The notes under the pieces: model-generated
Database searches by the model: none
What the model was told of the DNA's origin: nothing
Seen by the model: only the letters and a program-made list of their open reading frames with translations
Shown here: one piece after another, positions 1 through 64,000 of the stretch
Layout of the letters: every line of letters begins with the position of its first letter
Numbering within the stretch: the stretch's first letter is position 1
Made by a program: the position numbers and the translations under genes
DNA from: Burkholderiales bacterium
Lineage (GTDB): Bacteria > Pseudomonadota > Gammaproteobacteria > Burkholderiales > SG8-41
NCBI GenBank assembly: GCA_019749945.1
Contig: JAIEPF010000001.1
Location: 62,001 to 126,000, forward strand
Direction of reading: 5' to 3'
DNA: 64,000 bases

Positions 1-862
1 GGAAGCCCCGGTCCATCAACAGGCGGGCGACACGCGCCGCGCTGGCTTCGTTGGGTCAACTGCAATAAACCACCACATCGCGGTCGGGAAGAATGTCGGG
101 CAGCGCAGCGGCAACATCGGCCATGTCCACGGCAACCGCACCCGGTATGCGCCGGGGATCCAGCCTGCGCATGGCATCCGAGCGCACATCGACCACCACC
201 GGCGGTATTTCCCCGCGCAGCAATTCCCGCAACTCCTGGACCGTGATCCGCGCCGCCCGCAGCATGCGCAGAAAGGTATAACGCTGCACCGCCTTGATGC
301 CCGCATAAAGCACAAGCAGCGCACCCAGCGTCAGCAGCGCGCCGGAACCGAGTTCGGTCAAGCGCTCCAGCGCCCATTCGACCTCGGTATGAAATGCAGC
401 GCCGAGCGCCACAGGCAGCGCAATCCACAGCACGGCGCCGAGGGTGCTGAACAGCAGGAAGGACGGCAGCCCGAGCCGCATCGCGCCGGCCAATGGCGGC
501 GCAACGGTCGCGAATCCCGGAATGTATTTGGCGACAATCAGCGACGGCGCACCCCAGCGCTCGAAGATGGATTCGGTCTGCTTGACGCAGGAATCCGGCT
601 CGATCGAAATCCGGCACAGCGTGCGCAGTACACGATGGCCGTACCGCTTGCCGGCGAAATACCAGGGGATATCGCCGGCCAGCGTCGCCACCAGCGCGGT
701 CAGCAGCACTGCGGTGTAGGCAAACTCCCCCTGCGCCGCCAGTGCGCCCGCGACCACCAGCATCGGCACCGCCGGCACGGGAATGCCCGCCTGTGTCAAC
801 AGGACGTTGGCAAAAACAATCAAGAGACCGTGCTGTGCCAGCAGGCCGGTGATTTCTTCCAT
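1..862 (-). CDS. DedA family membrane protein fused to rhodanese domain, in-frame TGA (probable selenoprotein), 3' partial
   Basis: This is a DedA/VTT-type inner-membrane protein with a C-terminal rhodanese (sulfurtransferase) domain, a known fusion. The first ~200 residues are hydrophobic and show DedA patterns (QAGIPVPAVP near residue 25, then AGDIPWYFAGKRYG and FATVAPPLAGAM). The rhodanese part starts near residue 215 (VVDVRSDAMRRLDPRRIPGA). At 56-58 the frame meets TGA inside the active-site loop: VVYCS, TGA, then PNEASAARVARLLMD, still in frame to the window edge. From memory, relatives carry Cys at this point, so I read the TGA as a likely selenocysteine codon. A Cys-to-stop mutation is the alternative. 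I chose the ATG at 862 because MEEITGLL is a typical DedA beginning; an ATG 15 codons upstream adds nothing recognisable. The true 3' end lies outside the window. Confidence 0.8.
23..58 (-). promoter_or_regulatory. SECIS-like hairpin after the TGA of the DedA-rhodanese gene
   Basis: Reading leftwards from the TGA (58-56), 13 nt are followed by GCG-C-GGCG, loop CGUGU, then CGCC-CGC. This gives 4 bp plus 3 bp with a bulged C on the 5' side and a GU in the loop about 23 nt after the TGA. A GU-containing apical loop and a bulged 5' nucleotide are known features of the E. coli fdhF SECIS. GC-rich DNA folds easily, so this is supportive only. Confidence 0.45.
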
Positions 863-984
863 GATGGGCTGATCGCCTTTGTGTCGATACGGAACTGCGC
901 GGATCAAAGTGTAGCCGGAATGCGCCGGTTGCGGACCTGAATCACGACATCATCGCCTCCGCAACGGCAATTCCGGCGCCGCAT

Positions 985-1767
985 TCAATCAAAACGCCAG
1001 GCATCCATGCCGATCACGCCATAGGTGTAGCCGCGGTGGATGTGCTGCGGCGGCACGCCGGGCGTGCCTGCACCATAAGCCGCGAACAGCGGCAGCAGAT
1101 GTTCTTCCGTCGGATGGTTGCGCGCCGCCTGCGGCGCCAGCCGGCGATAGTCGAGCAGATCCGCGGTGCGTCCCGCCGCGATCGTTTCCGCCAGCCAGTC
1201 ATCAAAGGTACTGACCCAGTCCGGCGGCGGCGAGTCGTAGCGATGTTTGCCGAATTCACGAAGATTGTGGGTTGCACTGCCGGAGCCGATGATCAGCACA
1301 CCCTCGTCGCGCAAGGGCCGCAGGGCCCCGCCCAGTTTGAAGTGATGCGCAGGACCGAGCCGGGTCTGCACGGCGACCTGCGCCACCGGGATATCGGCAG
1401 CGGGATACATCAGCATCAGCGGCACCCAGGCACCGTGGTCAAGGCCGCGATCCGGCGCCGCGTCTGCGGCCAGACCGGCGACAGCGAGCAATTGCACCGC
1501 CTGTTGCGCGAGCTGAGGCGCGCCCGGCGCCGGATAACGCATCCGGTACAGCGCCTCCGGGAAGCCGTAAAAATCATGAACGGTTTCCGGCTGCGGCGCG
1601 GTGCTGACCGCAGGCGCTGCGGTTTCCCAGTGCGCCGACACCACGAGTATCGCCCTGGGCCGATCGAGCCCGGCGCCGAGCCGCGCGAGAAAATCGCGCG
1701 TCGGCCCCGGCTCCAGCGCCAGCGTCGGCGCGCCATGCGAAATAAATAATGCCGGCTGGCGTGTCAT
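985..1767 (-). CDS. DODA-type extradiol aromatic ring-opening dioxygenase (YgiD/LigB superfamily)
   Basis: A 260-residue member of the 4,5-DOPA dioxygenase extradiol family, non-haem metal enzymes that cleave catechol rings. Family histidines are visible in FISHGAPTLALE near the start, in VVSAHWET, in HDFYGFPEALYRMRYPAPG, in LDHGAWVPLMLMYP and in SGSATHNLREF. The length matches YgiD-like proteins (about 260). I start at the internal ATG so that the protein begins MTRQPALFISHG, as in relatives. It is the last gene of a leftward run with DoxX, FMN reductase and pirin genes, which suggests a role in handling quinones or catechols. The substrate cannot be read from sequence. Confidence 0.85.
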   Translation of the reverse strand: MTRQPALFISHGAPTLALEPGPTRDFLARLGAGLDRPRAILVVSAHWETAAPAVSTAPQPETVHDFYGFPEALYRMRYPAPGAPQLAQQAVQLLAVAGLAADAAPDRGLDHGAWVPLMLMYPAADIPVAQVAVQTRLGPAHHFKLGGALRPLRDEGVLIIGSGSATHNLREFGKHRYDSPPPDWVSTFDDWLAETIAAGRTADLLDYRRLAPQAARNHPTEEHLLPLFAAYGAGTPGVPPQHIHRGYTYGVIGMDAWRFD

Positions 1768-1797
1768 GACATCAATCCCTTTGCGTCTCATCGTTTG

Positions 1798-2220
1798 TCA
1801 GACCGCGCGCGCCACGGACGGCAGGGCACGGCGGGCGGACAGCGCATACGCGCCATCACCCAGCAGAAATTGCACCAGCGCCGCCGCGGCAAGGAACACC
1901 GGGTATTCCCAGCCGCCGCCCTGGGCGCTGAACACCCAGCCGTTGGGCAGATGCACCCAGGCGGCGCCGAGCAGCAGCGGCAGCGTGGCGAGCGCCACCC
2001 AGCGTGTCGCGAAACCGGCGATCAGCAACACGCCGGCGCCGAGTTCGGCGGCAATCGTGACATAGGCGAGCGCGCCGGGAAAGCCGACGGATTCGAAAAA
2101 CTGCACCGTGCCCGGCACGGTAAAGACCACGACCTTGAGCAGGCCGTGGGCGAGGAACATCAGGCCGAGCGCGAGGCGCAGCACGAGCGCGGCATAGGGT
2201 GCGGTGTGTTGCTGGATCAT
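1798..2220 (-). CDS. DoxX family integral membrane protein
   Basis: A 140-residue protein with four predicted membrane segments and the DoxX pattern (ALVLRLALGLMFLAHGLLKV at the N-terminus, VGFPGALAYVTIAAELGAGVLL in the middle, then a GGGWEYPVFLAAAALVQFLLG segment). DoxX-like proteins include the quinone-linked DoxD/DoxA subunits and E. coli YqjF, which responds to aromatic quinols. It lies between FMN reductase and DODA-type dioxygenase genes on the same strand. RBS-like GGAG precedes the ATG. The exact biochemical role is unknown. Confidence 0.85.
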   Translation of the reverse strand: MIQQHTAPYAALVLRLALGLMFLAHGLLKVVVFTVPGTVQFFESVGFPGALAYVTIAAELGAGVLLIAGFATRWVALATLPLLLGAAWVHLPNGWVFSAQGGGWEYPVFLAAAALVQFLLGDGAYALSARRALPSVARAV

Positions 2221-2294
2221 GGCGAAACTCCTTGGTTATCAATGTCTGCATTGCAGGCCGCAGCGCAGTTGCGCCGCGGTCCGGGTTACCCGGT

Positions 2295-2846
2295 TCAGGC
2301 GGTATGTTTTTTGACCCAAGCCGCGTACCGGTCAATCCAGCCCTGCAGGAAGTCGCGGCTGTCCTTCCCGATGCCGCCGTCGGCGTCGAACAGGCCGTCC
2401 TTCGCCTGCAGGAACACTTCCGGCTGGCCCAGCGTGGGCACATCGAGATAGGCGAGGATGTTGCGCAGGTGCTGCTGCGCCAGCGCGGTGCCGATGGCGC
2501 CGACCGAGATGCCCAGCACGCCTGCGGGTTTGCCGCCCCAGACGCTCTGGCCCCAGGGGCGCGAGGCATGGTCGATCGCGTTTTTCAGCACGCCGGGAAT
2601 CGAACGGTTGTACTCCGGCGTCAGGAACAGCAGCCCATCGGCTTCCTTGATCTCCTGGCGCAGACGGGCCACCGCAGCGGCAGGCTTGCCGTCGTCGTCC
2701 TGGTTGTAGAGCGGCAGGTCGTCGATGCGCACCGTCCTGAATCTGAATTCCGGCGGCGCCAGCCTCGCCAGCGCATCCGCCAGCTTCTGGTTGAGCGAAT
2801 CCTTGCGGATGCTGCCGACGATCACGGCAATCTTGTACTGTTTCAT
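2295..2846 (-). CDS. NADPH-dependent FMN reductase / NAD(P)H:quinone reductase
   Basis: A 183-residue flavodoxin-fold reductase of the NADPH-dependent FMN reductase family, to which ChrR/YieF-type quinone reductases belong. The FMN phosphate loop GSIRKDSLNQKLA sits at residues ~11-23, and the flavin-binding motif LTPEYNRSIPGVLKNAIDH at ~75-93. GKPAGVLGISVGAIGTALAQQHLR completes the fold. A two-electron quinone reductase would fit its neighbours pirin, DoxX and a ring-cleaving dioxygenase. An AAGGAAAT-type RBS lies just upstream of the ATG. Confidence 0.85.
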   Translation of the reverse strand: MKQYKIAVIVGSIRKDSLNQKLADALARLAPPEFRFRTVRIDDLPLYNQDDDGKPAAAVARLRQEIKEADGLLFLTPEYNRSIPGVLKNAIDHASRPWGQSVWGGKPAGVLGISVGAIGTALAQQHLRNILAYLDVPTLGQPEVFLQAKDGLFDADGGIGKDSRDFLQGWIDRYAAWVKKHTA

Positions 2847-2887
2847 GGCATTTCCTTTCGTGGTCTGGATGGATTCATCTTCAAAGG

Positions 2888-3583
2888 TCAGGGCAGGTCG
2901 AATACCAGCACTTCGGCGCCGTCGCCCTGCGCAATCGCGATCCCGCCGGCGCCGGTCTTCAGGGCGTCGCCGGCGCGCAGGCGCTGGCCGTTGACGGTGA
3001 CGCTGCCGCGGGCGACGTGCACGTAGCCGCGGCGTCCGGCCGCGATGTCGTGCGCAGCCCGCTCAGCGCCGTCAAACAGGCCGGCGTAAAGAAAAGCGTC
3101 CTGGTTCATGCTCACCGAACCGTCGCGCCCGTCGGGAGAAGCAATCAGGCGCAGGCACCCGCGCTTTTCTGCGGCGGAAAAATGCTTCTGCTCGTACGAC
3201 GGCTTGATGCCGGTGAACTTCGGCTCGATCCAGATCTGCAGGAAATGCGTCACGCCCGACTTGTTGTGGTTGAACTCGGAATGGCGCACACCCGTGCCGG
3301 CGCTCATGCGCTGCACATCACCGGGCACAATCGACGAACCGTTACCCATCGAATCTTCATGACCAAGGCTGCCTTCCAGCACATAGCTGATGATTTCCAT
3401 GTCGCGGTGGCCGTGCGTGCCGAAACCCGAGCCGGCCTGCACGCGGTCTTCGTTGATGACGCGCAGCGGGCCATAACCCATGTGTTCCGGGTCGTGGTAA
3501 TTCGCGAAGGAAAAGCTGTGATACGAATCCAGCCAGCCGTGGTTGGCATGGCCGCGGTCTTCACTTTTGCGCAGGGTCAGCAT
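2888..3583 (-). CDS. Pirin family protein (YhaK-like bicupin)
   Basis: A bicupin of the pirin family, 231 residues from the chosen start. The metal-binding cupin motif reads GFGTHGHRDMEIISYVLEG, followed by GVRHSEFNHN; E. coli YhaK and human pirin use equivalent His/Glu residues, and pirins such as YhiW have quercetinase activity. I chose the ATG at 3583 because AAGGAG lies 5 nt upstream and the protein then begins MLTLRKSEDRGHANHGWLDS, as in relatives. A longer frame upstream adds 34 residues of no homology. It is the first gene of a leftward set and is divergent from the LysR gene. Confidence 0.88.
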   Translation of the reverse strand: MLTLRKSEDRGHANHGWLDSYHSFSFANYHDPEHMGYGPLRVINEDRVQAGSGFGTHGHRDMEIISYVLEGSLGHEDSMGNGSSIVPGDVQRMSAGTGVRHSEFNHNKSGVTHFLQIWIEPKFTGIKPSYEQKHFSAAEKRGCLRLIASPDGRDGSVSMNQDAFLYAGLFDGAERAAHDIAAGRRGYVHVARGSVTVNGQRLRAGDALKTGAGGIAIAQGDGAEVLVFDLP

Positions 3584-3773
3584 GCTTGCTCCTTGTTTGC
3601 TTGCGTTGATCAGCTGTTGCATGAAACGCATTCTGGGAGCACCGGCCGGCACTTGATAGCGAAAGTATTTGACCTTATCAGTCAAATTTTATGAACTATA
3701 TTTACATTTAAAAACAATATGTTATATTATTAAATAGGAATTTATTATTTAACTAAATCAGGATGGGCCGGAA
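3584..3773. promoter_or_regulatory. AT-rich divergent promoter region between pirin and LysR genes
   Basis: Positions ~3680-3765 are strikingly AT-rich (runs such as ATTATTAAATAGG and TTTATTATTTAAC) in an otherwise ~63% GC window. LysR regulators usually bind such divergent spacers to control both directions. I cannot pick out a single certain -35/-10 pair. Confidence 0.55.
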
Positions 3774-4709
3774 TTGAGACTCTCCCTTGACGCCTTGCTG
3801 GTCATCGACGCCATCGACCGCAAGGGCAGCTTCGCCGCCGCCGCGCATGAACTGCATCGCGTACCTTCGGCCGTCACCTACACCGTGCAGAAGCTCGAGG
3901 AAGACCTCGACGTACTGCTGTTCGACCGTCGCGGCCATCGCGCCAAACTCACGCCCGCAGGACATGAACTGCTGAACGAAGGCCGCCACCTGCTGCATGC
4001 CGCCGGCGACCTTGAAGCGCGCGTCAAACGCATCGCGACCGGCTGGGAGGCGGAACTGCGCATCGCCTGCGACGGCCTGATCCCCTCCGCCGTCATGCTC
4101 GATCTCGCGCAGGATTTCCATGCCCAGACCACCAGCACGCGCCTGCGTTTTTCCACGGAAGTGCTGGGCGGCTGCTGGGATGCGCTGATATCGGGCCGCG
4201 CCGACCTCGTCATCGGCGCCTCGGGCGACGGCCCTTCGGGCGGCGGCTACCAGACACGGCCGCTGGGAGAAATCGACTGGGTATTCGCCATCGCGCCGAC
4301 TCACCCGCTGGCGGCAGCCGCCGAACCGCTGACCCGCGACGACATCCTCAAACATCGCGCAATCACCGTCGCCGACAGCTCGCGCAACCTGCCGCCGCGC
4401 ACCACCGGCCTGCTGTCGGGACAGGATACGCTGACGGTATCCGACACCGCCGCCAAGCTGCGCGCGCAGGTCATGGGTCTCGGTGTCGGTTACCTGCCGC
4501 AATGCCTGGCTGCGGTCGCGGCCGCCAAAGGTGAACTGGTGATCCGCCGCACCGAGGAACCCAAGATCAGCCAGATGCTGTACCTGGCGTGGCGCACCGC
4601 GCACCGCGGCAAGGCCCTGAAGTGGTTTGTCGAACAGGTCAGCGCCAGAGGCTGGCTGGAGCGCGCCTTGCAGACTTGCGCCGCAGAACAGTCGCGCTCA
4701 GTGTCCTGA
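3774..4709 (+). CDS. LysR family transcriptional regulator
   Basis: A 311-residue LysR-type regulator. The N-terminal winged HTH (LDALLVIDAIDRKGSFAAAAHELHRVPSAVTYTVQKLEEDL, residues ~5-45) is followed by a LysR substrate domain with a family-typical LPQCLAAVAAAKGEL segment. The start is a TTG preceded by a purine-rich stretch. It is divergent from the pirin/FMN reductase/DoxX/DODA genes, which it most likely controls. By analogy E. coli YhaJ, a LysR regulator next to pirin gene yhaK, activates DoxX-like yqjF in response to aromatic quinols. The 3' end overlaps the convergent RND pump gene by 12 nt. Confidence 0.88.
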   Translation: MRLSLDALLVIDAIDRKGSFAAAAHELHRVPSAVTYTVQKLEEDLDVLLFDRRGHRAKLTPAGHELLNEGRHLLHAAGDLEARVKRIATGWEAELRIACDGLIPSAVMLDLAQDFHAQTTSTRLRFSTEVLGGCWDALISGRADLVIGASGDGPSGGGYQTRPLGEIDWVFAIAPTHPLAAAAEPLTRDDILKHRAITVADSSRNLPPRTTGLLSGQDTLTVSDTAAKLRAQVMGLGVGYLPQCLAAVAAAKGELVIRRTEEPKISQMLYLAWRTAHRGKALKWFVEQVSARGWLERALQTCAAEQSRSVS

Positions 4710-7700
4710 AACCGGGGCCGGAGTGCCCTGCGCATCCAGCACCTTGCGCTCACCGACAATGTAGGTGTAGGCCACCGGAATCACGAACAGCGTGAACAGC
4801 GTGCCGAAGCTCATGCCGCCGACAATCACCCAGCCGATGGCGGAGCGCGACTCGGCGCCGGCGCCGACTGCCGTCGCCAGCGGCACCGCGCCCAGCACGG
4901 TGGCCAGCGTGGTCATCAGGATCGGCCGCAGCCGCAGCGCACAGGCCTCGACCAGCGCCTCGACTTTTTCGCGGCCCTGATCGCGCAGCTGGTTGGCGAA
5001 TTCGACGATCAGGATGCCGTTTTTGGTGATCAGTCCGATCAGCATCACCAGCCCGATCTGGCTGTAGACATTGAGCGTGCCTCCCGTGAGTTTCATGACC
5101 AGCAGCGCGCCGGTCACCGCCAGCGGCACGGTGAGCATGATCACCAGCGGGCCGCGGAAACTTTCGAACTGCGCCGCGAGTACCAGATAGATGAAGGCCA
5201 GCGCCAGAACGAAGATCAGGTAGAGCTGCTTGCCGGATTCGCGGAATTCGCGCGACTGGCCGTCGAGCGAGGTCTGGTACTCCGGCGTCAGCACCTCGGC
5301 GGCGGCCCGCTCCATGAAACCCAGCCCTTCGGACAGGGAGTAACCGGGCGTGATGTTGGCGGAGATGATCGCCGCGCGCAGCCGGTTGAAATGATTCAGT
5401 TCCTTGGGCGCCACGGTTTCCCGCACCGTGACCAGGTTCGACAGCTGGGTGGTGCTGCCGGTCGCGCCGCGCACGTAAATCGAGGTCAGGTCGGTGGGCT
5501 GGCGCCGGTCCTTGTCCTCGAGCTTGACGATGACATCGTACTGCTTGCCTTCACGCTTGAACCGCGTCACCTGACGGCCGCCCAGCAGCGTCTCCAGGGT
5601 GCGGCCGATGGTTTCGATCTGGATGCCCAGCGCCGCGGCTTTTTCGCGGTCGATGTCCACCGACAACTGGGGTTTGTTCAGCTTCAGGTCGCTGTCGATG
5701 TTGGTCAGCGCGGGGGAAGTGCGTGCCTTCGCAATCAGCGCGTTGACCGTGCGATCGAGCTCGGCGTATGAATTGCCCTGCACCACAAACTGCAGCGGCG
5801 GGTTGCGGAAACTCTGGCCGAGCGAAGGCGGGTTCACCGGAAAGGCCAGCACGCCGGGCATGGTGGCAAACATTTTCGGCGCAATCGACGCGGTGACCGC
5901 CTGCGTCGAACGCCGGCGATCCTCCCAGTCCGCCAGGCGCACGAAGGACAGCGCAAAATTCACCGGGTTCGGGCGCTCCAGACCCGGTGCGACGACCACA
6001 AAATAGGAATTGATCTCCGGCACTTCACTGTAGATTTTTTCCCAGATCCTCGCGTAATCATCCATGTATTCCTTGGTCGCGCCCTCCGGCCCCGACATCA
6101 CGCCGAGGAAAAAGCCGCGGTCCTCCAGCGGCGACAGCTCCGACTTGATGGTCAGGAACAGCGCGCCGCCGCCGACGGCCACCGCCGCAAACGCGGCCAC
6201 CACGTGCAGGCGGTGCGCCAGACTCCAGCGCAGCCAGCGTTCGTAACCGGATGACATCGCCGTGAAAAACCGCTCCAGCGTGTTGTACATGCGGCCGTGC
6301 GAGGATTCATGCCGCAGCAGCTTCGAACACATCATCGGCGTCAGCGTCAGCGCGACAAAACCCGACACCACCACGGCGGAGGCCACGGTCAGCGCGAATT
6401 CGAGAAAGAGGCGTCCGGTATTGCCGGTGGAAAACGCCAGCGGCGCAAACACCGCGGCCAGCGTCACCGTCATCGCCACCACGGCAAAGGCGATTTCACG
6501 GCCGCCTTTCAGCGCGGCCTCGACCGGTTTCATGCCGTCCTCGATGTGGCGGTGGATGTTTTCCAGCACCACGATCGCGTCATCGACCACCAGGCCGACC
6601 GCCAGCACGATGCCGAGCAGGGTCAGCACGTTGATCGAAAAACCCATGATCCAGATCAGGAAGCAGGCGCCGATCAGCGATACCGGGATGGTCACGAACG
6701 GAATCAGCGTCGCCCGCACCGAACGCAGGAACAGGAAAATCACCAGCACCACCAGCACCAGCGCCTCACCCATCACCGTGTAGACGGAAGTGATGGATTT
6801 TTCGATGAACACCGAAGTATCGAAGGCCACCGCGATCTGCATGCCTGCAGGCAGCGCCGCGGCAAGTTTCGGGATCTCCTTTTTCACCGCCTGCGCCACC
6901 GCCAGCGTGTTGGCGGTGGACTGCTTGACGATGCCCAGACCGACGGCGGCGTTGCCGTTGACGCGCAGGATGTTGCGCTCGTCGGCCGCCCCAAGTTCGG
7001 CGCGGCCCAGATCACGCAGCCGCACCGGATAACCCTTCACCTCGCGCACGATCAGCTGGTTGAACTGTTCCGGCGTGCGCAAATCGGTTTCCGACAACAC
7101 CGTGAATTCACGCTGGCTGCTTTCGATGCGCCCGGAAGGCACTTCGATGTTCTGCCGGCGCAGGGCATCTTCCACATCCTGCGGCGTCAGCGCGTAGGCG
7201 GCCAGCCGTTCACGGTCGAGCCAGATGCGCATCGCGTAGCGGCGTTCACCGCCGATGATCACCGAGGCCACGCCGGGCAGCGTTTTCAGCCGGTCGGCGA
7301 CATAACGGTCGGCATAGTCGGAAATCTCCAGCGCGCCATGACGGTCGGAAAAAAGCCGCAACCACATGATCGCCTGGGCATCGGCCTCGACCTTGGCGAT
7401 GATCGGCTCATCCACCTCATCGGGCAGGCGGCCGCGCGCGCGCGACACCCGGTCGCGCACGTCGTTGGCGGCAAGGTCGGGATCACGGTCGTTGGTGAAC
7501 TCGACGGTGATCTGGCTGACTTCCTCGCGACTGACCGATTTCAGCGTCTTCACGCCCTCGATGCCGGAAATGCTGTCTTCCAGCGGCTGCGTCACCTGCG
7601 ACTCGATCACCTGCGGGCTGGCTCCGGTGTACACCGTCCTTACCGACACCACCGGCGCGTCGATTTTCGGGTACTCGCGCACCGTCAGCCGGTCAAAGGA

Positions 7701-7781
7701 AATGATGCCGATCAGCACGATCAGCAGGCTCATCACCGTGGCCAGCACGGGACGTTTGACGGAAAGTTCGGGCAGGAACAT
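4698..7781 (-). CDS. RND multidrug efflux permease (HAE-1/AcrB-like)
   Basis: A 1027-residue inner-membrane proton/drug antiporter, the usual length for HAE-1 pumps. It begins FLPELSVKRPVLATVMSLLIVLIG (TM1), followed by the porter-domain segment VSVRTVYTGASPQVIESQV. The proton-relay aspartates are seen in GLVVDDAIVVLENIHRHIEDG (TM4) and the lysine in GLITKNGILIVEFANQL (TM10). I chose the start 14 codons inside the longest frame to match the family N-terminus. It lies downstream of its adaptor gene, separated by a palindromic repeat. No outer-membrane TolC-type gene is present, so it may use one encoded elsewhere. Substrates are unknown. Confidence 0.93.
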   Translation of the reverse strand: MFLPELSVKRPVLATVMSLLIVLIGIISFDRLTVREYPKIDAPVVSVRTVYTGASPQVIESQVTQPLEDSISGIEGVKTLKSVSREEVSQITVEFTNDRDPDLAANDVRDRVSRARGRLPDEVDEPIIAKVEADAQAIMWLRLFSDRHGALEISDYADRYVADRLKTLPGVASVIIGGERRYAMRIWLDRERLAAYALTPQDVEDALRRQNIEVPSGRIESSQREFTVLSETDLRTPEQFNQLIVREVKGYPVRLRDLGRAELGAADERNILRVNGNAAVGLGIVKQSTANTLAVAQAVKKEIPKLAAALPAGMQIAVAFDTSVFIEKSITSVYTVMGEALVLVVLVIFLFLRSVRATLIPFVTIPVSLIGACFLIWIMGFSINVLTLLGIVLAVGLVVDDAIVVLENIHRHIEDGMKPVEAALKGGREIAFAVVAMTVTLAAVFAPLAFSTGNTGRLFLEFALTVASAVVVSGFVALTLTPMMCSKLLRHESSHGRMYNTLERFFTAMSSGYERWLRWSLAHRLHVVAAFAAVAVGGGALFLTIKSELSPLEDRGFFLGVMSGPEGATKEYMDDYARIWEKIYSEVPEINSYFVVVAPGLERPNPVNFALSFVRLADWEDRRRSTQAVTASIAPKMFATMPGVLAFPVNPPSLGQSFRNPPLQFVVQGNSYAELDRTVNALIAKARTSPALTNIDSDLKLNKPQLSVDIDREKAAALGIQIETIGRTLETLLGGRQVTRFKREGKQYDVIVKLEDKDRRQPTDLTSIYVRGATGSTTQLSNLVTVRETVAPKELNHFNRLRAAIISANITPGYSLSEGLGFMERAAAEVLTPEYQTSLDGQSREFRESGKQLYLIFVLALAFIYLVLAAQFESFRGPLVIMLTVPLAVTGALLVMKLTGGTLNVYSQIGLVMLIGLITKNGILIVEFANQLRDQGREKVEALVEACALRLRPILMTTLATVLGAVPLATAVGAGAESRSAIGWVIVGGMSFGTLFTLFVIPVAYTYIVGERKVLDAQGTPAPVSGH

Positions 7782-7826
7782 GTTAAGAGCGCCTGACAAA
7801 ATGACCGCGGGGCCAGGTTGCAAGAC

Positions 7827-7913
7827 CCATCCCCACCCTATCCCTCCCCTTGAAGGGGAGGGAACTCCGCGGTGACTCCTTCCCCTTCAGGGGGAAGGTT
7901 GGGATGGGGGTGG
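7827..7913. repeat. Nested palindromic intergenic repeat
   Basis: Outer arms CCATCCCCACCC and GGGATGGGGGTGG flank two smaller palindromes, TCCCTCCCCTT-G-AAGGGGAGGGA (7841-7863) and CTTCCCC-TTCA-GGGGGAAG. It lies between the adaptor and pump genes. Similar CCCTCTCC-type elements are common between betaproteobacterial genes; a shorter relative occurs near 44250. Confidence 0.75.
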
Positions 7914-7951
7914 TTGCTGCCATTCATTCGACCAACATCTTGTTAGAGGTT

Positions 7952-9031
7952 CTAGGGCTTCGCTGCCGGCGGTTTCTCCGCCATCACGGTGACCGCGGCG
8001 CCGTCCTGCAGCTTCAGCTGGCCGTCGGCGACGATGACCTGCCCTTCCTCCAACCCGGACAGGATCTCGACTTCACCGGGACGGCGCAGGCCGATTTCAA
8101 CCCTGGTCGACACCGCCCTGCCGTCAATGATGCGAAACACAAAACGCTCGGCGCCGCGCGGCACCAGCGCCTGCTCCGGCACCAGCAGCGCATTGTCACG
8201 CTGCGCCAGCGTGAGGTTCACGCGGGCAAACATGCCCGGCTTCAGGCGCACGCCCGGATTGGGCAGGCGCGCGCGGATCAGCACCGTGCGCGTCGCCTCA
8301 TCGACCGAAGGTTCGATGGCGTAGATCGTGCCGCTGAACGCCTCACCGGGATAGGCGTCCACCGTCACCGCCAGCGCCTGGCCGACGCGGATCTTGCTCA
8401 GGTACAGTTCCGGCACGCGGAAATCAATTTTCAGGACGCCGATGCCTTCCAGCCGCGCCACATCCTGCCCGGCCTTGGCATAAGCGCCGGGGCTGACCTG
8501 GCGCAGGCCGGTCACCCCTTCAAACGGCGCACGGACCACGCTTTTCGCCAGCTTGGCCTTGATCTCGGCTTCACGCGCATTGGTCTGATTGAGGTTTTCA
8601 CGGGCCTCATCCAGCGCCTGGGCGCTGATGAATTTTTTCTCGAACAGTTCTTCGGAGCGTTTCAGCCGGCTGCGATTGAGGTTGGCAGCGGCCATGGCCG
8701 ATGCGAGTTGCGCCTCCACCTCCGATGCGTCCAGCGACACCAGCTTGTCGCCCTTGCGCACCACCTGGCCTTCCTGAAAATGGATGGCCTCGATGCGGCC
8801 GTCGATTTCGGGTCTGATCATCACCGACTCGTTGGCGATCAGCGTGCCCACCGCACTGACCCTGTCGGTCACCGTATCCCTGCGCACCTGCGCCGCCTTC
8901 ACCGGCAGGGTGCGCGCAGGACCGGCCGCGGATTTCGCCGCCGGGAGTTGCGGTTTGGAAAAATGCCGCCAAGCGAGGCCTGCGGCGACCAGCAAGGCGA
9001 CCGCCAGCGCAAGATAAACAATGCGTTTCAT
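7952..9031 (-). CDS. RND efflux periplasmic adaptor (membrane fusion protein)
   Basis: A 359-residue HlyD/AcrA-type adaptor that bridges the RND pump to an outer-membrane channel. An N-terminal membrane anchor (RIVYLALAVALLVAAGLAW) lacks a lipobox cysteine. It is followed by a barrel-sandwich half (VSAVGTLIANESVMIRPEIDGRIEAI), an alpha-hairpin, and SVVRAPFEGVTGLRQVSPGAYAKAGQ, the classic adaptor signature. The C-terminal beta barrel runs to ~350. I chose the ATG at 9031 so the protein begins at the signal anchor. The pump gene follows 170 nt downstream, so the two probably form one operon. Confidence 0.92.
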   Translation of the reverse strand: MKRIVYLALAVALLVAAGLAWRHFSKPQLPAAKSAAGPARTLPVKAAQVRRDTVTDRVSAVGTLIANESVMIRPEIDGRIEAIHFQEGQVVRKGDKLVSLDASEVEAQLASAMAAANLNRSRLKRSEELFEKKFISAQALDEARENLNQTNAREAEIKAKLAKSVVRAPFEGVTGLRQVSPGAYAKAGQDVARLEGIGVLKIDFRVPELYLSKIRVGQALAVTVDAYPGEAFSGTIYAIEPSVDEATRTVLIRARLPNPGVRLKPGMFARVNLTLAQRDNALLVPEQALVPRGAERFVFRIIDGRAVSTRVEIGLRRPGEVEILSGLEEGQVIVADGQLKLQDGAAVTVMAEKPPAAKP

Positions 9032-9172
9032 GGGGAAAGGATAGGAGTTTCTGGGCAACCCGGGGGTCAGACCGCAACCGCAACCCGAAGTTTAACGCGA
9101 CTGAACACGCCTTGTCAGAGCGGATATGGCCGATGCCGACGCAGCAGTCACCCGCCCGGCACAAAAGCAGGA

Positions 9173-10336
9173 TCAGGCCGGCAGCCTGGCCGCAATCCAG
9201 TCCGCGACAAAATCAACACCCACCTGGCGGTTATCGACATGGGCGTGTTCGGCCCCGCCGTCCTCGGCGCTGAACACGCGCAGGGTTTTGTGTCTGGAGC
9301 CGATGGCGTCATAAAGTTTCTGCGCGTTTTCCGCCGGCACCACGCGGTCGTTGGCGCCGTGGGTGACCAGGAAGGGCATGGTGATCTGGTGCGCGACATC
9401 CTTCAGCGTAAAACGCTTCGCGATTTCAATGCCGGCATCGGCATCCGCGGCACCCACCACCCACTGGAACTGGAAATTCGACTGCGCGACCTTGTTGCCC
9501 TCGGCCTGCGCTTTTTCCTTGATGCGGATCTGCCAAGCGGCCAGATCCCAGTGCAGCGCGGTCATCGCAACACCCGCGGCATAACGTTTCTCGAAGGCGG
9601 CGATGCGCGCCGAATAATAACCGCCGAAACTGTAGCCCATGATCACCACCCGCGCCGGGTCGACGTCGGCGCGCGCAGCGACATACTCATACGCCGCGCT
9701 GCCCGGCACCTCGTAATCGTAACGGCTCGGCATGCCGCGGAAACGCAGCGTCTCGCCCTGCCCCGGCCCGTCGATCGCCAGCGTGTGCATGCCGCGCCTG
9801 GCGAATTCGAGCCCGGCGAAAATCACGCTCATCTCCTTGCAGTTGTCCATGCCGTTGAAAATGACCACCGTCGGCGCGCGCAGCGAAATCCCCGGCGCCT
9901 TCATGAACAGCGCCGGCAAGGTGGTGCCTTGATACGGCACCTCGACGAATTCGAGATTGGGGTGGCTGCGGCTGAGTCCCGCCTGAAAACAGCGATAGGC
10001 CCTGCGCCCGACTTCGGCCTTGGCCGCGCCCGGCGGGATGAAGCGCTCGCCGGTGTAGTAATAGTTGCCGGCGCGCATATAGTAATTGCCCGCCGTGCGG
10101 TCCTTGCCTTTTGCTGCCGCGGCATCCGCGGTTTTTTCAACCCGCGCCGCCATCGCGCACCATTCCTCCTGCCAGGCCTGCGGCTCGCCCTGCCGTGTTT
10201 TCAGTTTTTCGGCGATGCGGTCGATTTCATCCATCGCCACCACGCCGTAGGGCGCCATGCCCTTGCACGCCAGTGCGGCGTTGGACCACAAAAAATTGCC
10301 GGGGAAATGATCAATCCAGAAACCGCGTGTCGTCAT
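9173..10336 (-). CDS. Alpha/beta hydrolase (FrsA / dihydropseudooxynicotine-hydrolase-like)
   Basis: A 387-residue hydrolase with a helical N-terminal domain (~1-130) before the alpha/beta core, an architecture shared with FrsA-type esterases and 2,6-dihydropseudooxynicotine hydrolase. The nucleophile elbow is GYSFGG (Ser near residue 236), the acid probably in THGANDRVVP (~330) and the histidine in EDGGAEHAHVDN (~364). The start at 10336 has GGAG 6 nt upstream. A much longer frame reaching 11479 is an artefact of the opposite-strand Bug gene. The substrate is unknown; C-C or ester bond hydrolysis would fit the family. It is divergent from the Bug receptor gene. Confidence 0.82.
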   Translation of the reverse strand: MTTRGFWIDHFPGNFLWSNAALACKGMAPYGVVAMDEIDRIAEKLKTRQGEPQAWQEEWCAMAARVEKTADAAAAKGKDRTAGNYYMRAGNYYYTGERFIPPGAAKAEVGRRAYRCFQAGLSRSHPNLEFVEVPYQGTTLPALFMKAPGISLRAPTVVIFNGMDNCKEMSVIFAGLEFARRGMHTLAIDGPGQGETLRFRGMPSRYDYEVPGSAAYEYVAARADVDPARVVIMGYSFGGYYSARIAAFEKRYAAGVAMTALHWDLAAWQIRIKEKAQAEGNKVAQSNFQFQWVVGAADADAGIEIAKRFTLKDVAHQITMPFLVTHGANDRVVPAENAQKLYDAIGSRHKTLRVFSAEDGGAEHAHVDNRQVGVDFVADWIAARLPA

Positions 10337-10495
10337 GAAAACTCCAGTCGGGATGGTGCTGCGCGTTGTTTTTTTAATCGTTGTTGTCGCGCCGGGCCGC
10401 CGCAGTTTGACAGATGGTTTGACACAATGACAAGGGAATGAAAACATCACCCGCGGCACAAACATGACATCCAACCGTGCCGGGGGAGAACCACC

Positions 10496-11458
10496 ATGCT
10501 TCGTTCGACCATCATCGCCGTCGTGCTGTTCGCCACCATCACCGGCGCTGCGGCGCAGGCATATCCGGTCAAACCGGTACGCATGCTGGTGCCGTTCGCA
10601 CCCGGCGGCAATGTCGACATCACCGCGCGCACCGTCGCACCGGGACTCGCCGAATGGCTCGGGCAGCAAATGCTGGTGGAAAACCGTCCCGGCGCCGGCG
10701 GCTCCATCGCCACCAACGCCGTGGCCAAGGCGCCGCCCGACGGCTACACCATCCTGATGGCATCGAGCAGCGTGATGACCAACGGCCCGGCGCTGTACCA
10801 GAACCTGCCCTACGACATCGTGCGCGACCTGGCGCCGGTCGGCCGCGTCAGCGTGGTGCCGCTGGTCATCGTGGTCCATCCTTCCGTGCCGGCAAAAACC
10901 ACGCGCGAACTGATCAATGTCGCCAAGGCCCAGGGCGGCAACATGCTGATGGCCAATGCCGGCGTCGGCACCACCAATCATCTGGTGGCCGAACTGTTCC
11001 TGATCCGCACCGGCACCAAAATGAATCTGGTGCCGTACAAAGGCAGCGGACCCGCGCTGATGGATCTGGTCGCGGGCCAGATGTTTGCGCATGTCGACCA
11101 GGTATCGTCGGCGCTGCCCTTCATCAAGGCCGAACGCATCCGCGCCATCGCCGTCACCACGGCGCAGCGCGCAGCGGCGCTGCCGCAGGTGGCGACACTC
11201 GGTGAATCGGGTGTCCCCGGATTTGACGCCAGCACCGTCACCGGCATCCTTGCGCCGGCGGCAACACCGCGCGACATCATCACCCGGCTCAACGGCGCGC
11301 TGAACAAGGTGCTGGCCGCACCCGCGACACGCGAACGTTTCAGCGCACTCGGCGCCGAAGTTCAGCCGAGCAGCAGCGAGGAACTCGGCAAGTTCATCCG
11401 CGAGGATCTCGCGCTGTGGGTGAAGGTGGTCAAACAGGCCGGGATCAAGGTCGAATAA
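10496..11458 (+). CDS. Bug/TctC-type tripartite tricarboxylate transporter substrate-binding protein
   Basis: A 320-residue periplasmic binding protein with a Sec signal peptide (LRSTIIAVVLFATITGAAAQA). The mature protein opens YPVKPVRMLVPFAPGGNVDITAR and continues VENRPGAGGSIATNAVAKAPPDGYT, both hallmarks of Bug receptors that bind carboxylates. No TctA/TctB membrane genes are next to it, as is common for the expanded Bug family of Burkholderiales. An RBS (GGGGGAG) precedes the ATG. The ligand is unknown; the divergent hydrolase could act on the same compound, which is inference. Confidence 0.92.
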   Translation: MLRSTIIAVVLFATITGAAAQAYPVKPVRMLVPFAPGGNVDITARTVAPGLAEWLGQQMLVENRPGAGGSIATNAVAKAPPDGYTILMASSSVMTNGPALYQNLPYDIVRDLAPVGRVSVVPLVIVVHPSVPAKTTRELINVAKAQGGNMLMANAGVGTTNHLVAELFLIRTGTKMNLVPYKGSGPALMDLVAGQMFAHVDQVSSALPFIKAERIRAIAVTTAQRAAALPQVATLGESGVPGFDASTVTGILAPAATPRDIITRLNGALNKVLAAPATRERFSALGAEVQPSSSEELGKFIREDLALWVKVVKQAGIKVE

Positions 11459-11505
11459 ACCGCATTCGCCTTGCCTCATCGCAACCCATTGTTTTTATTG
11501 ATATT

Positions 11506-11877
11506 TTATTGCTGCTGAGCCTGCTGTGCGGCAATGTCGCGCCGCACCTGGTCCATGTCCAGCGCCTTCGCCTGCGTCAGCACGCTGTCCAGCCCCGCGG
11601 CCGGCAAAGCGCCGGACTGCATGAACACGATCACTTCCTCGCGGAACAGCAGAATCGTCGGAATCGAGCGGATGGCGAAATGCGCGGACAACGCCTGCTC
11701 GTCATCGGAGTTGACCTTGGCAAACACCACGTCGGGATGTTTTTCCGAAGCGGCTTCGAATACCGGCGCAAAACTTTTGCAGGGGCCGCACCACGGCGCC
11801 CAGAAATCGATGATCACGATTTTGTTGCCGGTGACTGTGCTTTCGAAATTCTCTTGAGTTAATTCAAGCACGGGCAT
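11506..11877 (-). CDS. Thioredoxin family protein
   Basis: A 123-residue thioredoxin with the intact active site FWAPWCGPCKSFAP and the cis-proline segment IRSIPTILLF. The last ~25 residues (KALDMDQVRRDIAAQQAQQQ) extend beyond the classic fold, a tail seen in some thioredoxin-like proteins. The start at 11877 has AGGAG 8 nt upstream. It lies immediately downstream of a truncated second copy of its own 5' half, which could produce a short leader peptide ending just before this start. Confidence 0.9.
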   Translation of the reverse strand: MPVLELTQENFESTVTGNKIVIIDFWAPWCGPCKSFAPVFEAASEKHPDVVFAKVNSDDEQALSAHFAIRSIPTILLFREEVIVFMQSGALPAAGLDSVLTQAKALDMDQVRRDIAAQQAQQQ

Positions 11878-11881
11878 GATT

Positions 11882-12061
11882 TCAGCTCCTGTCCAGAGAG
11901 CCACTTGCGGCCCCCGCTGCGCCGCTCCCGCAAACGGGCCTGCGGCTAACGAGTCGCGGCGCGCGCCCGCACCACGGCGCCCAGAAATCGATGAGCACGA
12001 TCTTGTTACCAGTAACCGTCGCCTCAAAATTCTGCTGCGTCAATTCCATCACCGCCATCAT
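11882..12061 (-). pseudogene. Truncated thioredoxin copy (5' part only)
   Basis: From the ATG at 12061 (AAGGAG 6 nt upstream) the frame reads MMAVMELTQQNFEATVTGNK and IVLIDFWAPWCG, nearly identical to the intact neighbour (LTQENFESTVTGNK, IVIIDFWAPWCG). Directly after WCG the homology stops and 28 unrelated residues follow to a TGA at 11884-11882. The second active-site cysteine and the rest of the fold are missing. This looks like a tandem duplication in which a deletion removed the 3' part of the upstream copy. Confidence 0.85.
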
Positions 12062-12111
12062 CGCGCTCCTTTTCGCATGAAGCGCGATGATGTCACAAAA
12101 TCACAAACCGC

Positions 12112-12753
12112 TCAGGTGCCGATGACGCCACCGTCGTTCCTGCGAATCACCACCGTCGCCGAACGCGGCCGTCCGCCGCCCGGACCATCGGGCCAGGCAC
12201 TGACGGCCTTGGGGTTTTTCGGATCGCTGCGCTCGGACGAGGTTTCACCGGGATGCTGGATGTTGACGAACAGGGTCTTGCCGTCGGGCGTGGTCACAAC
12301 CCCCGTCACTTCGCAACCATTCGGCCCGGTCAGGAAGCGGCGGATTTCGCCGGTCCTGATGTCGGCCGCCAGCATCATGTTGTTGCCCAGCCGTTCATAG
12401 GGACCCTTGTTCAGCGTGCTGGTCGAGACATCGGTCTGGATCCACAGCAGGCCGCCGTCATCGAACCACAGACCGTCGGGGCTGCCGAAGGCATCACCCT
12501 TGCTGTTGCCGCGCTGCGCCGGGTCGGCGTGCTGCGGATCGCCGGCAAGCGCAAACAGGTCCCAATCGAATTTCATGCCGGCCGGGTCATTGCCCGCCTC
12601 GCGCCAGCGGATGATCTGGCCGAACACATTGCTTGCGCGCGGATTGGCGCGGTCCGTTCCCGGCCGGTCCCGGCCGCCGCGCTGACTGTTGTTGGTCAGC
12701 GTGCAATAGACTTCCTTGGTCGCGGGATGCACGGCGATCCATTCAGAGTCCGA
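12112..12753 (-). pseudogene. C-terminal remnant of a PhoX-type alkaline phosphatase (DUF839)
   Basis: The readable homology starts near 12753 with SEWIAVHPATKEVYCTLTNNS and continues through NVFGQIIRWREAG, GSPDGLWFDDGGLLWIQTD, GPNGCEVTGVVTTPDGKTLF and VNIQHPGE, all PhoX C-terminal segments. PhoX proteins are roughly 600-700 residues; only about 210 remain and there is no room upstream for the rest before the kinase gene at 12964. The frame can be extended to 12837, but those residues match nothing I recognise and no RBS is evident. I call it a 5'-deleted pseudogene. Confidence 0.75.
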
Positions 12754-12963
12754 CCGTCGCTGTAACTGTGGCTCATCTGCGCTCCCGGGTGTGGAAGCCG
12801 CACACCTTAAAGCCCGATGGTTACAAGCCGGTGACAAGCGCTACGCACCAGATTGATGCATACGCGGGATCAATGTTCGGAGTAAAGTGGATGCAACAAT
12901 AAAAGCATCAAAGGATGTCATGGATAAATGTCATGAACCGTTGCATGCCGAGGCACCCGGATC

Positions 12964-15900
12964 ATGACGCGAAGTCTGAACATCCGTCCCGCCGCGATCA
13001 TCGCTGCGATCGTGCTGCTGATTGCCGCAGCCGACATGCTGGGCTGGACCGCCGGCATCCCTGCACTGGTCCGGCCCGTCGCCGGCCCGGCCATGGTGTT
13101 CAACACCGCGCTGTGTTTTGCGCTGATCGCGCTGGCGGTGATGCTCGACAAGCCGGATACATTGCAAAACATCCGCATCCAGCAAGGGCTGGGCGGCAGC
13201 GTGATCATCGTGGCGGGCGCGGTGCTCGGCCAGCACCTGTCCGGCATCACGGTCGGGCTGGACTGGCCGTCACTGCACCGCTGGTTTGCCGACGACAATC
13301 CTTACCCGGGGCGCATGTCGCGCCCCACCGCCTGGTCTTTTCTCTGCTGCGGCGCCGTGCTGCTGCTGATGCACCGCGTGCGCAGCCTGCGCCAGGGTGT
13401 GCTGGTGCAAATCCTGACACTGCTGCCCGCGGCCATCGCTGTCGTCGCGCTGATCGGCCTGATCCTGCAACTGCGCTTTGTCTACGCGAATTACCTGTTC
13501 GCCGAGATGGCGGCGGCGACGGCGGCCTGTTTTGTCGTCATCAGCATCGCGCTTTGCCTGTGCTGGCGCAGGGCGGCATGGTACCGCTCCCGCACCATCC
13601 TGAACAATGAAAGCCGGCGCATCGGCCTGATCGGCGCCCTGATCCTCGCGGTTGTGACATCCTTTGCCGTGCTGGCCGGGTTCAGCACCGCGCAACGCGA
13701 AGTCGAGTCCACGATCAGCGACGGTTTGCTGCAGGCGCTGAAGAACAACATCAGCCTGGTCATGCTCAATGTTGATCAGCGCAGCGAGCGGGCGACCACC
13801 ATCTCCAGCCGCCCCCGGGCGGGCGAGTACCTGCTCCATCTGCAATCCCGGCACGATGAAGCGGAAAACATGCGCCGACTGGCGGAATTGGCCGGGAGTT
13901 TCCTGCCATCGGGCTTTTCGGGGGTTGCATTTTTTGATGACAGCGGCAAGGAGGTGCTGCGGGTGGGGCAATTTGCGGATCGGCCGGAGTGGCAGCTTAA
14001 GCTCAAGATGCCGCATGAGTCCCATTTGCTGTGGTGGAACAACAGTCTGGTGCTCAGCACCCGCCTGCCCGTCATCAAGGACGGCAAGGTCGTCGGCGCA
14101 GTGCTGGCTGAACAAACACTGACGGCACTGACCAGGGCGCTGGACAATATTGAAACGCTGGGTGAGACCAGCGAGATCGGCATCTGCAAGCTGGAGGACG
14201 ACCTGTTCCATTGCATCCCGCAGCGCTTCATGCCCGGGGTCTATCGCGTTCCGTATGCAAAGACGCTGCCGATGAGCCGGGCCGTTGCCGGTGAAACAGG
14301 GGTGCTGCGCACCCGCGACTATCGCCGGCAGAACGTCATCGCCGCCCACGGTCCGATCGGCGGTCTCGGCTTCGGCATGGTGATCAAGGTCGATACCTTC
14401 GAACTGTATACGCCGATCCGTGAATACCTGAACATCGCGCTGCTGCTGTTATTGCTGTCCAGCGCCGGCGGCGGATGGATCCTGTATGCACGGCTCAAAC
14501 CGCTGGTCGGTGAAATCGAACGCTCCCGGGATGCCGTCAGGGAACAGGGGGCGCGCGCGCTGCGCGTCAGCGAAGACCGCTACTCGGGCATCGTCACCTC
14601 GGCGATGGATGCGATCATTGCCATCGACGAGCGACGCTCAATCCTGCTGTTCAACCGGGCGGCAGAGCGCATGTTCCAGTACAGCGCCGCGCAAGTCATC
14701 GGCCGCCCGCTCGACATGCTGCTGCCGCTGCGCTTCCGCGCCGCACATGAGCAGCATATCCGTGAATTCGCGCAGTCCGGCGTGACCGCACGTGGCATGG
14801 GGCGCCTCGGCACCATCTCCGGCCTGCGCGCGAACGGCGAGGAATTCGCGATAGAAGCCTCCATTTCCCAGGTTGGTGTATCGCTGGACAAGATCTTGAC
14901 CGTCATCCTTCGTGACATTTCGGAACGCATACGGACGAAGGAAAAGGCAAAACAGGCCGCCGAGGTCCAGGCACGGCTGGCCGCGATCGTGGAGTCGAGC
15001 AACGATGCCATCATCATGCGCAGCCTCGACGGCAGGATACTGACGTGGAACGCGGCAGCGGAACGCCTCTTCGGCTGGAGTACGGCGGAGGCCATGGGCC
15101 GCCCCATCATCATGATCGTCCCGCCGGAACAGATCGGCATCCTGGCCGCCAGCATCGAGCGCGTAAAGCAGGGCGAAACGATGGAATCGGTCGAAACCGT
15201 CCGCCTGCGCAAGGACGGGTCGCGATTTTTTGCCGATATCACATTTTCACCGGTCAAGGACGAACATGGCAGGGTCATCGCAATCTCCAACACCACCCGC
15301 GACATCACCGAACGCAAGCAGGCGGAATCCGCGCTGCGCGAACTGTCCCGCCGCCTGCTCGAAACCGAGGAAGCCGAACGCCGGGCCATTTCGCGCGAGC
15401 TGCATGACCGCATCGGCCAGGACCTGTCGGCGATCAATCTCACCATCGATCTGATGCGCATGCACCCGGACAACCCCCGGCACAGCCTGCAGTCCCGCCT
15501 TGATGACATGCAAAAGCTGCTGCACGCATCGATCGACAGCACCCGCGACATCATGGCCGACCTGCACCCCGCCGGCCTCGAAGACGCCGGTCTCGCCGTC
15601 GCGCTGCAATACCACGCGGAACGCATCTCGCAGCGCCTGCAGATTGCCGTGACCGTGAACAACGGCTGGCACGGCGCAAGGCCGGCACTGGCCATCGAAC
15701 TGGCGCTGTTCCGCATCGCGCAGGAAGCGGTCAGCAATATCGCCAAACACGCCGATGCCCGGACCATCCGCATCGATCTTGAAGAGTACGCCGCAAGCAA
15801 CCGGCTCGTACTGCGCATCAGCGATGACGGGCGCGGTTTCGACACCGCCGCCCCCCGGCCCATGAACCACGGCCTGCGCACCATGCGCGAACGCGCCCGG

Positions 15901-15984
15901 GCCGTTGACGCCACGCTGCGCATCGATTCCGCGCCGGGCCGCGGCACCCGCATCGGTGTCGAACTGCAGCGGAGCGCGGCATGA
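12964..15984 (+). CDS. Membrane sensor histidine kinase, PAS-PAS, NarX/HisKA_3 type
   Basis: A 1006-residue sensor kinase. Residues ~10-200 hold several membrane segments (AAIIAAIVLLIAAADMLGW and others). A further TM near 220 (LIGALILAVVTSFAVLAGF) is followed by a ~250-residue extracytoplasmic sensor region and another TM near 495. Two PAS domains follow (ITSAMDAIIAID at ~540 and VESSNDAIIMRSLDGRILTWN at ~678). The HisKA_3 box is SRELHDRIGQDLSAINLTIDL near 813, and the ATPase part has EAVSNIAKHA and SDDGRGF. The stop overlaps the next gene (ATGA), a NarL-type regulator, so the two are a cognate pair. The signal is unknown. Confidence 0.9.
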   Translation: MTRSLNIRPAAIIAAIVLLIAAADMLGWTAGIPALVRPVAGPAMVFNTALCFALIALAVMLDKPDTLQNIRIQQGLGGSVIIVAGAVLGQHLSGITVGLDWPSLHRWFADDNPYPGRMSRPTAWSFLCCGAVLLLMHRVRSLRQGVLVQILTLLPAAIAVVALIGLILQLRFVYANYLFAEMAAATAACFVVISIALCLCWRRAAWYRSRTILNNESRRIGLIGALILAVVTSFAVLAGFSTAQREVESTISDGLLQALKNNISLVMLNVDQRSERATTISSRPRAGEYLLHLQSRHDEAENMRRLAELAGSFLPSGFSGVAFFDDSGKEVLRVGQFADRPEWQLKLKMPHESHLLWWNNSLVLSTRLPVIKDGKVVGAVLAEQTLTALTRALDNIETLGETSEIGICKLEDDLFHCIPQRFMPGVYRVPYAKTLPMSRAVAGETGVLRTRDYRRQNVIAAHGPIGGLGFGMVIKVDTFELYTPIREYLNIALLLLLLSSAGGGWILYARLKPLVGEIERSRDAVREQGARALRVSEDRYSGIVTSAMDAIIAIDERRSILLFNRAAERMFQYSAAQVIGRPLDMLLPLRFRAAHEQHIREFAQSGVTARGMGRLGTISGLRANGEEFAIEASISQVGVSLDKILTVILRDISERIRTKEKAKQAAEVQARLAAIVESSNDAIIMRSLDGRILTWNAAAERLFGWSTAEAMGRPIIMIVPPEQIGILAASIERVKQGETMESVETVRLRKDGSRFFADITFSPVKDEHGRVIAISNTTRDITERKQAESALRELSRRLLETEEAERRAISRELHDRIGQDLSAINLTIDLMRMHPDNPRHSLQSRLDDMQKLLHASIDSTRDIMADLHPAGLEDAGLAVALQYHAERISQRLQIAVTVNNGWHGARPALAIELALFRIAQEAVSNIAKHADARTIRIDLEEYAASNRLVLRISDDGRGFDTAAPRPMNHGLRTMRERARAVDATLRIDSAPGRGTRIGVELQRSAA

Positions 15985-16616
15985 ACATCCGGGTTCTGCT
16001 CGCCGACGACCACACGGTGATGCGCGCCGGACTGACCACGCTGATCGAAACCGGTGCGGCGGCCAGCGTGGTGGCGGCGGTCGCCAACGGGCGCGACGCC
16101 GTCGAGGCCGCCGTCCGTCTCAAACCCGATGTCGTGGTGATGGATATTTCGATGCCGGATCTGAACGACATCGAGGCCACCTTGCTCATCCGCCAGCGCT
16201 GCCCGGCAACACAGGTCGTGATCCTGTCGATGCATTCCAGCCGGGAGCAGGTGCACCGCGCCTTTGCCGCCGGCGCAAGCGGATACGTGCTGAAAGACGC
16301 CGCCGGCACCGAAGTGCTGGCGGCAGTGCGCGCTGCGGCCGGCGGACGGCGCTACGTCAGCCGCGCGATCGGTGATTTCGCGAGCGCGGGCCATGTCATG
16401 CCCGCCGGCCCGCTGGCCAGCCTGTCCTCGCGCGAACGCCAGGTGCTGCAGTTCGTGGTCGAAGGCAAATCCAGCACCGAAATCGCCCGCCTTGTCCACC
16501 TTTCGCCAAAAACCGTGGAGACCTATCGCAGCCGGCTGATGAAAAAACTCGGCGTCGCCGACCTGCCCGCGCTGGTCAAGTTCGCGATTCAGCACGGCAT
16601 CACGGCCCTTGACTGA
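15981..16616 (+). CDS. NarL/FixJ-type response regulator
   Basis: A 211-residue regulator. The receiver domain has acidic residues in VLLADDHTVMRAGL, the phospho-acceptor aspartate in VVVMDISMPDLND (~54) and the conserved lysine in SGYVLKDAA. A LuxR-type HTH follows (LSSRERQVLQFVVEGKSS, then IARLVHLSPKTVETYRSRL). It starts inside the last codons of the upstream kinase (4-nt overlap), the classic arrangement of a translationally coupled two-component pair. Targets are not evident. Confidence 0.92.
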   Translation: MNIRVLLADDHTVMRAGLTTLIETGAAASVVAAVANGRDAVEAAVRLKPDVVVMDISMPDLNDIEATLLIRQRCPATQVVILSMHSSREQVHRAFAAGASGYVLKDAAGTEVLAAVRAAAGGRRYVSRAIGDFASAGHVMPAGPLASLSSRERQVLQFVVEGKSSTEIARLVHLSPKTVETYRSRLMKKLGVADLPALVKFAIQHGITALD

Positions 16617-16764
16617 TATTGTGCGCGGAAAATTATAAACTATTGATTTAATTGATAATTTTTTAAGCCGGCAACCAACTCTCCCTACAGACCCCAGACG
16701 GGGCCATGGCGTTCAATGGCGGCATGAAAACCAGGCCGCACGCCGTGACCGGGCGGTCGCAAAC

Positions 16765-17187
16765 ATGATCGCCAGACCGCCGATCGCGCTGATCGTCGAG
16801 GACAGCAAAGCCTTCAGTAACGCGCTGCGCGAATTCCTGACGCTGTGTTTTCCCCAGTTCGAGGTGCATGAAGCGCGCACCGGCGCCAGCGCGCTGGAGC
16901 AATTGCAGCGGCTGCAGCCGCGGCTGATATTGATGGACATCCAGCTTCCCGACATGAACGGTCTTGAAGTCACGCGCCGCATCAAGGCGCAGGCGCCCGA
17001 TACCGAGGTCATTGCGATGTCGATGATGGACGGACAGCGCATCGCCGAAAAAGCCCTGGCCGCCGGCGCCGCCGGTTTCATCAGCAAAGACCATCTGTTC
17101 CAGGACCTCGTAGCGCTGCTGGCGCGCTTCAACGACCCGCATCAAAAAAACAAACGCCCCCTGCAATCGACACCCGCTCAGCCATGA
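16765..17187 (+). CDS. Single-domain response regulator (receiver only)
   Basis: A 140-residue receiver domain without output. Acidic pocket in LIVEDSKAFSNALREFL, phospho-acceptor in RLILMDIQLPDMNGLEV, the Thr/Ser switch in IAMSMMD and the lysine in AAGFISKDHLF are all present. The start follows a 148-nt AT-rich spacer after the NarL gene, so a separate promoter is possible. Its stop overlaps the next gene by 4 nt (ATGA), tying it to the binding-protein and kinase genes downstream. Confidence 0.88.
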   Translation: MIARPPIALIVEDSKAFSNALREFLTLCFPQFEVHEARTGASALEQLQRLQPRLILMDIQLPDMNGLEVTRRIKAQAPDTEVIAMSMMDGQRIAEKALAAGAAGFISKDHLFQDLVALLARFNDPHQKNKRPLQSTPAQP

Positions 17188-18233
17188 ACCATCCCGCCCC
17201 CGCTTCCCGAAGCCCGCATCTGCTGCGCTGGAGCGCGCTCGGCGCCGCCGTCATGGCCGGCGCGGCATTGCTGATTTTATTCTGGACCCGCCAGGACGCC
17301 CCGCCCCCGCGGGCGACGGAAAAGCTGGTGATCGCCCACGTCGCGCAGCCGGCGTTCGCGCTGATCTACATCGCCGCGGCCCGCGGTTATTTCGCAGAAG
17401 AAGGGCTGAACGAGGAGTTGCAGCCCCACGCCCTGGGGCGGGATGCCCTGACCAGCGTGATCGAAGGCAAGGCGGATCTCGCCACGGCGTACGAAACACC
17501 GGTCGTCAGGCGCATCTACGAGGGCGACGCACTGGGCATAGTCTCGGCCCTGCATACCTCGAAATTCAGCCAGGCACTGCTCGCCCGCCGCGACAGCGGA
17601 ATCGCCGCGATCAGCGACCTCAAGGGCAAACGCATCGGCGTGACCCCCGGCACCTCGATGGAATTCCTGCTGCATCTGCTGCTGGCCACGGAAGGTGTGC
17701 CCGCCACCAGCGTCACCAGGGTCAGTCTCGAACCGGCGGACTACGAGTCGGCGATCATCCGGAAACAGGTCGATGCGCTGGTGGTTTTCGGCACCCATCT
17801 GCAGTCGCTGCAGCAGCAAGCCGGCAAGGATGCGCTGGCTGTTTTTTATTCCGACCTCTACATTGAAACCTCGCTGCTGGCCGGCATGCGCGACAAGCTG
17901 CTGGCCAAACCGCTGGTGATGCAGCAACTGCTCAAGGCCATCGTGCAGGCGCAGGAATTCACCCGATCCAATCCCGCGGAAAGCCTGGAGATCGTGGTCA
18001 AACAGCTCACGGATCGATATCCGGAATCAGCCATCCGCCGGGCCTGGACAGACCTCCGCTTCGACATTGAACTCGACAACCTGCTGTTGACGCTGCTCAC
18101 CCAGGAAGCGCGATGGCTGCGCGATGCCGGCGCATTCGGCACCGCGGTGCCGGATTTCAGGCAATACATCCTCGCGGAATTCCTGCATGACGTGAAACCC
18201 GGCGCCGCCACGCTGCATGCCCGTCATCACTGA
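17184..18233 (+). CDS. NMT1/THI5-like (SsuA/ThiY-type) extracytoplasmic binding protein, membrane-anchored
   Basis: A 349-residue periplasmic binding-protein fold. The N-terminus has one hydrophobic segment (WSALGAAVMAGAALLILFW, ~14-32) without lipobox or obvious cleavage site, so it may stay anchored. The core reads LVIAHVAQPAFALIYIAAARGYFAEEGLNEELQ, then GKADLATAYETPVV and LKGKRIGVTPGTSMEFLL, typical of NMT1-type receptors. No ABC permease or ATPase gene is near. It lies between a receiver gene and a histidine kinase gene (ATGA overlap upstream, 16 nt gap downstream), so I infer a sensory rather than transport role. Confidence 0.85.
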   Translation: MNHPAPASRSPHLLRWSALGAAVMAGAALLILFWTRQDAPPPRATEKLVIAHVAQPAFALIYIAAARGYFAEEGLNEELQPHALGRDALTSVIEGKADLATAYETPVVRRIYEGDALGIVSALHTSKFSQALLARRDSGIAAISDLKGKRIGVTPGTSMEFLLHLLLATEGVPATSVTRVSLEPADYESAIIRKQVDALVVFGTHLQSLQQQAGKDALAVFYSDLYIETSLLAGMRDKLLAKPLVMQQLLKAIVQAQEFTRSNPAESLEIVVKQLTDRYPESAIRRAWTDLRFDIELDNLLLTLLTQEARWLRDAGAFGTAVPDFRQYILAEFLHDVKPGAATLHARHH

Positions 18234-18249
18234 AACGGCCGGAAAAACC

Positions 18250-19722
18250 ATGCGCCTCAGCCTGAAAATACTGCTGCCCGCCCTGCTCGGCCTGCTGCTG
18301 CTCGCCGCAATGAGCGGCTTCATCGTCTATTTCCTGCAACTGCAGCAGCGGTCGCTGCAGAACACCGGCCGGCAGTTGCTGGCCAGCGATCAGCTGACCG
18401 GTGAACTGCGCCAGCAGCGGACCACCATCGAAACCCATCTGCTGCTGTACCTGCAGACCGGCAAACAAAGCAACCTCGACGCCATCGCCGGAGCCGATCG
18501 CGGCATCGCCGCCGCCGTCGATGTCTATTTGCGGCATCCCGCCGACAGCCGCACCACCGCGCAACTTCAGGCTTTCCTCGACAGCCAGGACGCCATCGTC
18601 GGCACACGCCGCGACATGATCCGCAGCCATGCGGCGAAGGATGAGCCGCGGTTGAGGCTGCTTACCGAAAAATGGGCGATCCAGCGCGAAAGGGTCGATG
18701 CCAACCTGCGCGATCTGCGCGCGCTCGGCGCGATCCAGGCCGAAGCAACACTGCGGGATGCCGCGCACGATCAGGACTGGATGAAGCAGGTCGCGCTCTA
18801 CAGCATCCTGTTCGCGATCCTGATCGTGGCCGCGGCCTTCATTTATGTGCGCCACAGCGTGCTGAGCCGGCTGAAAACACTCACTGCCGGCGCGCGGCTG
18901 ATCGGGAACGGTGATCTCGGACACCGCATCGGTCTCGCCAAAACCGACGAGATCGGCGAACTCGCGGCGGATTTCGATGACATGGCCGCGCATCTGCAGG
19001 ACAACCGGGGGCTGATCGAGAAACGCCTGCGGGAGCGCGATGACGCCATCCGCGAACTGGAAGCCTTCTGCTACAGCGTCTCCCATGACCTGCGCACGCC
19101 CTTGCGCGCCGTTGACGGTTTCGCCCAGCTTGCGGTGCAGGAACTGGAACCGGACGCCAAACCGGAAGCCAGGCACTACCTGGCGCGGGTTCGCGAAGGC
19201 GCGCAACGCATGGGCAATCTGATCGATGACCTGCTGGCGTTTTCGCGTCTGGGCCGCCGCGCCATGAAGATCGAGGACATCGCCACCGAAACCCTGGTGC
19301 AGGAATGCCTGCAGACGCTGCGCAACGAATACGATCTGCTGAAAACGCAAATCACCGTCCATCCGCTCGCACCGTGCCGGGGCGACGCCCATCTGCTGAA
19401 ACAGGTGTGGATCAACCTGCTGTCCAACGCGCTGAAGTTCACCGGCAAAACCACCGACGCCCGAATTGAAATCGGCAGCAGGCAGGAACAGGGCGAAACC
19501 GTCTACTTCGTACGCGACAACGGCGCCGGATTCGACATGCGTTACGCCGACAAGCTGTTCGGCGTGTTCCAGCGCCTGCACGGCATCGCCGAATTTCCGG
19601 GCACCAGCGTCGGACTCGCCATCGTCCAGCGCATCATCAGGCAGCATGGCGGCCGGATCTGGGCCGAGGCCGAGGTGGGCCGCGGCGCCACCTTCTTTTT
19701 TACCCTGGGAGGCCAGCCATGA
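18250..19722 (+). CDS. HAMP-containing sensor histidine kinase
   Basis: A 490-residue kinase: TM1 (ILLPALLGLLLLAAMSGFIVYFL), a ~150-residue helical periplasmic domain, TM2 near 190 (YSILFAILIVAAAFIYV), a HAMP segment (LKTLTAGARLIGNGDLGHRI), a HisKA box with CYSVSHDLRTPLRAVDGFAQ, and the ATPase motifs NLLSNALKF, VRDNGAGFDM and GTSVGLAIVQRII. It resembles the phytochrome-type kinases usually paired with Rcp1-like regulators, and one follows immediately (4-nt overlap). I prefer the ATG at 18250; an earlier ATG at 18217 would overlap the binding-protein gene. That protein is the likely signal receptor, by context. Confidence 0.88.
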   Translation: MRLSLKILLPALLGLLLLAAMSGFIVYFLQLQQRSLQNTGRQLLASDQLTGELRQQRTTIETHLLLYLQTGKQSNLDAIAGADRGIAAAVDVYLRHPADSRTTAQLQAFLDSQDAIVGTRRDMIRSHAAKDEPRLRLLTEKWAIQRERVDANLRDLRALGAIQAEATLRDAAHDQDWMKQVALYSILFAILIVAAAFIYVRHSVLSRLKTLTAGARLIGNGDLGHRIGLAKTDEIGELAADFDDMAAHLQDNRGLIEKRLRERDDAIRELEAFCYSVSHDLRTPLRAVDGFAQLAVQELEPDAKPEARHYLARVREGAQRMGNLIDDLLAFSRLGRRAMKIEDIATETLVQECLQTLRNEYDLLKTQITVHPLAPCRGDAHLLKQVWINLLSNALKFTGKTTDARIEIGSRQEQGETVYFVRDNGAGFDMRYADKLFGVFQRLHGIAEFPGTSVGLAIVQRIIRQHGGRIWAEAEVGRGATFFFTLGGQP

Positions 19723-20210
19723 CCAGACCAGCCATTGAACTGCTGCTGATCGAGGACAACCCCGACGACGAGGAACTCGCGCTGCTGGCGCTCGGCAAAC
19801 ACAATCCGGCCCATGCGATCCACGTCATCCGCGACGGCGCCGAGGCGCTCGAATTCCTGACCCGCTGCAGCGAAAACCGGAGCGACAACCCCGCCGGCGG
19901 CAGGCCGAAACTGATCCTGCTCGATCTCAAGCTGCCCAAGGTCGGCGGGCTGGAAATACTCAAATTCATCAAGGGACATCCGGCGCTGCGCAGCATACCG
20001 GTGGTGGTCCTGACCTCGTCGCGCGAAGACCGCGACATCATCGAAAGTTATGCGCTCGGGGTCAACAGCTACATCGTCAAGCCGGTCACCTTCGAGCAGC
20101 TTGTCGATTCGGTGCGGCAGATCGGCCTCTACTGGCTGCTGCTCAACCAGACACCGCCTCCGGGCAATGGGTATTACCCGCAGGACAAACATAGCCAAGG
20201 CCCGGCGTGA
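19719..20210 (+). CDS. Rcp1-like single-domain response regulator
   Basis: A 163-residue receiver of the Rcp1/CheY class, with LLIEDNPDDEELALLAL at the start, the phospho-acceptor in KLILLDLKLPKVGGLEILKFI, VVVLTSSREDRDIIESY, and the lysine in NSYIVKPVTFEQL. The long insertion before the acceptor aspartate (SENRSDNPAGGRPK) is typical of this class. It overlaps the kinase upstream and the GGDEF-EAL gene downstream by 4 nt each, so the three are probably translated together as one phosphotransfer route. Confidence 0.9.
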   Translation: MTRPAIELLLIEDNPDDEELALLALGKHNPAHAIHVIRDGAEALEFLTRCSENRSDNPAGGRPKLILLDLKLPKVGGLEILKFIKGHPALRSIPVVVLTSSREDRDIIESYALGVNSYIVKPVTFEQLVDSVRQIGLYWLLLNQTPPPGNGYYPQDKHSQGPA

Positions 20211-23185
20211 AACGCCTGCGCGCATTGATCGTCGAGGACAGCCCGGCCGATGCGGAACTGCTGTGCATCAACCTGCGGCGTCAGGGCTACGAGCTTGAGA
20301 CCCGCATCGTCGGCACCGAACATGATTTTGTTGCGGCGCTGGACACAAAGCCAGAGGTCATTTTTGCCGATTACCGCCTGCCGGCATTCAACGGACTGCG
20401 CGCGCTGCAGATTGTGCGCGGGCGGGGGCTGGATACGCCGTTCATCCTGGTGTCGGGCACCATAGGGGATGAACTGGCGGCGGCCATCATGCGTGCCGGC
20501 GCGGACGACTTTATTCCGAAGGACAAACTGGTCCAGCTCGAAGCCGTGCTCAGGCGCACGCTTGAAGCCGCCAGGTCGCGCAGGGAACTGCAGTTCGTGC
20601 AGGCCGAGGCCCGCAAACTCGCGGCGATTGTCGAATCGAGCAACGACGCCATCATCAACCGCACGCTGGACGGCATCATCACTTCCTGGAATCGCGCGGC
20701 CGAAAAGCTGTACGGCTACACCGCCGCTGAAGCGATCGGACAGCCGATCGCGCTGATACTCCCGCCCGCTGTGCGGGCAAAAATTGCGCTCAACAACGCA
20801 CTGCTGCTGCGCAATGAGCATGTCCCGCCTTTCGAGACCCAGCGTATTACGCGGGATGGGCGCTTGCTGGATGTATTGAGCTCCCTGTCGCCGATCCGCG
20901 ACGCGCAAGGCCGGATAGTCGGTGCGGCGCAGATCGCCCGCGACATCACCGAAATGAAGCGCATCCAGAACGATCTGGCCCGCAAATCCACGCTGGCGCT
21001 GCTGATGGAAACCCTGGCCCGCACCGCCAACGAAGCCCCGACGCCGGAAACGGCATTGCAGACCTGCCTCGACATTATCTGCGCGCACGGCAAATGCCGG
21101 ATCGGCCATGTGGTGACCTTCATGCCGTCCTCCGCTGCGCGCATCGCCGCCGCCCACTTCTGGAATATCGCGGAAACGGACCGCACGCGGTTCGCCGATT
21201 TCATCAGTAAGACGCAGGATTACGATTACGCCAACAGCAGCGGCCCGCTGATCGGCAACATGATCAGGCAGCGGAAGTCGGTGTGGGTGGAAAACCTGCA
21301 GAAGTCGCCCTTTCGCGGCCGTTTCCTGTCGCTGCAGCAGCAGGGCATCTGCTCAGGGCTCGGGTTTCCGATCATCGTACGCGGAGAGGTCATTGCGCTG
21401 CTCGAAGTTTTCTCGGACGAACAACGCCCGGTCGACGACCTGCTTCTGGAAAATCTGAACAACCTCGGCTCGCAGCTCGCGCGCTTGATCGAGCGCAACC
21501 GGTCCGAAAAGGCGGTCAAGGCACGCGAGATCCGGCTGCAGTCCATACTCGATGCCGAACCCGAGTGCGTGAAGCTGGTCGCAGCCGACGGCTCACCCAT
21601 CGAAATCAACCACGCCGGACTCGCCATGTTCGAAGCAGACTCCATCGAAGATGTACGCCGCCACGGGCTGCTCAATTTTGTACTGCCGGAGCATCGGGCG
21701 AAATTCTCCGAACATCACAGGCAGGCACTGGCCGGCGAAGCCTCGGTCCTGGAGTTCGAGATGATCGGTCTCCACGGCACCCACCGCTGGATGGAATCCC
21801 ACGCCACACGCATGCTGCTGGCGGAAACCGGCGCCGCCGCGATGCTTTCGGTGACCCGCGACATTAGCGAGCGCAAAAAGGCGCAGGAGCGCATTGCCTA
21901 CCTGTCGCAATACGATGCGCTGACCGGCCTGCCCAACCGCAACCTGTTCCGCGACCGGCTCGGGCTCGCCGTTGCCCGCGGCAAACGCCGCGGCGAAATG
22001 ACCGGGATCTTGTTGTGCAATCTCGACCGCTTCAAGCTGGTCAACGACGGGCTGGGGCTGGAAGCCGGCGACGAGCTGCTGCGTCAGGTCGCAGGGAGGC
22101 TCAGGGACATCCTGCGCGACGTGGATACCATCGCGCGCCTGGGCGGCGACGAGTTTGCGATCCTGACCGAAAGCGTGCCTAAGGGCACCGACGTCACCGC
22201 CATTGCCGAAAAACTGGTCGAGTCATTCGCCGCACCATTCCGCGTCGCGGGGCGCGAAATCATCGTCGCCGCCAGCATCGGCATCAGCACGCACCCGAAC
22301 AGCACCGACGAACCGGACAAACTGCTGGAACACGCCGAGATGGCGATGGAGCGCGTCAAGCAGGAGGGCGGCGGCGGCTACCGAAGCTACGCGAATGAAT
22401 CCATCGCGCTGCGCAGCCAGCACCTCAGCCTTGAGACCCATCTGCGGCACGCCGTGGACCGCGGCGAACTCCAACTGCACTATCAGCCCAAGCTGCGCCT
22501 GCTGGATGGAGTGATCACCGGCGCCGAGGCGCTGCTGCGCTGGAACAGCCCGGAGCTGGGCGCCGTCAGCCCGGTCCAATTCATCCCCGTCGCCGAAGCC
22601 TGCGGCCTGATCGTCCCGATCGGCAATTGGGCGCTGCAAACCGCCTGCGCGCAGATGCAGTCCTGGCATGCACAGGGTCAAGTCATTGCAGTCGCGGTTA
22701 ATCTGTCGCCGCGCCAGTTCCGGCAGAAGGATCTGGTCAGCGCCGTGGCCTCGGTGCTGAAGGCAACAGGTTTTGCGCCGGCGTACCTTGAACTGGAAAT
22801 CACCGAAAGCACCGCGATGGCCAACGCCGAGCAGGCGAGCAAGGTGCTGGGGGAAATCCATGCCCTGGGGGTGAAACTCGCGGTGGACGATTTCGGCACC
22901 GGTTACTCGAGCCTGGCCTACCTCAAACGTTTCCCGCTAGACACGCTGAAGATCGACCGCTCCTTCGTCATCGATGTCGGCTTGGATCCGAGCAGCGAGG
23001 CGATCATGTGCGCCACCATCGCGCTGGCCCACAGCCTGAAGCTGAAAGTCGTCGCCGAAGGCGTCGAGACCGTGCCGCAGCGTGATTTCCTGCTTGCCGC
23101 GGGCTGCCATGAGATGCAGGGCTTTCTGTGCAGCCCGGCGCTGCCCGCGGCCGAATTTTACGTATTGCTGCAGGAGCAGCGCTGA
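20207..23185 (+). CDS. REC-PAS-GAF-PAS-GGDEF-EAL cyclic-di-GMP protein
   Basis: A 992-residue protein. Domain order: receiver (~1-125; LIVEDSPADAELL, IFADYRLPAFNGL, FIPKDKL), PAS (~140-255), GAF-like (~265-435), PAS (~440-560), GGDEF (~570-735) and EAL (~745-990). GGDEF is intact (ARLGGDEFAIL) with an RDVD inhibitory site five residues before it. The EAL part has TGAEALLRWNSPELG and FGTGYSSLAYLKRFPLDTLKID. Both synthase and phosphodiesterase activity are therefore possible. The N-terminal receiver suggests control by the upstream kinase(s). It has no membrane segments, so it should be cytosolic. Confidence 0.92.
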   Translation: MKRLRALIVEDSPADAELLCINLRRQGYELETRIVGTEHDFVAALDTKPEVIFADYRLPAFNGLRALQIVRGRGLDTPFILVSGTIGDELAAAIMRAGADDFIPKDKLVQLEAVLRRTLEAARSRRELQFVQAEARKLAAIVESSNDAIINRTLDGIITSWNRAAEKLYGYTAAEAIGQPIALILPPAVRAKIALNNALLLRNEHVPPFETQRITRDGRLLDVLSSLSPIRDAQGRIVGAAQIARDITEMKRIQNDLARKSTLALLMETLARTANEAPTPETALQTCLDIICAHGKCRIGHVVTFMPSSAARIAAAHFWNIAETDRTRFADFISKTQDYDYANSSGPLIGNMIRQRKSVWVENLQKSPFRGRFLSLQQQGICSGLGFPIIVRGEVIALLEVFSDEQRPVDDLLLENLNNLGSQLARLIERNRSEKAVKAREIRLQSILDAEPECVKLVAADGSPIEINHAGLAMFEADSIEDVRRHGLLNFVLPEHRAKFSEHHRQALAGEASVLEFEMIGLHGTHRWMESHATRMLLAETGAAAMLSVTRDISERKKAQERIAYLSQYDALTGLPNRNLFRDRLGLAVARGKRRGEMTGILLCNLDRFKLVNDGLGLEAGDELLRQVAGRLRDILRDVDTIARLGGDEFAILTESVPKGTDVTAIAEKLVESFAAPFRVAGREIIVAASIGISTHPNSTDEPDKLLEHAEMAMERVKQEGGGGYRSYANESIALRSQHLSLETHLRHAVDRGELQLHYQPKLRLLDGVITGAEALLRWNSPELGAVSPVQFIPVAEACGLIVPIGNWALQTACAQMQSWHAQGQVIAVAVNLSPRQFRQKDLVSAVASVLKATGFAPAYLELEITESTAMANAEQASKVLGEIHALGVKLAVDDFGTGYSSLAYLKRFPLDTLKIDRSFVIDVGLDPSSEAIMCATIALAHSLKLKVVAEGVETVPQRDFLLAAGCHEMQGFLCSPALPAAEFYVLLQEQR

Positions 23186-23221
23186 AGACCGGCAATCCCG
23201 TCACGCAATCAACCAGTCACC

Positions 23222-23383
23222 ATGAAAAACATCGGCATCCGCGGCCGCATTACGCTGCTGATCATCATTGCCGCCTTGCCTGCACTGGGATTGATCGCTT
23301 ACCCGGCCTGCGGAGGCATGGCAAACCCTGGGCGCCGAGCCGCGCGGTGGACGAAGCGCTTTAATGAAGCGCGGGGGAACTGA
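23222..23383 (+). pseudogene. Decayed N-terminus of a membrane sensor protein
   Basis: An ATG 36 nt after the GGDEF-EAL gene opens a 53-codon frame: MKNIGIRGRITLLIIIAALP, then ALGLIAY. This resembles the first membrane segment of sensor kinases or cyclases. It then loses sense. Another frame of the same DNA reads RAVDEAL (~23343-23363), the kind of segment expected after such a TM helix, which suggests a frameshift followed by truncation. The intergenic stretch to the convergent pabB gene holds nothing else recognisable. Confidence 0.45.
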
Positions 23384-23468
23384 CCGCAACCGGGGACTGG
23401 TCAGCAGCAGAAAAACCCCACCCCGCGACGGATAAACCCCTTTACCGGTCGGCTGACCGGCGCGGCGC

Positions 23469-24860
23469 TCAGGCGCTGCCGCTGGCGCTTTCTGCGCTCT
23501 GCTGCAGCAGGCTCAACAGCGCCGCGGCCTTGTCGAAGGTTTCCTGGTACTCGGCCTCGCGCTCTGAATCGGCGACGATGCCGCCGCCGGCCCAGAAACG
23601 CACCGTGCCGTGGGAATACACCAGGGTGCGGATCGCGATGTTGGTGTCCATGTTGCCGTCGTAACCGACATAACCGATGGCGCCGCAGTACACGCCGCGG
23701 CGGTGCGGTTCGATTTCCTCGATGATCTGCATCGCGCGCACTTTCGGCGCGCCGGTGATCGAGCCGCCGGGGAAGGCGCCGCGCAAGAGGTCGATGGCAT
23801 CGCGCCCCGGGGCGAGTTTCCCGGTCACCGTGCTGACCAGGTGATGCACGGTGGCAAAACTCTCGACCTCGAACAGCTTGGGCACCTTCACCGAACCCAG
23901 TTCGCAGTTTTTCGACAGATCGTTGCGCAAGAGGTCGACGATCATCAGGTTTTCGGCGCGGTCTTTTTCGCTCGCCACCAGTTCGGCGATCAGTTCGGCA
24001 TCGAGCCGCGGATGTCCCGCGCGCGGCCGCGTGCCCTTGATCGGCTTGGTTTCGACCTGGCGGTTTTCGACGCGCAGGAATCGCTCCGGCGACGCCGAAA
24101 GGATCTGCGCGTACGGCGTCGACAGGAATGCCGAATACGGCGCGGGATTGATCAGGCGCAGCCGCTGGTAGGCGAGCCAGGGGTCGCCGCTGGCCTCGGC
24201 CGAAAAACGCTGCGCGAGGTTGACCTGATAACAATCACCGGCGCTGATGTAATCCAGCACGCGCCCGAAGATGCGGCCGTAATGCTGCGGCGTCAGATTG
24301 GATGTCACGGCAGAGGTCACCAGAAACGGCGCGCGGCGGCGTTCGGGCGGCGTGTCGGTGAACAAACGCAGCAGCGCATTCCATTTGAGGTCGGTGTCGG
24401 GATCGCGCCCCTGCCCGGCCAGCCAGGCGCGGCGCTCGGAGTGATCGACCACCACCGCCCAGTCATAAATGCCGATGGCCATGTCCGGGATGCGTTCGGC
24501 ATCGCGCGCCCGCGCCGGCAGGCGTTCGATGCGCCGCGTCAGGTCGTAACCGAAATATCCGATGGCGCCGCCGCTGAACGGCAGTTCGCCGGTACAAGCC
24601 GGATCCATCGCGACATATTGCCGCAGCAGTTCAAACGGATCGGCGCGCGACAACTCCGTATGTTCGGCATGCACTTCAGTCAGCGCGCCGCGCGTCACCA
24701 GCCGCACGTAGGGTTCGGCGGCGATGATGTCGTAACGCGCCTGCCCCGGGTGATGCAAGCCGCTGTCGAGGAACACCGCCCACGGCCGATCGGCGACCGC
24801 TTCGAACAGCGTGGCGCTGTCGCTGCGGTAGGGCAGTTCAGTCAGCAGCGGGATAGCCAT
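23469..24860 (-). CDS. pabB: Aminodeoxychorismate synthase component I
   Basis: A 463-residue chorismate-utilising enzyme that makes 4-amino-4-deoxychorismate for folate, using ammonia from PabA. PabB rather than TrpE is indicated by the PIKGTRPR motif in METKPIKGTRPRAGHP-like context (~265), where PabB carries the catalytic lysine. Other chorismate-binding motifs are DLLRNDLSKNCELGSVKV, GAFPGGSITGAPKVRAMQIIEE and GYVGYDGNMDTNIAIRT. An N-terminal Anth_synt_I-type region (FLDSGLHHPGQARYDIIAAEP) is present. No pabA or pabC lies in the window. It is followed upstream by selO on the same strand, 73 nt away. Confidence 0.92.
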   Translation of the reverse strand: MAIPLLTELPYRSDSATLFEAVADRPWAVFLDSGLHHPGQARYDIIAAEPYVRLVTRGALTEVHAEHTELSRADPFELLRQYVAMDPACTGELPFSGGAIGYFGYDLTRRIERLPARARDAERIPDMAIGIYDWAVVVDHSERRAWLAGQGRDPDTDLKWNALLRLFTDTPPERRRAPFLVTSAVTSNLTPQHYGRIFGRVLDYISAGDCYQVNLAQRFSAEASGDPWLAYQRLRLINPAPYSAFLSTPYAQILSASPERFLRVENRQVETKPIKGTRPRAGHPRLDAELIAELVASEKDRAENLMIVDLLRNDLSKNCELGSVKVPKLFEVESFATVHHLVSTVTGKLAPGRDAIDLLRGAFPGGSITGAPKVRAMQIIEEIEPHRRGVYCGAIGYVGYDGNMDTNIAIRTLVYSHGTVRFWAGGGIVADSEREAEYQETFDKAAALLSLLQQSAESASGSA

Positions 24861-24933
24861 AAAATATCAATAAAATCAAATACTTGTAAATTACCGGCTC
24901 TGCAGGGCCAATTTTTCGCAGATTACGCCAACG

Positions 24934-26442
24934 TTATGTGCCGCAAAACGTCTGGTAACCCTTCGATTCGCTGGCCGGCGCGGGATCAGCATACGCCGCC
25001 AGCGCCATTTGCTCATCAAACGGCCGCTGCAATACCGTCAGCAGTTTTTCGAAAGGCGCGTAATCGCCAAGATCGACAGCGGCCGCCAGCGCTTCTTCAA
25101 CCCGGTGGTTGCGCGGAATGTACACCGGATTCACCGCGCGCATCGCCTGCGCACGCTGCGCCGGCGCGACGGATTCCGCATTCTGCCGCGCACGCCAGCG
25201 CGGCAGCCAGGCATCCAGCGCCGCATCATCGGCATAGAGCTTGCGCAGCAAGCCTTCGCGCGAAGCATCCGCCGCTTCGGCAGCATCCGCCAGCCGGCGG
25301 AAGGCCTGGGTGAAATCCACGCCCTGCCCTTCCATGCTGCTCAGGAAATCCCTGGCCAGCGCCAGATCATCCACCTGTTCCTGCACCAGCCCCAGCTTCT
25401 GCCGCATGCCTTGCAGCCAGTAATGCCGGTAGCGCGCCTGGAAGGATTCCAGCACTTCCATCGCCCGCGCGACCGCCTTGTCCTGGTCCTCGTCCAATAG
25501 CGGCAGCAACGCTTCCGCCAGCCGCGACAGATTCCAGTTCGCAATCGGCGGCTGGTTGGCATAGGCATAACGCCCCTGCTCATCGATGGAACTGAACACC
25601 GTCGCCGGGTTGTAGTGGTCCATGAAGGCGCAGGGGCCGTAGTCGATGGTTTCACCGGACAGCGTCATGTTGTCGGTGTTCATCACGCCGTGGATGAAGC
25701 CGACGTTCATCCAGCGCGCGATCAGCGCCGCCTGCCGTTCGCTTACCGCTTTCAGCAATCCGAGATAAGGATCAGCCTGCTCCTTCAGCTCCGGGTAATG
25801 GCGCTTGATCACGTAATCGGCGAGTTTTTTCAGCAGCGCCATGTCACCACGCACCGTAACGAACTGGAAGGTGCCGACACGGATATGGCTGGACGCGACG
25901 CGGGTCAGCACCGCGCCGGGGAGATTGCGTTCGCGGCGCACGAATTCGCCGGTGGTCACTGCGGCCAGCGCGCGCGTGGTCGGAATGCCCAGCGCATGCA
26001 TCGCCTCGCCGATGATGTATTCGCGCAGCACAGGCCCCAGCGCCGCCTTGCCGTCGCCGCCGCGTGAAAACGGCGTGCGGCCGGAACCCTTGAACGCGAT
26101 GTCGCGGCGCTGGCCGTGTTTGTCGATGACTTCACCCAGCAGCAACGCACGGCCGTCGCCCAATTGCGGTGAGAAACCGCCGAACTGATGGCCGGCGTAG
26201 GCTTGGGCGATGGTTGTCGTGCCTTCGGGGAGTTTGTTGCCGGAGAAGATCCGTGCGCCTTCGGGCGAATCCAGTAATTGGGCGTCAAGACCCAACTCGG
26301 CGGCCAGCGCGTGGTTGAGTTTGATCAGCTTCGGCTCGGGCACCTCGGCGGCCTTCCACGGCACGTAGAGACCTTCGAGGTCGCGGGCGTAGGTGTTGTC
26401 AAAGGCAAAAAGCCCGACCGACAATGTGGTTGCTGTGGTCAT
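24934..26442 (-). CDS. selO: Protein adenylyltransferase SelO (YdiU family)
   Basis: A 502-residue pseudokinase-fold enzyme that transfers AMP to protein Ser/Thr/Tyr; in E. coli YdiU it acts in redox stress. Motifs: SPQLGDGRALLLGE, DIAFKGSGRTPFSRGGDGKAALGPVLREYI, MNVGFIHGVMNTDNMTLSGETIDYGPCAFMD. The name comes from the vertebrate selenoprotein, whose Sec is the third residue from the end. Here the protein ends YQTFCGT with Cys at that place and a TAA stop, so this copy is not a selenoprotein. The ATG at 26442 gives a typical N-terminus; a longer frame adds 23 unrelated residues. Confidence 0.93.
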   Translation of the reverse strand: MTTATTLSVGLFAFDNTYARDLEGLYVPWKAAEVPEPKLIKLNHALAAELGLDAQLLDSPEGARIFSGNKLPEGTTTIAQAYAGHQFGGFSPQLGDGRALLLGEVIDKHGQRRDIAFKGSGRTPFSRGGDGKAALGPVLREYIIGEAMHALGIPTTRALAAVTTGEFVRRERNLPGAVLTRVASSHIRVGTFQFVTVRGDMALLKKLADYVIKRHYPELKEQADPYLGLLKAVSERQAALIARWMNVGFIHGVMNTDNMTLSGETIDYGPCAFMDHYNPATVFSSIDEQGRYAYANQPPIANWNLSRLAEALLPLLDEDQDKAVARAMEVLESFQARYRHYWLQGMRQKLGLVQEQVDDLALARDFLSSMEGQGVDFTQAFRRLADAAEAADASREGLLRKLYADDAALDAWLPRWRARQNAESVAPAQRAQAMRAVNPVYIPRNHRVEEALAAAVDLGDYAPFEKLLTVLQRPFDEQMALAAYADPAPASESKGYQTFCGT

Positions 26443-26504
26443 GGAAGCAATACCGGCATAAAGGGAAGTACTGTCACTTGTAGACAGCCAGGTTCGTCGG
26501 AAAT

Positions 26505-26838
26505 TCAGCACATACTGAAGTCAGCCCCCCACGTAATCAACAGCACCTCTCCTGGCGCTTTGGATGCATGCAAGCAGTCCGGGACGAGGGGCTTAAGATC
26601 AGCGAGCCGGTTTGAGCGCGCCCGTATGACGATAACAGCGACTGCGAAGGCAGGGAGATTCTGTTGAAAGGAGAGATTCCGGTCAACCGTTACAAATACA
26701 TCAAACTCCCTTGCGACAAGCGCAATAGCTCCCCGTTCTTTATGGTCGACCAGCCCATCTGTCGCGCTGTCCTGACCTCGTGACCTGCATGTCTCGCGAA
26801 AGTCGCCAGTCAACACACTCGTCAACAAATACCTTCAC
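26505..26838 (-). pseudogene. Frameshifted DUF5615 PIN-like toxin
   Basis: From a GTG at 26838, overlapping the antitoxin stop by 4 nt, the DNA reads VKVFVDECVDWRLSRDMQ in one frame, then GHEVRTARQMGWSTIKNGEL in a second, then LVAREFDVFVTVDRNLSFQQ and VIRARSNRLADLKPLVPD in a third. Together these make a normal ~105-residue DUF5615 protein. Each break can be healed by adding one G (near 26785 and near 26728). The toxin is therefore dead unless these are sequencing errors. Confidence 0.8.
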
Positions 26839-27047
26839 GAAGCAGCGGCGACCAATCGATTTTTTGCCTGTTCGAGGAAATTGACGACCTGCTCCCGGCT
26901 GACCGAAGGAAAACCGGCGAGAAAGTCGTCGATGGACTCTCCGCCCTCAAGGTAATCGAGGAGTGTTTGAACCGGCACCCGGGTGCCGGCAAAGACCGGA
27001 GTGCCGCCCATTACATCCGTGCCGCAGGAGATGACTGACGTTTCCAT
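26835..27047 (-). CDS. DUF433 family antitoxin
   Basis: A 70-residue DUF433 protein with the family core MGGTPVFAGTRVPVQTLLDYLEGG, then FPSVSREQVVNFLEQAK. DUF433 proteins are small HTH-type antitoxins, usually encoded just upstream of a DUF5615 PIN-like toxin, exactly as here (GTGA overlap). The frame is intact while the toxin is frameshifted, so it is an orphan antitoxin. A related copy lies ~430 nt upstream. Confidence 0.85.
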   Translation of the reverse strand: METSVISCGTDVMGGTPVFAGTRVPVQTLLDYLEGGESIDDFLAGFPSVSREQVVNFLEQAKNRLVAAAS

Positions 27048-27123
27048 ATGATCAGGTTACTCCCAACTCTGCGCTTCACGCAACTCAGAACCCAAGGTCT
27101 GCGTTGCACAACGCACCAGCACA

Positions 27124-27251
27124 TACGGCGCAATGCGCTGCGCTTATTGCGCCCTACGCGGGCCGTCATTTTTTGTAGCCCGTAAGGAGCGCAGCGGATT
27201 ACGGGGAGATGCCCCTGCCCCCCGTATTTCACTTCGTTTCATACGGGCTAC
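27124..27251. repeat. REP-like double inverted repeat
   Basis: Two palindromes: GGCGCAAT (27127-27134) with ATTGCGCC (27146-27153), and GTAGCCCGTA (27175-27184) with TACGGGCTAC (27242-27251). Both motifs resemble dispersed REP/MITE-like sequences seen in many proteobacteria. The right end coincides with the point where the second toxin gene is cut, suggesting insertion there. No transposase is nearby. Confidence 0.75.
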
Positions 27252-27277
27252 GCTTGCTCGTCAAGCAGCAGACGCAT
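27248..27277 (-). pseudogene. DUF5615-type toxin start codon region, truncated after nine codons
   Basis: An ATG at 27277, overlapping the end of the second DUF433 gene, reads MRLLLDEQ, the typical DUF5615 N-terminus (compare KVFVDEC in the neighbour). It then runs into Ala and TAG, the TAG being formed by the terminal GTAGCCCGTA of the repeat. The rest of the toxin is absent. Confidence 0.65.
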
Positions 27278-27479
27278 CAGCGAAGATTCTCTCTCGTGCA
27301 GCCTCAAGTACGGAAATAGCCGATTCCCGGGAAACCGAAGGAAAATCCTCCAGGAAGTCTTCGAGAGACGAACTTCCCTCAAGGTAATCAAAAAGGTTCT
27401 GAACGGGTACACGAGTACCCGTAAAGCAGAGTGCTCCACTCATGATCTCAAGGTCCCGGCTGACTAAAACTTTGTCCAT
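27261..27479 (-). CDS. DUF433 family antitoxin (second copy)
   Basis: A 72-residue DUF433 protein (DLEIMSGALCFTGTRVPVQN, then LFDYLEGSSSLEDFLEDFPSVSRESA), clearly related to the copy at 26835-27047. The ATG at 27479 has GGAGG directly upstream. The toxin that should follow begins correctly in the overlapping frame but is cut by the repeat. Two tandem modules of the same family point to an old duplication. It lies 33 nt downstream of the formaldehyde dehydrogenase gene on the same strand. Confidence 0.85.
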   Translation of the reverse strand: MDKVLVSRDLEIMSGALCFTGTRVPVQNLFDYLEGSSSLEDFLEDFPSVSRESAISVLEAARERIFADASAA

Positions 27480-27512
27480 GACTACCTCCAATATCGGAGT
27501 TTACTCCTCGTC

Positions 27513-28622
27513 CTAAAACACCACCACACTGCGTATCGATTCGCCGGAATGCATCAAATCAAATCCCTTGTTGATGTCCTCCAGTTTCAACTGGTGCGTG
27601 ATCAGATCGTCGATGTTGATCCTGCCGTCCATGTACCAGTCGACAATCTTCGGCACGTCGCGGCGGCCCTTGGCGCCGCCGAAGGCCGTGCCTTTCCACA
27701 CGCGGCCGGTGACCAGCTGGAACGGGCGCGTTTTTATTTCCTGCCCCGCACCCGCGACACCGATGATCACCGACACGCCCCAGCCCTTGTGGCAGCACTC
27801 CAGTGCCTGGCGCATCACATCGACATTGCCGATGCATTCAAAGCTGTAGTCGGCGCCGCCCTTCGTAAGATTCACCAGGTACGGCACCAGATCGCCTTCG
27901 ACTTCCTTCGGGTTGACAAAATGCGTCATGCCGAATTTTTCGGCGAGCGCCTTGCGTGAGGGATTGAGATCGACGCCGACAATCATGTTGGCGCCGGCCA
28001 TGCGCGCGCCCTGGATCACGTTCAAGCCGATGCCGCCCAAACCGAACACCACGACATTGGCGCCGGGCTCGACCTTGGCGGTGTTGATCACCGCACCGAT
28101 GCCGGTGGTGACACCGCAGCCGATGTAGCAGACCTTGTCGAAGGGCGCGTCTTCGCGAATCTTTGCCAGTGCGATTTCCGGCACCACGGTGTGATTGGCA
28201 AAGGTCGAGGTGCCCATGTAATGGAAGACCTTCTTGCCGCCCACTGAAAACCGGCTGCTGCCGTCGGGCATCACGCCCTGGCCCTGCGTGCTGCGGATCG
28301 CCTGGCACAGATTGGTCTTGCCGCTCAGGCAGTACTCGCACTGCCGGCATTCCGGGGTGTAGAGCGGAATGACATGGTCGCCTTTTTTCAGGCTGGTCAC
28401 CCCCGGCCCGATATCGACCACCACGCCCGCGCCTTCGTGGCCGAGGATCGCCGGGAACAGGCCCTCGGGGTCGGCGCCGGAGCGGGTGAATTCGTCGGTA
28501 TGGCAGATGCCGGTGGCCTTGATTTCGACCAGCACTTCGCCCGCGCGCGGGCCGTCGAGATCCACGGTTTCAATGGTCAGCGCGGCACCCGCCTTGTGCG
28601 CGACGGCAGCTCTGGTTTTCAT
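27513..28622 (-). CDS. adhC: S-(hydroxymethyl)glutathione dehydrogenase / class III alcohol dehydrogenase
   Basis: A 369-residue zinc alcohol dehydrogenase that oxidises the glutathione-formaldehyde adduct (FrmA/FlhA type). Catalytic zinc ligands lie in KATGICHTDE and ILGHEGAGVV; the structural zinc site is CRQCEYCLSGKTNLC. The Rossmann motif reads VFGLGGIGLNVIQGA, and GRVWKGTAFGGAKGRRDVPKIV is characteristic of class III enzymes. AAAAGGAAT precedes the start. No frmB/fghA hydrolase is next to it. It is divergent from gluQ. Confidence 0.92.
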   Translation of the reverse strand: MKTRAAVAHKAGAALTIETVDLDGPRAGEVLVEIKATGICHTDEFTRSGADPEGLFPAILGHEGAGVVVDIGPGVTSLKKGDHVIPLYTPECRQCEYCLSGKTNLCQAIRSTQGQGVMPDGSSRFSVGGKKVFHYMGTSTFANHTVVPEIALAKIREDAPFDKVCYIGCGVTTGIGAVINTAKVEPGANVVVFGLGGIGLNVIQGARMAGANMIVGVDLNPSRKALAEKFGMTHFVNPKEVEGDLVPYLVNLTKGGADYSFECIGNVDVMRQALECCHKGWGVSVIIGVAGAGQEIKTRPFQLVTGRVWKGTAFGGAKGRRDVPKIVDWYMDGRINIDDLITHQLKLEDINKGFDLMHSGESIRSVVVF

Positions 28623-28706
28623 GCGTCATTCCTTTTCATGCAATTTTCTCCGGTTCAGCCCAGGGCAGCATGGAGGCCGGCAATGGGAGTAGACTCGTAT
28701 TCTAGT

Positions 28707-29627
28707 ATGTCATCTTCATCATCAACCGCCGCACCGGCCTACCGCGGCCGCTTTGCCCCCTCGCCCACCGGCCCGCTGCATTTCGGCTCTCTGGTGGCCG
28801 CCGCCGGCAGTTATCTCGATGCCAGGGCCAACAAGGGCGCATGGCTGGTGCGCATGGAGGATATCGACCAGACGCGCACCGTGCCGGGTGCGGCCGATGC
28901 CATCCTGCGCATGCTGGAAACGCTGGGCATGGCCTGGGACGAGCAGGTGATCCACCAAAGCAGGCGTGATGACGCCTACGCCGCCGCGCTGGATAAACTC
29001 AAAAAACGCGGGCTGATCTATCCATGTTCCTGCAGCCGCCGTGAAATCGCCGACTCGGCGGTGGGCGGCATCGATGGCCCGGTATATCCCGGCACCTGCC
29101 GCAAGGGATTGCTGGCGGGACGCGCCGCACGCGCCGAACGCGTGCTGACCAACAATACACGCATCGAATTCACCGATACCATCCAGGGCCGGATCGCGCA
29201 CAGCCTCGAACGCCAGGTCGGTGATTTCGTGGTGAAACGCGCCGACGGGTATTATGCCTATCAGCTCGCGGTTGTGGTGGACGACAAGATGCAGGGCATC
29301 ACCGATGTCGTGCGCGGCGCCGATCTCCTCGATTCAACAACGCGGCAGATTTACCTGCAGCAACTGCTGAAATATCCGACACCGCGTTACGCCCACCTGC
29401 CGGTGGCCGTCAATGTACTCGGCGAAAAACTCTCCAAGCAGACGCTGGCCGCGCCCATCGACGGCACGCAGCCGGTGGCCGTGCTCAACGCCGCGCTGAA
29501 TTTCCTCGGCCAGGACACTGTCTCCGGCTGCGGCCCGCAGGACGTGGCGGCGTTCTGGCCGCGCGCGATTGCCGGCTGGAAACTCGGCCGCGTGCCGAAA
29601 CAACGTACGTTGAGCGCCCCCGACTAA
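28707..29627 (+). CDS. gluQ: Glutamyl-queuosine tRNA(Asp) synthetase
   Basis: A 306-residue paralogue of the GluRS catalytic core that attaches glutamate to queuosine in tRNA(Asp). It shows RGRFAPSPTGPLHFGSLVAAAGSY (HIGH-type region), EDIDQTRTVPGAA, the zinc-site pattern PCSCSRREI and YPGTC, and KLSKQTLAAP (KMSK-type loop). There is no anticodon-binding domain, as expected. Two ATGs are possible (28683 and 28707); I use the shorter. The 3' end overlaps the convergent SbtB-like gene by 4 nt. Confidence 0.92.
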   Translation: MSSSSSTAAPAYRGRFAPSPTGPLHFGSLVAAAGSYLDARANKGAWLVRMEDIDQTRTVPGAADAILRMLETLGMAWDEQVIHQSRRDDAYAAALDKLKKRGLIYPCSCSRREIADSAVGGIDGPVYPGTCRKGLLAGRAARAERVLTNNTRIEFTDTIQGRIAHSLERQVGDFVVKRADGYYAYQLAVVVDDKMQGITDVVRGADLLDSTTRQIYLQQLLKYPTPRYAHLPVAVNVLGEKLSKQTLAAPIDGTQPVAVLNAALNFLGQDTVSGCGPQDVAAFWPRAIAGWKLGRVPKQRTLSAPD

Positions 29628-29944
29628 TACATCCCGGGCCGAAAGACTTCCACCTCGGCGAGCAGCACGCGCACCGAAAAATGATCCGAAAACTGCCCAA
29701 GCACCTGCTGCGCGACTGATTCGGCGGTTGCGCGCTCGCAGATCACCTTCATTTCTATGGTGCGATCGGTTTCTCCTGCGCCCTCGCGGCGCCGCTCGCC
29801 ATCCGCGGCGAAACTGCCCCCGCGCACCTCGTGCACGGTGTAGCCATGCGCACCCAGGCGGCCAATCAGGGCGATCAGTTTTTCCTCGAGCACGTATTCG
29901 GCAATGATGGTGAGCTGGCATCTGCGATGCGTCGACACGCTCAT
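29624..29944 (-). CDS. sbtB: SbtB-like PII family protein
   Basis: A 106-residue PII-fold protein: LTIIAEYVLEEKLIALIGRLGAHGYTVHEV, a T-loop region with a charged stretch (ADGERRREGAGETDRTI), then EMKVICERATAESVAQQVLGQF. It overlaps the upstream SbtA-type transporter gene by 4 nt (ATGA). That pairing is the hallmark of SbtB, which binds adenine nucleotides and gates the bicarbonate carrier in cyanobacteria. The C-terminal Cys-containing redox loop of some SbtB proteins is absent (it ends FRPGMY). Confidence 0.82.
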   Translation of the reverse strand: MSVSTHRRCQLTIIAEYVLEEKLIALIGRLGAHGYTVHEVRGGSFAADGERRREGAGETDRTIEMKVICERATAESVAQQVLGQFSDHFSVRVLLAEVEVFRPGMY

Positions 29945-30867
29945 GACATTCCTCCCAGCCAGGCAAGCAGCGGCACGTTGATGAAAACGTTGAACGGAAA
30001 GGTGACGGCCAGCGCGGACGAAATGCCCAGCGCGGGATTGGCCTCCGGCACCGCCATGCGCATCGCCGCCGGAGCGGCGATATAGGAGGCGCTCGCCAGC
30101 AGCACGCCGAGCAGTGTAGCGCCGCCCGCGGAGAGGCCGAGCAGCCAGCTGCCGAGCCCGACGCCGGCAGCCCCCGTCACCAGCGGGGTCACCAGCGCGA
30201 ACACCACCAGCGGCATGCCGGCGCGGCGCAGATCCGGGAAGCGGCCGCCCACCACCAGCCCGAGTTCCAGCAAATACAGCGCAAGCAGGCCGCGGAACAG
30301 GTCGCTGAACACGGGCTTCAGCGATGCATAACCTTCGGTGCCAACGATGTATCCGATCAGGATGCCGCCGGCCAGCAGCACGATGCCCTTGTTGACCGCG
30401 ACTTCGCGGAACACCGGCGCCCCCGTCGCAGCGCGCGAACGCGCCAGCATCACGCCGGCAATGATGCCCGGGGCCTCCATCAGGGCCAGCAGCACCGGCA
30501 TGAAGGGTTCGGCAGGAATGCCGCGCTGCTGCAGGTAAGCCGTCGCAATCGCGAAGGTCACCACGGAAACGGAACCGTAGTGCGCGGCAACGCTGGCGGC
30601 ATCGGCACGGCCCAGTCCGACGGCATTGCGCAGAACCGGAAACAGCACAAAGGGCAGCGCAAATCCGGCAAAAACGGCAAATACCGCCGGCAATGCGACA
30701 TCAGCCAGCGGTTGATGCGACAACACGACGCCGCCCTTCAGACCGATGGCCAGCAGCAGGTAGACCGACAAGGCCTCGTACACCGGCTCCGGAAAACGCA
30801 GGTCCGAGCGGGCGAGCCTTGCCGCAACACCCAGGGCAAACATCAGGACCAGCGGATCGATCATCAT
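29941..30867 (-). CDS. sbtA: Sodium-dependent bicarbonate transport family permease (SbtA)
   Basis: A 308-residue membrane protein with about ten hydrophobic segments and an internal repeat, matching the SbtA family. Typical segments are FPEPVYEALSVYLLLAIGLKGGV, AAHYGSVSVVTFAIA, and ASASYIAAPAAMRMAVPEANP followed by SSALAVTFPFNVFINVPL. These are the Na+ and bicarbonate-site regions of SbtA. The next gene is its PII-like partner with ATGA overlap. A neighbouring ATG one codon later is an equal start. In a heterotroph it may feed carboxylases; that is inference. Confidence 0.85.
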   Translation of the reverse strand: MMIDPLVLMFALGVAARLARSDLRFPEPVYEALSVYLLLAIGLKGGVVLSHQPLADVALPAVFAVFAGFALPFVLFPVLRNAVGLGRADAASVAAHYGSVSVVTFAIATAYLQQRGIPAEPFMPVLLALMEAPGIIAGVMLARSRAATGAPVFREVAVNKGIVLLAGGILIGYIVGTEGYASLKPVFSDLFRGLLALYLLELGLVVGGRFPDLRRAGMPLVVFALVTPLVTGAAGVGLGSWLLGLSAGGATLLGVLLASASYIAAPAAMRMAVPEANPALGISSALAVTFPFNVFINVPLLAWLGGMS

Positions 30868-30881
30868 GCCGGGCTTCCGCC

Positions 30882-32117
30882 TCAGATCACCTTGCGGGCA
30901 CGCAGCCCGGCGATCGTCTCGGCGTCGTAGCCGAGTTCGCCGAGGATCGCTGCGCTGTCGGCACCCACCGGCCGCGGCGGTGTATCGGCGCGCGGGCCGT
31001 CATGGGCAAAAGTGAACGGGGACAGCGGCACCTTGAGGTCCCTGGCGAAACCGGTCGCCGCCGGCGGGAAGCTGTGGAACAGCCCGCGCGAGGCGGTCTG
31101 CGCCTCCGCCATGCATTCGGGGATGGTGCGCACACGACCGGCCGGCGCACCGGCCTCGTTGAACAGCGGCTCCCATTCCGCGGCGGTCTTCGCCATCAGC
31201 TTCTCCTGCATCAGCGCGCGCAACGCCGGAATGTTGTCGCGCCGCGCGGCACCGGTGGCGAAACGCGGATCGTCGTTGAGCGCGGTCAGCCCGAGCACCT
31301 TGAGCAAGCCCTGGTGCTGGTGCTCCTCGTTGATGGCGAAGGCGATCAGGCCGTCGGCGGTGTTGAAGGTGGTCGAGGCCGGGGAACGGCTGGCCGCATC
31401 GTTGCCGCCCTGTTTCGGCGCGGCGCCGGTATTCATGTAGGCCGTCACCACCGAGGCCATCAGGATGATGTTGGTGTCGAGCATGGCGAGGTCGATGTAC
31501 TGGCCGCGCCCCGTGCGCTGTTTCTGGTACAACGCGGCCGACACCGCATAAGCGGCAGCCAGACCGGTGGAATAATCGATGATCGGCGGGCCGGCCTTGA
31601 GCGGACCGGTCTCCTTGGTGCCGGTCACGCTCATGAAACCCGACCAGGCCTGGATCACGCTGTCATAGGCCGGATGGCTCTGTTTCGGTCCGGTGTTGCC
31701 GTACGCGGTGATCGACATGAACACCACTTCGGGATTCACTTTTTTCACCGCCTCGTAGCCGATGCCGCGTTTTTCAGCGGAGCCGCTGCGCAGGTTCTGC
31801 ACGACAACGTCGCATTCCGCGGCGAGTTTCAGAAAAATGTCGCGGCCTTCGGGTTTGTTCAGATCCAGCGCGAGGAAACGTTTGTTCGAGGACTGGGTCA
31901 TGAAACCCAGCGACAGGCCCTGCTGGCCGAAGGAGGGATCGGATTCGGTGCGCCAGCGCACCGTTTCACCCCTGCCCGGCGGCTCGATCTTGATGACCTC
32001 GGCGCCGAGCAGCGCCAGCTGGTAGGCGCAGAACGGCCCCGCCAGAACGCGTGTCAGGTCCAGCACCTTGATGCCGGCAAAAGCCCGTTGGTCGGTTATT
32101 TGTTGATTCGCTGCCAT
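30882..32117 (-). CDS. Class III (CaiB/BaiF/Frc) CoA-transferase
   Basis: A 411-residue family III CoA-transferase moving CoA between carboxylic acids. The N-terminus FAGIKVLDLTRVLAGPFCAYQLALLGAEVIKIE is the family signature. NKRFLALDLNKPEGRD, NPEVVFMSITAYGNTGP and the likely catalytic aspartate in GPPIIDYSTGLAAAYAV follow. The C-terminal third carries GAPAGRVRTIPECMA. CoA donor and acceptor are unknown. It precedes sbtA by 14 nt on the same strand, which may be chance; it could serve any of the acid-catabolic operons in the window. Confidence 0.9.
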   Translation of the reverse strand: MAANQQITDQRAFAGIKVLDLTRVLAGPFCAYQLALLGAEVIKIEPPGRGETVRWRTESDPSFGQQGLSLGFMTQSSNKRFLALDLNKPEGRDIFLKLAAECDVVVQNLRSGSAEKRGIGYEAVKKVNPEVVFMSITAYGNTGPKQSHPAYDSVIQAWSGFMSVTGTKETGPLKAGPPIIDYSTGLAAAYAVSAALYQKQRTGRGQYIDLAMLDTNIILMASVVTAYMNTGAAPKQGGNDAASRSPASTTFNTADGLIAFAINEEHQHQGLLKVLGLTALNDDPRFATGAARRDNIPALRALMQEKLMAKTAAEWEPLFNEAGAPAGRVRTIPECMAEAQTASRGLFHSFPPAATGFARDLKVPLSPFTFAHDGPRADTPPRPVGADSAAILGELGYDAETIAGLRARKVI

Positions 32118-32189
32118 GATGCGCTCCGTAAAAAACCGGAAGCATCATAACAAGCGCCCGGCGGCGCCGGGCGGGCAGTTCACATTACG

Positions 32190-33065
32190 CTAAGGCGCCC
32201 GCACCGCGCCGAGGCGCAGCGGGCGCGATTTTTCAGCGGCCACACGAACGAGCAGTTCGCGGATCTGCGGCACCATCGCCTGCGCCGCCTCTTCGCCTGC
32301 GGCAAGATTGGCCAGCTTGTGGGAAAAATCCGTGATGCGCGAGCGGACGGTCTGCGGCCGGATCACGACGTCGGCCTGCTGCGCATCGGCCGAACCGCGC
32401 CACGATACGTCGACCGCGATCACGATGTCAGCGCCCATGTCGCGCGCCACCGAAGCCGGCACCCGGCTCGCCACGCCGCCATCGACATATTCGGTGCCGC
32501 GGATCATCACCGGCCAGAACAGCTTGGGCACGCTGGCGGAAGCGCGTACGGCCATGCCGGTATTGCCGCGGTTGAAAATCACCATGCGGTTGGTTGCGCG
32601 TTCAGCCGCCACCACGGCAAACGGTTTCTGCAGGGCCTCGATCGGGCGGTTGCGCACCGTCTCGTTGATGTACTGCTGCAGGCGGCCGCCTTCGATCATG
32701 CCGGGGCCGAACAGCGTAAAGTCGAGCAGGTCGTCGTCCTCGACTTCGAGAGCCGCGGCCTTCAGCTCGGCGGCACGCATGCCGCCGGCGTGGAGCGCGG
32801 CAACCACCGCACCGGAGCTGACACCGACGATGACATCCGCCTCGATGCCGGCCGCTTCCAGTGCCTGCAGCACGCCGACATGGGCAAACCCGCGTGAGCC
32901 GCCCGCTCCCAGCACCAGCCCGATCACCGGCCGTGCCGCTGTGGTGCGCACCAGCGGCGCGGCATGCGGCGCATCGGCCGCGGTGTAGTTGACCGGCGCA
33001 GTGGCGCAGCCGGCGAGAACGCCGACGGTCAGGGTAACCAGGATTTTTTTGCTGAGGCTGCGCAT
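32190..33065 (-). CDS. Patatin-like phospholipase lipoprotein (RssA-type)
   Basis: A 291-residue lipoprotein: signal peptide with lipobox LAGC (Cys20), then the patatin fold. The oxyanion hole is LVLGAGGSRGFAHVGVLQAL, the serine is in GVSSGAVVAALHAGG (G-x-S-x-G), and the aspartate of the Ser-Asp dyad is in YVDGGVASRVPASV. It resembles bacterial RssA/YchK-type patatins anchored in the envelope. The physiological lipid is unknown. It is divergent from a Bug receptor gene, with 244 nt between. Confidence 0.87.
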   Translation of the reverse strand: MRSLSKKILVTLTVGVLAGCATAPVNYTAADAPHAAPLVRTTAARPVIGLVLGAGGSRGFAHVGVLQALEAAGIEADVIVGVSSGAVVAALHAGGMRAAELKAAALEVEDDDLLDFTLFGPGMIEGGRLQQYINETVRNRPIEALQKPFAVVAAERATNRMVIFNRGNTGMAVRASASVPKLFWPVMIRGTEYVDGGVASRVPASVARDMGADIVIAVDVSWRGSADAQQADVVIRPQTVRSRITDFSHKLANLAAGEEAAQAMVPQIRELLVRVAAEKSRPLRLGAVRAP

Positions 33066-33147
33066 GGCTTCGAGTGTGCGAGTGTGGGATGACCGCCAAT
33101 TTCAGTCAAGGTTCCCTGCAGCCTCCGGCATACCCTGCCGCAGGCGC

Positions 33148-33202
33148 ACCAATTTGGTACCGCACTGTAACGGTTGCCTTGCCCGGGCAAACCCGACAGA
33201 AT
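33148..33202 (+). promoter_or_regulatory. Operator dyad and sigma-70-type promoter of the 33310 Bug gene
   Basis: The dyad ACCAATTTGGT (33148-33158) is followed by -35 TTGCCT (33174-33179), a 17-nt spacer and -10 CAGAAT (33197-33202). The same arrangement (dyad, TTGCCA, 17 nt, CAGAAT) precedes the Bug gene at 35104, and the spacers are nearly identical. Conservation between the two copies supports function. Confidence 0.6.
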
Positions 33203-33227
33203 CCGCATCTGCTTTTGCAGCACCCTT

Positions 33228-33276
33228 GGGCCAGTTAACCATTACTTCGTGAGATGAAGTAATGGTTAACTGGCCC
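33228..33276 (+). other. Perfect 21-bp inverted repeat in the leader of a Bug gene
   Basis: Arms 33228-33248 and 33256-33276 are exact reverse complements (GGGCCAGTTAACC outward end) around loop GTGAGAT. It lies about 20-70 nt after the predicted transcription start and 33 nt before the ATG. No U-run follows, so it is not a classic terminator. Confidence 0.85.
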
Positions 33277-33309
33277 TAGAAATATAAACGTCTTGCCTAG
33301 AGGAAAACC

Positions 33310-34284
33310 ATGCATTTCACCCGTTATCTGATGCCGCTGATCGCCGCATCCCTGAGCCTGGGCGCCGCGCCGGCCGCCTTTGCCGCCGATTACCCCAGCC
33401 GTCCGATCCGCCTGATCGTGCCCAACGCCGCCGGCAGTTCAGTCGATACATTGGGGCGGATTTTCGCCAATGCACTGACCGGCGTCGCCAAACAGCAGGT
33501 CGTCGTGGACAACCGCGCCGGCGCCGGCGGCCTGATCGGCATGGAAATCGGCAAGGATGCCCTGCCCGACGGCTACACGCTGGTTTCGGCATCGACCGCC
33601 GCCATGGTCATCGGCCCGCATATCCACAAAAAACTGCCCTTCGATCCGCTGAAGGACTACGAATTCATCTCGCTGTTCGGCAACACGCCGAACATCCTGG
33701 TGGTCAATCCCTCGCTCCCGGTCAAGTCGGTCCGGGAACTGATTGAATACAACAAGAGCCGCGGCGGCAAAGCCAACATGGCATCAGCCGGCGTCGGTTC
33801 GCAAAGCCACCTCGCGGGCGTCTTGTTCATGCAGATGGCCAAATCCGAAGCCCTGCATGTGCCGTACAAGGGCGGCGGTGCATCGGTCGCGGCCGTGGTT
33901 GCCGGTGAATCGCAATGGACCATCACTCCGGCGCCTGCGGTGGCCGGCCTGATCAAGGGCGGCAAACTGCGCGCGGTCGCGCACAGCCTGCCCTCCAAGA
34001 CCGTGCTGCTCGGTGACCTGCCGGCGATCGCCGAAACCGTGCCCGGGTTCCAGTACGGCGGCTGGAACGGCCTGCTGGCCCCGGCCAAGACACCGAAGCC
34101 GATCCTCGCCAAGGTTCGCGAGATGCTGGTCAAAGCCACCCAGAACGCCGAGTTCAAGGCCGGGTTTGAGCGGCAGATGACGGAAGTCACCACCAGCACG
34201 CCGGAAGAATTCCGCAAGTTTGTGGCCGAAGAAATCAAGGCCATGGGTCCGGTGGTAAAAGCCGCCGGCCTGACGGCCATGTGA
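33310..34284 (+). CDS. Bug/TctC-type substrate-binding protein
   Basis: A 324-residue periplasmic receptor with a cleavable signal peptide (LIAASLSLGAAPAAFAADYP). The mature N-terminus YPSRPIRLIVPNAAGSSVDTLGR and the motif DNRAGAGGLIGMEIGKDALPDGYTL define the Bug family. It is closely similar to the gene at 35104 (both have VPNxAGSSVDTL, AGAGGxIGMEIGK and YKGGGASVAA), so the two are recent paralogues with matching promoters. AGAGGA precedes the ATG. No TctAB genes are near. Confidence 0.92.
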   Translation: MHFTRYLMPLIAASLSLGAAPAAFAADYPSRPIRLIVPNAAGSSVDTLGRIFANALTGVAKQQVVVDNRAGAGGLIGMEIGKDALPDGYTLVSASTAAMVIGPHIHKKLPFDPLKDYEFISLFGNTPNILVVNPSLPVKSVRELIEYNKSRGGKANMASAGVGSQSHLAGVLFMQMAKSEALHVPYKGGGASVAAVVAGESQWTITPAPAVAGLIKGGKLRAVAHSLPSKTVLLGDLPAIAETVPGFQYGGWNGLLAPAKTPKPILAKVREMLVKATQNAEFKAGFERQMTEVTTSTPEEFRKFVAEEIKAMGPVVKAAGLTAM

Positions 34285-34309
34285 TCCGGTTTCGGGCAAC
34301 AGGCATCAC

Positions 34310-34332
34310 GGGCGGCTGCGGCCGCCCTTTTT
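34310..34332 (+). terminator. Rho-independent terminator
   Basis: GGGCGGC (34310-34316), loop TGCG, GCCGCCC (34321-34327) and a run of five T. It follows the 33310 Bug gene and touches the stop codon of the convergent CMD gene. Confidence 0.85.
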
Positions 34333-34907
34333 CACACCTTGTTTTTTTGTGCGGCGACTGCGGCCATCGCCGCCGCGAGTTCGCCCTGCTGCGCCGAGAG
34401 CGTCTTCAGCCAGCGCTGCCCGCCGAAGGTGAAACCAATCCAGTAACCCAACTCCACCAGTTCGGGCTCGGTAAATTCCCCGCGCAGCGCCGCCCACATC
34501 GCGTCATCCGCCTGATTCGGGTCATACATGATCGCGTCGGCGTAACGCAGCGCTATTTTCTCGCGCTGCGAGAATCTGCCGGACTTTTCGTACTGCATCA
34601 GTTCCGCCATCTTGCTGTCGGCCTCCCGCGCGGACCGCGCGGTTCCCTGGTTGCTTCAGTAGCCGCATTCAATGGTGAATGCGACGTAGGCGCGCAGCAT
34701 TTCCTTCAGGTCGTGCTCAAGCAAGCCGGCGCCGTTGTCGAACAGCAGTTCGCGCGTCTGCGTGAACGAGCGCATCACGTCCGGCTGGTGCGCGCGGATC
34801 GCCTGGTTTTCCGGCCCGGGACGCCCGGCGGCAATGGCGTCGTCAAGCCAGCGCCTGATCTGGGGGTCGGCAATCGCGTCGGGTGTCACATAACTGAGTC
34901 GGGCCAT
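34332..34907 (-). CDS. Carboxymuconolactone decarboxylase / AhpD-like protein with in-frame TGA (probable selenoprotein)
   Basis: Read through the TGA at 34656-34658 this is one 191-residue CMD/AhpD-fold protein. The N-terminal half starts MARLSYVTPDAIADPQIRRW at 34907 (AAAGGA 8 nt upstream) and runs to AYVAFTIECGY. The same frame continues after TGA as SNQGTARSAREADSKMAELM, then FSQREKIALRYADAIMYDP and EPELVELGYWIGFTFGGQRW. AhpD-type proteins have a CxxC redox pair here, so the motif is Cys81-Gly-Tyr-TGA84, read as CxxU. A strong SECIS-like hairpin follows. The likely role is thiol/selenol-dependent peroxide or quinone reduction. A Cys-to-stop mutation is the alternative. Confidence 0.85.
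34626..34658 (-). promoter_or_regulatory. SECIS-like element following the TGA of the CMD/AhpD-like gene
   Basis: After UGA come 13 nt, then a perfect 6-bp stem CCGCGC/GCGCGG (34642-34637 and 34631-34626) with a five-base loop GGUCC. In the E. coli fdhF SECIS the loop is AGGUCU and its critical G and U lie 20 and 21 nt after UGA; here they lie at 21 and 22. This close match in sequence and spacing is good evidence for SelB binding. Confidence 0.75.
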
Positions 34908-34988
34908 CTCGATATCCTTTGGTATCAACCGGAGGCACATAGTGTCTGGCACGATGCGCACTCCCGCAAGCAACATCAAGCCGGTCGC

Positions 34989-35042
34989 CCCGACCAAATT
35001 GGTCGGGCAATGGTTGCCATACCCGGTCAAACCCGACAGAAT
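34989..35042 (+). promoter_or_regulatory. Operator dyad and promoter of the 35104 Bug gene
   Basis: Dyad CCCGACC-AAATT-GGTCGGG (34989-35007), then -35 TTGCCA (35014-35019), 17 nt, and -10 CAGAAT (35037-35042). It parallels the promoter at 33148-33202. The dyad also lies upstream of the divergent CMD gene and could affect both. Confidence 0.6.
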
Positions 35043-35103
35043 TCTTGCCAAAGGCTGATGTGGTTCAAAAGACCTTAAAACCTAACAACACAGGAGGAGC
35101 CTC

Positions 35104-36078
35104 ATGAAGGTCAAACTTGTTGTTTCCGCGTTGCTGGTCGCAAGCGGATTTTTCCCGACAATCAGCGCTCTCGCCGCTGAAAACTATCCGAGCCGGCCAA
35201 TCCGCGTGCTGGTGCCCAACGGCGCCGGCAGTTCCGTGGACACCCTGACGCGCATCGTCACCACCGGCATGAGCGAGGTCATCCGGCAGCAACTGGTGAT
35301 CGACAACCGCGCCGGCGCCGGCGGCGTCATTGGCATGGAAATCGGCAAGGGCGCCAACCCCGACGGTTACACGCTGATTGCCGCGACCACCGCGGCATCG
35401 ACCATCGCGAGACTGCTCGTCAAAAATCCGACCTACCATCCGGTGAACGACTACGACATGGTCGGACAGTTCGGCGTGACCCTCAACGTGCTGGTGGTCG
35501 CCAACGCCCTGCCGGTCAAATCCGTGCCGGAACTGATCGCCTACGCCAAGAGCGGCAAACAACCGTTCAACATGGCCTCGGCCGGCGTCGGCTCGCAAAG
35601 CCACCTGTCGGGCGCTTACTTCATGCTGGAAGCCAAGTTCGATTCACTGCACGTGCCGTACAAGGGCGGCGGCGCCTCGGTGGCGGCGCTGGTCGCGGGC
35701 GAATCGCAATGGTCGCTGACACCATCAGCCGCCGCGATGACCCATGTCAATGCCAAACGCATGCGCGCGATCGGACACAGCCTGATCAAACCGACCGCCC
35801 TGCTGCCCGGCATCCCGCCCATATCCGAAACCATACCGGGCTTCGACTATACCGGCTGGATGGGCTTCATGGTGCCCAAGGGCACGCCCAAACCCATCAT
35901 CGAGAAGCTGCGCGTAGCCATGGTGGAAACCATGAAAATGCCGGATGTCGTCAAGGGCATGAATTTCCAGGGCACCGAAATCATCATTCTGGGACCCGCG
36001 GAATTCCGCAAGGAAGTGCAGGAATCGATGGTCAAAAATGCGAAGCTGATAAAAACCGTCGGACTGCAGGCGAATTGA
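35104..36078 (+). CDS. Bug/TctC-type substrate-binding protein
   Basis: A 324-residue periplasmic receptor with signal peptide (LVVSALLVASGFFPTISALA). Family motifs: YPSRPIRVLVPNGAGSSVDT, DNRAGAGGVIGMEIGKGANP, ASAGVGSQSHLSGAYF and VPYKGGGASVAALVAGESQW. It is a paralogue of the gene at 33310. CACAGGAGGAGC gives a strong RBS. It has its own terminator, so it is probably a single-gene unit; the acyl-CoA dehydrogenase gene follows beyond the terminator. Ligand unknown. Confidence 0.92.
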   Translation: MKVKLVVSALLVASGFFPTISALAAENYPSRPIRVLVPNGAGSSVDTLTRIVTTGMSEVIRQQLVIDNRAGAGGVIGMEIGKGANPDGYTLIAATTAASTIARLLVKNPTYHPVNDYDMVGQFGVTLNVLVVANALPVKSVPELIAYAKSGKQPFNMASAGVGSQSHLSGAYFMLEAKFDSLHVPYKGGGASVAALVAGESQWSLTPSAAAMTHVNAKRMRAIGHSLIKPTALLPGIPPISETIPGFDYTGWMGFMVPKGTPKPIIEKLRVAMVETMKMPDVVKGMNFQGTEIIILGPAEFRKEVQESMVKNAKLIKTVGLQAN

Positions 36079-36094
36079 GCAGCTGTCAAACCAC

Positions 36095-36129
36095 GGGTCG
36101 CGCGGATTTCCGCGCGGCCCGCTTTTTTT
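36095..36129 (+). terminator. Rho-independent terminator
   Basis: GC-rich stem around loop ATTT (GGGTCGCGCGG-ATTT-CCGCGCGGCCC) followed by GC and seven T, 17 nt after the stop of the Bug gene. Confidence 0.85.
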
Positions 36130-36145
36130 GTGGAGCATTGAAAAA

Positions 36146-37396
36146 ATGATACTGGATGCCATGGTCGATCGCGGACTCCCGGAAGAGACCCGCATGATGC
36201 GCGAAGTGACCCGCAAGTTTGCCAACGAGCATGTCATTCCCTTCACCCGCAAAAACTGGCAGCGCGAATGGAACATGAATCCGGACGAGCGCCTGCCGCC
36301 GGAAATTCTCCAGATCGCGGACAGGATCGGCATCCGCACCCTGGGCATCCCCGAGGAATTCGGCGGCACCGCGCTGGATCCGAAAACCGAAGTGCAGACC
36401 TTCGCCGTGATTTCCGAGGAAATTTCGCGCGGCGACTGCGGGCTAGCGGAAAAAATGGTGCAGATCTGGAAAGTGTCGGTGCTGCTGCGCAACGTCGCGC
36501 CGCGCCACCTGCAGGAACGCTGGTTTCCGCGGGTGGTGGCCGATCCGTCGTTTACCCTTTCGCACTGCCTGACCGAACCGCGCGGCGCCTCCGACCGCTG
36601 GCTGCCGTACAACGTGCCGGAGGCGGCGATGCAAACCAAGGCGGTGAAAAAGGGCGACCGCTGGGTGATCAACGGCCGCAAGCAGTTCATCACCAATGCC
36701 TATGACGCCAGCCTGTATGTGATCTACGCCAACACCAACACCAAGGTCGGCATGCTGCAGGGCACTTCGAGCTTCCTGGTGCCGCGCGACACGCCGGGCC
36801 TCACCGTGCAGCGCTGCAATGAAACACTGGGCGGCCGCTACATGAACAACGGCGAGATTTCCTTCGAGGACATGGAAATCCCGGAAGACCATCTGCTGGT
36901 GGAAAACACCGCGCTGGCCAAGGCCGGCATTTATTTCCGTCCCGGCAAGATCATCCAGGGCTCGAAGAACATCGGCGTCGCGGTGCGCGCCTTCGAGGAA
37001 ACCGCCAAGTACGTGCAGGAATACGTGCAGGGCGGCAAGATCCTGATCAAGCATCAGGCCACGGCCATCCGGCTCGCCGAAATGGCGACCAAGATCTGCG
37101 CCGTGCGCGGACTGCTGCGCGAAGCCTCGCGCGCGGTCGACGAAAACACGCCCGAGGCGGAAGTCCTGTGCAACATGGTCAAGCTCTATGCTTCCGAGGC
37201 GGTGCTGGAGGTATGCAAACATGCCGTGGAACTGCACGGCGGCAACGGCACCATGCTCGAATTCGGCATTGAAAAGCTGTATCGCGACGCGACCATGTAC
37301 CTGCACATGGACGGCACGGTCGACGTCACCAAGTTCAAGATCGTGAAAAACCTGTTCCCGGAGACTGCCGGCAAATATGCCGGGCCGGAGGCCTAG
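36146..37396 (+). CDS. Acyl-CoA dehydrogenase family protein
   Basis: A 416-residue flavin acyl-CoA dehydrogenase: N-terminal helical domain (REVTRKFANEHVIPFTRKNW), the middle beta domain with FTLSHCLTEPRGASD (FAD/substrate loop), DRWVINGRKQFITNA and SFLVPRDTPGLTVQ, and a C-terminal helical domain with VELHGGNGTMLEFGIEKLYRD. Where common family members carry the catalytic Glu (EGT motif) this protein reads LHMDGTVDVTKF, with Asp. The ATG at 36146 lies 8 nt after a GGAGCATTG stretch; I judge the upstream codons unlikely. It is followed 84 nt later by a quinone oxidoreductase-like gene. The substrate is not evident. Confidence 0.88.
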   Translation: MILDAMVDRGLPEETRMMREVTRKFANEHVIPFTRKNWQREWNMNPDERLPPEILQIADRIGIRTLGIPEEFGGTALDPKTEVQTFAVISEEISRGDCGLAEKMVQIWKVSVLLRNVAPRHLQERWFPRVVADPSFTLSHCLTEPRGASDRWLPYNVPEAAMQTKAVKKGDRWVINGRKQFITNAYDASLYVIYANTNTKVGMLQGTSSFLVPRDTPGLTVQRCNETLGGRYMNNGEISFEDMEIPEDHLLVENTALAKAGIYFRPGKIIQGSKNIGVAVRAFEETAKYVQEYVQGGKILIKHQATAIRLAEMATKICAVRGLLREASRAVDENTPEAEVLCNMVKLYASEAVLEVCKHAVELHGGNGTMLEFGIEKLYRDATMYLHMDGTVDVTKFKIVKNLFPETAGKYAGPEA

Positions 37397-37480
37397 GGCC
37401 TGTTAACAACGGCATTTCCGGCGGGAGGCGCGCAGGCTACAATCGCGCCTCCCGAAATCACCACCACCGGAGCATCGCCG

Positions 37481-38473
37481 TTGAAAGCCCTGATCGTCAA
37501 AGACCACGGACCCCTGGAAAACCTGCTGCTGGAAGACGCGCCCGATCCCGTCCCGGGCCCCGGCGAAGTGCTGGTCGATGTGCATGCCGCCAGCGTCAAT
37601 TTTCCCGATCTGCTGGTGATCGGCGGCACTTACCAGATTCTGCCGAAACGCCCTTTCAGCCCCGGCAAGGACATGGCCGGCGTGGTCGCCGCAGTCGGCG
37701 CCGGTGTGACCACCTGCAAGCCCGGTGACCGCGTCGCCGCACAGAACGAATACGGCGCCTACGCGCAGAAATGCGTGGTCAAGCAAGAAACCTGTTATCC
37801 GATGCCCGAGGCAATGAGTTACGCCGATGCCGCGGCGATGGGCATCGCCTATCCGACCGCGCATTTTGCTTTGGTTGAGCGCGGCCAATATCAGCCGGGC
37901 GAAACCGTGCTGATCAACGGCGCCGCCGGCGGGGTCGGCATCGCCACCATCCAGGTAGCCAAGGCGCTGGGCGCCACCGTGGTGGCCAGCGTCAGCAGCG
38001 ACGCCAAAGCCAAACTCGCCAAAGCAATGGGCGCCGACCATGTGGTGCGCACCGATGTGCCGAATCTGCGCGATGCCTTCCGCGACCAGGTGCTTGTCGC
38101 GGTCGGCAAGCGCGGCATCGACATCATCGTCGATCCGGTCGGTGGTGATGTGTTCGACGCCAGCCTGCGCGTGATCGCCTGGTCGGGACGGCTGATCGTT
38201 GTCGGTTTTGCCGAAGGCCGCATCCCCGAAGTGAAGGCCGGTCACCTGCTGGTGAAAAACATTTCATTGATCGGCCTGCAGTACAGCGCCTACCGCGACC
38301 GCCAGCCGGAAAAGGTGCGCCGCGTACAGCGCGAACTCTTCGACTGGTACGCCGCGGGCAAAATCAAACCGCATGTGATGGCCGCCTATCCGCTGGCGCG
38401 ATACCAGGATGCGCTGCGCGCGGTGCGCGAGCGCAAGGTGGTGGGCAAGGTCGTGATCATGATCCGACAATAA
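37481..38473 (+). CDS. NADPH:quinone oxidoreductase-like medium-chain dehydrogenase
   Basis: A 330-residue MDR protein lacking zinc ligands, as in the QOR/zeta-crystallin group. Residues ~45-90 hold ASVNFPDLLVIGGTYQ and PFSPGKDMAGVVAAVG, and the NADPH fold is GAAGGVGIATIQVAKALGATVV. The tail YPLARYQDALRAVRERKVVGKVVI is typical. It starts with TTG, 8 nt after GGAG. Members reduce quinones or act as enoyl reductases on CoA or ACP substrates. Proximity to the acyl-CoA dehydrogenase makes an acyl-CoA role possible, as inference. Confidence 0.88.
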   Translation: MKALIVKDHGPLENLLLEDAPDPVPGPGEVLVDVHAASVNFPDLLVIGGTYQILPKRPFSPGKDMAGVVAAVGAGVTTCKPGDRVAAQNEYGAYAQKCVVKQETCYPMPEAMSYADAAAMGIAYPTAHFALVERGQYQPGETVLINGAAGGVGIATIQVAKALGATVVASVSSDAKAKLAKAMGADHVVRTDVPNLRDAFRDQVLVAVGKRGIDIIVDPVGGDVFDASLRVIAWSGRLIVVGFAEGRIPEVKAGHLLVKNISLIGLQYSAYRDRQPEKVRRVQRELFDWYAAGKIKPHVMAAYPLARYQDALRAVRERKVVGKVVIMIRQ

Positions 38474-38595
38474 AAAGCGCACCACGCGATTCAATATAAG
38501 TTATTGTTTTTAAACAATAATTTAATTATTCCGCGCGACACTTGCATTGCAGCATGAAGCGTAGAGAATAGCGGCTTTTTTCGGGACATTCCCCC

Positions 38596-39165
38596 ATGCA
38601 GAATCCCAAACCCGCTATCAGCGCCCTCGGCCCCCTGCCGCGCTGGATTTTCATGAGCCGCTGGCTGCAGGCGCCCCTCTACATCGGCCTGATCGTCGCC
38701 CAGGGCGTCTACGTCTGGCAGTTCTGGACCGAACTGATCCATCTGATCGGCATGCTCACGATCAAGAACGTCAGCGAAGTCGAAATCATGCTGATCGTAC
38801 TCGGCCTGATCGACGTGGTGATGATCTCCAATCTGCTGGTGATGGTCATCGTCGGCGGCTGGGAAACCTTCGTCTCGCGCCTTGAACTGCAAAACCATCC
38901 GGACCAGCCGGAGTGGCTGTCGCATGTCAATGCCGGCGTGCTGAAGGTCAAGCTGGCGACAGCGATCATCGGCATCTCGTCGATCCACCTGCTGAAGTCC
39001 TTCATCAACGCCGCGCAGTACGACGAAAAAACCCTGCTCTGGCAGACCATGATCCACCTGACCTTTGTGGTCTCCGCGCTGGCTATCGCCTACACCGAAA
39101 AAATCACCCAGTCGACGCCGCGGTCGCACCGCGCCGGCCCCGGCAACGAAAACGCCGGACACTGA
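38596..39165 (+). CDS. YqhA family (TIGR00645) inner-membrane protein
   Basis: A 189-residue membrane protein of the conserved YqhA family, function unknown. It has three or four membrane segments ([84 protein letters not shown]) and the conserved GWETFVSRL. The upstream spacer holds an AT-rich inverted repeat TTATTGTTT-TT-AAACAATAA (~38502-38521), a possible promoter or operator element. Confidence 0.85.
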
Positions 39166-39232
39166 CCAACCCGCAACCGCGGGTGCCGCCGCAGCGCGAC
39201 TTCAGTATGATGGGCCAGGGGGTCGCGCCATC

Positions 39233-40621
39233 ATGCCGTTCAAGTTCAGGACGCAACTGCACCGGATCGAGGATGAAGGGAGCGGCTTCCGGCCCCGCCC
39301 CTTTCAACTGCTGATCGCGCTTGTCGTCTGCCTGGCGGTGGTCGGCGCCGGCACCTTGATCATCAACCTGCAGGCGCGCCAGCTCGAAGCGCGGCAAAAA
39401 GTCGACCTGCTGGTCCTCGGCTCCTCGATACGCGCACGGCTCAATCGCGAGCTCAACCGGGTGCTGTACCTGACCAGCGGTTTGAGCAGCTACCTCGCGG
39501 TGCGCCGCAACGACCTGCAGCGCGACGAAATCGAGGCCATCCTTGCCCGGCTGTACCGGGAAGCCAGGCATGTACGGAATTTCGCCATCGCCGTCGGTTA
39601 CCGGCTGACTTACGTCTATCCGGTCAAGGGCAACGAAAAAGCCGTCGGCCTCAATTACCCCGATGTACCCGCGCAGTGGCCTGCGGTGAAACGCGCCATC
39701 GACAGCAGGCAGCCGGTGCTGGTCGGCCCGGTAAAACTGGTCCAGGGCGGCAGCGGACTGATCTACCGGGTGCCGATATTCATCAATGACCAGTACTGGG
39801 GTCTGTTGTCCTCGGTCATCGACTCGGAATCCCTGCTGGGTGAAGCCCTGTCCGAAGGCGCATCCGGCGCTTACACCCTGTCGATCCGCGGCAAGGACGG
39901 CCAGGGCATGGCGGGTGAAACTTTCTGGGGCAGCGCCGAACTGTTCGACAGCCGCGATGCGCAACTGTTTGAACTCGACGTGCCGGGCGGCAAATGGGTG
40001 ATGGCGCTGCGCGCCGCCATGCCGCCGGCACAGCAGGAATTATGGTTGATGCGCGGCCTCGTCTGGCTGCTCGCGCTGACTCTCGGCTGGAGCACCCTGA
40101 TCGTGCTGATGCAGCGCTCGCGGCTCGGACGGCAGGCCATGTTCGACCCCCTGACCCGCCTGCCCAACCGCCTGCTGACCGGCGACCGCATCAATCGCGC
40201 CCTGTCCGCGCTGCGCCGTGATCCCTCACGCAGCGGCCTGCTGCTGTTCATCGACCTCGACGGCTTCAAGCTGATCAACGACCGGTTCGGCCACAAGATG
40301 GGCGATCTCGCCCTGCAAAGCGTCGCCGGCCGCGTCGCCGAGACCCTGCGCGAAATCGACACCGTGGGCCGCTGGGGCGGTGACGAATTCGTGGTGTTCA
40401 TGGAAAACATTGATCGCAACAACATCAACGACCTGATCGAAAAAATCCGTCAGGCCGTCGAACGGCCGGTGGACTCCGCCGCCGGGCCGTTGAAAGTCGG
40501 CGCATCGATCGGTTTTGCCTACGCGCCGATCGACGGCACTGCACTCGATGAACTGGTGCGCGCCGCGGATGGCCGGATGTATGCCGACAAGGGGGTCCGG
40601 CGCGATGGCCGGGCGCGCTGA
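39233..40621 (+). CDS. CHASE-domain diguanylate cyclase
   Basis: A 462-residue membrane cyclase: TM1 (LLIALVVCLAVVGAGTLIINL), an extracellular CHASE domain (~50-260; RNFAIAVGYRLTYVYPVKGN and VGPVKLVQGGSGLIYRVPIF), TM2 (LVWLLALTLGWSTLIVLM), then GGDEF. The active site is intact (GRWGGDEFVVF), with an REID inhibitory site five residues before it, so it should make c-di-GMP with product control. I start at ATG 39233; the open frame upstream overlaps the YqhA gene and has no homology. Confidence 0.9.
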   Translation: MPFKFRTQLHRIEDEGSGFRPRPFQLLIALVVCLAVVGAGTLIINLQARQLEARQKVDLLVLGSSIRARLNRELNRVLYLTSGLSSYLAVRRNDLQRDEIEAILARLYREARHVRNFAIAVGYRLTYVYPVKGNEKAVGLNYPDVPAQWPAVKRAIDSRQPVLVGPVKLVQGGSGLIYRVPIFINDQYWGLLSSVIDSESLLGEALSEGASGAYTLSIRGKDGQGMAGETFWGSAELFDSRDAQLFELDVPGGKWVMALRAAMPPAQQELWLMRGLVWLLALTLGWSTLIVLMQRSRLGRQAMFDPLTRLPNRLLTGDRINRALSALRRDPSRSGLLLFIDLDGFKLINDRFGHKMGDLALQSVAGRVAETLREIDTVGRWGGDEFVVFMENIDRNNINDLIEKIRQAVERPVDSAAGPLKVGASIGFAYAPIDGTALDELVRAADGRMYADKGVRRDGRAR

Positions 40622-40637
40622 CGCTGCGGGGTAACCG

Positions 40638-41378
40638 TTACTTCAGCATCAGCGGAATGCCGCTGAGAATCAGGATCGCGCATACCGTGCGGCGGAACGT
40701 CACCTCGCTCATGCCGGTGTGGATGCGGTCGCCGAGAAAAATCCCGAGCAGCATGAACGGCAGCGCCGCCGCAAACAGCAACAGCGACTCGCGGCCGAAT
40801 TCGCCGACCGCAAAATAACCGATGCCGCGCACCACCGCCAGCGTCATCATCAGCGCCGCCAGCGTGCCGCGAAACTGTTCCTTGGTGACGCGGATGGCAT
40901 CCATGTAGATCGCGAAAAAAATGCTCGCCATGGTGCCAAAGATGGTGCCCACCGCGCCGGCAAGGAAACTGGCGACAGTGGCCACGGCGGGAGGTGCTTT
41001 GCGTTCGGCCCCCACACCCTGCATCTGCCACAGCGCATACAGGCCGTATCCGGTGACCAGCGCACCGAGGCCGCGCGCGAGCAGCGCCGCATCCAGCACC
41101 TTGAACAGATACAGCCCCAGCGCGATGCCCAGCGTGCACGACGGCAGGATGCGCAGGATCAGCGCCATCGACACATGCCGGCGATCCTTGCCGAACAGCG
41201 TGGCAGACGAAGAAATCGTCAGCAGCGTCCACACCGGCACCAGCACTTTCAGCGGAATCACCAGCGCCAGCAGCGGCATCGCGGCAAAACCGCCGAAACC
41301 GGTGCTGCCGCGCAGGGCATAACTCGCGACCAGCACCACGATGCAATAACCCGCCTCCAGCGGGGTCAGCGCCATCAT
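40638..41378 (-). CDS. Sulfite exporter TauE/SafE family protein
   Basis: A 246-residue membrane protein with about eight hydrophobic segments, of the TauE/SafE family of putative anion exporters. Visible family motifs are ASYALRGSTGFGGFAAMPLLAL near the start and VGTIFGTMASIFFAIYM in the second half. It ends 17 nt from the convergent cyclase gene and lies downstream of the GntR regulator on the same strand, so both may be co-transcribed and the protein might export or import a substrate of the GntR-linked operon. That link is inference. Confidence 0.82.
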   Translation of the reverse strand: MMALTPLEAGYCIVVLVASYALRGSTGFGGFAAMPLLALVIPLKVLVPVWTLLTISSSATLFGKDRRHVSMALILRILPSCTLGIALGLYLFKVLDAALLARGLGALVTGYGLYALWQMQGVGAERKAPPAVATVASFLAGAVGTIFGTMASIFFAIYMDAIRVTKEQFRGTLAALMMTLAVVRGIGYFAVGEFGRESLLLFAAALPFMLLGIFLGDRIHTGMSEVTFRRTVCAILILSGIPLMLK

Positions 41379-41394
41379 CGGCCCGGCGCGCCCA

Positions 41395-42099
41395 TCATTT
41401 CGGATCGGCCGCCAATTGCAGTTCGATCAGCCGCATCACTTCCGCCGCCGCTGACTGGGCTTCCTCACGTGTCAGTGCCTCCGCCGCGTCGGCGTCGCGC
41501 TTGCGGATCGCCGCCAGCATCGCACGCAGGCCCTTGATGCTTTCCTTCGACCGCGTCGCGGAACGCTGCGGATGTGACAGCCCCAGCGCGCGCCAGCGCC
41601 AGATGCGCGCATGCAATGTGCCGAGCATCGACGACAGTGTTTCGCTGCCGGCGCCGGCGAACAGCACTTCATAAAAACGGTTTTTGGTTTCCAGCACCTC
41701 CTGCGCATCACCACGCTCGTAGGCGCCGACCACCACGTCCAGAGCCTGCGCCAGCTGTTTGATCTCGGCGTCGCCGGCATGCTGCACGAACAGCCTCGCC
41801 GCGAGTCCTTCGAGCACCGCGCGTATGGTGTAGAGATCCTTGGCCTCGTCCAGCGACAGCGCGCGCACCACCGGCCCCTTGTTCGGCACGTTGGCGATCA
41901 GGCCTTCGCTTTCGAGCTGGCGCAGCGCTTCACGGATCACGGTGCGCGACACCCCCATCATTTCCGTCAGCTCGCGTTCGGTCAGCCGCGCGCCCGGCGC
42001 CAGACGCCCGTCGATGATGGCGCGGCGCAGACCGTCCAGCACTTGCGCCCGCAGTGGCGCCGCAAGTCTTTGAATTTGTTGAATATTTTTATCAGACAT
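41395..42099 (-). CDS. GntR family transcriptional regulator (FadR/FCD type)
   Basis: A 234-residue regulator. The winged HTH (LRRAIIDGRLAPGARLTERE, then MMGVSRTVIREALRQLESEGLI, ~20-65) is followed by an FCD ligand domain (RAVLEGLAARLFVQHAGD and ETKNRFYEVLFAGAGSETLSSML). FCD members sense organic acids. I start at ATG 42099 (MSDKNIQQIQRLAAPLR). It is divergent from the Gfo/Idh gene that begins a six-gene catabolic operon, with tandem 8-bp repeats in the spacer, and most likely represses that operon. Confidence 0.9.
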   Translation of the reverse strand: MSDKNIQQIQRLAAPLRAQVLDGLRRAIIDGRLAPGARLTERELTEMMGVSRTVIREALRQLESEGLIANVPNKGPVVRALSLDEAKDLYTIRAVLEGLAARLFVQHAGDAEIKQLAQALDVVVGAYERGDAQEVLETKNRFYEVLFAGAGSETLSSMLGTLHARIWRWRALGLSHPQRSATRSKESIKGLRAMLAAIRKRDADAAEALTREEAQSAAAEVMRLIELQLAADPK

Positions 42100-42141
42100 C
42101 ACTGCCGGCCAAGTCCTGCAGGTCATTCAATTGACCCATCA

Positions 42142-42172
42142 CGTAATACCGTAATACGATAATACGCATTAC
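42142..42172. promoter_or_regulatory. Tandem 8-bp repeats in GntR/Gfo spacer (candidate operator)
   Basis: CGTAATAC, CGTAATAC and GATAATAC follow one another (42142-42165) and then GCATTAC in inverted sense. Sitting between the divergent GntR and Gfo/Idh genes, this is the obvious candidate for GntR binding. Confidence 0.55.
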
Positions 42173-42247
42173 AAGACTGCGCAACCAGCACCCGTTGGCA
42201 CGCGCAAAATCCGCGATCATCCGTTCAACCGCAACAGGAGCATCTCC

Positions 42248-43330
42248 ATGAGCACCCCCGTCAAAGTCGGCATCGTCGGCCTCGGCCGCTGGGCCAAGGT
42301 ACTGACCCGCGCCGCCAAGCAGTCCGACAAAATCCAGATCGTCGCCGGTTACAGCCGATCGCAGGAAAAACGCGATGCCTTCGCCAAAGAGATGGGGGTG
42401 GCCGCGGTACCCGACATGCAGACCATGCTGTCGAACCCCGAGATCAAGGGCGTGATCCTGACGGTGCCGAATGAACAGCACCTGCCCGTCGCGGAGACGG
42501 TCGCCAAGGCCGGCAAACATGTCTACACCGAAAAACCGATTTCGCAGACGCTGGAAGACGGCCTGAAAATCGAGGCGCTGCAGAAGCAATATGGCGTTAC
42601 CGTCACTGTCGGCCACAGTGCCCGACTGATGGCCGGCATCCGCATCATCAAGGAAAAAATCGACGCCGGCGAACTCGGCCGTGTCGCTTTCATCGAAGCC
42701 AATTTCTCCAATGAACGCGCACTGGAACTGACACCGCAGACCTGGCGCTGGTACAAGGATCGCGCCCCCGGCGGCCCGCTGTCGCAGCTGGCGATCCACC
42801 AGTTCGACGTGCTGCATCTGCTCGGCGGCGAAGTGCAGGAAGTGTCGTCGATGGCTTCCAAGCTGTCGCCGGTCGGCGCCGAAGTCGACGACCAGTCGAT
42901 GACGCTGGTGCGTTTCAAGGACGGCAAGATCGGCTATGTCGGCTCGTGCTGGACCTCGCCGGGCATTTTTGCGGTGCGCGTGTTCGGCTCCAAGGGCCTG
43001 ATGCACTACGAAATCGATTTCGGCACCTGGGACACCCCGCACCTGCTGCATAAAAATTCCGTGCTCTACATCCAGCGCGGCAAGGACGGCTGGGCGAAGC
43101 GCGAAAATATCGCCTTGCCGGAGTCCGACATGTTCCGCGCCGAACTCGAAGCCTTCGCCGGCAGCTGCCTCTCAGGCAAAGCCAATGAACTGACGGCGCA
43201 CAACGGCAACGTCGCGGTGGCGATGACCAATGCCGCGCTGAAGTCGATCGACCGCAAGGGCCTGTGTGTCAGCATAGCCGAAGTGATGGCTGATGCCCGC
43301 GCCAAAAACGACGCGAAACGCGCCGCCTGA
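42248..43330 (+). CDS. Gfo/Idh/MocA family oxidoreductase
   Basis: A 360-residue NAD(P)-dependent oxidoreductase. The Rossmann N-terminus is VKVGIVGLGRWAKVLTRAAK and the catalytic lysine lies in HVYTEKPISQTLEDGLKIE. The C-terminal domain carries TWRWYKDRAPGGPLSQLAIHQFDVLHLLGGEV, a typical substrate-side motif with conserved His. CAGGAGC precedes the ATG. It is the first gene of the GntR-linked operon, which holds a second Gfo/Idh gene downstream. Family substrates include sugars, inositols and sugar acids; the specific one is unknown. Confidence 0.9.
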   Translation: MSTPVKVGIVGLGRWAKVLTRAAKQSDKIQIVAGYSRSQEKRDAFAKEMGVAAVPDMQTMLSNPEIKGVILTVPNEQHLPVAETVAKAGKHVYTEKPISQTLEDGLKIEALQKQYGVTVTVGHSARLMAGIRIIKEKIDAGELGRVAFIEANFSNERALELTPQTWRWYKDRAPGGPLSQLAIHQFDVLHLLGGEVQEVSSMASKLSPVGAEVDDQSMTLVRFKDGKIGYVGSCWTSPGIFAVRVFGSKGLMHYEIDFGTWDTPHLLHKNSVLYIQRGKDGWAKRENIALPESDMFRAELEAFAGSCLSGKANELTAHNGNVAVAMTNAALKSIDRKGLCVSIAEVMADARAKNDAKRAA

Positions 43331-43342
43331 AATCCGGTAACT

Positions 43343-43430
43343 GGTGATTAAGTGATTGGGTGATTGGCAAACCGGCTTCCCTATCACTGATCAATCACCC
43401 AATCACTTAATCACCTAATCACTTAATAAC
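43343..43430. repeat. Long inverted repeat built of GTGATT units
   Basis: Arms 43343-43366 and 43392-43415 are exact 24-bp reverse complements made of units such as GGTGATTAAGTGATTGG; 25 nt separate them. A further half unit (TAATCACTTAATAACC) runs up to 8 nt before the creatininase ATG. Confidence 0.88.
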
Positions 43431-43437
43431 CAAAACC

Positions 43438-44241
43438 ATGACCCGCTACTTCATAGACTTAACCCAGCCCGAAATCGCCGCGCAGCTCAGGAAGAACCCG
43501 CTGGTGATCCTGCCGGCGGGCAGCGTCGAACAGCACGGGCCGCATCTGCCCACCGGTACCGACATCTACGCCGCCAATGTGATCAGCCACGCCGTGGCCG
43601 AGCGCATGGACGGCCTGGTGCTGCCGGGCGGCCCGCTGGGTGTCACGCCGATGCACATGCCCTTCGAAGGCACCATCACGCTGACGCCGGATACCTATCA
43701 ACGCGTGGTCACCGAAACCTGCGCCTCGACCGCGCAGCACGGCGCCAAGCGCCTGCTGATCCTCAACTGGCACGAGGGCAACATCCCTTCGCTGGCGATT
43801 GCCTCGGAAAAACTGCATCGCGAAGTCGGCATGAGCGTGATCGTGGTCCAGGCCTGTTATGTCGCCGCCGAACTCTACGGCCATGACTGCGGCGGCCTGA
43901 CCCACGGCGGCGAAATCGAAGCGCTGGCGGTGCTGGCCTATCAGCCGGAACTGGTGCACCTCGACCGCATTGACAATGTCAATTCATCCGACCACAGCCA
44001 CGGCCGCAAGTGGGACCGTCTGCGTCGCACCCGCAGCTACCAGCCGGTCCTGCGCGACATCAAGACCATCGCCGCCACCGGCTGGTACGGTGCACCGGAA
44101 CACGCCACTGCAGCCAAGGGACTTAAAATGCTCAACGACATCGCCGATGCCATCGCCAAGGAATGCGGAGAAATCTTCGCGCTGCTCGACGAGGCGCAAG
44201 GCGGCACGGCTGAAATCAAACATCTGAAAATCGCCGGCTAA
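43438..44241 (+). CDS. Creatininase family amidohydrolase
   Basis: A 267-residue metal hydrolase of the creatininase family, which includes creatinine amidohydrolase, FAPy deformylase ArfB and MftE. The metal site is built from LPAGSVEQHGPHLPTGTDIY, ILNWHEGN and THGGEIEAL. The start directly follows the GTGATT repeat and no good RBS is visible, so translation may depend on the repeat or on coupling. Within an operon of oxidoreductases and a cupin it may open a lactam, lactone or cyclic amide; this is inference. Confidence 0.88.
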   Translation: MTRYFIDLTQPEIAAQLRKNPLVILPAGSVEQHGPHLPTGTDIYAANVISHAVAERMDGLVLPGGPLGVTPMHMPFEGTITLTPDTYQRVVTETCASTAQHGAKRLLILNWHEGNIPSLAIASEKLHREVGMSVIVVQACYVAAELYGHDCGGLTHGGEIEALAVLAYQPELVHLDRIDNVNSSDHSHGRKWDRLRRTRSYQPVLRDIKTIAATGWYGAPEHATAAKGLKMLNDIADAIAKECGEIFALLDEAQGGTAEIKHLKIAG

Positions 44242-44245
44242 GAAA

Positions 44246-44322
44246 TCGCCCCCCTCACCCGACCTCTCCCCTAAGAGGAGAGGGGCTGAACAGAGATCAA
44301 TTGCGCCAAGGCGCAATTGATC
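44246..44322 (+). repeat. CCCTCTCC repeat plus perfect 13-bp hairpin before the cupin gene
   Basis: A CCCCCTCACCCGACCTCTCC...GGAGAGGGG element (44248-44286) is followed by GATCAATTGCGCC-AA-GGCGCAATTGATC (44295-44322), exact 13-bp arms with a 2-nt loop. The RBS AGGAG begins at the next base (44323), so the stem abuts the ribosome site of the cupin gene. Confidence 0.85.
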
Positions 44323-44337
44323 AGGAGTTTGTAATTC

Positions 44338-44721
44338 ATGGCAAAAGTTCTTACACAAGCCCAAGCCAAAAGCATGGGTCTGCCCGGCCGCAAGTCGCTG
44401 GAAATCGTTTCCGGCGAAAAAGGCGCGCAGGCGGTCACGCTGCGGCTGGTGGAAATTCCGCCGGTCAAACCCGGCGACAGTCCGCGCGGCCGGCATTTCC
44501 ACCAGGGCTTCGAGGAATGCATATTCGTACTATCCGGTGAAGGCTGCACCGAGGCCGACAGCGGCAACTACCCGCTGAAGGCCGGCGACACCATCCTGAT
44601 CCCCTCCGGCGAAAAACACGCCACGCGCAATACCGGCAGCGAGCCGCTGGTGCTGCTGTGTTTTTTCCCGGTGTCCGATATCTCGAAACGTACGCAGGAA
44701 GCGCAACTCCCCAAACCCTAG
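44338..44721 (+). CDS. Small cupin-domain protein
   Basis: A 127-residue single cupin. The metal motif is RGRHFHQGFEECIFVLSGEG (H-x-H-type, then E), and the second is ILIPSGEKHATRNTGSEPL. Such proteins act as isomerases, dioxygenases or small-molecule binders. It sits in the middle of the GntR-linked operon. AGGAG lies 10 nt before the ATG, just after a perfect hairpin. The stop codon TAG is the first three bases of the CACAGAGG repeat, so the original 3' end may have been altered by that repeat. Confidence 0.85.
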   Translation: MAKVLTQAQAKSMGLPGRKSLEIVSGEKGAQAVTLRLVEIPPVKPGDSPRGRHFHQGFEECIFVLSGEGCTEADSGNYPLKAGDTILIPSGEKHATRNTGSEPLVLLCFFPVSDISKRTQEAQLPKP

Positions 44722-44823
44722 CCACAGAGGACACAGAGAGCACAGAGGAAACCCCAAGTGCAAGAAACGTCTTGCTCAGTAGTTTTCTGCAGTTCTCTGT
44801 GTCCTCTGTGACCTCTGTGGCTA
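44719..44823. repeat. CACAGAGGACACAGAG inverted repeat (copy 1)
   Basis: TAGCCACAGAGG (44719-44730) pairs exactly with CCTCTGTGGCTA (44812-44823); inside, ACACAGAG-type units pair imperfectly. A second copy lies at 62512-62592. It fills almost the whole spacer between the cupin and dehydrogenase genes. Confidence 0.88.
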
Positions 44824-44836
44824 AAAAGGTTTTCTC

Positions 44837-45814
44837 ATGAACATCGATGTCATCTGTCTCCGTCCCGAAGCCGATTTCACCCGCGTCGGGGTCACTCCGC
44901 CGAAAAACCTCAACATCGCCTACCGCAAGCCCGATGACGCCGATCTGCCGGCGCTGATGAAGCAGGCGCGTGCGGTGATCATGCCGGCAGTCGGCCCCAA
45001 GCTGCCCGCTGCGCTGTTTGAAGGCACCACGCTGAAGGTGGTGCAGATCACCGGCGCCGGCGTCGATCGTCTGGATGAAGGCGCGCTGAAAAAACTCGGC
45101 ATCCCCGTCGCCAATGTGCCCGGCGGCAGCAATACTGCGCTGGCCGAATACACGACGGCCTGCGCCTCGGTGTTGCTGCGGCGTTTTGCCTGGGCTGATG
45201 CCGAAATCAAGAAAGGCAATTACGTCGCCTTCCGCAACCGCATGATGGCCGACAACCTCGCCGGCATCGATGGTGCGACCGTGGGCGTGGTGGGAATGGG
45301 GGTGATCGGCGTTGCCGTCGCCGAGGCCTTCCATCGCATCGGCTGTCAGATCGTTTATTTCGATCCGGCTCTGAAGGACAAGACCAAGGCCGACGCGATG
45401 AACGCGCGCAGCATGACGCTCGACGAACTGCTGAAAACATCGGATGTGGTCACACTGCACGTGCCGCTGCTGCCCGCCACCACCAAGCTGATCGGCGCGA
45501 AACAGCTGGCGCTGATGAAACCCGAAGCCGTGCTGATCAACGGTGCGCGCGGCGGCGTGGTCGACGAGGCCGCGCTGGCGCAGGCCCTGACCGACAAACG
45601 CATTGCCGGTGCCGCGGTGGATGTCTACAGCATCGAGCCCGCGCCTGCGGACAATCCGCTGCTGCAGTTGCAGGGAGAAGCGGCTTCCCGCCTGCTATTG
45701 ACGCCGCATGTCGCCGGCGTCACCCGCCAGTCAGCCGCCTTCCTGTTCAAGGTCTCCTGGGAAAACGTCCAGCATGTGCTGAACGGCGGTACGCTCGCGC
45801 ACCGCGTCTACTAA
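44837..45814 (+). CDS. D-isomer-specific 2-hydroxyacid dehydrogenase
   Basis: A 325-residue NAD(P)-dependent 2-hydroxyacid dehydrogenase. The cofactor fold is TVGVVGMGVIGVAVAEAF. The catalytic residues appear as Arg in LINGARGGVVDEAALAQAL, Glu in AAVDVYSIEPAPADNP and His in LLTPHVAGVTRQS. The N-terminal substrate half (~1-95) is slightly shortened compared with phosphoglycerate dehydrogenase. It follows the CACAGAGG repeat in the GntR-linked operon. A role in reducing or oxidising a 2-oxo/2-hydroxy acid intermediate fits. Confidence 0.9.
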   Translation: MNIDVICLRPEADFTRVGVTPPKNLNIAYRKPDDADLPALMKQARAVIMPAVGPKLPAALFEGTTLKVVQITGAGVDRLDEGALKKLGIPVANVPGGSNTALAEYTTACASVLLRRFAWADAEIKKGNYVAFRNRMMADNLAGIDGATVGVVGMGVIGVAVAEAFHRIGCQIVYFDPALKDKTKADAMNARSMTLDELLKTSDVVTLHVPLLPATTKLIGAKQLALMKPEAVLINGARGGVVDEAALAQALTDKRIAGAAVDVYSIEPAPADNPLLQLQGEAASRLLLTPHVAGVTRQSAAFLFKVSWENVQHVLNGGTLAHRVY

Positions 45815-45865
45815 AATAGGCCCTCATCGGCAGCGCACCCCGCTGCCGCATCAGGAGGAGTCCCG

Positions 45866-46951
45866 TTGAAACCCGGCAAGAAACTCGGCATCGCCGTCAT
45901 CGGCGCCGGCCGCATCGGCACGCTGCGCGCGCGCCTGTCCGCCAAACACCCGTCCGTCGGTTTTCTCGCGATATCCGATCTGGATCCGGCGCGTGCCGCG
46001 GCACTGGCCAAAACCACCGGCGCCGATGTGCATTCGGCCAGCAACTTTGAAATGATCGAACACCCGGAAGTGACCGCGGTGTTCGTCTCCACACCCGAGG
46101 GCGAACATGCCGCGCCGATCAAACGCGCGCTCGAGCTCGGCAAACCGGTGCTGGTGGAAAAACCGATCGCGCTGTCGCTCAACGACGCCGAGGACATCCT
46201 CGCCACGCTGAAGGCCACCGGGGGCGAACTGCGCGTCGGCTACAGCCGCCGCTATAAAGACTGTTACCTGCGCGCCAAGGAACAGATGATCCAGGGGCGA
46301 CTCGGCCGGGTCACCGGCGGCCTCGCCCGGGTCTACAACTCGCGCGCCCAGGCCTTCTCCATCCTGAAGCGCGATCCGCATGCAACACCGGTGCTGGACG
46401 TGCTGACCTATTACGTCGACCTGATGTGCTGGTTCCTCGAAGGCAACCCGCCGGTGGAAGTCGTCGCCCGCGGCCAGCACGGCATTTTCCGCGACGCCGG
46501 TTACGGTGCGCATGACGTGACCTGGGCCATCGTCACCTTCGCCGACGGCGCGGTGGTCAACTTCGGCGTCAGCTACGCGCTGCCGGCCAAATACCCGACG
46601 CTGGGCCAGTCCGATCGCGTCGAACTGCTGGGCACCGAAGGCACCATGCTGATCGACGATGACCACATGGACCATGTGCTGTATTCCGACCGCGGCATCC
46701 CGCATGCCTATGTGCCGGATCACGCGGTCAACATGGCCTTCCTCGGCAGCAACACCGCCGGCGACTGGGCGGTGGGGGACTTCTGGGGGCCGCTGGGCAA
46801 TGAAACCCGCGCCTGGCTCGACCATCTGGCGACCGGCAGCCCGACCGTGCACACCACACCGGAACAGGCGATGGTCAATCTGCAGACCACCATCGCCATC
46901 GAACGCTCGGCGCGCGACGGCCAACCGGTGCGCCTGCCGCTGGAAACCTGA
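45866..46951 (+). CDS. Gfo/Idh/MocA family oxidoreductase (inositol-dehydrogenase-like)
   Basis: A 361-residue oxidoreductase, the second of its family in this operon. Rossmann motif LGIAVIGAGRIGTLRARL and catalytic lysine in KPVLVEKPIALSLNDAED; then LRVGYSRRYKDCYLRAKEQM and a C-terminal DNLQT-like LQTTIAIERSARDGQPV, common in inositol 2-dehydrogenase relatives. The start is TTG with AGGAGG 7 nt upstream. It ends 19 nt before a Bug receptor gene, which would import the substrate. Confidence 0.9.
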   Translation: MKPGKKLGIAVIGAGRIGTLRARLSAKHPSVGFLAISDLDPARAAALAKTTGADVHSASNFEMIEHPEVTAVFVSTPEGEHAAPIKRALELGKPVLVEKPIALSLNDAEDILATLKATGGELRVGYSRRYKDCYLRAKEQMIQGRLGRVTGGLARVYNSRAQAFSILKRDPHATPVLDVLTYYVDLMCWFLEGNPPVEVVARGQHGIFRDAGYGAHDVTWAIVTFADGAVVNFGVSYALPAKYPTLGQSDRVELLGTEGTMLIDDDHMDHVLYSDRGIPHAYVPDHAVNMAFLGSNTAGDWAVGDFWGPLGNETRAWLDHLATGSPTVHTTPEQAMVNLQTTIAIERSARDGQPVRLPLET

Positions 46952-46970
46952 AAAAGGCTGGAGGAGAACC

Positions 46971-47936
46971 ATGTTTCGAACCGTAATCGCGATCTGCGCC
47001 ATCGCCCTTGCCGCCAGCGCTGCCGCACAGGATTATCCCAACCGCCCGATGCGCATGATCTCGCCCAATCCGCCCGGCGGCGCCAATGACACCATCGGCC
47101 GCATCATCGCCCTCAAGCTCGGCGAAGGGCTGGGCCAGCCGATGGTGATCGACAACCGCGGCGGCGCCGGCGGCACACTGGGCGCCGAGATCGCCGCGCA
47201 GGCCAATCCCGACGGCTACACGCTGCTCGCCGGCTCGGTCTCGACGCATTCGTTTTCACCGGCGCTGAAAGCCAAATTGAATTACGACCCGGTGAAGGAT
47301 TTCACGCCGATTTCGCTGTTCGCGATTTCACAAAATCTGCTGGTGACCAACCCCGCGCTGAAGGTTGCCAGCGTCAGGGAACTGGTGGCACTGGCCAAGG
47401 CCAAACCACGCTCGCTGAACTATGCTTCGGGCGGCACCGGCTCGACCAGCCATTACGCGATCGCGCTGTTCGTGTATCGCGCCGGCATCGACAAGGACAC
47501 GGTACACATCCCGTACAAGGGCGGCGCACCGTCGGTCGCAGCCACCATGTCCGGGGAAACGCAGTTTTATTTCGGCCCGATGGCGAGCATGACCTCGCAG
47601 GTGCAGGCGGGAAAACTGAAAGCGATTGCGGTCGGCGGCATCAAGCGCTCGCCCACGCTGCCCGACGTGCCGACCGTTGCCGAGTCAGGCATCCCGGCCT
47701 ATCAGTCCTTCGGCTGGTTCGGCCTGCTGGCGCCGGCAAAAACGCCGAAGCCCATCATCGCCAAGCTGCATACGGCCACAGTGCGCGCCGTCAGCGCACC
47801 CGACATCGCCCAGAAATTCCTGCAGCTGGGCGTCGACCCGGTGCACAACACGCCGGAAGAATTCGGCCGCTTCATTGCCGATCAGCTGGTACGCTACAAG
47901 AGCGCGGTCAGGGAACTGGGCATTCAGAGTGAATGA
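46971..47936 (+). CDS. Bug/TctC-type substrate-binding protein
   Basis: A 321-residue periplasmic receptor. Signal peptide FRTVIAICAIALAASAAAQDYP, then YPNRPMRMISPNPPGGANDTIG and DNRGGAGGTLGAEIAAQANPDGYT. GGAGGAG precedes ATG 46971; the open frame further upstream is a shadow of the Gfo/Idh gene. It closes the GntR-linked operon and probably binds the compound that operon degrades. It is less like the 33310/35104 pair and more like typical Bug proteins. Confidence 0.92.
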   Translation: MFRTVIAICAIALAASAAAQDYPNRPMRMISPNPPGGANDTIGRIIALKLGEGLGQPMVIDNRGGAGGTLGAEIAAQANPDGYTLLAGSVSTHSFSPALKAKLNYDPVKDFTPISLFAISQNLLVTNPALKVASVRELVALAKAKPRSLNYASGGTGSTSHYAIALFVYRAGIDKDTVHIPYKGGAPSVAATMSGETQFYFGPMASMTSQVQAGKLKAIAVGGIKRSPTLPDVPTVAESGIPAYQSFGWFGLLAPAKTPKPIIAKLHTATVRAVSAPDIAQKFLQLGVDPVHNTPEEFGRFIADQLVRYKSAVRELGIQSE

Positions 47937-47998
47937 GAACTTGCGCGTATGCAGCAACGCGCAGTTATAACCACTCGCGCACGCAGCGTTGATCGTGC

Positions 47999-48337
47999 CT
48001 AGCCGGGTGGCCAGCGCATGGGCCGCCCGGCGAGTATATGCAGGTGCAGATGGAACACCGTCTGCCCGGCCTCGGCGCCGTTGTTGACCACCAGCCGGAA
48101 CGCATCCCCCACCCCCAGCTGCCGCGCTACTTTCCCGGCCGTCAGCAGCAGATGTCCCAGCAGGTCCTGGTCTGCCGCCCCGGCATCGGCCAAGCGCGGG
48201 ATCTCCTGCTTCGGAATCAGCAGCACATGGGTCGGCGCCTGGGGATTGATATCGCGGAAGGCGAGGCAATGTGCGTCTTCATAGACGATGTCGGCCGGAA
48301 TCTCGCGAGCAATGATCCTGCTGAATAAGGTGGCCAT
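47999..48337 (-). CDS. Histidine triad (HIT/HINT) family nucleotide hydrolase
   Basis: A 112-residue HIT protein of the HINT group (phosphoramidase on AMP-conjugates). LFSRIIAREIPADIVYEDAHCLAFRDINPQAPTHVLLIPK opens the fold, NNGAEAGQTVFHLHLHILAG carries the HxHxH triad. I chose ATG 48337, which has AAAGGA a few bases upstream and gives the usual N-terminus. Its 5' leader shares a 13-nt motif with that of the divergent phasin gene. Confidence 0.92.
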   Translation of the reverse strand: MATLFSRIIAREIPADIVYEDAHCLAFRDINPQAPTHVLLIPKQEIPRLADAGAADQDLLGHLLLTAGKVARQLGVGDAFRLVVNNGAEAGQTVFHLHLHILAGRPMRWPPG

Positions 48338-48349
48338 AAAATCCTTTAT

Positions 48350-48608
48350 AAACAATTGGTTACGATGGACTGCCGGCGCCAGACAGCAATCCACAACAAT
48401 TTGATTATTAAGTGTTTTTTGATGCTAGCCGGCAGCGGCGCCGCCGTCAAAGTCAGTAAATACTGACTTTATTTGGTGCGGTGCAATAAATATTTTGGCC
48501 AAAGCCTTGACTTGCCGCCAGACGCCCTTATAATTTGAATTGTGCGGTGCAATATAAACGCACCCGGAAATTTTAGCTCGATGAGTAAATTTTTTTAACC
48601 AATTGTTT
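48350..48608. promoter_or_regulatory. Regulatory spacer between HIT and phasin genes
   Basis: This spacer of nearly 300 nt holds four structures. The 13-mer TAACCAATTGTTT lies in both leaders, at 48362-48350 (minus) and 48596-48608 (plus). A 22-bp palindrome AAAGTCAGTA-AA-TACTGACTTT is at 48449-48470. GTGCGGTGCAATA occurs as a direct repeat at 48476-48488 and 48542-48554. A phasin promoter lies between the two repeats. Confidence 0.7.
48507..48534 (+). promoter_or_regulatory. Sigma-70 promoter of the phasin gene
   Basis: -35 TTGACT (48507-48512), 16-nt spacer and -10 TATAAT (48529-48534), about 90 nt before the phasin ATG. It is bracketed by the GTGCGGTGCAATA direct repeat, a likely binding site for a PhaR-type repressor (by analogy; not shown here). 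Confidence 0.75.
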
Positions 48609-48625
48609 TTAAAAGGAGATTCACC

Positions 48626-49168
48626 ATGTATCAGACTCCCGAACAACTTATTGCAATGAACAAAGCGAACATCGAATCCGCGATGCGTTTCGCCGGTGTG
48701 GCGATCGAAGGCGCCGAGCGCATGATCGACCTGCAGATGAAAGCCGCGAAAACCGCGTTTGCCGATGGCATCGAAAGCGCGAAGGCGCTGGCCGCCGTCA
48801 AGGATTTCCAGCAATTCGCCGCGCTGAAAGACACCCTGGCGCAACCGTCGATGGAAAAAGCCACCGCCTACGCCAAAAGCGTGTACGACCTGACCTCCGA
48901 GACGCAAGCTGAATTCAGCAAGCTGATCGAAGCGCAAGTCGCCGACTTCAACAAGGAAGTCGTGACCACGCTGGACAAGATGGTGAAATCGGCTCCGGCC
49001 GGTTCCGAAGTCGGCGTCGCCGCCGTCAAATCGGCCATCGCCGCGGTCAACTCGGCCTACGACAACCTGTCGAAAGTCGGCAAGCAGTTCGCCCAAGCCA
49101 CCCAGTCGAACCTGGAAGCCGCCGCGACGCAAGCCACTGCCACAGTGAAAAAAGCTTCGAAGAAGTAA
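48626..49168 (+). CDS. phaP: Phasin family protein (PHA granule-associated)
   Basis: A 180-residue helical phasin of the betaproteobacterial type (TIGR01841). It opens MYQTPEQLIAMNKANIESAM, continues with AERMIDLQMKAAKTAFADG and LTSETQAEFSKLIEAQVADF, and ends in an Ala/Lys-rich tail (ATATVKKASKK). It coats polyhydroxyalkanoate granules and implies carbon storage in this organism. AAAAGGAG lies 9 nt before the ATG. A strong promoter and a strong terminator make it a single-gene unit. Confidence 0.93.
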   Translation: MYQTPEQLIAMNKANIESAMRFAGVAIEGAERMIDLQMKAAKTAFADGIESAKALAAVKDFQQFAALKDTLAQPSMEKATAYAKSVYDLTSETQAEFSKLIEAQVADFNKEVVTTLDKMVKSAPAGSEVGVAAVKSAIAAVNSAYDNLSKVGKQFAQATQSNLEAAATQATATVKKASKK

Positions 49169-49192
49169 GCAGACCGCAGTTCGGCAGCAAAC

Positions 49193-49224
49193 AAAAAGCC
49201 CCCGGAGATTTCCGGGGGCTTTTT
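49193..49224 (+). terminator. Rho-independent terminator of the phasin gene
   Basis: AAAAA-GCCCCCGGA (to 49206), loop GATT, TCCGGGGGC (49211-49219) and TTTTT. The A-run upstream and T-run downstream make it potentially bidirectional. Confidence 0.93.
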
Positions 49225-49270
49225 ACTTGGCGCGCCAGACTACCCTTCGGCGAACCCCAAGTTTTCCTGC

Positions 49271-49312
49271 TCCTCATTCCTCATTCCTCACTCCTCACTG
49301 CTCACTCCGCAC
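49271..49312. repeat. CCTCATTCCTCACT simple repeat
   Basis: About six imperfect 7-8-bp units (TCCTCATTCCTCATTCC, CTCCTCACTGCTCACTCC) lie between the phasin terminator and cinA-like gene. It matches one arm of the larger inverted repeat at 60841-60953 but has no partner arm here. Confidence 0.7.
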
Positions 49313-50058
49313 TAGGGTGCCGCCACCCACGGAAAGCCGAGGCTGCTGACGCCGGACTTCAACAGCGCAATCGCTTCCGCCACCTGCGCCGCGTTGCCGC
49401 GTACACCCAGCTCGATAAAACGTTCGGGGGTCACCCGCGGCAGGCTGAACACCTTGAGGCCGGGATAGGCACGCAGGCATTCGTTCATCAGCTCGATCAA
49501 CTGGCTCTCCCCCGCTTCGCGGACAATGATCGCCGCCTCCGCCGCGCGTTCGGCGCCGGCATGGGCATAGTGAGTATCGAGCACCCAGGCCAGCATCGGC
49601 CAGGCCATTTCCGGGAATCCGGGCAGGAAATGATGGTTGCGGAAACTGAAACCGGGAATGCGGTTGTACGGGTTGGGGATGATCGCTGCTCCCTCGGGGA
49701 ATTCACCCATCATCAGCCGCTGCGGGGTGACGCCCTTGGGATCATCGCGGAAGCGCCCGCGGATCTCGGCCTCGGCTTCGGGATGCAGTGTCAACGCAAC
49801 CCCCGCCGCTGCCGCGGCGCTTTGCCGGGTGTGATCGTCCGGGGTCGCCCCGATGCCGCCGAAGCTGAACACCGCATCGCTGCCGGCAAAAGTCCGGCGC
49901 AAGGTCGCGATGATCAGTTCCGGCTCGTCGCCAAGGTACTGCACCCAGGACAGCTCGATGCCGCGCTCCGCCAGGGTGCTGATGGCGCGGGCCATGTGTT
50001 TGTCCTGGCGTTTGCCGGACAGGATTTCATCACCGATGATGATGGCGCCGAATTTCAT
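49312..50058 (-). CDS. CinA-like molybdopterin-binding (MoCF) domain protein
   Basis: A 248-residue protein with a MoaB/MogA-type domain: MKFGAIIIGDEILSGKRQDKH, FSFGGIGATPDDHTRQSAAA, then FPGFPEMAW. It corresponds to the N-terminal domain of CinA (competence/damage-inducible protein) without the amidase (PncC) domain; CinA-type MoCF proteins can hydrolyse ADP-ribose. I start at ATG 50058 to match the family; an earlier ATG adds nine residues. It is separated from the CBS gene by a terminator, so it has its own promoter. Confidence 0.87.
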   Translation of the reverse strand: MKFGAIIIGDEILSGKRQDKHMARAISTLAERGIELSWVQYLGDEPELIIATLRRTFAGSDAVFSFGGIGATPDDHTRQSAAAAAGVALTLHPEAEAEIRGRFRDDPKGVTPQRLMMGEFPEGAAIIPNPYNRIPGFSFRNHHFLPGFPEMAWPMLAWVLDTHYAHAGAERAAEAAIIVREAGESQLIELMNECLRAYPGLKVFSLPRVTPERFIELGVRGNAAQVAEAIALLKSGVSSLGFPWVAAP

Positions 50059-50087
50059 GGATATTTTCTTCTTCGGAGGTTGCACAC

Positions 50088-50120
50088 AAAAAACGACCGC
50101 ATGCGCGCTGCATGCGGTCG
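50088..50120 (-). terminator. Rho-independent terminator of the CBS gene
   Basis: Read on the minus strand: CGACCGCATGC, loop AGCGC, GCATGCGGTCG, then six T. Perfect 11-bp stem, 22 nt after the CBS stop and just upstream of the CinA-like gene. Confidence 0.92.
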
Positions 50121-50142
50121 CCCCTGTTTAATGCGCTTACGT

Positions 50143-50571
50143 TCAGCTGTGGATGTAACTCTCGAGTTGCTGGATGGTCTGCTGCTGCTCCTCGATGACC
50201 GCCTTCACCAGGTCGCCGATCGACAGCACGCCCACAACACGCCCGTTGTCGATCACCGGCAGGTGGCGGATGCGGCGGCCGGTCATCAGCCCCATGCAGT
50301 CATCCACGGTCTGCTTCGGCGTCACCGACACCACCTTGTCCGACATGATGTCGCGCACCGAGAGCTCATGGGAGGATTTGCCGAGCAGGATGACTTTGCG
50401 CGCATAATCGCGCTCCGACATGATGCCGCGCAAGGCGTCACCGCTCATCACCAGCAGCGCGCCGACGTTTTTTTCAGCCATCAGTTTCAGCGCGTCGTAC
50501 ACGCTGGTTTCCGGGGTCACCGACAACACATTGCCGCCCTTGCCCTGCAACAGCTGGCTGACTGTTTTCAT
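50143..50571 (-). CDS. CBS-domain pair protein
   Basis: A 142-residue protein made only of two CBS domains: VTPETSVYDALKLMAEKNVGALLVM (first) and VTPKQTVDDCMGLMTGRRIRHLPVI (second). CBS pairs bind adenine nucleotides and act as energy-sensing modules. HLPVIDNGRVVGVLSIGDLVK is the canonical second-domain core. It has its own terminator; GGAGGGG lies just before the ATG. The partner protein is unknown. Confidence 0.9.
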   Translation of the reverse strand: MKTVSQLLQGKGGNVLSVTPETSVYDALKLMAEKNVGALLVMSGDALRGIMSERDYARKVILLGKSSHELSVRDIMSDKVVSVTPKQTVDDCMGLMTGRRIRHLPVIDNGRVVGVLSIGDLVKAVIEEQQQTIQQLESYIHS

Positions 50572-50668
50572 GATCCCCTCCTCCGGGAAATATCGACTGA
50601 CAGCGACCGGTCCAAAACGGCCGGTTCGGGAATCAGTCTAGCCAATTTTCCGGCCGGAGCGAAGTACC

Positions 50669-51643
50669 TCATTTCCGGTTTATTGCGCCGGCTTTCTGCA
50701 GCAGGTTTTGTGCCATGCGGATATTGGCAATGTCCACCAGACGGCCGTCGACCTGCACGGCCCCCTTGCCTTCGCGGGCGGCCTGCGCCATCGCGTCCAC
50801 AATGCGCTGCGCCTTTGTAATTTCTTCCGGCGACGGGCTGAACACCTGATTGGCCGCCTCGATCTGCGTCGGGTGGATGGCCCATTTGCCCTCGAAGCCC
50901 AGCGCCGCCACGCGCCGCGCCGCAGCGAGATAACCCTCCGGATCCTTGAAGTCACCGTAGGGTCCGTCGATCGGCCGCAGGCCGTAAGCGCGGCAGGCCA
51001 CCAGCAGCCGGACCTGCGCCGCATGCCAGGGATCGGCCTGGTGGAATTCGCGCCTGCCCTGCGCATCGCGGTCCGACAATACGCCGTACTCGGGATGCAG
51101 ACCGCCGATGATCGTGGTGCGCGCCCGGGTCGATGCCGCGAAATCGCCGGAACCGAAGGCCAGCGCTTCGAGCCGGCGGCTGGATTGCGCGATGGCCTCG
51201 ACATTGGCCATGCCCAGCGCGGTTTCGATCAGCACCTCAAAACCGATGCGCTTGCTGCGGCCCTGCCCCTGCTCGATCTGCGTCACCAGCATGTCCAGCG
51301 CATAGACATCCGCCGGCACGCCGACCTTGGGAATCACCAGCATGTCCAGCCGCGGGCATTGCTCGACAAGATCAACCACGTCGCGGTACATGTAATGCGT
51401 GTCGAGGCCGTTGATGCGCACCGCCATCACCTTTTGTCCCCAGTCGATATCGTTCAGCGCCGCAATCACGTTCTTGCGTGCCTGCGCTTTGTCGTCCGGC
51501 GCCACCGCATCTTCGAGATCAAGAAAAATCACGTCGGCGGCTGACCTGGCCGCCTTGTCGAACAGCGTGGGGTTGACGCCGGGCACCGCCAGTTCGGAAC
51601 GGGTCAGGCGAGGTGTCGCTGATTCGGGTTGAGTGAAGCTCAT
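50669..51643 (-). CDS. HpcH/HpaI aldolase / CitE-like lyase
   Basis: A 324-residue TIM-barrel lyase of the CitE/malyl-CoA lyase group. RSELAVPGVNPTLFDKAA, then DVIFLDLEDAVAPDDKAQAR hold the metal-binding acidic residues; MAVRINGLDTHYMYRDVVDL, IPKVGVPADVY and FEVLIETALGMANVEAIA (CoA/metal side) follow. DGPYGDFKDPEGYLAAARR and FEGKWAIHPTQIEAANQVFSP are typical tail motifs. It is the last gene of the TRAP-linked operon, 1 nt after the dehydrogenase gene. It may cleave or form a beta-hydroxyacyl-CoA. Confidence 0.9.
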   Translation of the reverse strand: MSFTQPESATPRLTRSELAVPGVNPTLFDKAARSAADVIFLDLEDAVAPDDKAQARKNVIAALNDIDWGQKVMAVRINGLDTHYMYRDVVDLVEQCPRLDMLVIPKVGVPADVYALDMLVTQIEQGQGRSKRIGFEVLIETALGMANVEAIAQSSRRLEALAFGSGDFAASTRARTTIIGGLHPEYGVLSDRDAQGRREFHQADPWHAAQVRLLVACRAYGLRPIDGPYGDFKDPEGYLAAARRVAALGFEGKWAIHPTQIEAANQVFSPSPEEITKAQRIVDAMAQAAREGKGAVQVDGRLVDIANIRMAQNLLQKAGAINRK

Positions 51644-51644
51644 G

Positions 51645-52535
51645 TCATTTTCCTTTGTTCGCGACGGTGCCCGACATCTGCTCGAGCACCGTGATCAGCG
51701 CCGCCAGATCGTCCTGGCCGCGGCCCTGCCCCATCAGCGCATTGATCTGCTGCATCACCGCGGCCCCGCCGGGTGAGGCGATGCCGGCCTCGCGCGCGAG
51801 TTCGAGCACGATGCCGAGATCCTTGTGGTACAGCCGGGTGTCGATGCCATGAGCGTAGTTGCGCTCCACCATGCGTTTGCCGAACAGTTCCATGACACGG
51901 CTGGCGGCGACACCGCCGAGCATCACTTCGCGTACCTTGGCCGGATCCGCCCCGAGTCTGCCCGCGAGATGCAGTGCTTCGGCCACGCCCTGCGTCGCCA
52001 CCAGCAAGGCCAGCTGGTTGCAGGCCTTGGTGATCTGACCGGCGCCGCTGTCACCGACACGGGTGATGGTTTTGCCCATGCAGGCAAAGAGCGGCTTGAT
52101 GCGTTCAAAGACTTCCCGCTTGCCGCCGGCCATGATCGACAGCGTCGCCTGCTCCGCGCCCATCGGCCCGCCTGATACCGGCGCATCAAGCATGTCTATG
52201 CCTTTCGCTGCCAGCGTCCCGGCCACCGCGCGCGCAACAGCCGGAGAAATGGTTTCCATATCGACCACCACGCTGCCGCGCCTGGCGCCTTCGATGATGC
52301 CGCCGGGGCCGGTCACCACGGCTTCAAAATCGCTGGAAGCGGTAACCATGGTGAACACCACTTCGGACGCCGCAGCCAGCGCCGACGGCGAGTCGTAACG
52401 GCTTGCACCTGCAGCAATCAGGGGTGCTGCGCTTTCCGCGCGCCGCGCCCAGACACCGAGTTGGTGCCCGCCCTTGATCAAATGCAGCGCCATGTGGCGC
52501 CCCATCGCGCCGAGTCCGATGAATCCGATGTCCAC
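51645..52535 (-). CDS. 3-hydroxyisobutyrate dehydrogenase / tartronate semialdehyde reductase family protein
   Basis: A 296-residue beta-hydroxyacid dehydrogenase. Cofactor motif MDIGFIGLGAMGRHMALHLI at the start, substrate motif LDAPVSGGPMGAEQATLSIM at ~118-138, and the catalytic lysine in GAGQITKACNQLALL. The motif set does not separate 3-hydroxyisobutyrate, tartronate semialdehyde or gamma-hydroxybutyrate substrates. Its neighbours (CitE-like lyase, 2-hydroxyacid dehydrogenase, TRAP transporter) suggest small hydroxy-acid catabolism. Confidence 0.9.
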   Translation of the reverse strand: MDIGFIGLGAMGRHMALHLIKGGHQLGVWARRAESAAPLIAAGASRYDSPSALAAASEVVFTMVTASSDFEAVVTGPGGIIEGARRGSVVVDMETISPAVARAVAGTLAAKGIDMLDAPVSGGPMGAEQATLSIMAGGKREVFERIKPLFACMGKTITRVGDSGAGQITKACNQLALLVATQGVAEALHLAGRLGADPAKVREVMLGGVAASRVMELFGKRMVERNYAHGIDTRLYHKDLGIVLELAREAGIASPGGAAVMQQINALMGQGRGQDDLAALITVLEQMSGTVANKGK

Positions 52536-52547
52536 GTGAGCCCCTTT

Positions 52548-53516
52548 TCAAGCCTTGCCGATCCAGCCCAAGGCCATGATCAGCGGCAATGTGATCCAGA
52601 ACAGTATGGTAGTCCAGCCGATCAGCAGCGCCGCGGCGGAGGCATCCAGCTTGAAACGGTCGGCCAGCAGCAGCGCCGTCATCATCGCCGGCGTCGTGCC
52701 TTCGACCACTGCGGCGTACTGCGCCTCGCCCATGCCGGCATAGATCTGCGGCGCGATCAGCCAGACAATGAATGGCGTCACCAGCAGTTTGATGCCGGAC
52801 ACGGCGAGGATTTCGCCGCGCGGCACCAGATTGCGCCAGGGAATGGTCATGCCGAGCACGAACAGGATCACCGGAATCGTCGCCTGGCCGATGAAACGCG
52901 TCGCGTTGACCAGCGGCTCGTAAGTAAGGCCCAGCTGCTGGCAGGCGAAGCCGAGCAGGAAGGCCCAGATCGGCGGCATGGCCAGCATCACGCGCAGCAC
53001 AGACGGCTGTTCGGCGTTGCGGTCGTGCGAACCGAGGCGCGTGGCGATCCACACGCCCAGCGTCCACACCACCGGCATGGTCATCAGCATGTCGTTGAAC
53101 ACCGCGTAACGCATCGCCCCGGCGCCGAAAAAAAACACCAGCACCGGGGCGCCGATATTGAAGGTGTTGCCGAACATGCCGCCCAGCATCAGCGCAGCGC
53201 GCGTCTGATCGGTCAAATGCCGCCACAAGGGCAGGCGGTAGAGCATCAGATAAAGAATGCCGCCGGAGACCAGCGACGCGATGCCGACCAGCAGCGGCAC
53301 CGACAGCAGGTCGCGGTCGACCGGTGTCGTCGCCGACACCGCGAACAGGATGCAGGGATAAAACAGGTACATCACCAGCCGGTTCAGATTGCTGCGCATC
53401 TGCTCGACATCGGTGTCGGGGAAAAAGCGCGGCCACAGCGCGCCCGCCGCCACCAGCAGCGACAGCGGCAGCATGACCTGCACCATCAGGTCGATCAGTT
53501 GCGAGGCATAGTTCAT
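52548..53516 (-). CDS. AEC (auxin efflux carrier) family transporter
   Basis: A 322-residue membrane protein with about ten hydrophobic segments in two halves, the AEC fold (bacterial members include MdcF and organic-acid carriers). LGGMFGNTFNIGAPVLVFFFG carries the conserved N-terminal-half motif; TIPVILFVLGMTIPWRN and AVSGIKLLVTPFIVWLIAP lie in the second half. I start at ATG 53516 (MNYASQLIDLMVQVMLPL). Inside a TRAP-linked operon it may move a related or product acid. Confidence 0.88.
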   Translation of the reverse strand: MNYASQLIDLMVQVMLPLSLLVAAGALWPRFFPDTDVEQMRSNLNRLVMYLFYPCILFAVSATTPVDRDLLSVPLLVGIASLVSGGILYLMLYRLPLWRHLTDQTRAALMLGGMFGNTFNIGAPVLVFFFGAGAMRYAVFNDMLMTMPVVWTLGVWIATRLGSHDRNAEQPSVLRVMLAMPPIWAFLLGFACQQLGLTYEPLVNATRFIGQATIPVILFVLGMTIPWRNLVPRGEILAVSGIKLLVTPFIVWLIAPQIYAGMGEAQYAAVVEGTTPAMMTALLLADRFKLDASAAALLIGWTTILFWITLPLIMALGWIGKA

Positions 53517-53588
53517 GGGCGGGAGCGGCGCGATGCGCCGCCACAAACGGAGTTAAATAATATCAATAAAAACAATAACTTACAAAGA

Positions 53589-54578
53589 TCATCCGCGGCG
53601 CACTTCGGGGTTGATCAGATTGGGCGGCGTCTCACCGTGCAGTGCCGCCACCAGATTCTTTGCCGCGAGCATGGCCATCGCCTGGCGCGTGGCTTCGGTG
53701 GAACTGCCGACATGCGGTGCCAGCACCACGTTGTCGAGCGCGAGAAATTCCGGATGGAGTTTCGGTTCGTTCTCATACACGTCGAGCCCGGCGGCGCGGA
53801 TGGTGCCGTTTTTCAATGCGGCCACCAGCGCCGCATCATCCACCACGCCGCCGCGCGTGGAATTGACCAGGATCGCGGAAGGTTTCATTTTCGCCAGCTG
53901 TGCCGCACCGATCAGGTGGTGCGTCGCCGGCGAATACGGCACCTGCAGCACGATGAAATCGGACTGCGTGAGCAGTTCGTCGAAGGACACATAGGCCGCA
54001 TTACATTTGCGCTCCAGCTCCGGCGCAATGGGCTTGCGGTTGTGATAAATCACGGTCATGTCAAAACCCGCGGCGCGGCGCGCAATCGCCCGGCCGATGC
54101 GGCCCATGCCGACGATGCCCAGTGTGGCATGGTGCACATCGACACCCAGCCACTGCTTCAGCCGCCAGCCGGTCCATTCACCCGCGCGCACGCGCCGCTC
54201 GACTTCGGTGATGCGCCGCGCCGCACCCAGCATCAGCGTCCACGCCAGGTCCGCGGTACTGTCGTCGAGCACGCCGGGCGTGTTGGTCGCCATCACGCCG
54301 CGCGCGGTGCAGGCCGGCACATCGATGTTGTTGTAACCGACGGCAATATTGGCCACCGCCTTGAGATTGGGGGCTGCCGCGAGCAGCGCGGCATCGACGC
54401 GGTCGGTCAGACTGCACATCAGGCCGTCACAGCCCGCCAGTGCCCGGCCCAGCGCTTCCGGCGCGTAGGGCTGATCGCCCTGGTTGTCGATGACCTCGCA
54501 GTGCCGGCGCAGGTAATCCAGCGTTTCATCAAAGACTTCGCGGGTGACCAGGACGCGGGGTTTGCGGTTTGCTGTCAT
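53589..54578 (-). CDS. 2-hydroxyacid dehydrogenase (glyoxylate/hydroxypyruvate reductase-like)
   Basis: A 329-residue D-2-hydroxyacid dehydrogenase of the GhrB/GyaR group. NAD(P) fold LGIVGMGRIGRAIARRAAGF; catalytic Arg in LVNSTRGGVVDDAALVAAL, Glu in GLDVYENEPKLHPE, and His in VLAPHVGSSTEATR. The N-terminal AVGYNNIDVPACTARGVMATNTPGV is typical. It lies 15 nt after the amidase gene in the TRAP-linked operon. Together with the hydroxyisobutyrate-type dehydrogenase it suggests glyoxylate, glycerate or tartronate semialdehyde chemistry. Confidence 0.9.
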   Translation of the reverse strand: MTANRKPRVLVTREVFDETLDYLRRHCEVIDNQGDQPYAPEALGRALAGCDGLMCSLTDRVDAALLAAAPNLKAVANIAVGYNNIDVPACTARGVMATNTPGVLDDSTADLAWTLMLGAARRITEVERRVRAGEWTGWRLKQWLGVDVHHATLGIVGMGRIGRAIARRAAGFDMTVIYHNRKPIAPELERKCNAAYVSFDELLTQSDFIVLQVPYSPATHHLIGAAQLAKMKPSAILVNSTRGGVVDDAALVAALKNGTIRAAGLDVYENEPKLHPEFLALDNVVLAPHVGSSTEATRQAMAMLAAKNLVAALHGETPPNLINPEVRRG

Positions 54579-54593
54579 ATTGGTTGCATCAAT

Positions 54594-55934
54594 TCAAGGA
54601 ATTCGCTCGAACTGCGCCAGCCAGCGCGCAGCGTGCAGCAGGCGGACATCACCCATGCGCGGCCCCACCAGTTGCACGCCCAGCGGCAAACCGTTGGCAC
54701 CGCGCAGCAGCGGCACATTGATCGCCGGCATGCCGCAAAAGGTCCACAGCGTACAGAAAGCCGGATCGCCGGTCGACCCCAACCCGCACGGCGCCGTGCC
54801 CAGGGTCGACGGCGTCAGTATCGCATCGTAATCGGCAAATATTCCGGCCAGCGCCGCGGTCACCACCGGCATCCGTGCCAATGCCTGCTGATACGCCGCA
54901 GGTGCGGTGGCGCGACCACGCTCGATCTGCGCGCGCAGCGACGGCGACAGCTGGTCGTGCCCGCGCGCCCATTCGGCTGCATAGTTGGCGGCGATGTTGG
55001 CTTCCATCACGGTGCGATGACTGTCCCAGGCCGTCGACGCCGGATCGGGCAAAACCACTTCTTCAGCGCAGCCGGCAAGGCCTGACACCAGACCCTCGAC
55101 CGCGGCCTGCGCATCCGGGTCCATGCGCCCCCAGGGCGGCGTCCGGATGAAAGCAAAACGCGGCGGCGATGCCTGCGCTGCGGCATCCGGCAACGACCAC
55201 GGTGCTGCGGAAAGGGCATCGGGATCACCGGGATCGGCGCCGATCAGCTGCCCGGCAAGCAGTGCGGCATCCTCAACGGTTTGCGCAAACACTCCGATCT
55301 GGTCCAGCGCACGCGATTGTTTGAGCACGCCGCTGCGCGGGATCAGGCCATAACTCGGCTTGAAACCGTAAACGCCGCAATAAGACGCCGGCCGGATCAC
55401 CGAACCGTTGGTCTGGGTGCCCAGCGCCAGCGGCACCATGCCTGCCGCAACCGCTGCGGCTGAACCGCTGGATGAGCCACCGGGGGTGTGCGCGGGGTCG
55501 TGCGGATTGCGGGTTTTTCCCGGCGCATAGGTGGCGAGTTCAGTGGTGACCGTCTTGCCCACAATGATCGCACCCGCATTGCGCAGGCGCCCGACGATGA
55601 CCGCATCCGCGGCAGGCCGTCGTCCGGCATGCAGCACCGTGCCGTGTTCAGTGGGCATGTCGGCGGTGTCGATGATGTCCTTGATGCCGACCGGAATGCC
55701 GTGCAGCGCACCCAGCGGCAGTCCCGCGGCGCGACGGCGGTCAGCGCCACGCGCCTGCGCCAGCACCAGCCCCGGATCGAGAAAAGCCCACGCCTGCACT
55801 TCCGGTTCGCGGGCGGCGATGCGGGCAAGGCAACTCTGCGCCACGGCCTCCGCCGTAAAAGCGCCGGCGCGCAAACCCTGCGCGAGCGCGGTCGCGGACA
55901 GCGCGTGCAGCGGCTCGCGCGAGGGGTCAGTCAT
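54594..55934 (-). CDS. Amidase signature family enzyme
   Basis: A 446-residue amidase. The Ser-cisSer-Lys triad is visible: Lys in LHGIPVGIKDIIDTADMPT, then HTPGGSSSGSAAAVAAGMVP with the cis-Ser, and the nucleophile in LGTQTNGSVIRPASYCGVYG. The length is that of allophanate- or GatA-like amidases, but no gatB/C is present. GGSSSGSAA confirms the family. It lies between the TRAP permease and hydroxyacid dehydrogenase genes, so it may deamidate an imported amide to the acid that the rest of the operon uses (inference). Confidence 0.9.
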   Translation of the reverse strand: MTDPSREPLHALSATALAQGLRAGAFTAEAVAQSCLARIAAREPEVQAWAFLDPGLVLAQARGADRRRAAGLPLGALHGIPVGIKDIIDTADMPTEHGTVLHAGRRPAADAVIVGRLRNAGAIIVGKTVTTELATYAPGKTRNPHDPAHTPGGSSSGSAAAVAAGMVPLALGTQTNGSVIRPASYCGVYGFKPSYGLIPRSGVLKQSRALDQIGVFAQTVEDAALLAGQLIGADPGDPDALSAAPWSLPDAAAQASPPRFAFIRTPPWGRMDPDAQAAVEGLVSGLAGCAEEVVLPDPASTAWDSHRTVMEANIAANYAAEWARGHDQLSPSLRAQIERGRATAPAAYQQALARMPVVTAALAGIFADYDAILTPSTLGTAPCGLGSTGDPAFCTLWTFCGMPAINVPLLRGANGLPLGVQLVGPRMGDVRLLHAARWLAQFERIP

Positions 55935-55949
55935 GCCGGACGAAGACGT

Positions 55950-57995
55950 TTACTTGTAGAGCGTCTGCGGCAGCCAGAGGCCGATGCCCGGGAACAGGTA
56001 GAGCAGCACCAGCGCGATCACCTGGATCACCATGAACGGCATCATGCCGAGGAATATCTGGTTCAGGGTCACATGTTTGGGCGCCACGCCCTTCAGGTAA
56101 AACGCCGCCATCGCGACCGGCGGCGACAGGAACGCCGTCTGCAGGTTAAGCGCCACCAGCAGCCCGAAGAACAGCGGGTCGATGCCGAACTTGGGCAGCA
56201 GCGGAATGAAAATCGGCATGAAAATGACGATGATCTCGGTCCACTCCAGCGGCCAGCCGAGAATGAAGATGATGAACTGGGCAAGGATCATGAACTGGAT
56301 CGGCGTCAGTCCCAGCGACAGCACCCAGTGCTCGATGATCTCCTGGCCGCCGAGCAGCGCGAAGGCTGCCGAAAAAATCGCCGAACCGACAAACAGCCAG
56401 CACACCATGGCGCTGGTTTTTGCGGTCAGGAATGACGACTCCTTGAGGATGGTACCGAGTTCACGCGCTGTTGTGCCAACAGCACCAAAACCCGGGTTGC
56501 CGCGGTAATGCGCGATGAAGCGGTAGGCGGCGGCCAGCCACAAGCCGCCAAACGCGCCCACCGCCGCGGCTTCCGTCGGCGTCGCCAGCCCCATCACGAT
56601 GGAACCGAGCACCGACAGGATCAGCACCGCGAGCGGGAAAAAGGATCCGAGCAGCATTTTGAAGATTTCCAGGCGCTGCCAGCTCCACAGCCAGTAGATC
56701 AGCGCCATGCCGGCTGCGCCGATGGCGAACATCACCCAGTACCAGGTGGGCACCGGCAGGCGTTCTGCGGCGGCCACGGGCTCCGCCGGGGCAGCCGCCG
56801 ATTGCGCGGGCAGCGCAACGGGTTCCTGCACAGTCCCGGTCGGCGGTTCCTGCAGGGTTGCGCCGGCGGCGGGAGGCTCCTGCAAGCCGGTGCCTTCTGC
56901 CGGTTTGTCCCCGGCTTGCGCGGCTTCTGCCGGTGGCTCCTGCAATCCGGTGCTCTCGCCACCGCCAACCAATCCGGTCTCTTCCTTCACATCAGCGGCG
57001 ACATCGCCGCCGGCCTGCACCAAACCCGCGGTGCTGGCCTGCTGCACCGGCGCGGTCGCGGTGTTGTAGAACAGGACCAGAATGCCAATAATCGCCAGCG
57101 CAGGCAGCAGGGATATGAACAACTGCCCCAGCACGGTTCGCGACCGCACGCCGGGGGCGCCACCGAGCGCACGGCCGAGCCCCACCAGCGCATTGCGGCC
57201 GCGCGCCTGCAGCACCTCGGCAAAAGCCGGCAGCGCGACATAACGCTCTTTTTCGGGCAGCGGCGGCATCCAGTTCGGCTTGATCAACGCGATCAGGACC
57301 ACATATCCGACGTACATCGCCGCCAGCATGATGCCGGGGAAAAACGCGCCGGCATACAGCTGCACCACCGACACGCCCGCAGTCGCGCCGTAGACGATCA
57401 GCAGCACCGAGGGCGGGATCAGGATGCCGAGACAGCCGCCCGCGGTGATCGCACCTGCGGCGATCTTGGTGTTGTAACCGGCGCGCAGCATCGCCGGCAT
57501 CGCGAGCAGGCCCATCAGCGTCACCACCGCACCGACGATGCCGGTGGCGGTCGCGAATATGGCGCAGGTGACGATGGTCGCCACCGCCAGCGAACCGGGC
57601 ACCCGCGCCATCGCCAGATGCAGGCTTTTGAACAACTTCTCGATCAGCGCCGCGCGTTCAACCAGGTAACCCATGAACACGAACAGCGGCACCGCGATCA
57701 GCACGTCGTTCGACATCACGCCATAGGCGCGCTGCACCATCAGGTCCAGCACCTGCCGTGTCGCGAGATCCGGATCGACGCTGCGATAAAAAAACCAGGA
57801 GAACAACACGCCCATGCCCATCAGCGTGAAGGCCGTCGGGAAACCGAGCATGATCGCCACCACCACCAGCCCGAGCATGAGCAGGCCGAGGCTGCCGTTG
57901 GTCATGTTGGTCCAGGGGGTCAGGAACACCACCGGGATCACGATCATCGCCATGATCGCGAAGCCGAACCACAGTTCCTTGCGCACTTTGATCAT
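55950..57995 (-). CDS. dctM: TRAP transporter large permease (DctM) with long repeat-bearing insertion
   Basis: A 681-residue DctM permease, about 250 longer than the common ~430. The ends are ordinary: MLGFPTAFTLMGMGVLFSWF, VLIAVPLFVFMGYLVERAAL and GGCLGILIPPSVLLIVYG at the N-side; IVMGLATPTEAAAVGAFGG, ILGWPLEWTEIIVIFMPIF and PPVAMAAFYLKGVAP at the C-side. Between (~residues 312-413, nt 57060-56755) is a Pro/Glu/Ala-rich stretch with three LQEPP units, followed by an extra TM (VPTWYWVMFAIGAAGMALIYWL). It overlaps dctQ by 4 nt. The stretch probably forms an extramembrane loop or linker. Confidence 0.9.
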   Translation of the reverse strand: MIKVRKELWFGFAIMAMIVIPVVFLTPWTNMTNGSLGLLMLGLVVVAIMLGFPTAFTLMGMGVLFSWFFYRSVDPDLATRQVLDLMVQRAYGVMSNDVLIAVPLFVFMGYLVERAALIEKLFKSLHLAMARVPGSLAVATIVTCAIFATATGIVGAVVTLMGLLAMPAMLRAGYNTKIAAGAITAGGCLGILIPPSVLLIVYGATAGVSVVQLYAGAFFPGIMLAAMYVGYVVLIALIKPNWMPPLPEKERYVALPAFAEVLQARGRNALVGLGRALGGAPGVRSRTVLGQLFISLLPALAIIGILVLFYNTATAPVQQASTAGLVQAGGDVAADVKEETGLVGGGESTGLQEPPAEAAQAGDKPAEGTGLQEPPAAGATLQEPPTGTVQEPVALPAQSAAAPAEPVAAAERLPVPTWYWVMFAIGAAGMALIYWLWSWQRLEIFKMLLGSFFPLAVLILSVLGSIVMGLATPTEAAAVGAFGGLWLAAAYRFIAHYRGNPGFGAVGTTARELGTILKESSFLTAKTSAMVCWLFVGSAIFSAAFALLGGQEIIEHWVLSLGLTPIQFMILAQFIIFILGWPLEWTEIIVIFMPIFIPLLPKFGIDPLFFGLLVALNLQTAFLSPPVAMAAFYLKGVAPKHVTLNQIFLGMMPFMVIQVIALVLLYLFPGIGLWLPQTLYK

Positions 57996-58603
57996 CGCCC
58001 GGCCTCCGGCTTGGGTGTCGCAGCCGCCTCGACGTCCTCGGCGTGGACCATTTCCTTCAGCTTGTCGACGTCCACCTCCTCGACGTCCTCCTCGCGCGAG
58101 GGCCAGTAACCCTGACGCAGGCAGACAATGCAGCGGACGATTTCAACCAGTCCCTGCAGCAGCAGGATGAACCCCGCCAGCGGGATGACCGTCTTGAACG
58201 GATAAACCGGCGGACCGTCCGCCGTGATGTTCGAATGTTCGTTGATCGCCCACGACTCGGCGGCATAAAAATAACCGGCGTAGGTCAGCGCGATGACGCC
58301 GGGGATGAAAAAGACAAAGTAAAGCAGCAGGTCCAGCGAAGCCTGCGTCCGCGGCTGGAAAAATCCGTACAGCACGTCGCCGCGCACATGGCCGTTTTTC
58401 GACAGGGTATAGGCGCCCGCCATCATGAACAGGGTGCCATAGAGCATGATCATCGCATCGAACGCCCAGGCGTGGGGGTTGTCGAGGGCATATCGCGAAA
58501 ACACCTCCCAAGAAATCAGCAGCGTCAGCGCGACGATCAGCCACGAAAAAGCCTGGCCGATGAAGGTGCTCAGTTTGTCGATGAACAGCAGCAGTTTCTG
58601 CAT
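57992..58603 (-). CDS. dctQ: TRAP transporter small permease (DctQ)
   Basis: A 203-residue small permease with four membrane segments: FSWLIVALTLLISWEVFSRYAL, FDAMIMLYGTLFMMAGAYTL (with YTLSKNGHVRGDVLYGFF), LLYFVFFIPGVIALTYAGYFYA, and PLAGFILLLQGLVEIVRCI. The hydrophilic tail of ~45 residues is acidic (REEDVEEVDVDKLKEM). It belongs to the longer DctQ type found with 2-oxoacid or lactate TRAP systems. The 3' end overlaps dctM (ATGA). Confidence 0.9.
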   Translation of the reverse strand: MQKLLLFIDKLSTFIGQAFSWLIVALTLLISWEVFSRYALDNPHAWAFDAMIMLYGTLFMMAGAYTLSKNGHVRGDVLYGFFQPRTQASLDLLLYFVFFIPGVIALTYAGYFYAAESWAINEHSNITADGPPVYPFKTVIPLAGFILLLQGLVEIVRCIVCLRQGYWPSREEDVEEVDVDKLKEMVHAEDVEAAATPKPEAGR

Positions 58604-58659
58604 GGCGTGTAATTCCGGTCCGGTGAATCATGCCGCCGCAACGGCGCGTCAAGTGATGC

Positions 58660-58692
58660 AAAAAAAACACCATCCGGGGTGACCGGATGGTG
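58660..58692 (-). terminator. Terminator/attenuator hairpin between dctP and dctQ
   Basis: Minus strand: CACCATCCGG, loop TCACC, CCGGATGGTG, then eight T. A perfect 10-bp stem with U-run 28 nt after the dctP stop; partial read-through would give more receptor than permease. Confidence 0.92.
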
Positions 58693-58719
58693 TGCAGTTC
58701 AATCTATCAGCGTTCCGCT

Positions 58720-59880
58720 TCAGGACTTCTTGGCCGGCGCGGCCTTTTTGCCGAAATAATGGTTGTACGCCATGCGGCGGTTGACGTTGGTGTCGAGATC
58801 CCAGCGCACCGCCCGTTCGGCGAACTTGCGCTGCGACTCCTCGATTTCGCGGAACAGCGCATTGTCCTTGCGCTTCGCCGCAGCAGCATCGTAACCGGCG
58901 AGCTGCGCCTGCAGCACGGCATCCGGCGTCTTGTAGAACTTGACGCCCTGCTTTTCCTGCATCTCGATGTAATCCTGGGAATAACGGTTCACCGCTTTCC
59001 AGGACATGTCCGACGAAGCGGCTTCGACGGCGTTCTCGATGATGGCCTTCATCCTGCCGGGAAGCGCGTCAAACTTGGTCTTGTTGAACATGATCTCGAA
59101 CTGCTCGGCGTTCTGGTGGAAGCTTTGCAGCATGCAGACCTTGGACACGTCGGGAAAACCGAGCAGGCGGTCGGAAGAGGCATTGTTGAACTCGGCGGCA
59201 TCGAGCAGGCCGCGGTCCATCGCCGGCACGATCTCGCCGCCGGGCAGCGCATTCACCGCAGCGCCCATCGCCGTGAACACGTCGATCGAGATACCCACGG
59301 TGCGGAACTTGAGCCCCTTCATGTCCTGCACCTTGGTGATCGGCTTCTTGAACCAGCCCAGGGGCTGGGTCGGCATCGGGCCGTAGGGGAAGGACACCAC
59401 GTTGGCGCCGATCGAGGTATACAGCTTGGCCAGCAGTTCCTTGCCGCCGCCGTACTTGTGCCAGGCCAGCAACTGGTTGGCATCCATGCCATAGGCCGGA
59501 CCGGAACCCCACAGCGCCAGCGCATTCTGCTTGCCGTAGTGATAAACCAGCACGCCGTGACCGCCGTCGAGTGTGCCCTTCGATACCGCGTCGAGCAGGC
59601 CGAATGCCGGCACCACCGCACCTGCCGGCAAGACCTCGATCTTGAGATCGCCGCCGGTCATGTCATTGACCTTCTTGGCGAAATCCAGCGCGTATTCGTG
59701 GAAGATGTCCTTGGCCGGCCAGGTGCTCTGCCAGCGCATCGTGATCGGGCCGGCCTGCGCCTTCGCGATCATCGGGAAACCGGCAATGGCGGCGCCCGTG
59801 GTGGCGGCAGCAGCGCCGGTCAGGAATTTACGCCGGGTCGGGCTGGCTTCTTTTTGCTTAACGTCCTGTTTCTTAATCAT
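58720..59880 (-). CDS. dctP: TRAP transporter solute receptor (DctP/TakP-type), Tat signal
   Basis: A 386-residue receptor with a twin-arginine signal (SPTRRKFLTGAAAATTGAAI) and mature start ITMRWQSTWPAKDIFHEYALDF. LDAVSKGTLDGGHGVLVYHYG and GPMPTQPLGWFKKPITKVQD resemble TakP-type receptors for 2-oxo or hydroxy acids; the TtHA0766 relative binds calcium lactate. I chose ATG 59880, preceded by GGAGGAG, since upstream codons do not fit a signal peptide. Proximity to lutB/lutC supports a lactate-like ligand, but this is inference. Confidence 0.92.
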   Translation of the reverse strand: MIKKQDVKQKEASPTRRKFLTGAAAATTGAAIAGFPMIAKAQAGPITMRWQSTWPAKDIFHEYALDFAKKVNDMTGGDLKIEVLPAGAVVPAFGLLDAVSKGTLDGGHGVLVYHYGKQNALALWGSGPAYGMDANQLLAWHKYGGGKELLAKLYTSIGANVVSFPYGPMPTQPLGWFKKPITKVQDMKGLKFRTVGISIDVFTAMGAAVNALPGGEIVPAMDRGLLDAAEFNNASSDRLLGFPDVSKVCMLQSFHQNAEQFEIMFNKTKFDALPGRMKAIIENAVEAASSDMSWKAVNRYSQDYIEMQEKQGVKFYKTPDAVLQAQLAGYDAAAAKRKDNALFREIEESQRKFAERAVRWDLDTNVNRRMAYNHYFGKKAAPAKKS

Positions 59881-60184
59881 TTTGCTCCTCCAGATCACGA
59901 TGACAACACGAAACCGCAACGGGTGCGCGCAAGCGCGTTGTTGTTGAATTCATTTGCTCGCGCCCGTTACAACATAGGGGAATTACCAACGAACCACCCA
60001 ATTTTGAAGCACTGGAACTACGCAGATTCTCGGATTTCGCCATGCGCAAGGCGATATTGTGTGCTGATCATCCTAGCGCCCGAAGCGGCCGAAATCAAGC
60101 CTGATATCCCGGCGGAATGCAGGCCTAGTTTAATGCAGCAACACTTACAGAATACTGACTGAAATTCCATCACAATCAAGCCGT
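59881..60184. other. Spacer between dctP and lutC, no gene seen
   Basis: About 300 nt with no open frame I can support. It holds the GGAGGAG ribosome site of dctP at its left end and presumably the promoter of the TRAP operon, though no clear -35/-10 stands out. Stop codons and weak coding bias mark the rest. Confidence 0.6.
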
Positions 60185-60832
60185 TCAGGACAACAGCAGC
60201 AGGTGCACCCGGTACGGTCCGTGCGCCCCCAGCGTGACGGTTTGTTCAATATCCGCGGTGCGCGAAGGCCCGGAAATGAAATTGACGGCGCGCGGCAAGG
60301 CGTCCCTCTCGCGGCGCAGCAAGGTCCAGCCGTCTTCCATGCCGGTGACGATGCGGCGGCGCGCAACCACTGCAATATGGGTTTCCGGCAGCAGGCTGGT
60401 CGCGGGCGGCGTATCAGGCCCCGAACACATCATCAGGGTTCCGGTTTCGGCGATCGCGCAAAAAGCGCCGGTGATGCCGACCAGATCATCGCCGCGCACG
60501 GCGCGCGCTTCGACTTTCAGGCCCTGCGCCGCCCAGTCAAGCCCGGCAAACTCCGGCCAGCACACGGCCGCCGGCGCGAGATTCTGCTCGCGCAGGTAAC
60601 GCGCAACAGCGGCGGGAATGTCCGCGACCGTTTTAACTTCATCCATCGTCGTCGCCAGGCTCAGCGCGCGATCACGAAAGCGCGCCTCGATATCGGCATC
60701 AACCTGCGGCCGCGGCCCCTGCGGATGCGCCGCGATGTATTGCGCCACCGCATCGCGCTCTTCCGTGCGCACCGTAATCGCCCGGCCCTGGGCAGTACGG
60801 ATGCGGGCAAGAATGTTGGCGCGCGCAGACAT
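60185..60832 (-). CDS. lutC: Lactate utilization protein C (LutC/YkgG family)
   Basis: A 215-residue LUD-domain (DUF162) protein. LutC forms with LutA and LutB the iron-sulfur L-lactate oxidation complex. Motifs: FAGLDWAAQGLKVEARAVRG, VGITGAFCAIAETGTLMMCS, ETHIAVVARRRIVTGMEDGW and FISGPSRTADIEQTVTLGAHGPYRVHLLLL, typical of the family tail. lutB lies 1.8 kb away with mmsA between. An inverted repeat fills the spacer directly upstream. lutA is not in the window. Confidence 0.9.
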   Translation of the reverse strand: MSARANILARIRTAQGRAITVRTEERDAVAQYIAAHPQGPRPQVDADIEARFRDRALSLATTMDEVKTVADIPAAVARYLREQNLAPAAVCWPEFAGLDWAAQGLKVEARAVRGDDLVGITGAFCAIAETGTLMMCSGPDTPPATSLLPETHIAVVARRRIVTGMEDGWTLLRRERDALPRAVNFISGPSRTADIEQTVTLGAHGPYRVHLLLLS

Positions 60833-60840
60833 TTTGTTTC

Positions 60841-60953
60841 AGGAATGAGGATTGAGGATTGTGGATTGAGGGGTGGCCGTGAGAATGGCCAGTTCGCAAT
60901 GCTTCATCAGTGCTTCGTCAATCCTCATTCCTCGCTCCTCAATCCTCAATCCT
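60841..60953. repeat. GAGGATTGAGGATT inverted repeat
   Basis: The left arm (AGGAATGAGGATTGAGGATT onward, 60841-60871) is complementary to the right arm (TCAATCCTCATTCC, CTCCTCAATCCTCAATCC, 60918-60953). It is built of ~7-bp units and fills the spacer between lutC and mmsA. A one-sided relative is at 49271-49312. Confidence 0.85.
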
Positions 60954-60957
60954 GGAA

Positions 60958-62478
60958 TCACCCCAGCGTCGGCATGTTGAATCCGCCGGACACCGCCTTG
61001 TCGTCCGGCCAGCGCGTGGTGACCACCTTGCCGCGGGTGTAAAAACGCACGCCTTCGGGTCCGTGCACATGCTGGTCGCCGAACAAGGAATTGCGCCAGC
61101 CGCCGAAGGAGTAATACGCGATCGGCACCGGGATCGGCACATTGATGCCGACCATGCCGACCTCGATCTCGCGCTCGAAACGCCGCGCCGCTCCGCCGGA
61201 GCGGGTGAACACCGCCGTGCCGTTGGCATAAGGGTTGGCATTGATCAGCTTTATTGCTTCATCCAGCGATTTCACCCGCAACACCACCAGTACCGGGCCG
61301 AAAATCTCGTCCCGGTAGATGCTCATCTCGGGTTTGACGTGATCGAACAGCGAAGCGCCGATGAAAAATCCGTCTTCATGGCCTGCGACCTTGATGCCGC
61401 GACCATCCAGCACCAGCTTCGCGCCGGCGGCAACACCCTGATCGATATATCCGGCAATCCTGTCGCGATGCACGCGGCTGATCACCGGCCCCATGTCGGC
61501 GTCTTTCTGTTGTCCTGCGCCAATCTTGAGTTTGCCTGCCGCCGTTTTGAGTTTTGCCACCAATTGATCGGCAATCTCCTCGACTGCCACCACCGCGGAG
61601 ATCGCCATGCAACGCTCGCCCGCTGAACCGTAGGCCGCACCGATCAAGCCGTCGGCGGCGAAATCGAGATCGGCATCGGCCAGCACCACGGCGTGGTTTT
61701 TCGCACCGCCCAGCGCCTGCACGCGTTTGCCTTCTTTGGCGCAAGTCTCGTAGATGGTTTTCGCAATCGGCGTCGAACCGACAAAGGACACCGCCTTGAC
61801 CAGCGGGTGATGCAGCAGCGCGTCCACCGCCTCCTTGTCGCCGTGCACCACATTGAGCACACCATCGGGCAAGCCGGCCTCGGTAAACAGTTCCGCCATG
61901 CGCATCGATGCCGAGGGCACTTTTTCCGAAGGCTTCAAGACAAAGGTATTGCCGCAGGCGATCGCCACCGGGAACATCCACAGCGGCACCATCACCGGGA
62001 AATTGAAGGGGGTGATGCCGGTGCACACGCCCAGCGGCTGGCGCAGCGAATGGGTATCAACACCGGTGCCGACGTCTTCGCTCATCTCGCCCTTCAGCAG
62101 ATGCGGAATACCCATCGCGAACTCGACGACCTCGATGCCGCGCTGCACCGAACCCATGGCATCAGGCAAGGTCTTGCCGTGTTCTTCGGTGACCAGTCGC
62201 GCCAGCTCCTCGTGATGGGCAACCAGCAGCTCGCGGAATTTCATCACGATGCGCGCGCGGCGCAGCGGCGGGGTATCGCGCCAGGCCGGGAAAGCGCGCT
62301 GCGCCGAAGCGACGGCGGCATCAACATCCCGCGCATTCGCCAGCGGCACCTGGCGCACCACCTTGCCGGTCGCCGGATTGGTCACGCCCGAAGTACGCGT
62401 AGAAGATGCGGATTGCGCCTTGCCATTGATCCACAAAGGAACGGTGGCAACGGTATTCATGTCTGACGGTTTGTTCAT
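60958..62478 (-). CDS. mmsA: CoA-acylating methylmalonate-semialdehyde dehydrogenase
   Basis: A 506-residue aldehyde dehydrogenase of the MmsA type, which converts (methyl)malonate semialdehyde, NAD+ and CoA to propionyl- or acetyl-CoA. Evidence: FPVMVPLWMFPVAIACGNTFVLKPSEKVP, VGSTPIAKTIYETCAKEGKR, the nucleophile in GSAGERCMAISAVV, and the terminal GWRNSLFGDQHVHGPEGVRFYTRGKVVTTRWP, a hallmark of MmsA. It ends close to lutC and is separated from lutB by the CACAGAGG repeat. A second ATG 18 nt later is possible. It fits the 3-hydroxyisobutyrate-type dehydrogenase of the neighbouring operon. Confidence 0.93.
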   Translation of the reverse strand: MNKPSDMNTVATVPLWINGKAQSASSTRTSGVTNPATGKVVRQVPLANARDVDAAVASAQRAFPAWRDTPPLRRARIVMKFRELLVAHHEELARLVTEEHGKTLPDAMGSVQRGIEVVEFAMGIPHLLKGEMSEDVGTGVDTHSLRQPLGVCTGITPFNFPVMVPLWMFPVAIACGNTFVLKPSEKVPSASMRMAELFTEAGLPDGVLNVVHGDKEAVDALLHHPLVKAVSFVGSTPIAKTIYETCAKEGKRVQALGGAKNHAVVLADADLDFAADGLIGAAYGSAGERCMAISAVVAVEEIADQLVAKLKTAAGKLKIGAGQQKDADMGPVISRVHRDRIAGYIDQGVAAGAKLVLDGRGIKVAGHEDGFFIGASLFDHVKPEMSIYRDEIFGPVLVVLRVKSLDEAIKLINANPYANGTAVFTRSGGAARRFEREIEVGMVGINVPIPVPIAYYSFGGWRNSLFGDQHVHGPEGVRFYTRGKVVTTRWPDDKAVSGGFNMPTLG

Positions 62479-62511
62479 GCTCTCTCCAAAACTTCAATTA
62501 CACAAAAACCT

Positions 62512-62592
62512 TTAGCCACAGAGGACACAGAGGAAGTCAAAAGCAGAAAACCTTTGGGTTTTCTCTGTGAACTCTGTGTCCTCTGTGGCTAA
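62512..62592. repeat. CACAGAGGACACAGAG inverted repeat (copy 2)
   Basis: Arms 62512-62532 and 62572-62592 are exact 21-bp reverse complements (TTAGCCACAGAGGACACAG...), with a 39-nt centre that itself contains GAAAACC-TTTGG-GTTTTC-like pairing. It lies between lutB and mmsA and is related to the copy at 44719-44823. Confidence 0.9.
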
Positions 62593-62632
62593 CGCCTTTG
62601 ATGTTGACTTTGCTCTTGCTGCACTCTGAGGC

Positions 62633-64000
62633 TCAAGCCTTTGACCTTGCCTTGTACAGCTCCCGGAACGTCCGACCCTCCGGCGCCGGAAAATCGCGCC
62701 GATCCGTCCATCCGCCGCCGAAGGGCAGGCTGCGAATCATACCCTCCCGATTCGCCATCGCCTTCAGCGCGCGCGCCTGGATGCGCATCATCACCCCGTA
62801 CAGCGATGGATGCCGCGCCAGCCAGCCCCAGGCGCGCAGCGCAGCGACCTCATGCCAGGGCTTGAGGCCCTGCTCAAACTGGCGCTCACGCAGTTTGCGC
62901 AGCAAATCAGGCAAGGGGATTTTTACCGGGCAGGCGACGCTGCACTGGCCGCACAGCGTGGCCGCATTGGGCAGGTCGCGCGCATTTTCCAGGCCGATGT
63001 AGGTGGGCGTCAGAATCGCGCCCATCGGCCCCGGATAGACCCAGCCGTAGGCATGGCCGCCGACACTTTGATACACCGGACAATGGTTCATGCAGGCGCC
63101 GCAGCGGATGCAGCGCAGCATCTCCTGCAGGTCGCCGCCGATCAACTTGGTCCGCCCCGCATCGACCAGGATCACATGGAAATGTTCGGGCCCGTCGAGG
63201 TCGCCGGCGCGGCGCGGGCCGGTGGTCACCGAGATGTAATTGGTGATGCTCTGTCCCGTGCCGTGACGCGGCAAGAGGCGCAGCAGCGTGGTCACGTCCT
63301 CCAGCGTCGGCACCACTTTTTCGATGCCGGTGATCGCGACGTGCACCTTGGGCAAGGTGGTCACCATCCGCCCGTTGCCCTCGTTGGTGACAATCAGCGT
63401 CGAGCCGGTTTCGGCAATGATGAAATTGGCGCCGGACACGCCCATGTCCGCCGACAGAAAATGCGGTCGCAATTTTTCGCGCGCCTCGCGGCACAGCGCC
63501 GGAATGTCGGTCAGCCGCGGCGCATGGTGTTTTTCGGCAAACAGGTCCGACACTTCATCGCGGGTCTTGTGCACCACGGGTGCGACAATGTGCGACGGCG
63601 GCTCCTTGGCCAGCTGCAGGATGTATTCGCCGAGGTCGGTTTCGACCACCTCGAGGCCGGCCGACTCCAGCGCATCGTTCAGCGCGCATTCCTCGGTCAC
63701 CATCGACTTCGACTTGATGACCTTGCGCACGCCGTGCTGCGCGGCGATTTCCCTGACGATGCGGTTGACGTCGTCGTGGGTCTCCGCCCAGTGCACCACC
63801 GTGCCGCGCGCGGTGGCGTTCTGCTCAAAGGTATCGAGCCAGACATCCAGGTTGGCCAGCGCGCGGTCGCGGATCGCAGCGGCGGCATCGCGGATATCCG
63901 GGAAATTATCGAGTTCGGCCACCCGGTCGGCGCGGCCTTTGACAAAATTTCCTTGCAACTTCTTCAACGCGCTTTGCAACCTCACGTCGGCCAGCTTGGC
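62633..64000 (-). CDS. lutB: LutB/LldF-type iron-sulfur L-lactate oxidation protein (5' partial)
   Basis: At least 455 residues of LutB. LUD domain: VIKSKSMVTEECALNDALES, ADMGVSGANFIIAETGSTLIV and TTGPRRAGDLDGPEHFHVIL. Two 4Fe-4S clusters follow: CIRCGACMNHCPVYQSVGGHAYGWVYPGPMG and CGQCSVACPVKIPLPDLL. The open frame continues past an internal GTG through AKLADVRLQSALKKL to the right edge, which matches the LutB N-terminus, so the true start lies outside the window. It oxidises L-lactate to pyruvate with LutA and LutC. mmsA is interposed between it and lutC. Confidence 0.92.
   Translation of the reverse strand, partial: AKLADVRLQSALKKLQGNFVKGRADRVAELDNFPDIRDAAAAIRDRALANLDVWLDTFEQNATARGTVVHWAETHDDVNRIVREIAAQHGVRKVIKSKSMVTEECALNDALESAGLEVVETDLGEYILQLAKEPPSHIVAPVVHKTRDEVSDLFAEKHHAPRLTDIPALCREAREKLRPHFLSADMGVSGANFIIAETGSTLIVTNEGNGRMVTTLPKVHVAITGIEKVVPTLEDVTTLLRLLPRHGTGQSITNYISVTTGPRRAGDLDGPEHFHVILVDAGRTKLIGGDLQEMLRCIRCGACMNHCPVYQSVGGHAYGWVYPGPMGAILTPTYIGLENARDLPNAATLCGQCSVACPVKIPLPDLLRKLRERQFEQGLKPWHEVAALRAWGWLARHPSLYGVMMRIQARALKAMANREGMIRSLPFGGGWTDRRDFPAPEGRTFRELYKARSKA

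What the first reader, a model, noticed from the sequence alone, without database searches (positions are those of the whole stretch)
34332..34907. CMD/AhpD-like gene with in-frame TGA at the second position of CxxC and a strong SECIS-like hairpin
Two adjacent frames are halves of one protein split only by TGA (34656-34658), and the codon falls exactly on the redox cysteine: C-G-Y-TGA. The frame continues with full family homology. Thirteen nt after UGA there is a perfect 6-bp stem with loop GGUCC; the E. coli fdhF SECIS has AGGUCU with its key G and U at nearly the same distance. AhpD-like selenoproteins are known from bacterial selenoproteome surveys (from memory). I infer a CxxU peroxidase-type selenoprotein. 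Automatic annotation would probably split it or call it a pseudogene.
Basis: partly seen in the sequence, partly recalled or inferred. Interest (0 to 1): 0.92.

Follow-up and report, generated by a model that had tools for sequence, protein, structure and literature searches.

The report
Selenocysteine redox enzyme, widely misannotated
This bacterial gene carries a stop codon (TGA) inside its reading frame that is kept in all the close relatives found and is likely translated as the selenium amino acid selenocysteine, giving a predicted redox enzyme that the protein database searched holds mainly as an 83-residue fragment.

Summary
Confirmed. The gene lies on the minus strand (ATG 34907, stop 34332). 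Its codon 84, TGA at 34658-34656, takes the place of the second Cys of CxxC (E-C-G-Y-U). The frame downstream is as constrained as upstream (median dN/dS 0.109 vs 0.088). Of 52 genome-contig loci, 50 are readable at the site and all 50 have TGA. The 120 listed full-length homologues, at most 63% identical, all have Cys there. The hairpin 13 nt after UGA covaries (17 two-sided changes, 0 of 500 shuffles) and pairs at this register in 43 of 55 genes against 69 of 7950 control codons. The genome has selA, selB, selC and selD, and selD has its own TGA. The predicted fold is AhpD/CMD-like, but the relay histidine is Gly88 and activity is untested. CMD/AhpD-like CxxU selenoproteins are published families, so this is a new member of a known kind, far below the cut-offs of the NCBIfam models it matches. 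A search with residues 1-83 matched 419 proteins; 115 of the 120 listed are exactly 83 aa.

The parts
34332..34907 (-). CMD/AhpD-superfamily selenoprotein gene, 191 residues with predicted Sec at 84; ATG at 34907-34905, terminal TGA 34334-34332
   Evidence: the 19 close orthologues start at the same Met and run through the TGA
34656..34658 (-). in-frame TGA, codon 84, predicted selenocysteine (second position of CxxC)
   Evidence: Cys at this place in all 120 listed full-length homologues
34665..34667 (-). codon of Cys81, predicted partner cysteine of CxxU
   Evidence: invariant in 93 of 93 aligned sequences
34626..34642 (-). SECIS-like hairpin: 5' arm 34642-34637, loop GGUCC 34636-34632, 3' arm 34631-34626
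   Evidence: covariation; position control; synonymous suppression in codons 85-95
34701..34703 (-). codon of Glu69, predicted relay glutamate (12 residues before Cys81)
   Evidence: 93 of 93 aligned sequences; spacing as Glu36-Cys48 of PA0269 in PMC3141380
34915..34920 (-). Shine-Dalgarno-like AAAGGA ahead of ATG
   Evidence: read directly from the sequence; not tested

Best explanation
The gene at 34907-34332 (minus strand) encodes a CMD/AhpD-superfamily protein whose conserved in-frame TGA codon 84 is likely translated as selenocysteine by the SelA/SelB/SelC/SelD machinery encoded in the same genome, guided by a predicted SECIS hairpin 13 nucleotides downstream. The product would carry a C-G-Y-U redox pair in the two-helix AhpD core. 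The most likely chemistry: the Sec84 selenolate attacks an oxidised or electrophilic small molecule, most plausibly an organic hydroperoxide, and is released as a selenenyl-sulfide with Cys81. A thioredoxin-like donor would then reduce that bond. Shown: the frame, the TGA and its conservation, the covarying hairpin, the Sec machinery genes, and Cys in homologues. Predicted: the fold (AlphaFold2). Inferred: Sec insertion itself, the substrate, and the reductant.
Confidence: 0.93

Rival explanations
1. It is a selenoprotein of the AhpD fold but not a peroxidase: it would act as a thiol/selenol reductase on other electrophiles, for example reductive dehalogenation as in the related debrominase Bmp8, or as an electron-relay adaptor.
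Confidence: 0.35
2. UGA is read as another residue (Cys or Trp) or by plain readthrough, not as selenocysteine.
For: Nothing here reads the residue directly; Cys is what the homologues carry.
Against: Full selA/selB/selC/selD set and a covarying hairpin at the bacterial SECIS place. None of the 120 listed full-length homologues has Trp at the site.
Confidence: 0.04
3. It is a pseudogene or a sequencing error that created a premature stop.
For: Two adjacent half-ORFs, as a nonsense mutation would leave.
Against: The same TGA in 50 of 50 readable genome-contig loci, from several phyla by record title, and intact codon selection downstream.
Confidence: 0.01
4. The open plus-strand frame 34281-35078 (265 aa) is the real gene and the minus-strand match is its shadow.
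For: The frame is open over the whole region, and the same antisense frame is open over the gene in some relatives too (L017, L020, L021 and L030).
Against: In other relatives the antisense frame is broken by stops (L018, L022, L026, L027, L031, L032 and L033), whereas the minus frame shows dN/dS near 0.1 and family homology.
Confidence: 0.01

Closest known systems
AhpD-like selenoproteins (COG2128/TIGR01926) and CMD-domain selenoproteins (PF02627) of the Sargasso Sea and GOS surveys (PMC1088965, PMC2398784; listed in the reviews PMC9312934 and PMC13188914; passages read)
   Same: CxxU in an AhpD/CMD-type protein, UGA followed by a bacterial SECIS-like hairpin, Cys homologues widespread
   Different: This protein scores only 34.2 bits on TIGR01926 (cut-off 81.8).
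NCBIfam NF053654 GroundWater_YciW, 'YciW-related (seleno)protein'
   Same: Same superfamily, aligned over residues 1-160, also a selenoprotein-aware model by its name
   Different: 54.8 bits against a cut-off of 310; none of 10 further relatives, Sec and Cys, reached the cut-off either (best 87.9)
AhpD-like PA0269 of Pseudomonas aeruginosa (2o4d/2ijc) and peroxidase-related 2prr, 6k40, 2oyo
   Different: Predicted Sec in place of the second Cys; Gly in place of the relay His (PMC3141380 passages)
Debrominase Bmp8 (6ohi, 6ohj)
   Same: Best sequence-profile match among solved structures; same fold
   Different: Named a debrominase; its identity here is 16% over 155 residues. Only titles were seen; its mechanism was not read.

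Membership tests
Bacterial selenoprotein | in-frame UGA at a position where homologues have Cys, with coding continuing downstream | tested here: met
Bacterial selenoprotein | SECIS-type hairpin directly downstream of UGA with a small G-containing apical loop | tested here: met
   published feature read in passages of PMC1088965. SelB binding was not tested.
Bacterial selenoprotein | selA, selB, selC and selD in the same genome | tested here: met
Bacterial selenoprotein | selenium in the purified protein | not testable with these tools
   needs 75Se labelling or mass spectrometry
CMD family PF02627 | match over the Pfam gathering score | tested here: met
   25.7 bits against 23, a narrow pass
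AhpD (alkylhydroperoxidase D) | five-residue proton relay Glu, Cys, His/Tyr, Cys, His | tested here: not met
   Glu69, Cys81, Tyr83 and Sec84 align; position 88 is Gly, not His. It is Gly in 83 and His in 1 of the 93 aligned sequences, 72 of which are Cys forms.
AhpD (alkylhydroperoxidase D) | AhpD-like all-helical fold | tested here: met
AhpD (alkylhydroperoxidase D) | peroxidase or AhpC-adaptor activity | not testable with these tools
   biochemistry needed
NF053654 GroundWater_YciW | curated cut-off of 310 bits | tested here: not met
   54.8 bits
TIGR01926 peroxidase-related enzyme | curated cut-off of 81.8 bits | tested here: not met
   34.2 bits

The most novel reading that the evidence does not exclude
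This is an unmodelled Sec subfamily of the CMD superfamily spread through uncultured bacteria of several phyla, known to protein databases mainly as 83-residue stubs. In these Burkholderiales the selenocysteine machinery is kept mainly for a radiation of CMD selenoenzymes and SelD rather than for formate dehydrogenase. The Sec form works without the relay histidine of AhpD.
Probability: 0.45. Interest if true: 0.65.

Novelty: new member of a known kind. Interest (0 to 1): 0.52.

Why it matters
Selenoprotein genes are lost by automatic annotation. Here a whole subfamily, found in at least four phyla by record title, sits in the protein database searched as entries cut at the active site and, where named among those listed, called 'hypothetical protein'. 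A profile with U at residue 84 would recover it. The subfamily also offers natural Sec/Cys pairs at about 60% identity, which makes it possible to test what Sec adds to AhpD-fold chemistry and whether Sec can stand in for the missing relay histidine.

Tried and rejected
Pseudogene, private mutation and antisense-gene readings: rejected, see rivals. Functional linkage by gene neighbourhood: ORFs were called roughly and clustered for the 50 loci and part of the window and laid out for 21 loci. Some families recur within a lineage: a receptor-like family (Bug/TctC type, recognised by eye, no call named it) in the flanks of 23 loci and the window, and, among the ten gamma/alpha/Proteobacteria-labelled loci, clusters 12 and 13 in 6 and cluster 20 in 5. 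None recurs right beside the gene across lineages. Co-occurrence with SelB as proof: all 23 genomes (of 61) that hold a TGA gene of this subfamily (19 close, 4 only distant) are among the 41 with SelB at E<=1e-60, one of them (G036) below the family cut-off. This does not discriminate within the genus: tRNA-Sec is over the cut-off in 6 of 6 genomes checked, five of them same-genus genomes where the gene was not found, and two genomes that missed the SelB threshold (G009, G046) show partial SelB matches. Rfam scan of the window at gathering scores: no match. Direction of Sec/Cys evolution: the tree needs two state changes among 74 rows, root unknown, quick method with 31 of 71 inner branches open, so no direction is claimed. 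That tree used 29 of the 50 genome contigs Sec genes, the window gene, 4 distant Sec relatives, 35 of the 120 listed Cys proteins and 5 of 7 Cys loci. Literature on Bmp8: no paper in the library holds both search terms. deep-Sep paper: no mention of AhpD or carboxymuconolactone in the main text. For the covariation count I left out 10 of 55 sequences, L082, L083, L085 and L087-L093, because their hairpin has another register. The genome-contig scan used peptide patterns from Sec sequences only, so Cys forms with other flanking letters would be missed; 50 of 50 TGA is a statement about that catch. Own-genome selenoproteins other than SelD, CMD and FdhA were not surveyed.

Full report
Observation. 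The gene lies on the minus strand. From ATG at 34907 the frame reads 83 codons, an in-frame TGA (34658-34656), then 107 more codons to a TGA stop at 34332. The in-frame TGA falls exactly on the second position of a C-x-x-C motif: E80-C81-G82-Y83-U84. Thirteen nucleotides after it begins CCGCGC-GGUCC-GCGCGG, a perfect 6-bp hairpin.

The TGA is conserved. A read-through search of 61 genomes (own, 20 same-genus, 16 same-family, 24 same-order) found a match at E<=1e-10 in 36. Nineteen places in 19 genomes at 74% identity or more, own included, carry a TGA at codon 84 and all show C-[GA]-Y-U; one more, in G010 (85%), ends at residue 66 at a contig edge. Five more distant places (44-55% identity) also carry TGA at the homologous codon. 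A scan of GTDB genome contigs returned 52 loci. Two cannot be read at the site (L097 ends before it, L099 is a fragment); all other 50 have TGA. By record title the 50 include Betaproteobacteria, Gammaproteobacteria, Rhodospirillaceae, Deltaproteobacteria, Acidobacteria, Bacillota and an Acidimicrobiaceae MAG; titles of MAGs can be wrong. The scan's peptide patterns came from Sec sequences only, so it cannot measure how frequent Cys forms are.

Cys homologues. The protein database search gave 464 homologues; the 120 listed are at most 63% identical to the read-through protein, and 120 of 120 carry C-x-Y-C at this place. In a 93-sequence alignment the columns of Cys81 and residue 84 are Cys/Sec throughout. 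The named entries with an organism are from Acidimicrobiia or Actinomycetota.

Selection. Over 171 pairs of the 19 close genes, median dN/dS is 0.088 upstream (134 pairs used) and 0.109 downstream, codons 85-176 (154 used); pairs with a synonymous proportion outside 0.02-0.70 were dropped. The downstream half is not decaying. Synonymous differences drop to 0.22 per site in codons 85-95, the hairpin region, against 0.60 upstream and 0.62 in codons 96-176, a sign of a second constraint at the RNA level.

Hairpin. In 55 TGA genes (50 genome-contig loci, the window gene, L035-L038) the 6-bp stem is perfect in the same register in 43. At other codons of the 50 genome contigs genes the same register pairs in 69 of 7950. 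Of the 12 exceptions, ten genes labelled Gammaproteobacteria, Rhodospirillaceae or Proteobacteria have a 5-bp hairpin (loop GTG or CGTGA) at almost the same place, and L095 and L035 have shifted or imperfect ones. In the alignment without those ten (45 sequences), 99.3% of cells pair, 17 cells have changes on both sides (shuffled mean 1.4, 0 of 500 as high), and four of six pairs change on both sides. The count of further pair types is weaker (37 of 500 shuffles as high). A smaller set of 23 gave the same picture. The protein pays for some of these changes: L026 and L032 change Arg94 to Gln and Leu where the 5' partner changed. Shuffles do not keep relatedness; the slid controls, which do, reach at most 4 such cells. 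The folding energy alone is not remarkable for so GC-rich a sequence (z -0.94).

Machinery. The genome (3.59 Mb, 40 contigs, 95.8% complete) has selB (428 bits, cut-off 242), selC (tRNA-Sec 75.9 bits, gathering 47; ARAGORN tRNA-SeC) and selA (577 bits, cut-off 267.9) within about 7 kb of each other, and selD elsewhere (420 bits). selD has an in-frame TGA near its start (GGC-TGA-GGC), so it is a predicted selenoprotein itself. All 23 of the 61 genomes with a TGA gene of this subfamily have SelB at E<=1e-60, one below the family cut-off. Inside the genus this is uninformative, because five genomes in which the gene was not found have tRNA-Sec as well.

Annotation. A search with residues 1-83 alone found 419 proteins. 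Of the 120 listed, 115 are exactly 83 residues, 3 are 84, one is 93 and one is 113, and all 120 end in C-x-Y, the last three residues before the UGA. Where a source gives a name among these it is 'hypothetical protein'. In the search with the whole read-through protein no listed entry exceeded 63% identity, although DNA of orthologues at 74-90% exists.

Known or new. CxxU AhpD-like and CMD-like selenoproteins were reported in the Sargasso Sea (27 and 4 sequences) and GOS surveys and are listed in the 2022 and 2026 reviews (PMC1088965, PMC2398784, PMC9312934, PMC13188914; passages read). The kind is therefore known. This subfamily scores far below the curated cut-offs of the NCBIfam models it matches (NF053654 54.8/310, TIGR01926 34.2/81.8), and so do the 10 relatives tested. 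I could not check whether the published survey sequences include it.

A family of such genes. The same genome has a second CMD gene with in-frame TGA (H-G-C-R-Y-U, L104), of which L112 and L113 look like kin in two same-genus genomes. Relatives have a third type (A-S-C-x-Y-U-G-N-V-R-S-A-S-A-K-R) with its own hairpin, and in one genome a U-P-Y-C gene that looks peroxiredoxin-like by eye lies beside it (L110, L111, L114-L118). None of the 13 stretches of the own genome that match the FdhA model has a stop inside. This is the basis of the bolder reading in the section on the most novel reading; a full selenoproteome was not surveyed.

Noticed in passing
L104 (G000:C36, near 54668-54916); kin in L112, L113: Second CMD-family gene of the same genome with an in-frame TGA at the second position of CxxC (HGCRY-U-MAHSAG) and a hairpin downstream.
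   Followed up: partly
L110, L111, L114-L118: Third CMD selenoprotein type in family- and order-level relatives, ASCxY-U-GNVRSASAKR, with the hairpin CCGCTTC-GGC-GAAGCGG; the search hit a second related stretch within 1 kb in these genomes.
   Followed up: partly
L117: Peroxiredoxin-like selenoprotein candidate by eye (GHW-U-PYC) next to the third-type CMD selenoprotein gene in genome G038.
   Followed up: no
L046 1501-1560: selD of the own genome carries an in-frame TGA near its N terminus, a predicted Sec-containing SelD.
   Followed up: partly
L014 8164-9069: Thioredoxin-reductase-like gene (TIGR01292 232 bits, below its cut-off of 343) directly downstream of selB; a possible electron donor pathway.
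   Followed up: no
window 33310-34284, 35104-36078, 46659-47936: Three paralogous genes that look like Bug/TctC-type periplasmic receptors (by eye); two of them flank the selenoprotein gene on both sides, on the opposite strand.
   Followed up: no
L085: One relative has an additional TAA about 12 codons after the TGA, in a short contig; a broken copy or an assembly error.
   Followed up: no
L051, L052, L061, L072, L075, L077, L098: Record titles Bordetella parapertussis and (L075) Chitinophaga pinensis on MAG contigs whose gene groups with uncultured Burkholderiales; probable mislabelling.
   Followed up: partly
L106 (G000:C34:82752-84803): Best formate dehydrogenase alpha match of the genome has no stop inside, so FdhA seems to be a non-Sec form here.
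   Followed up: partly
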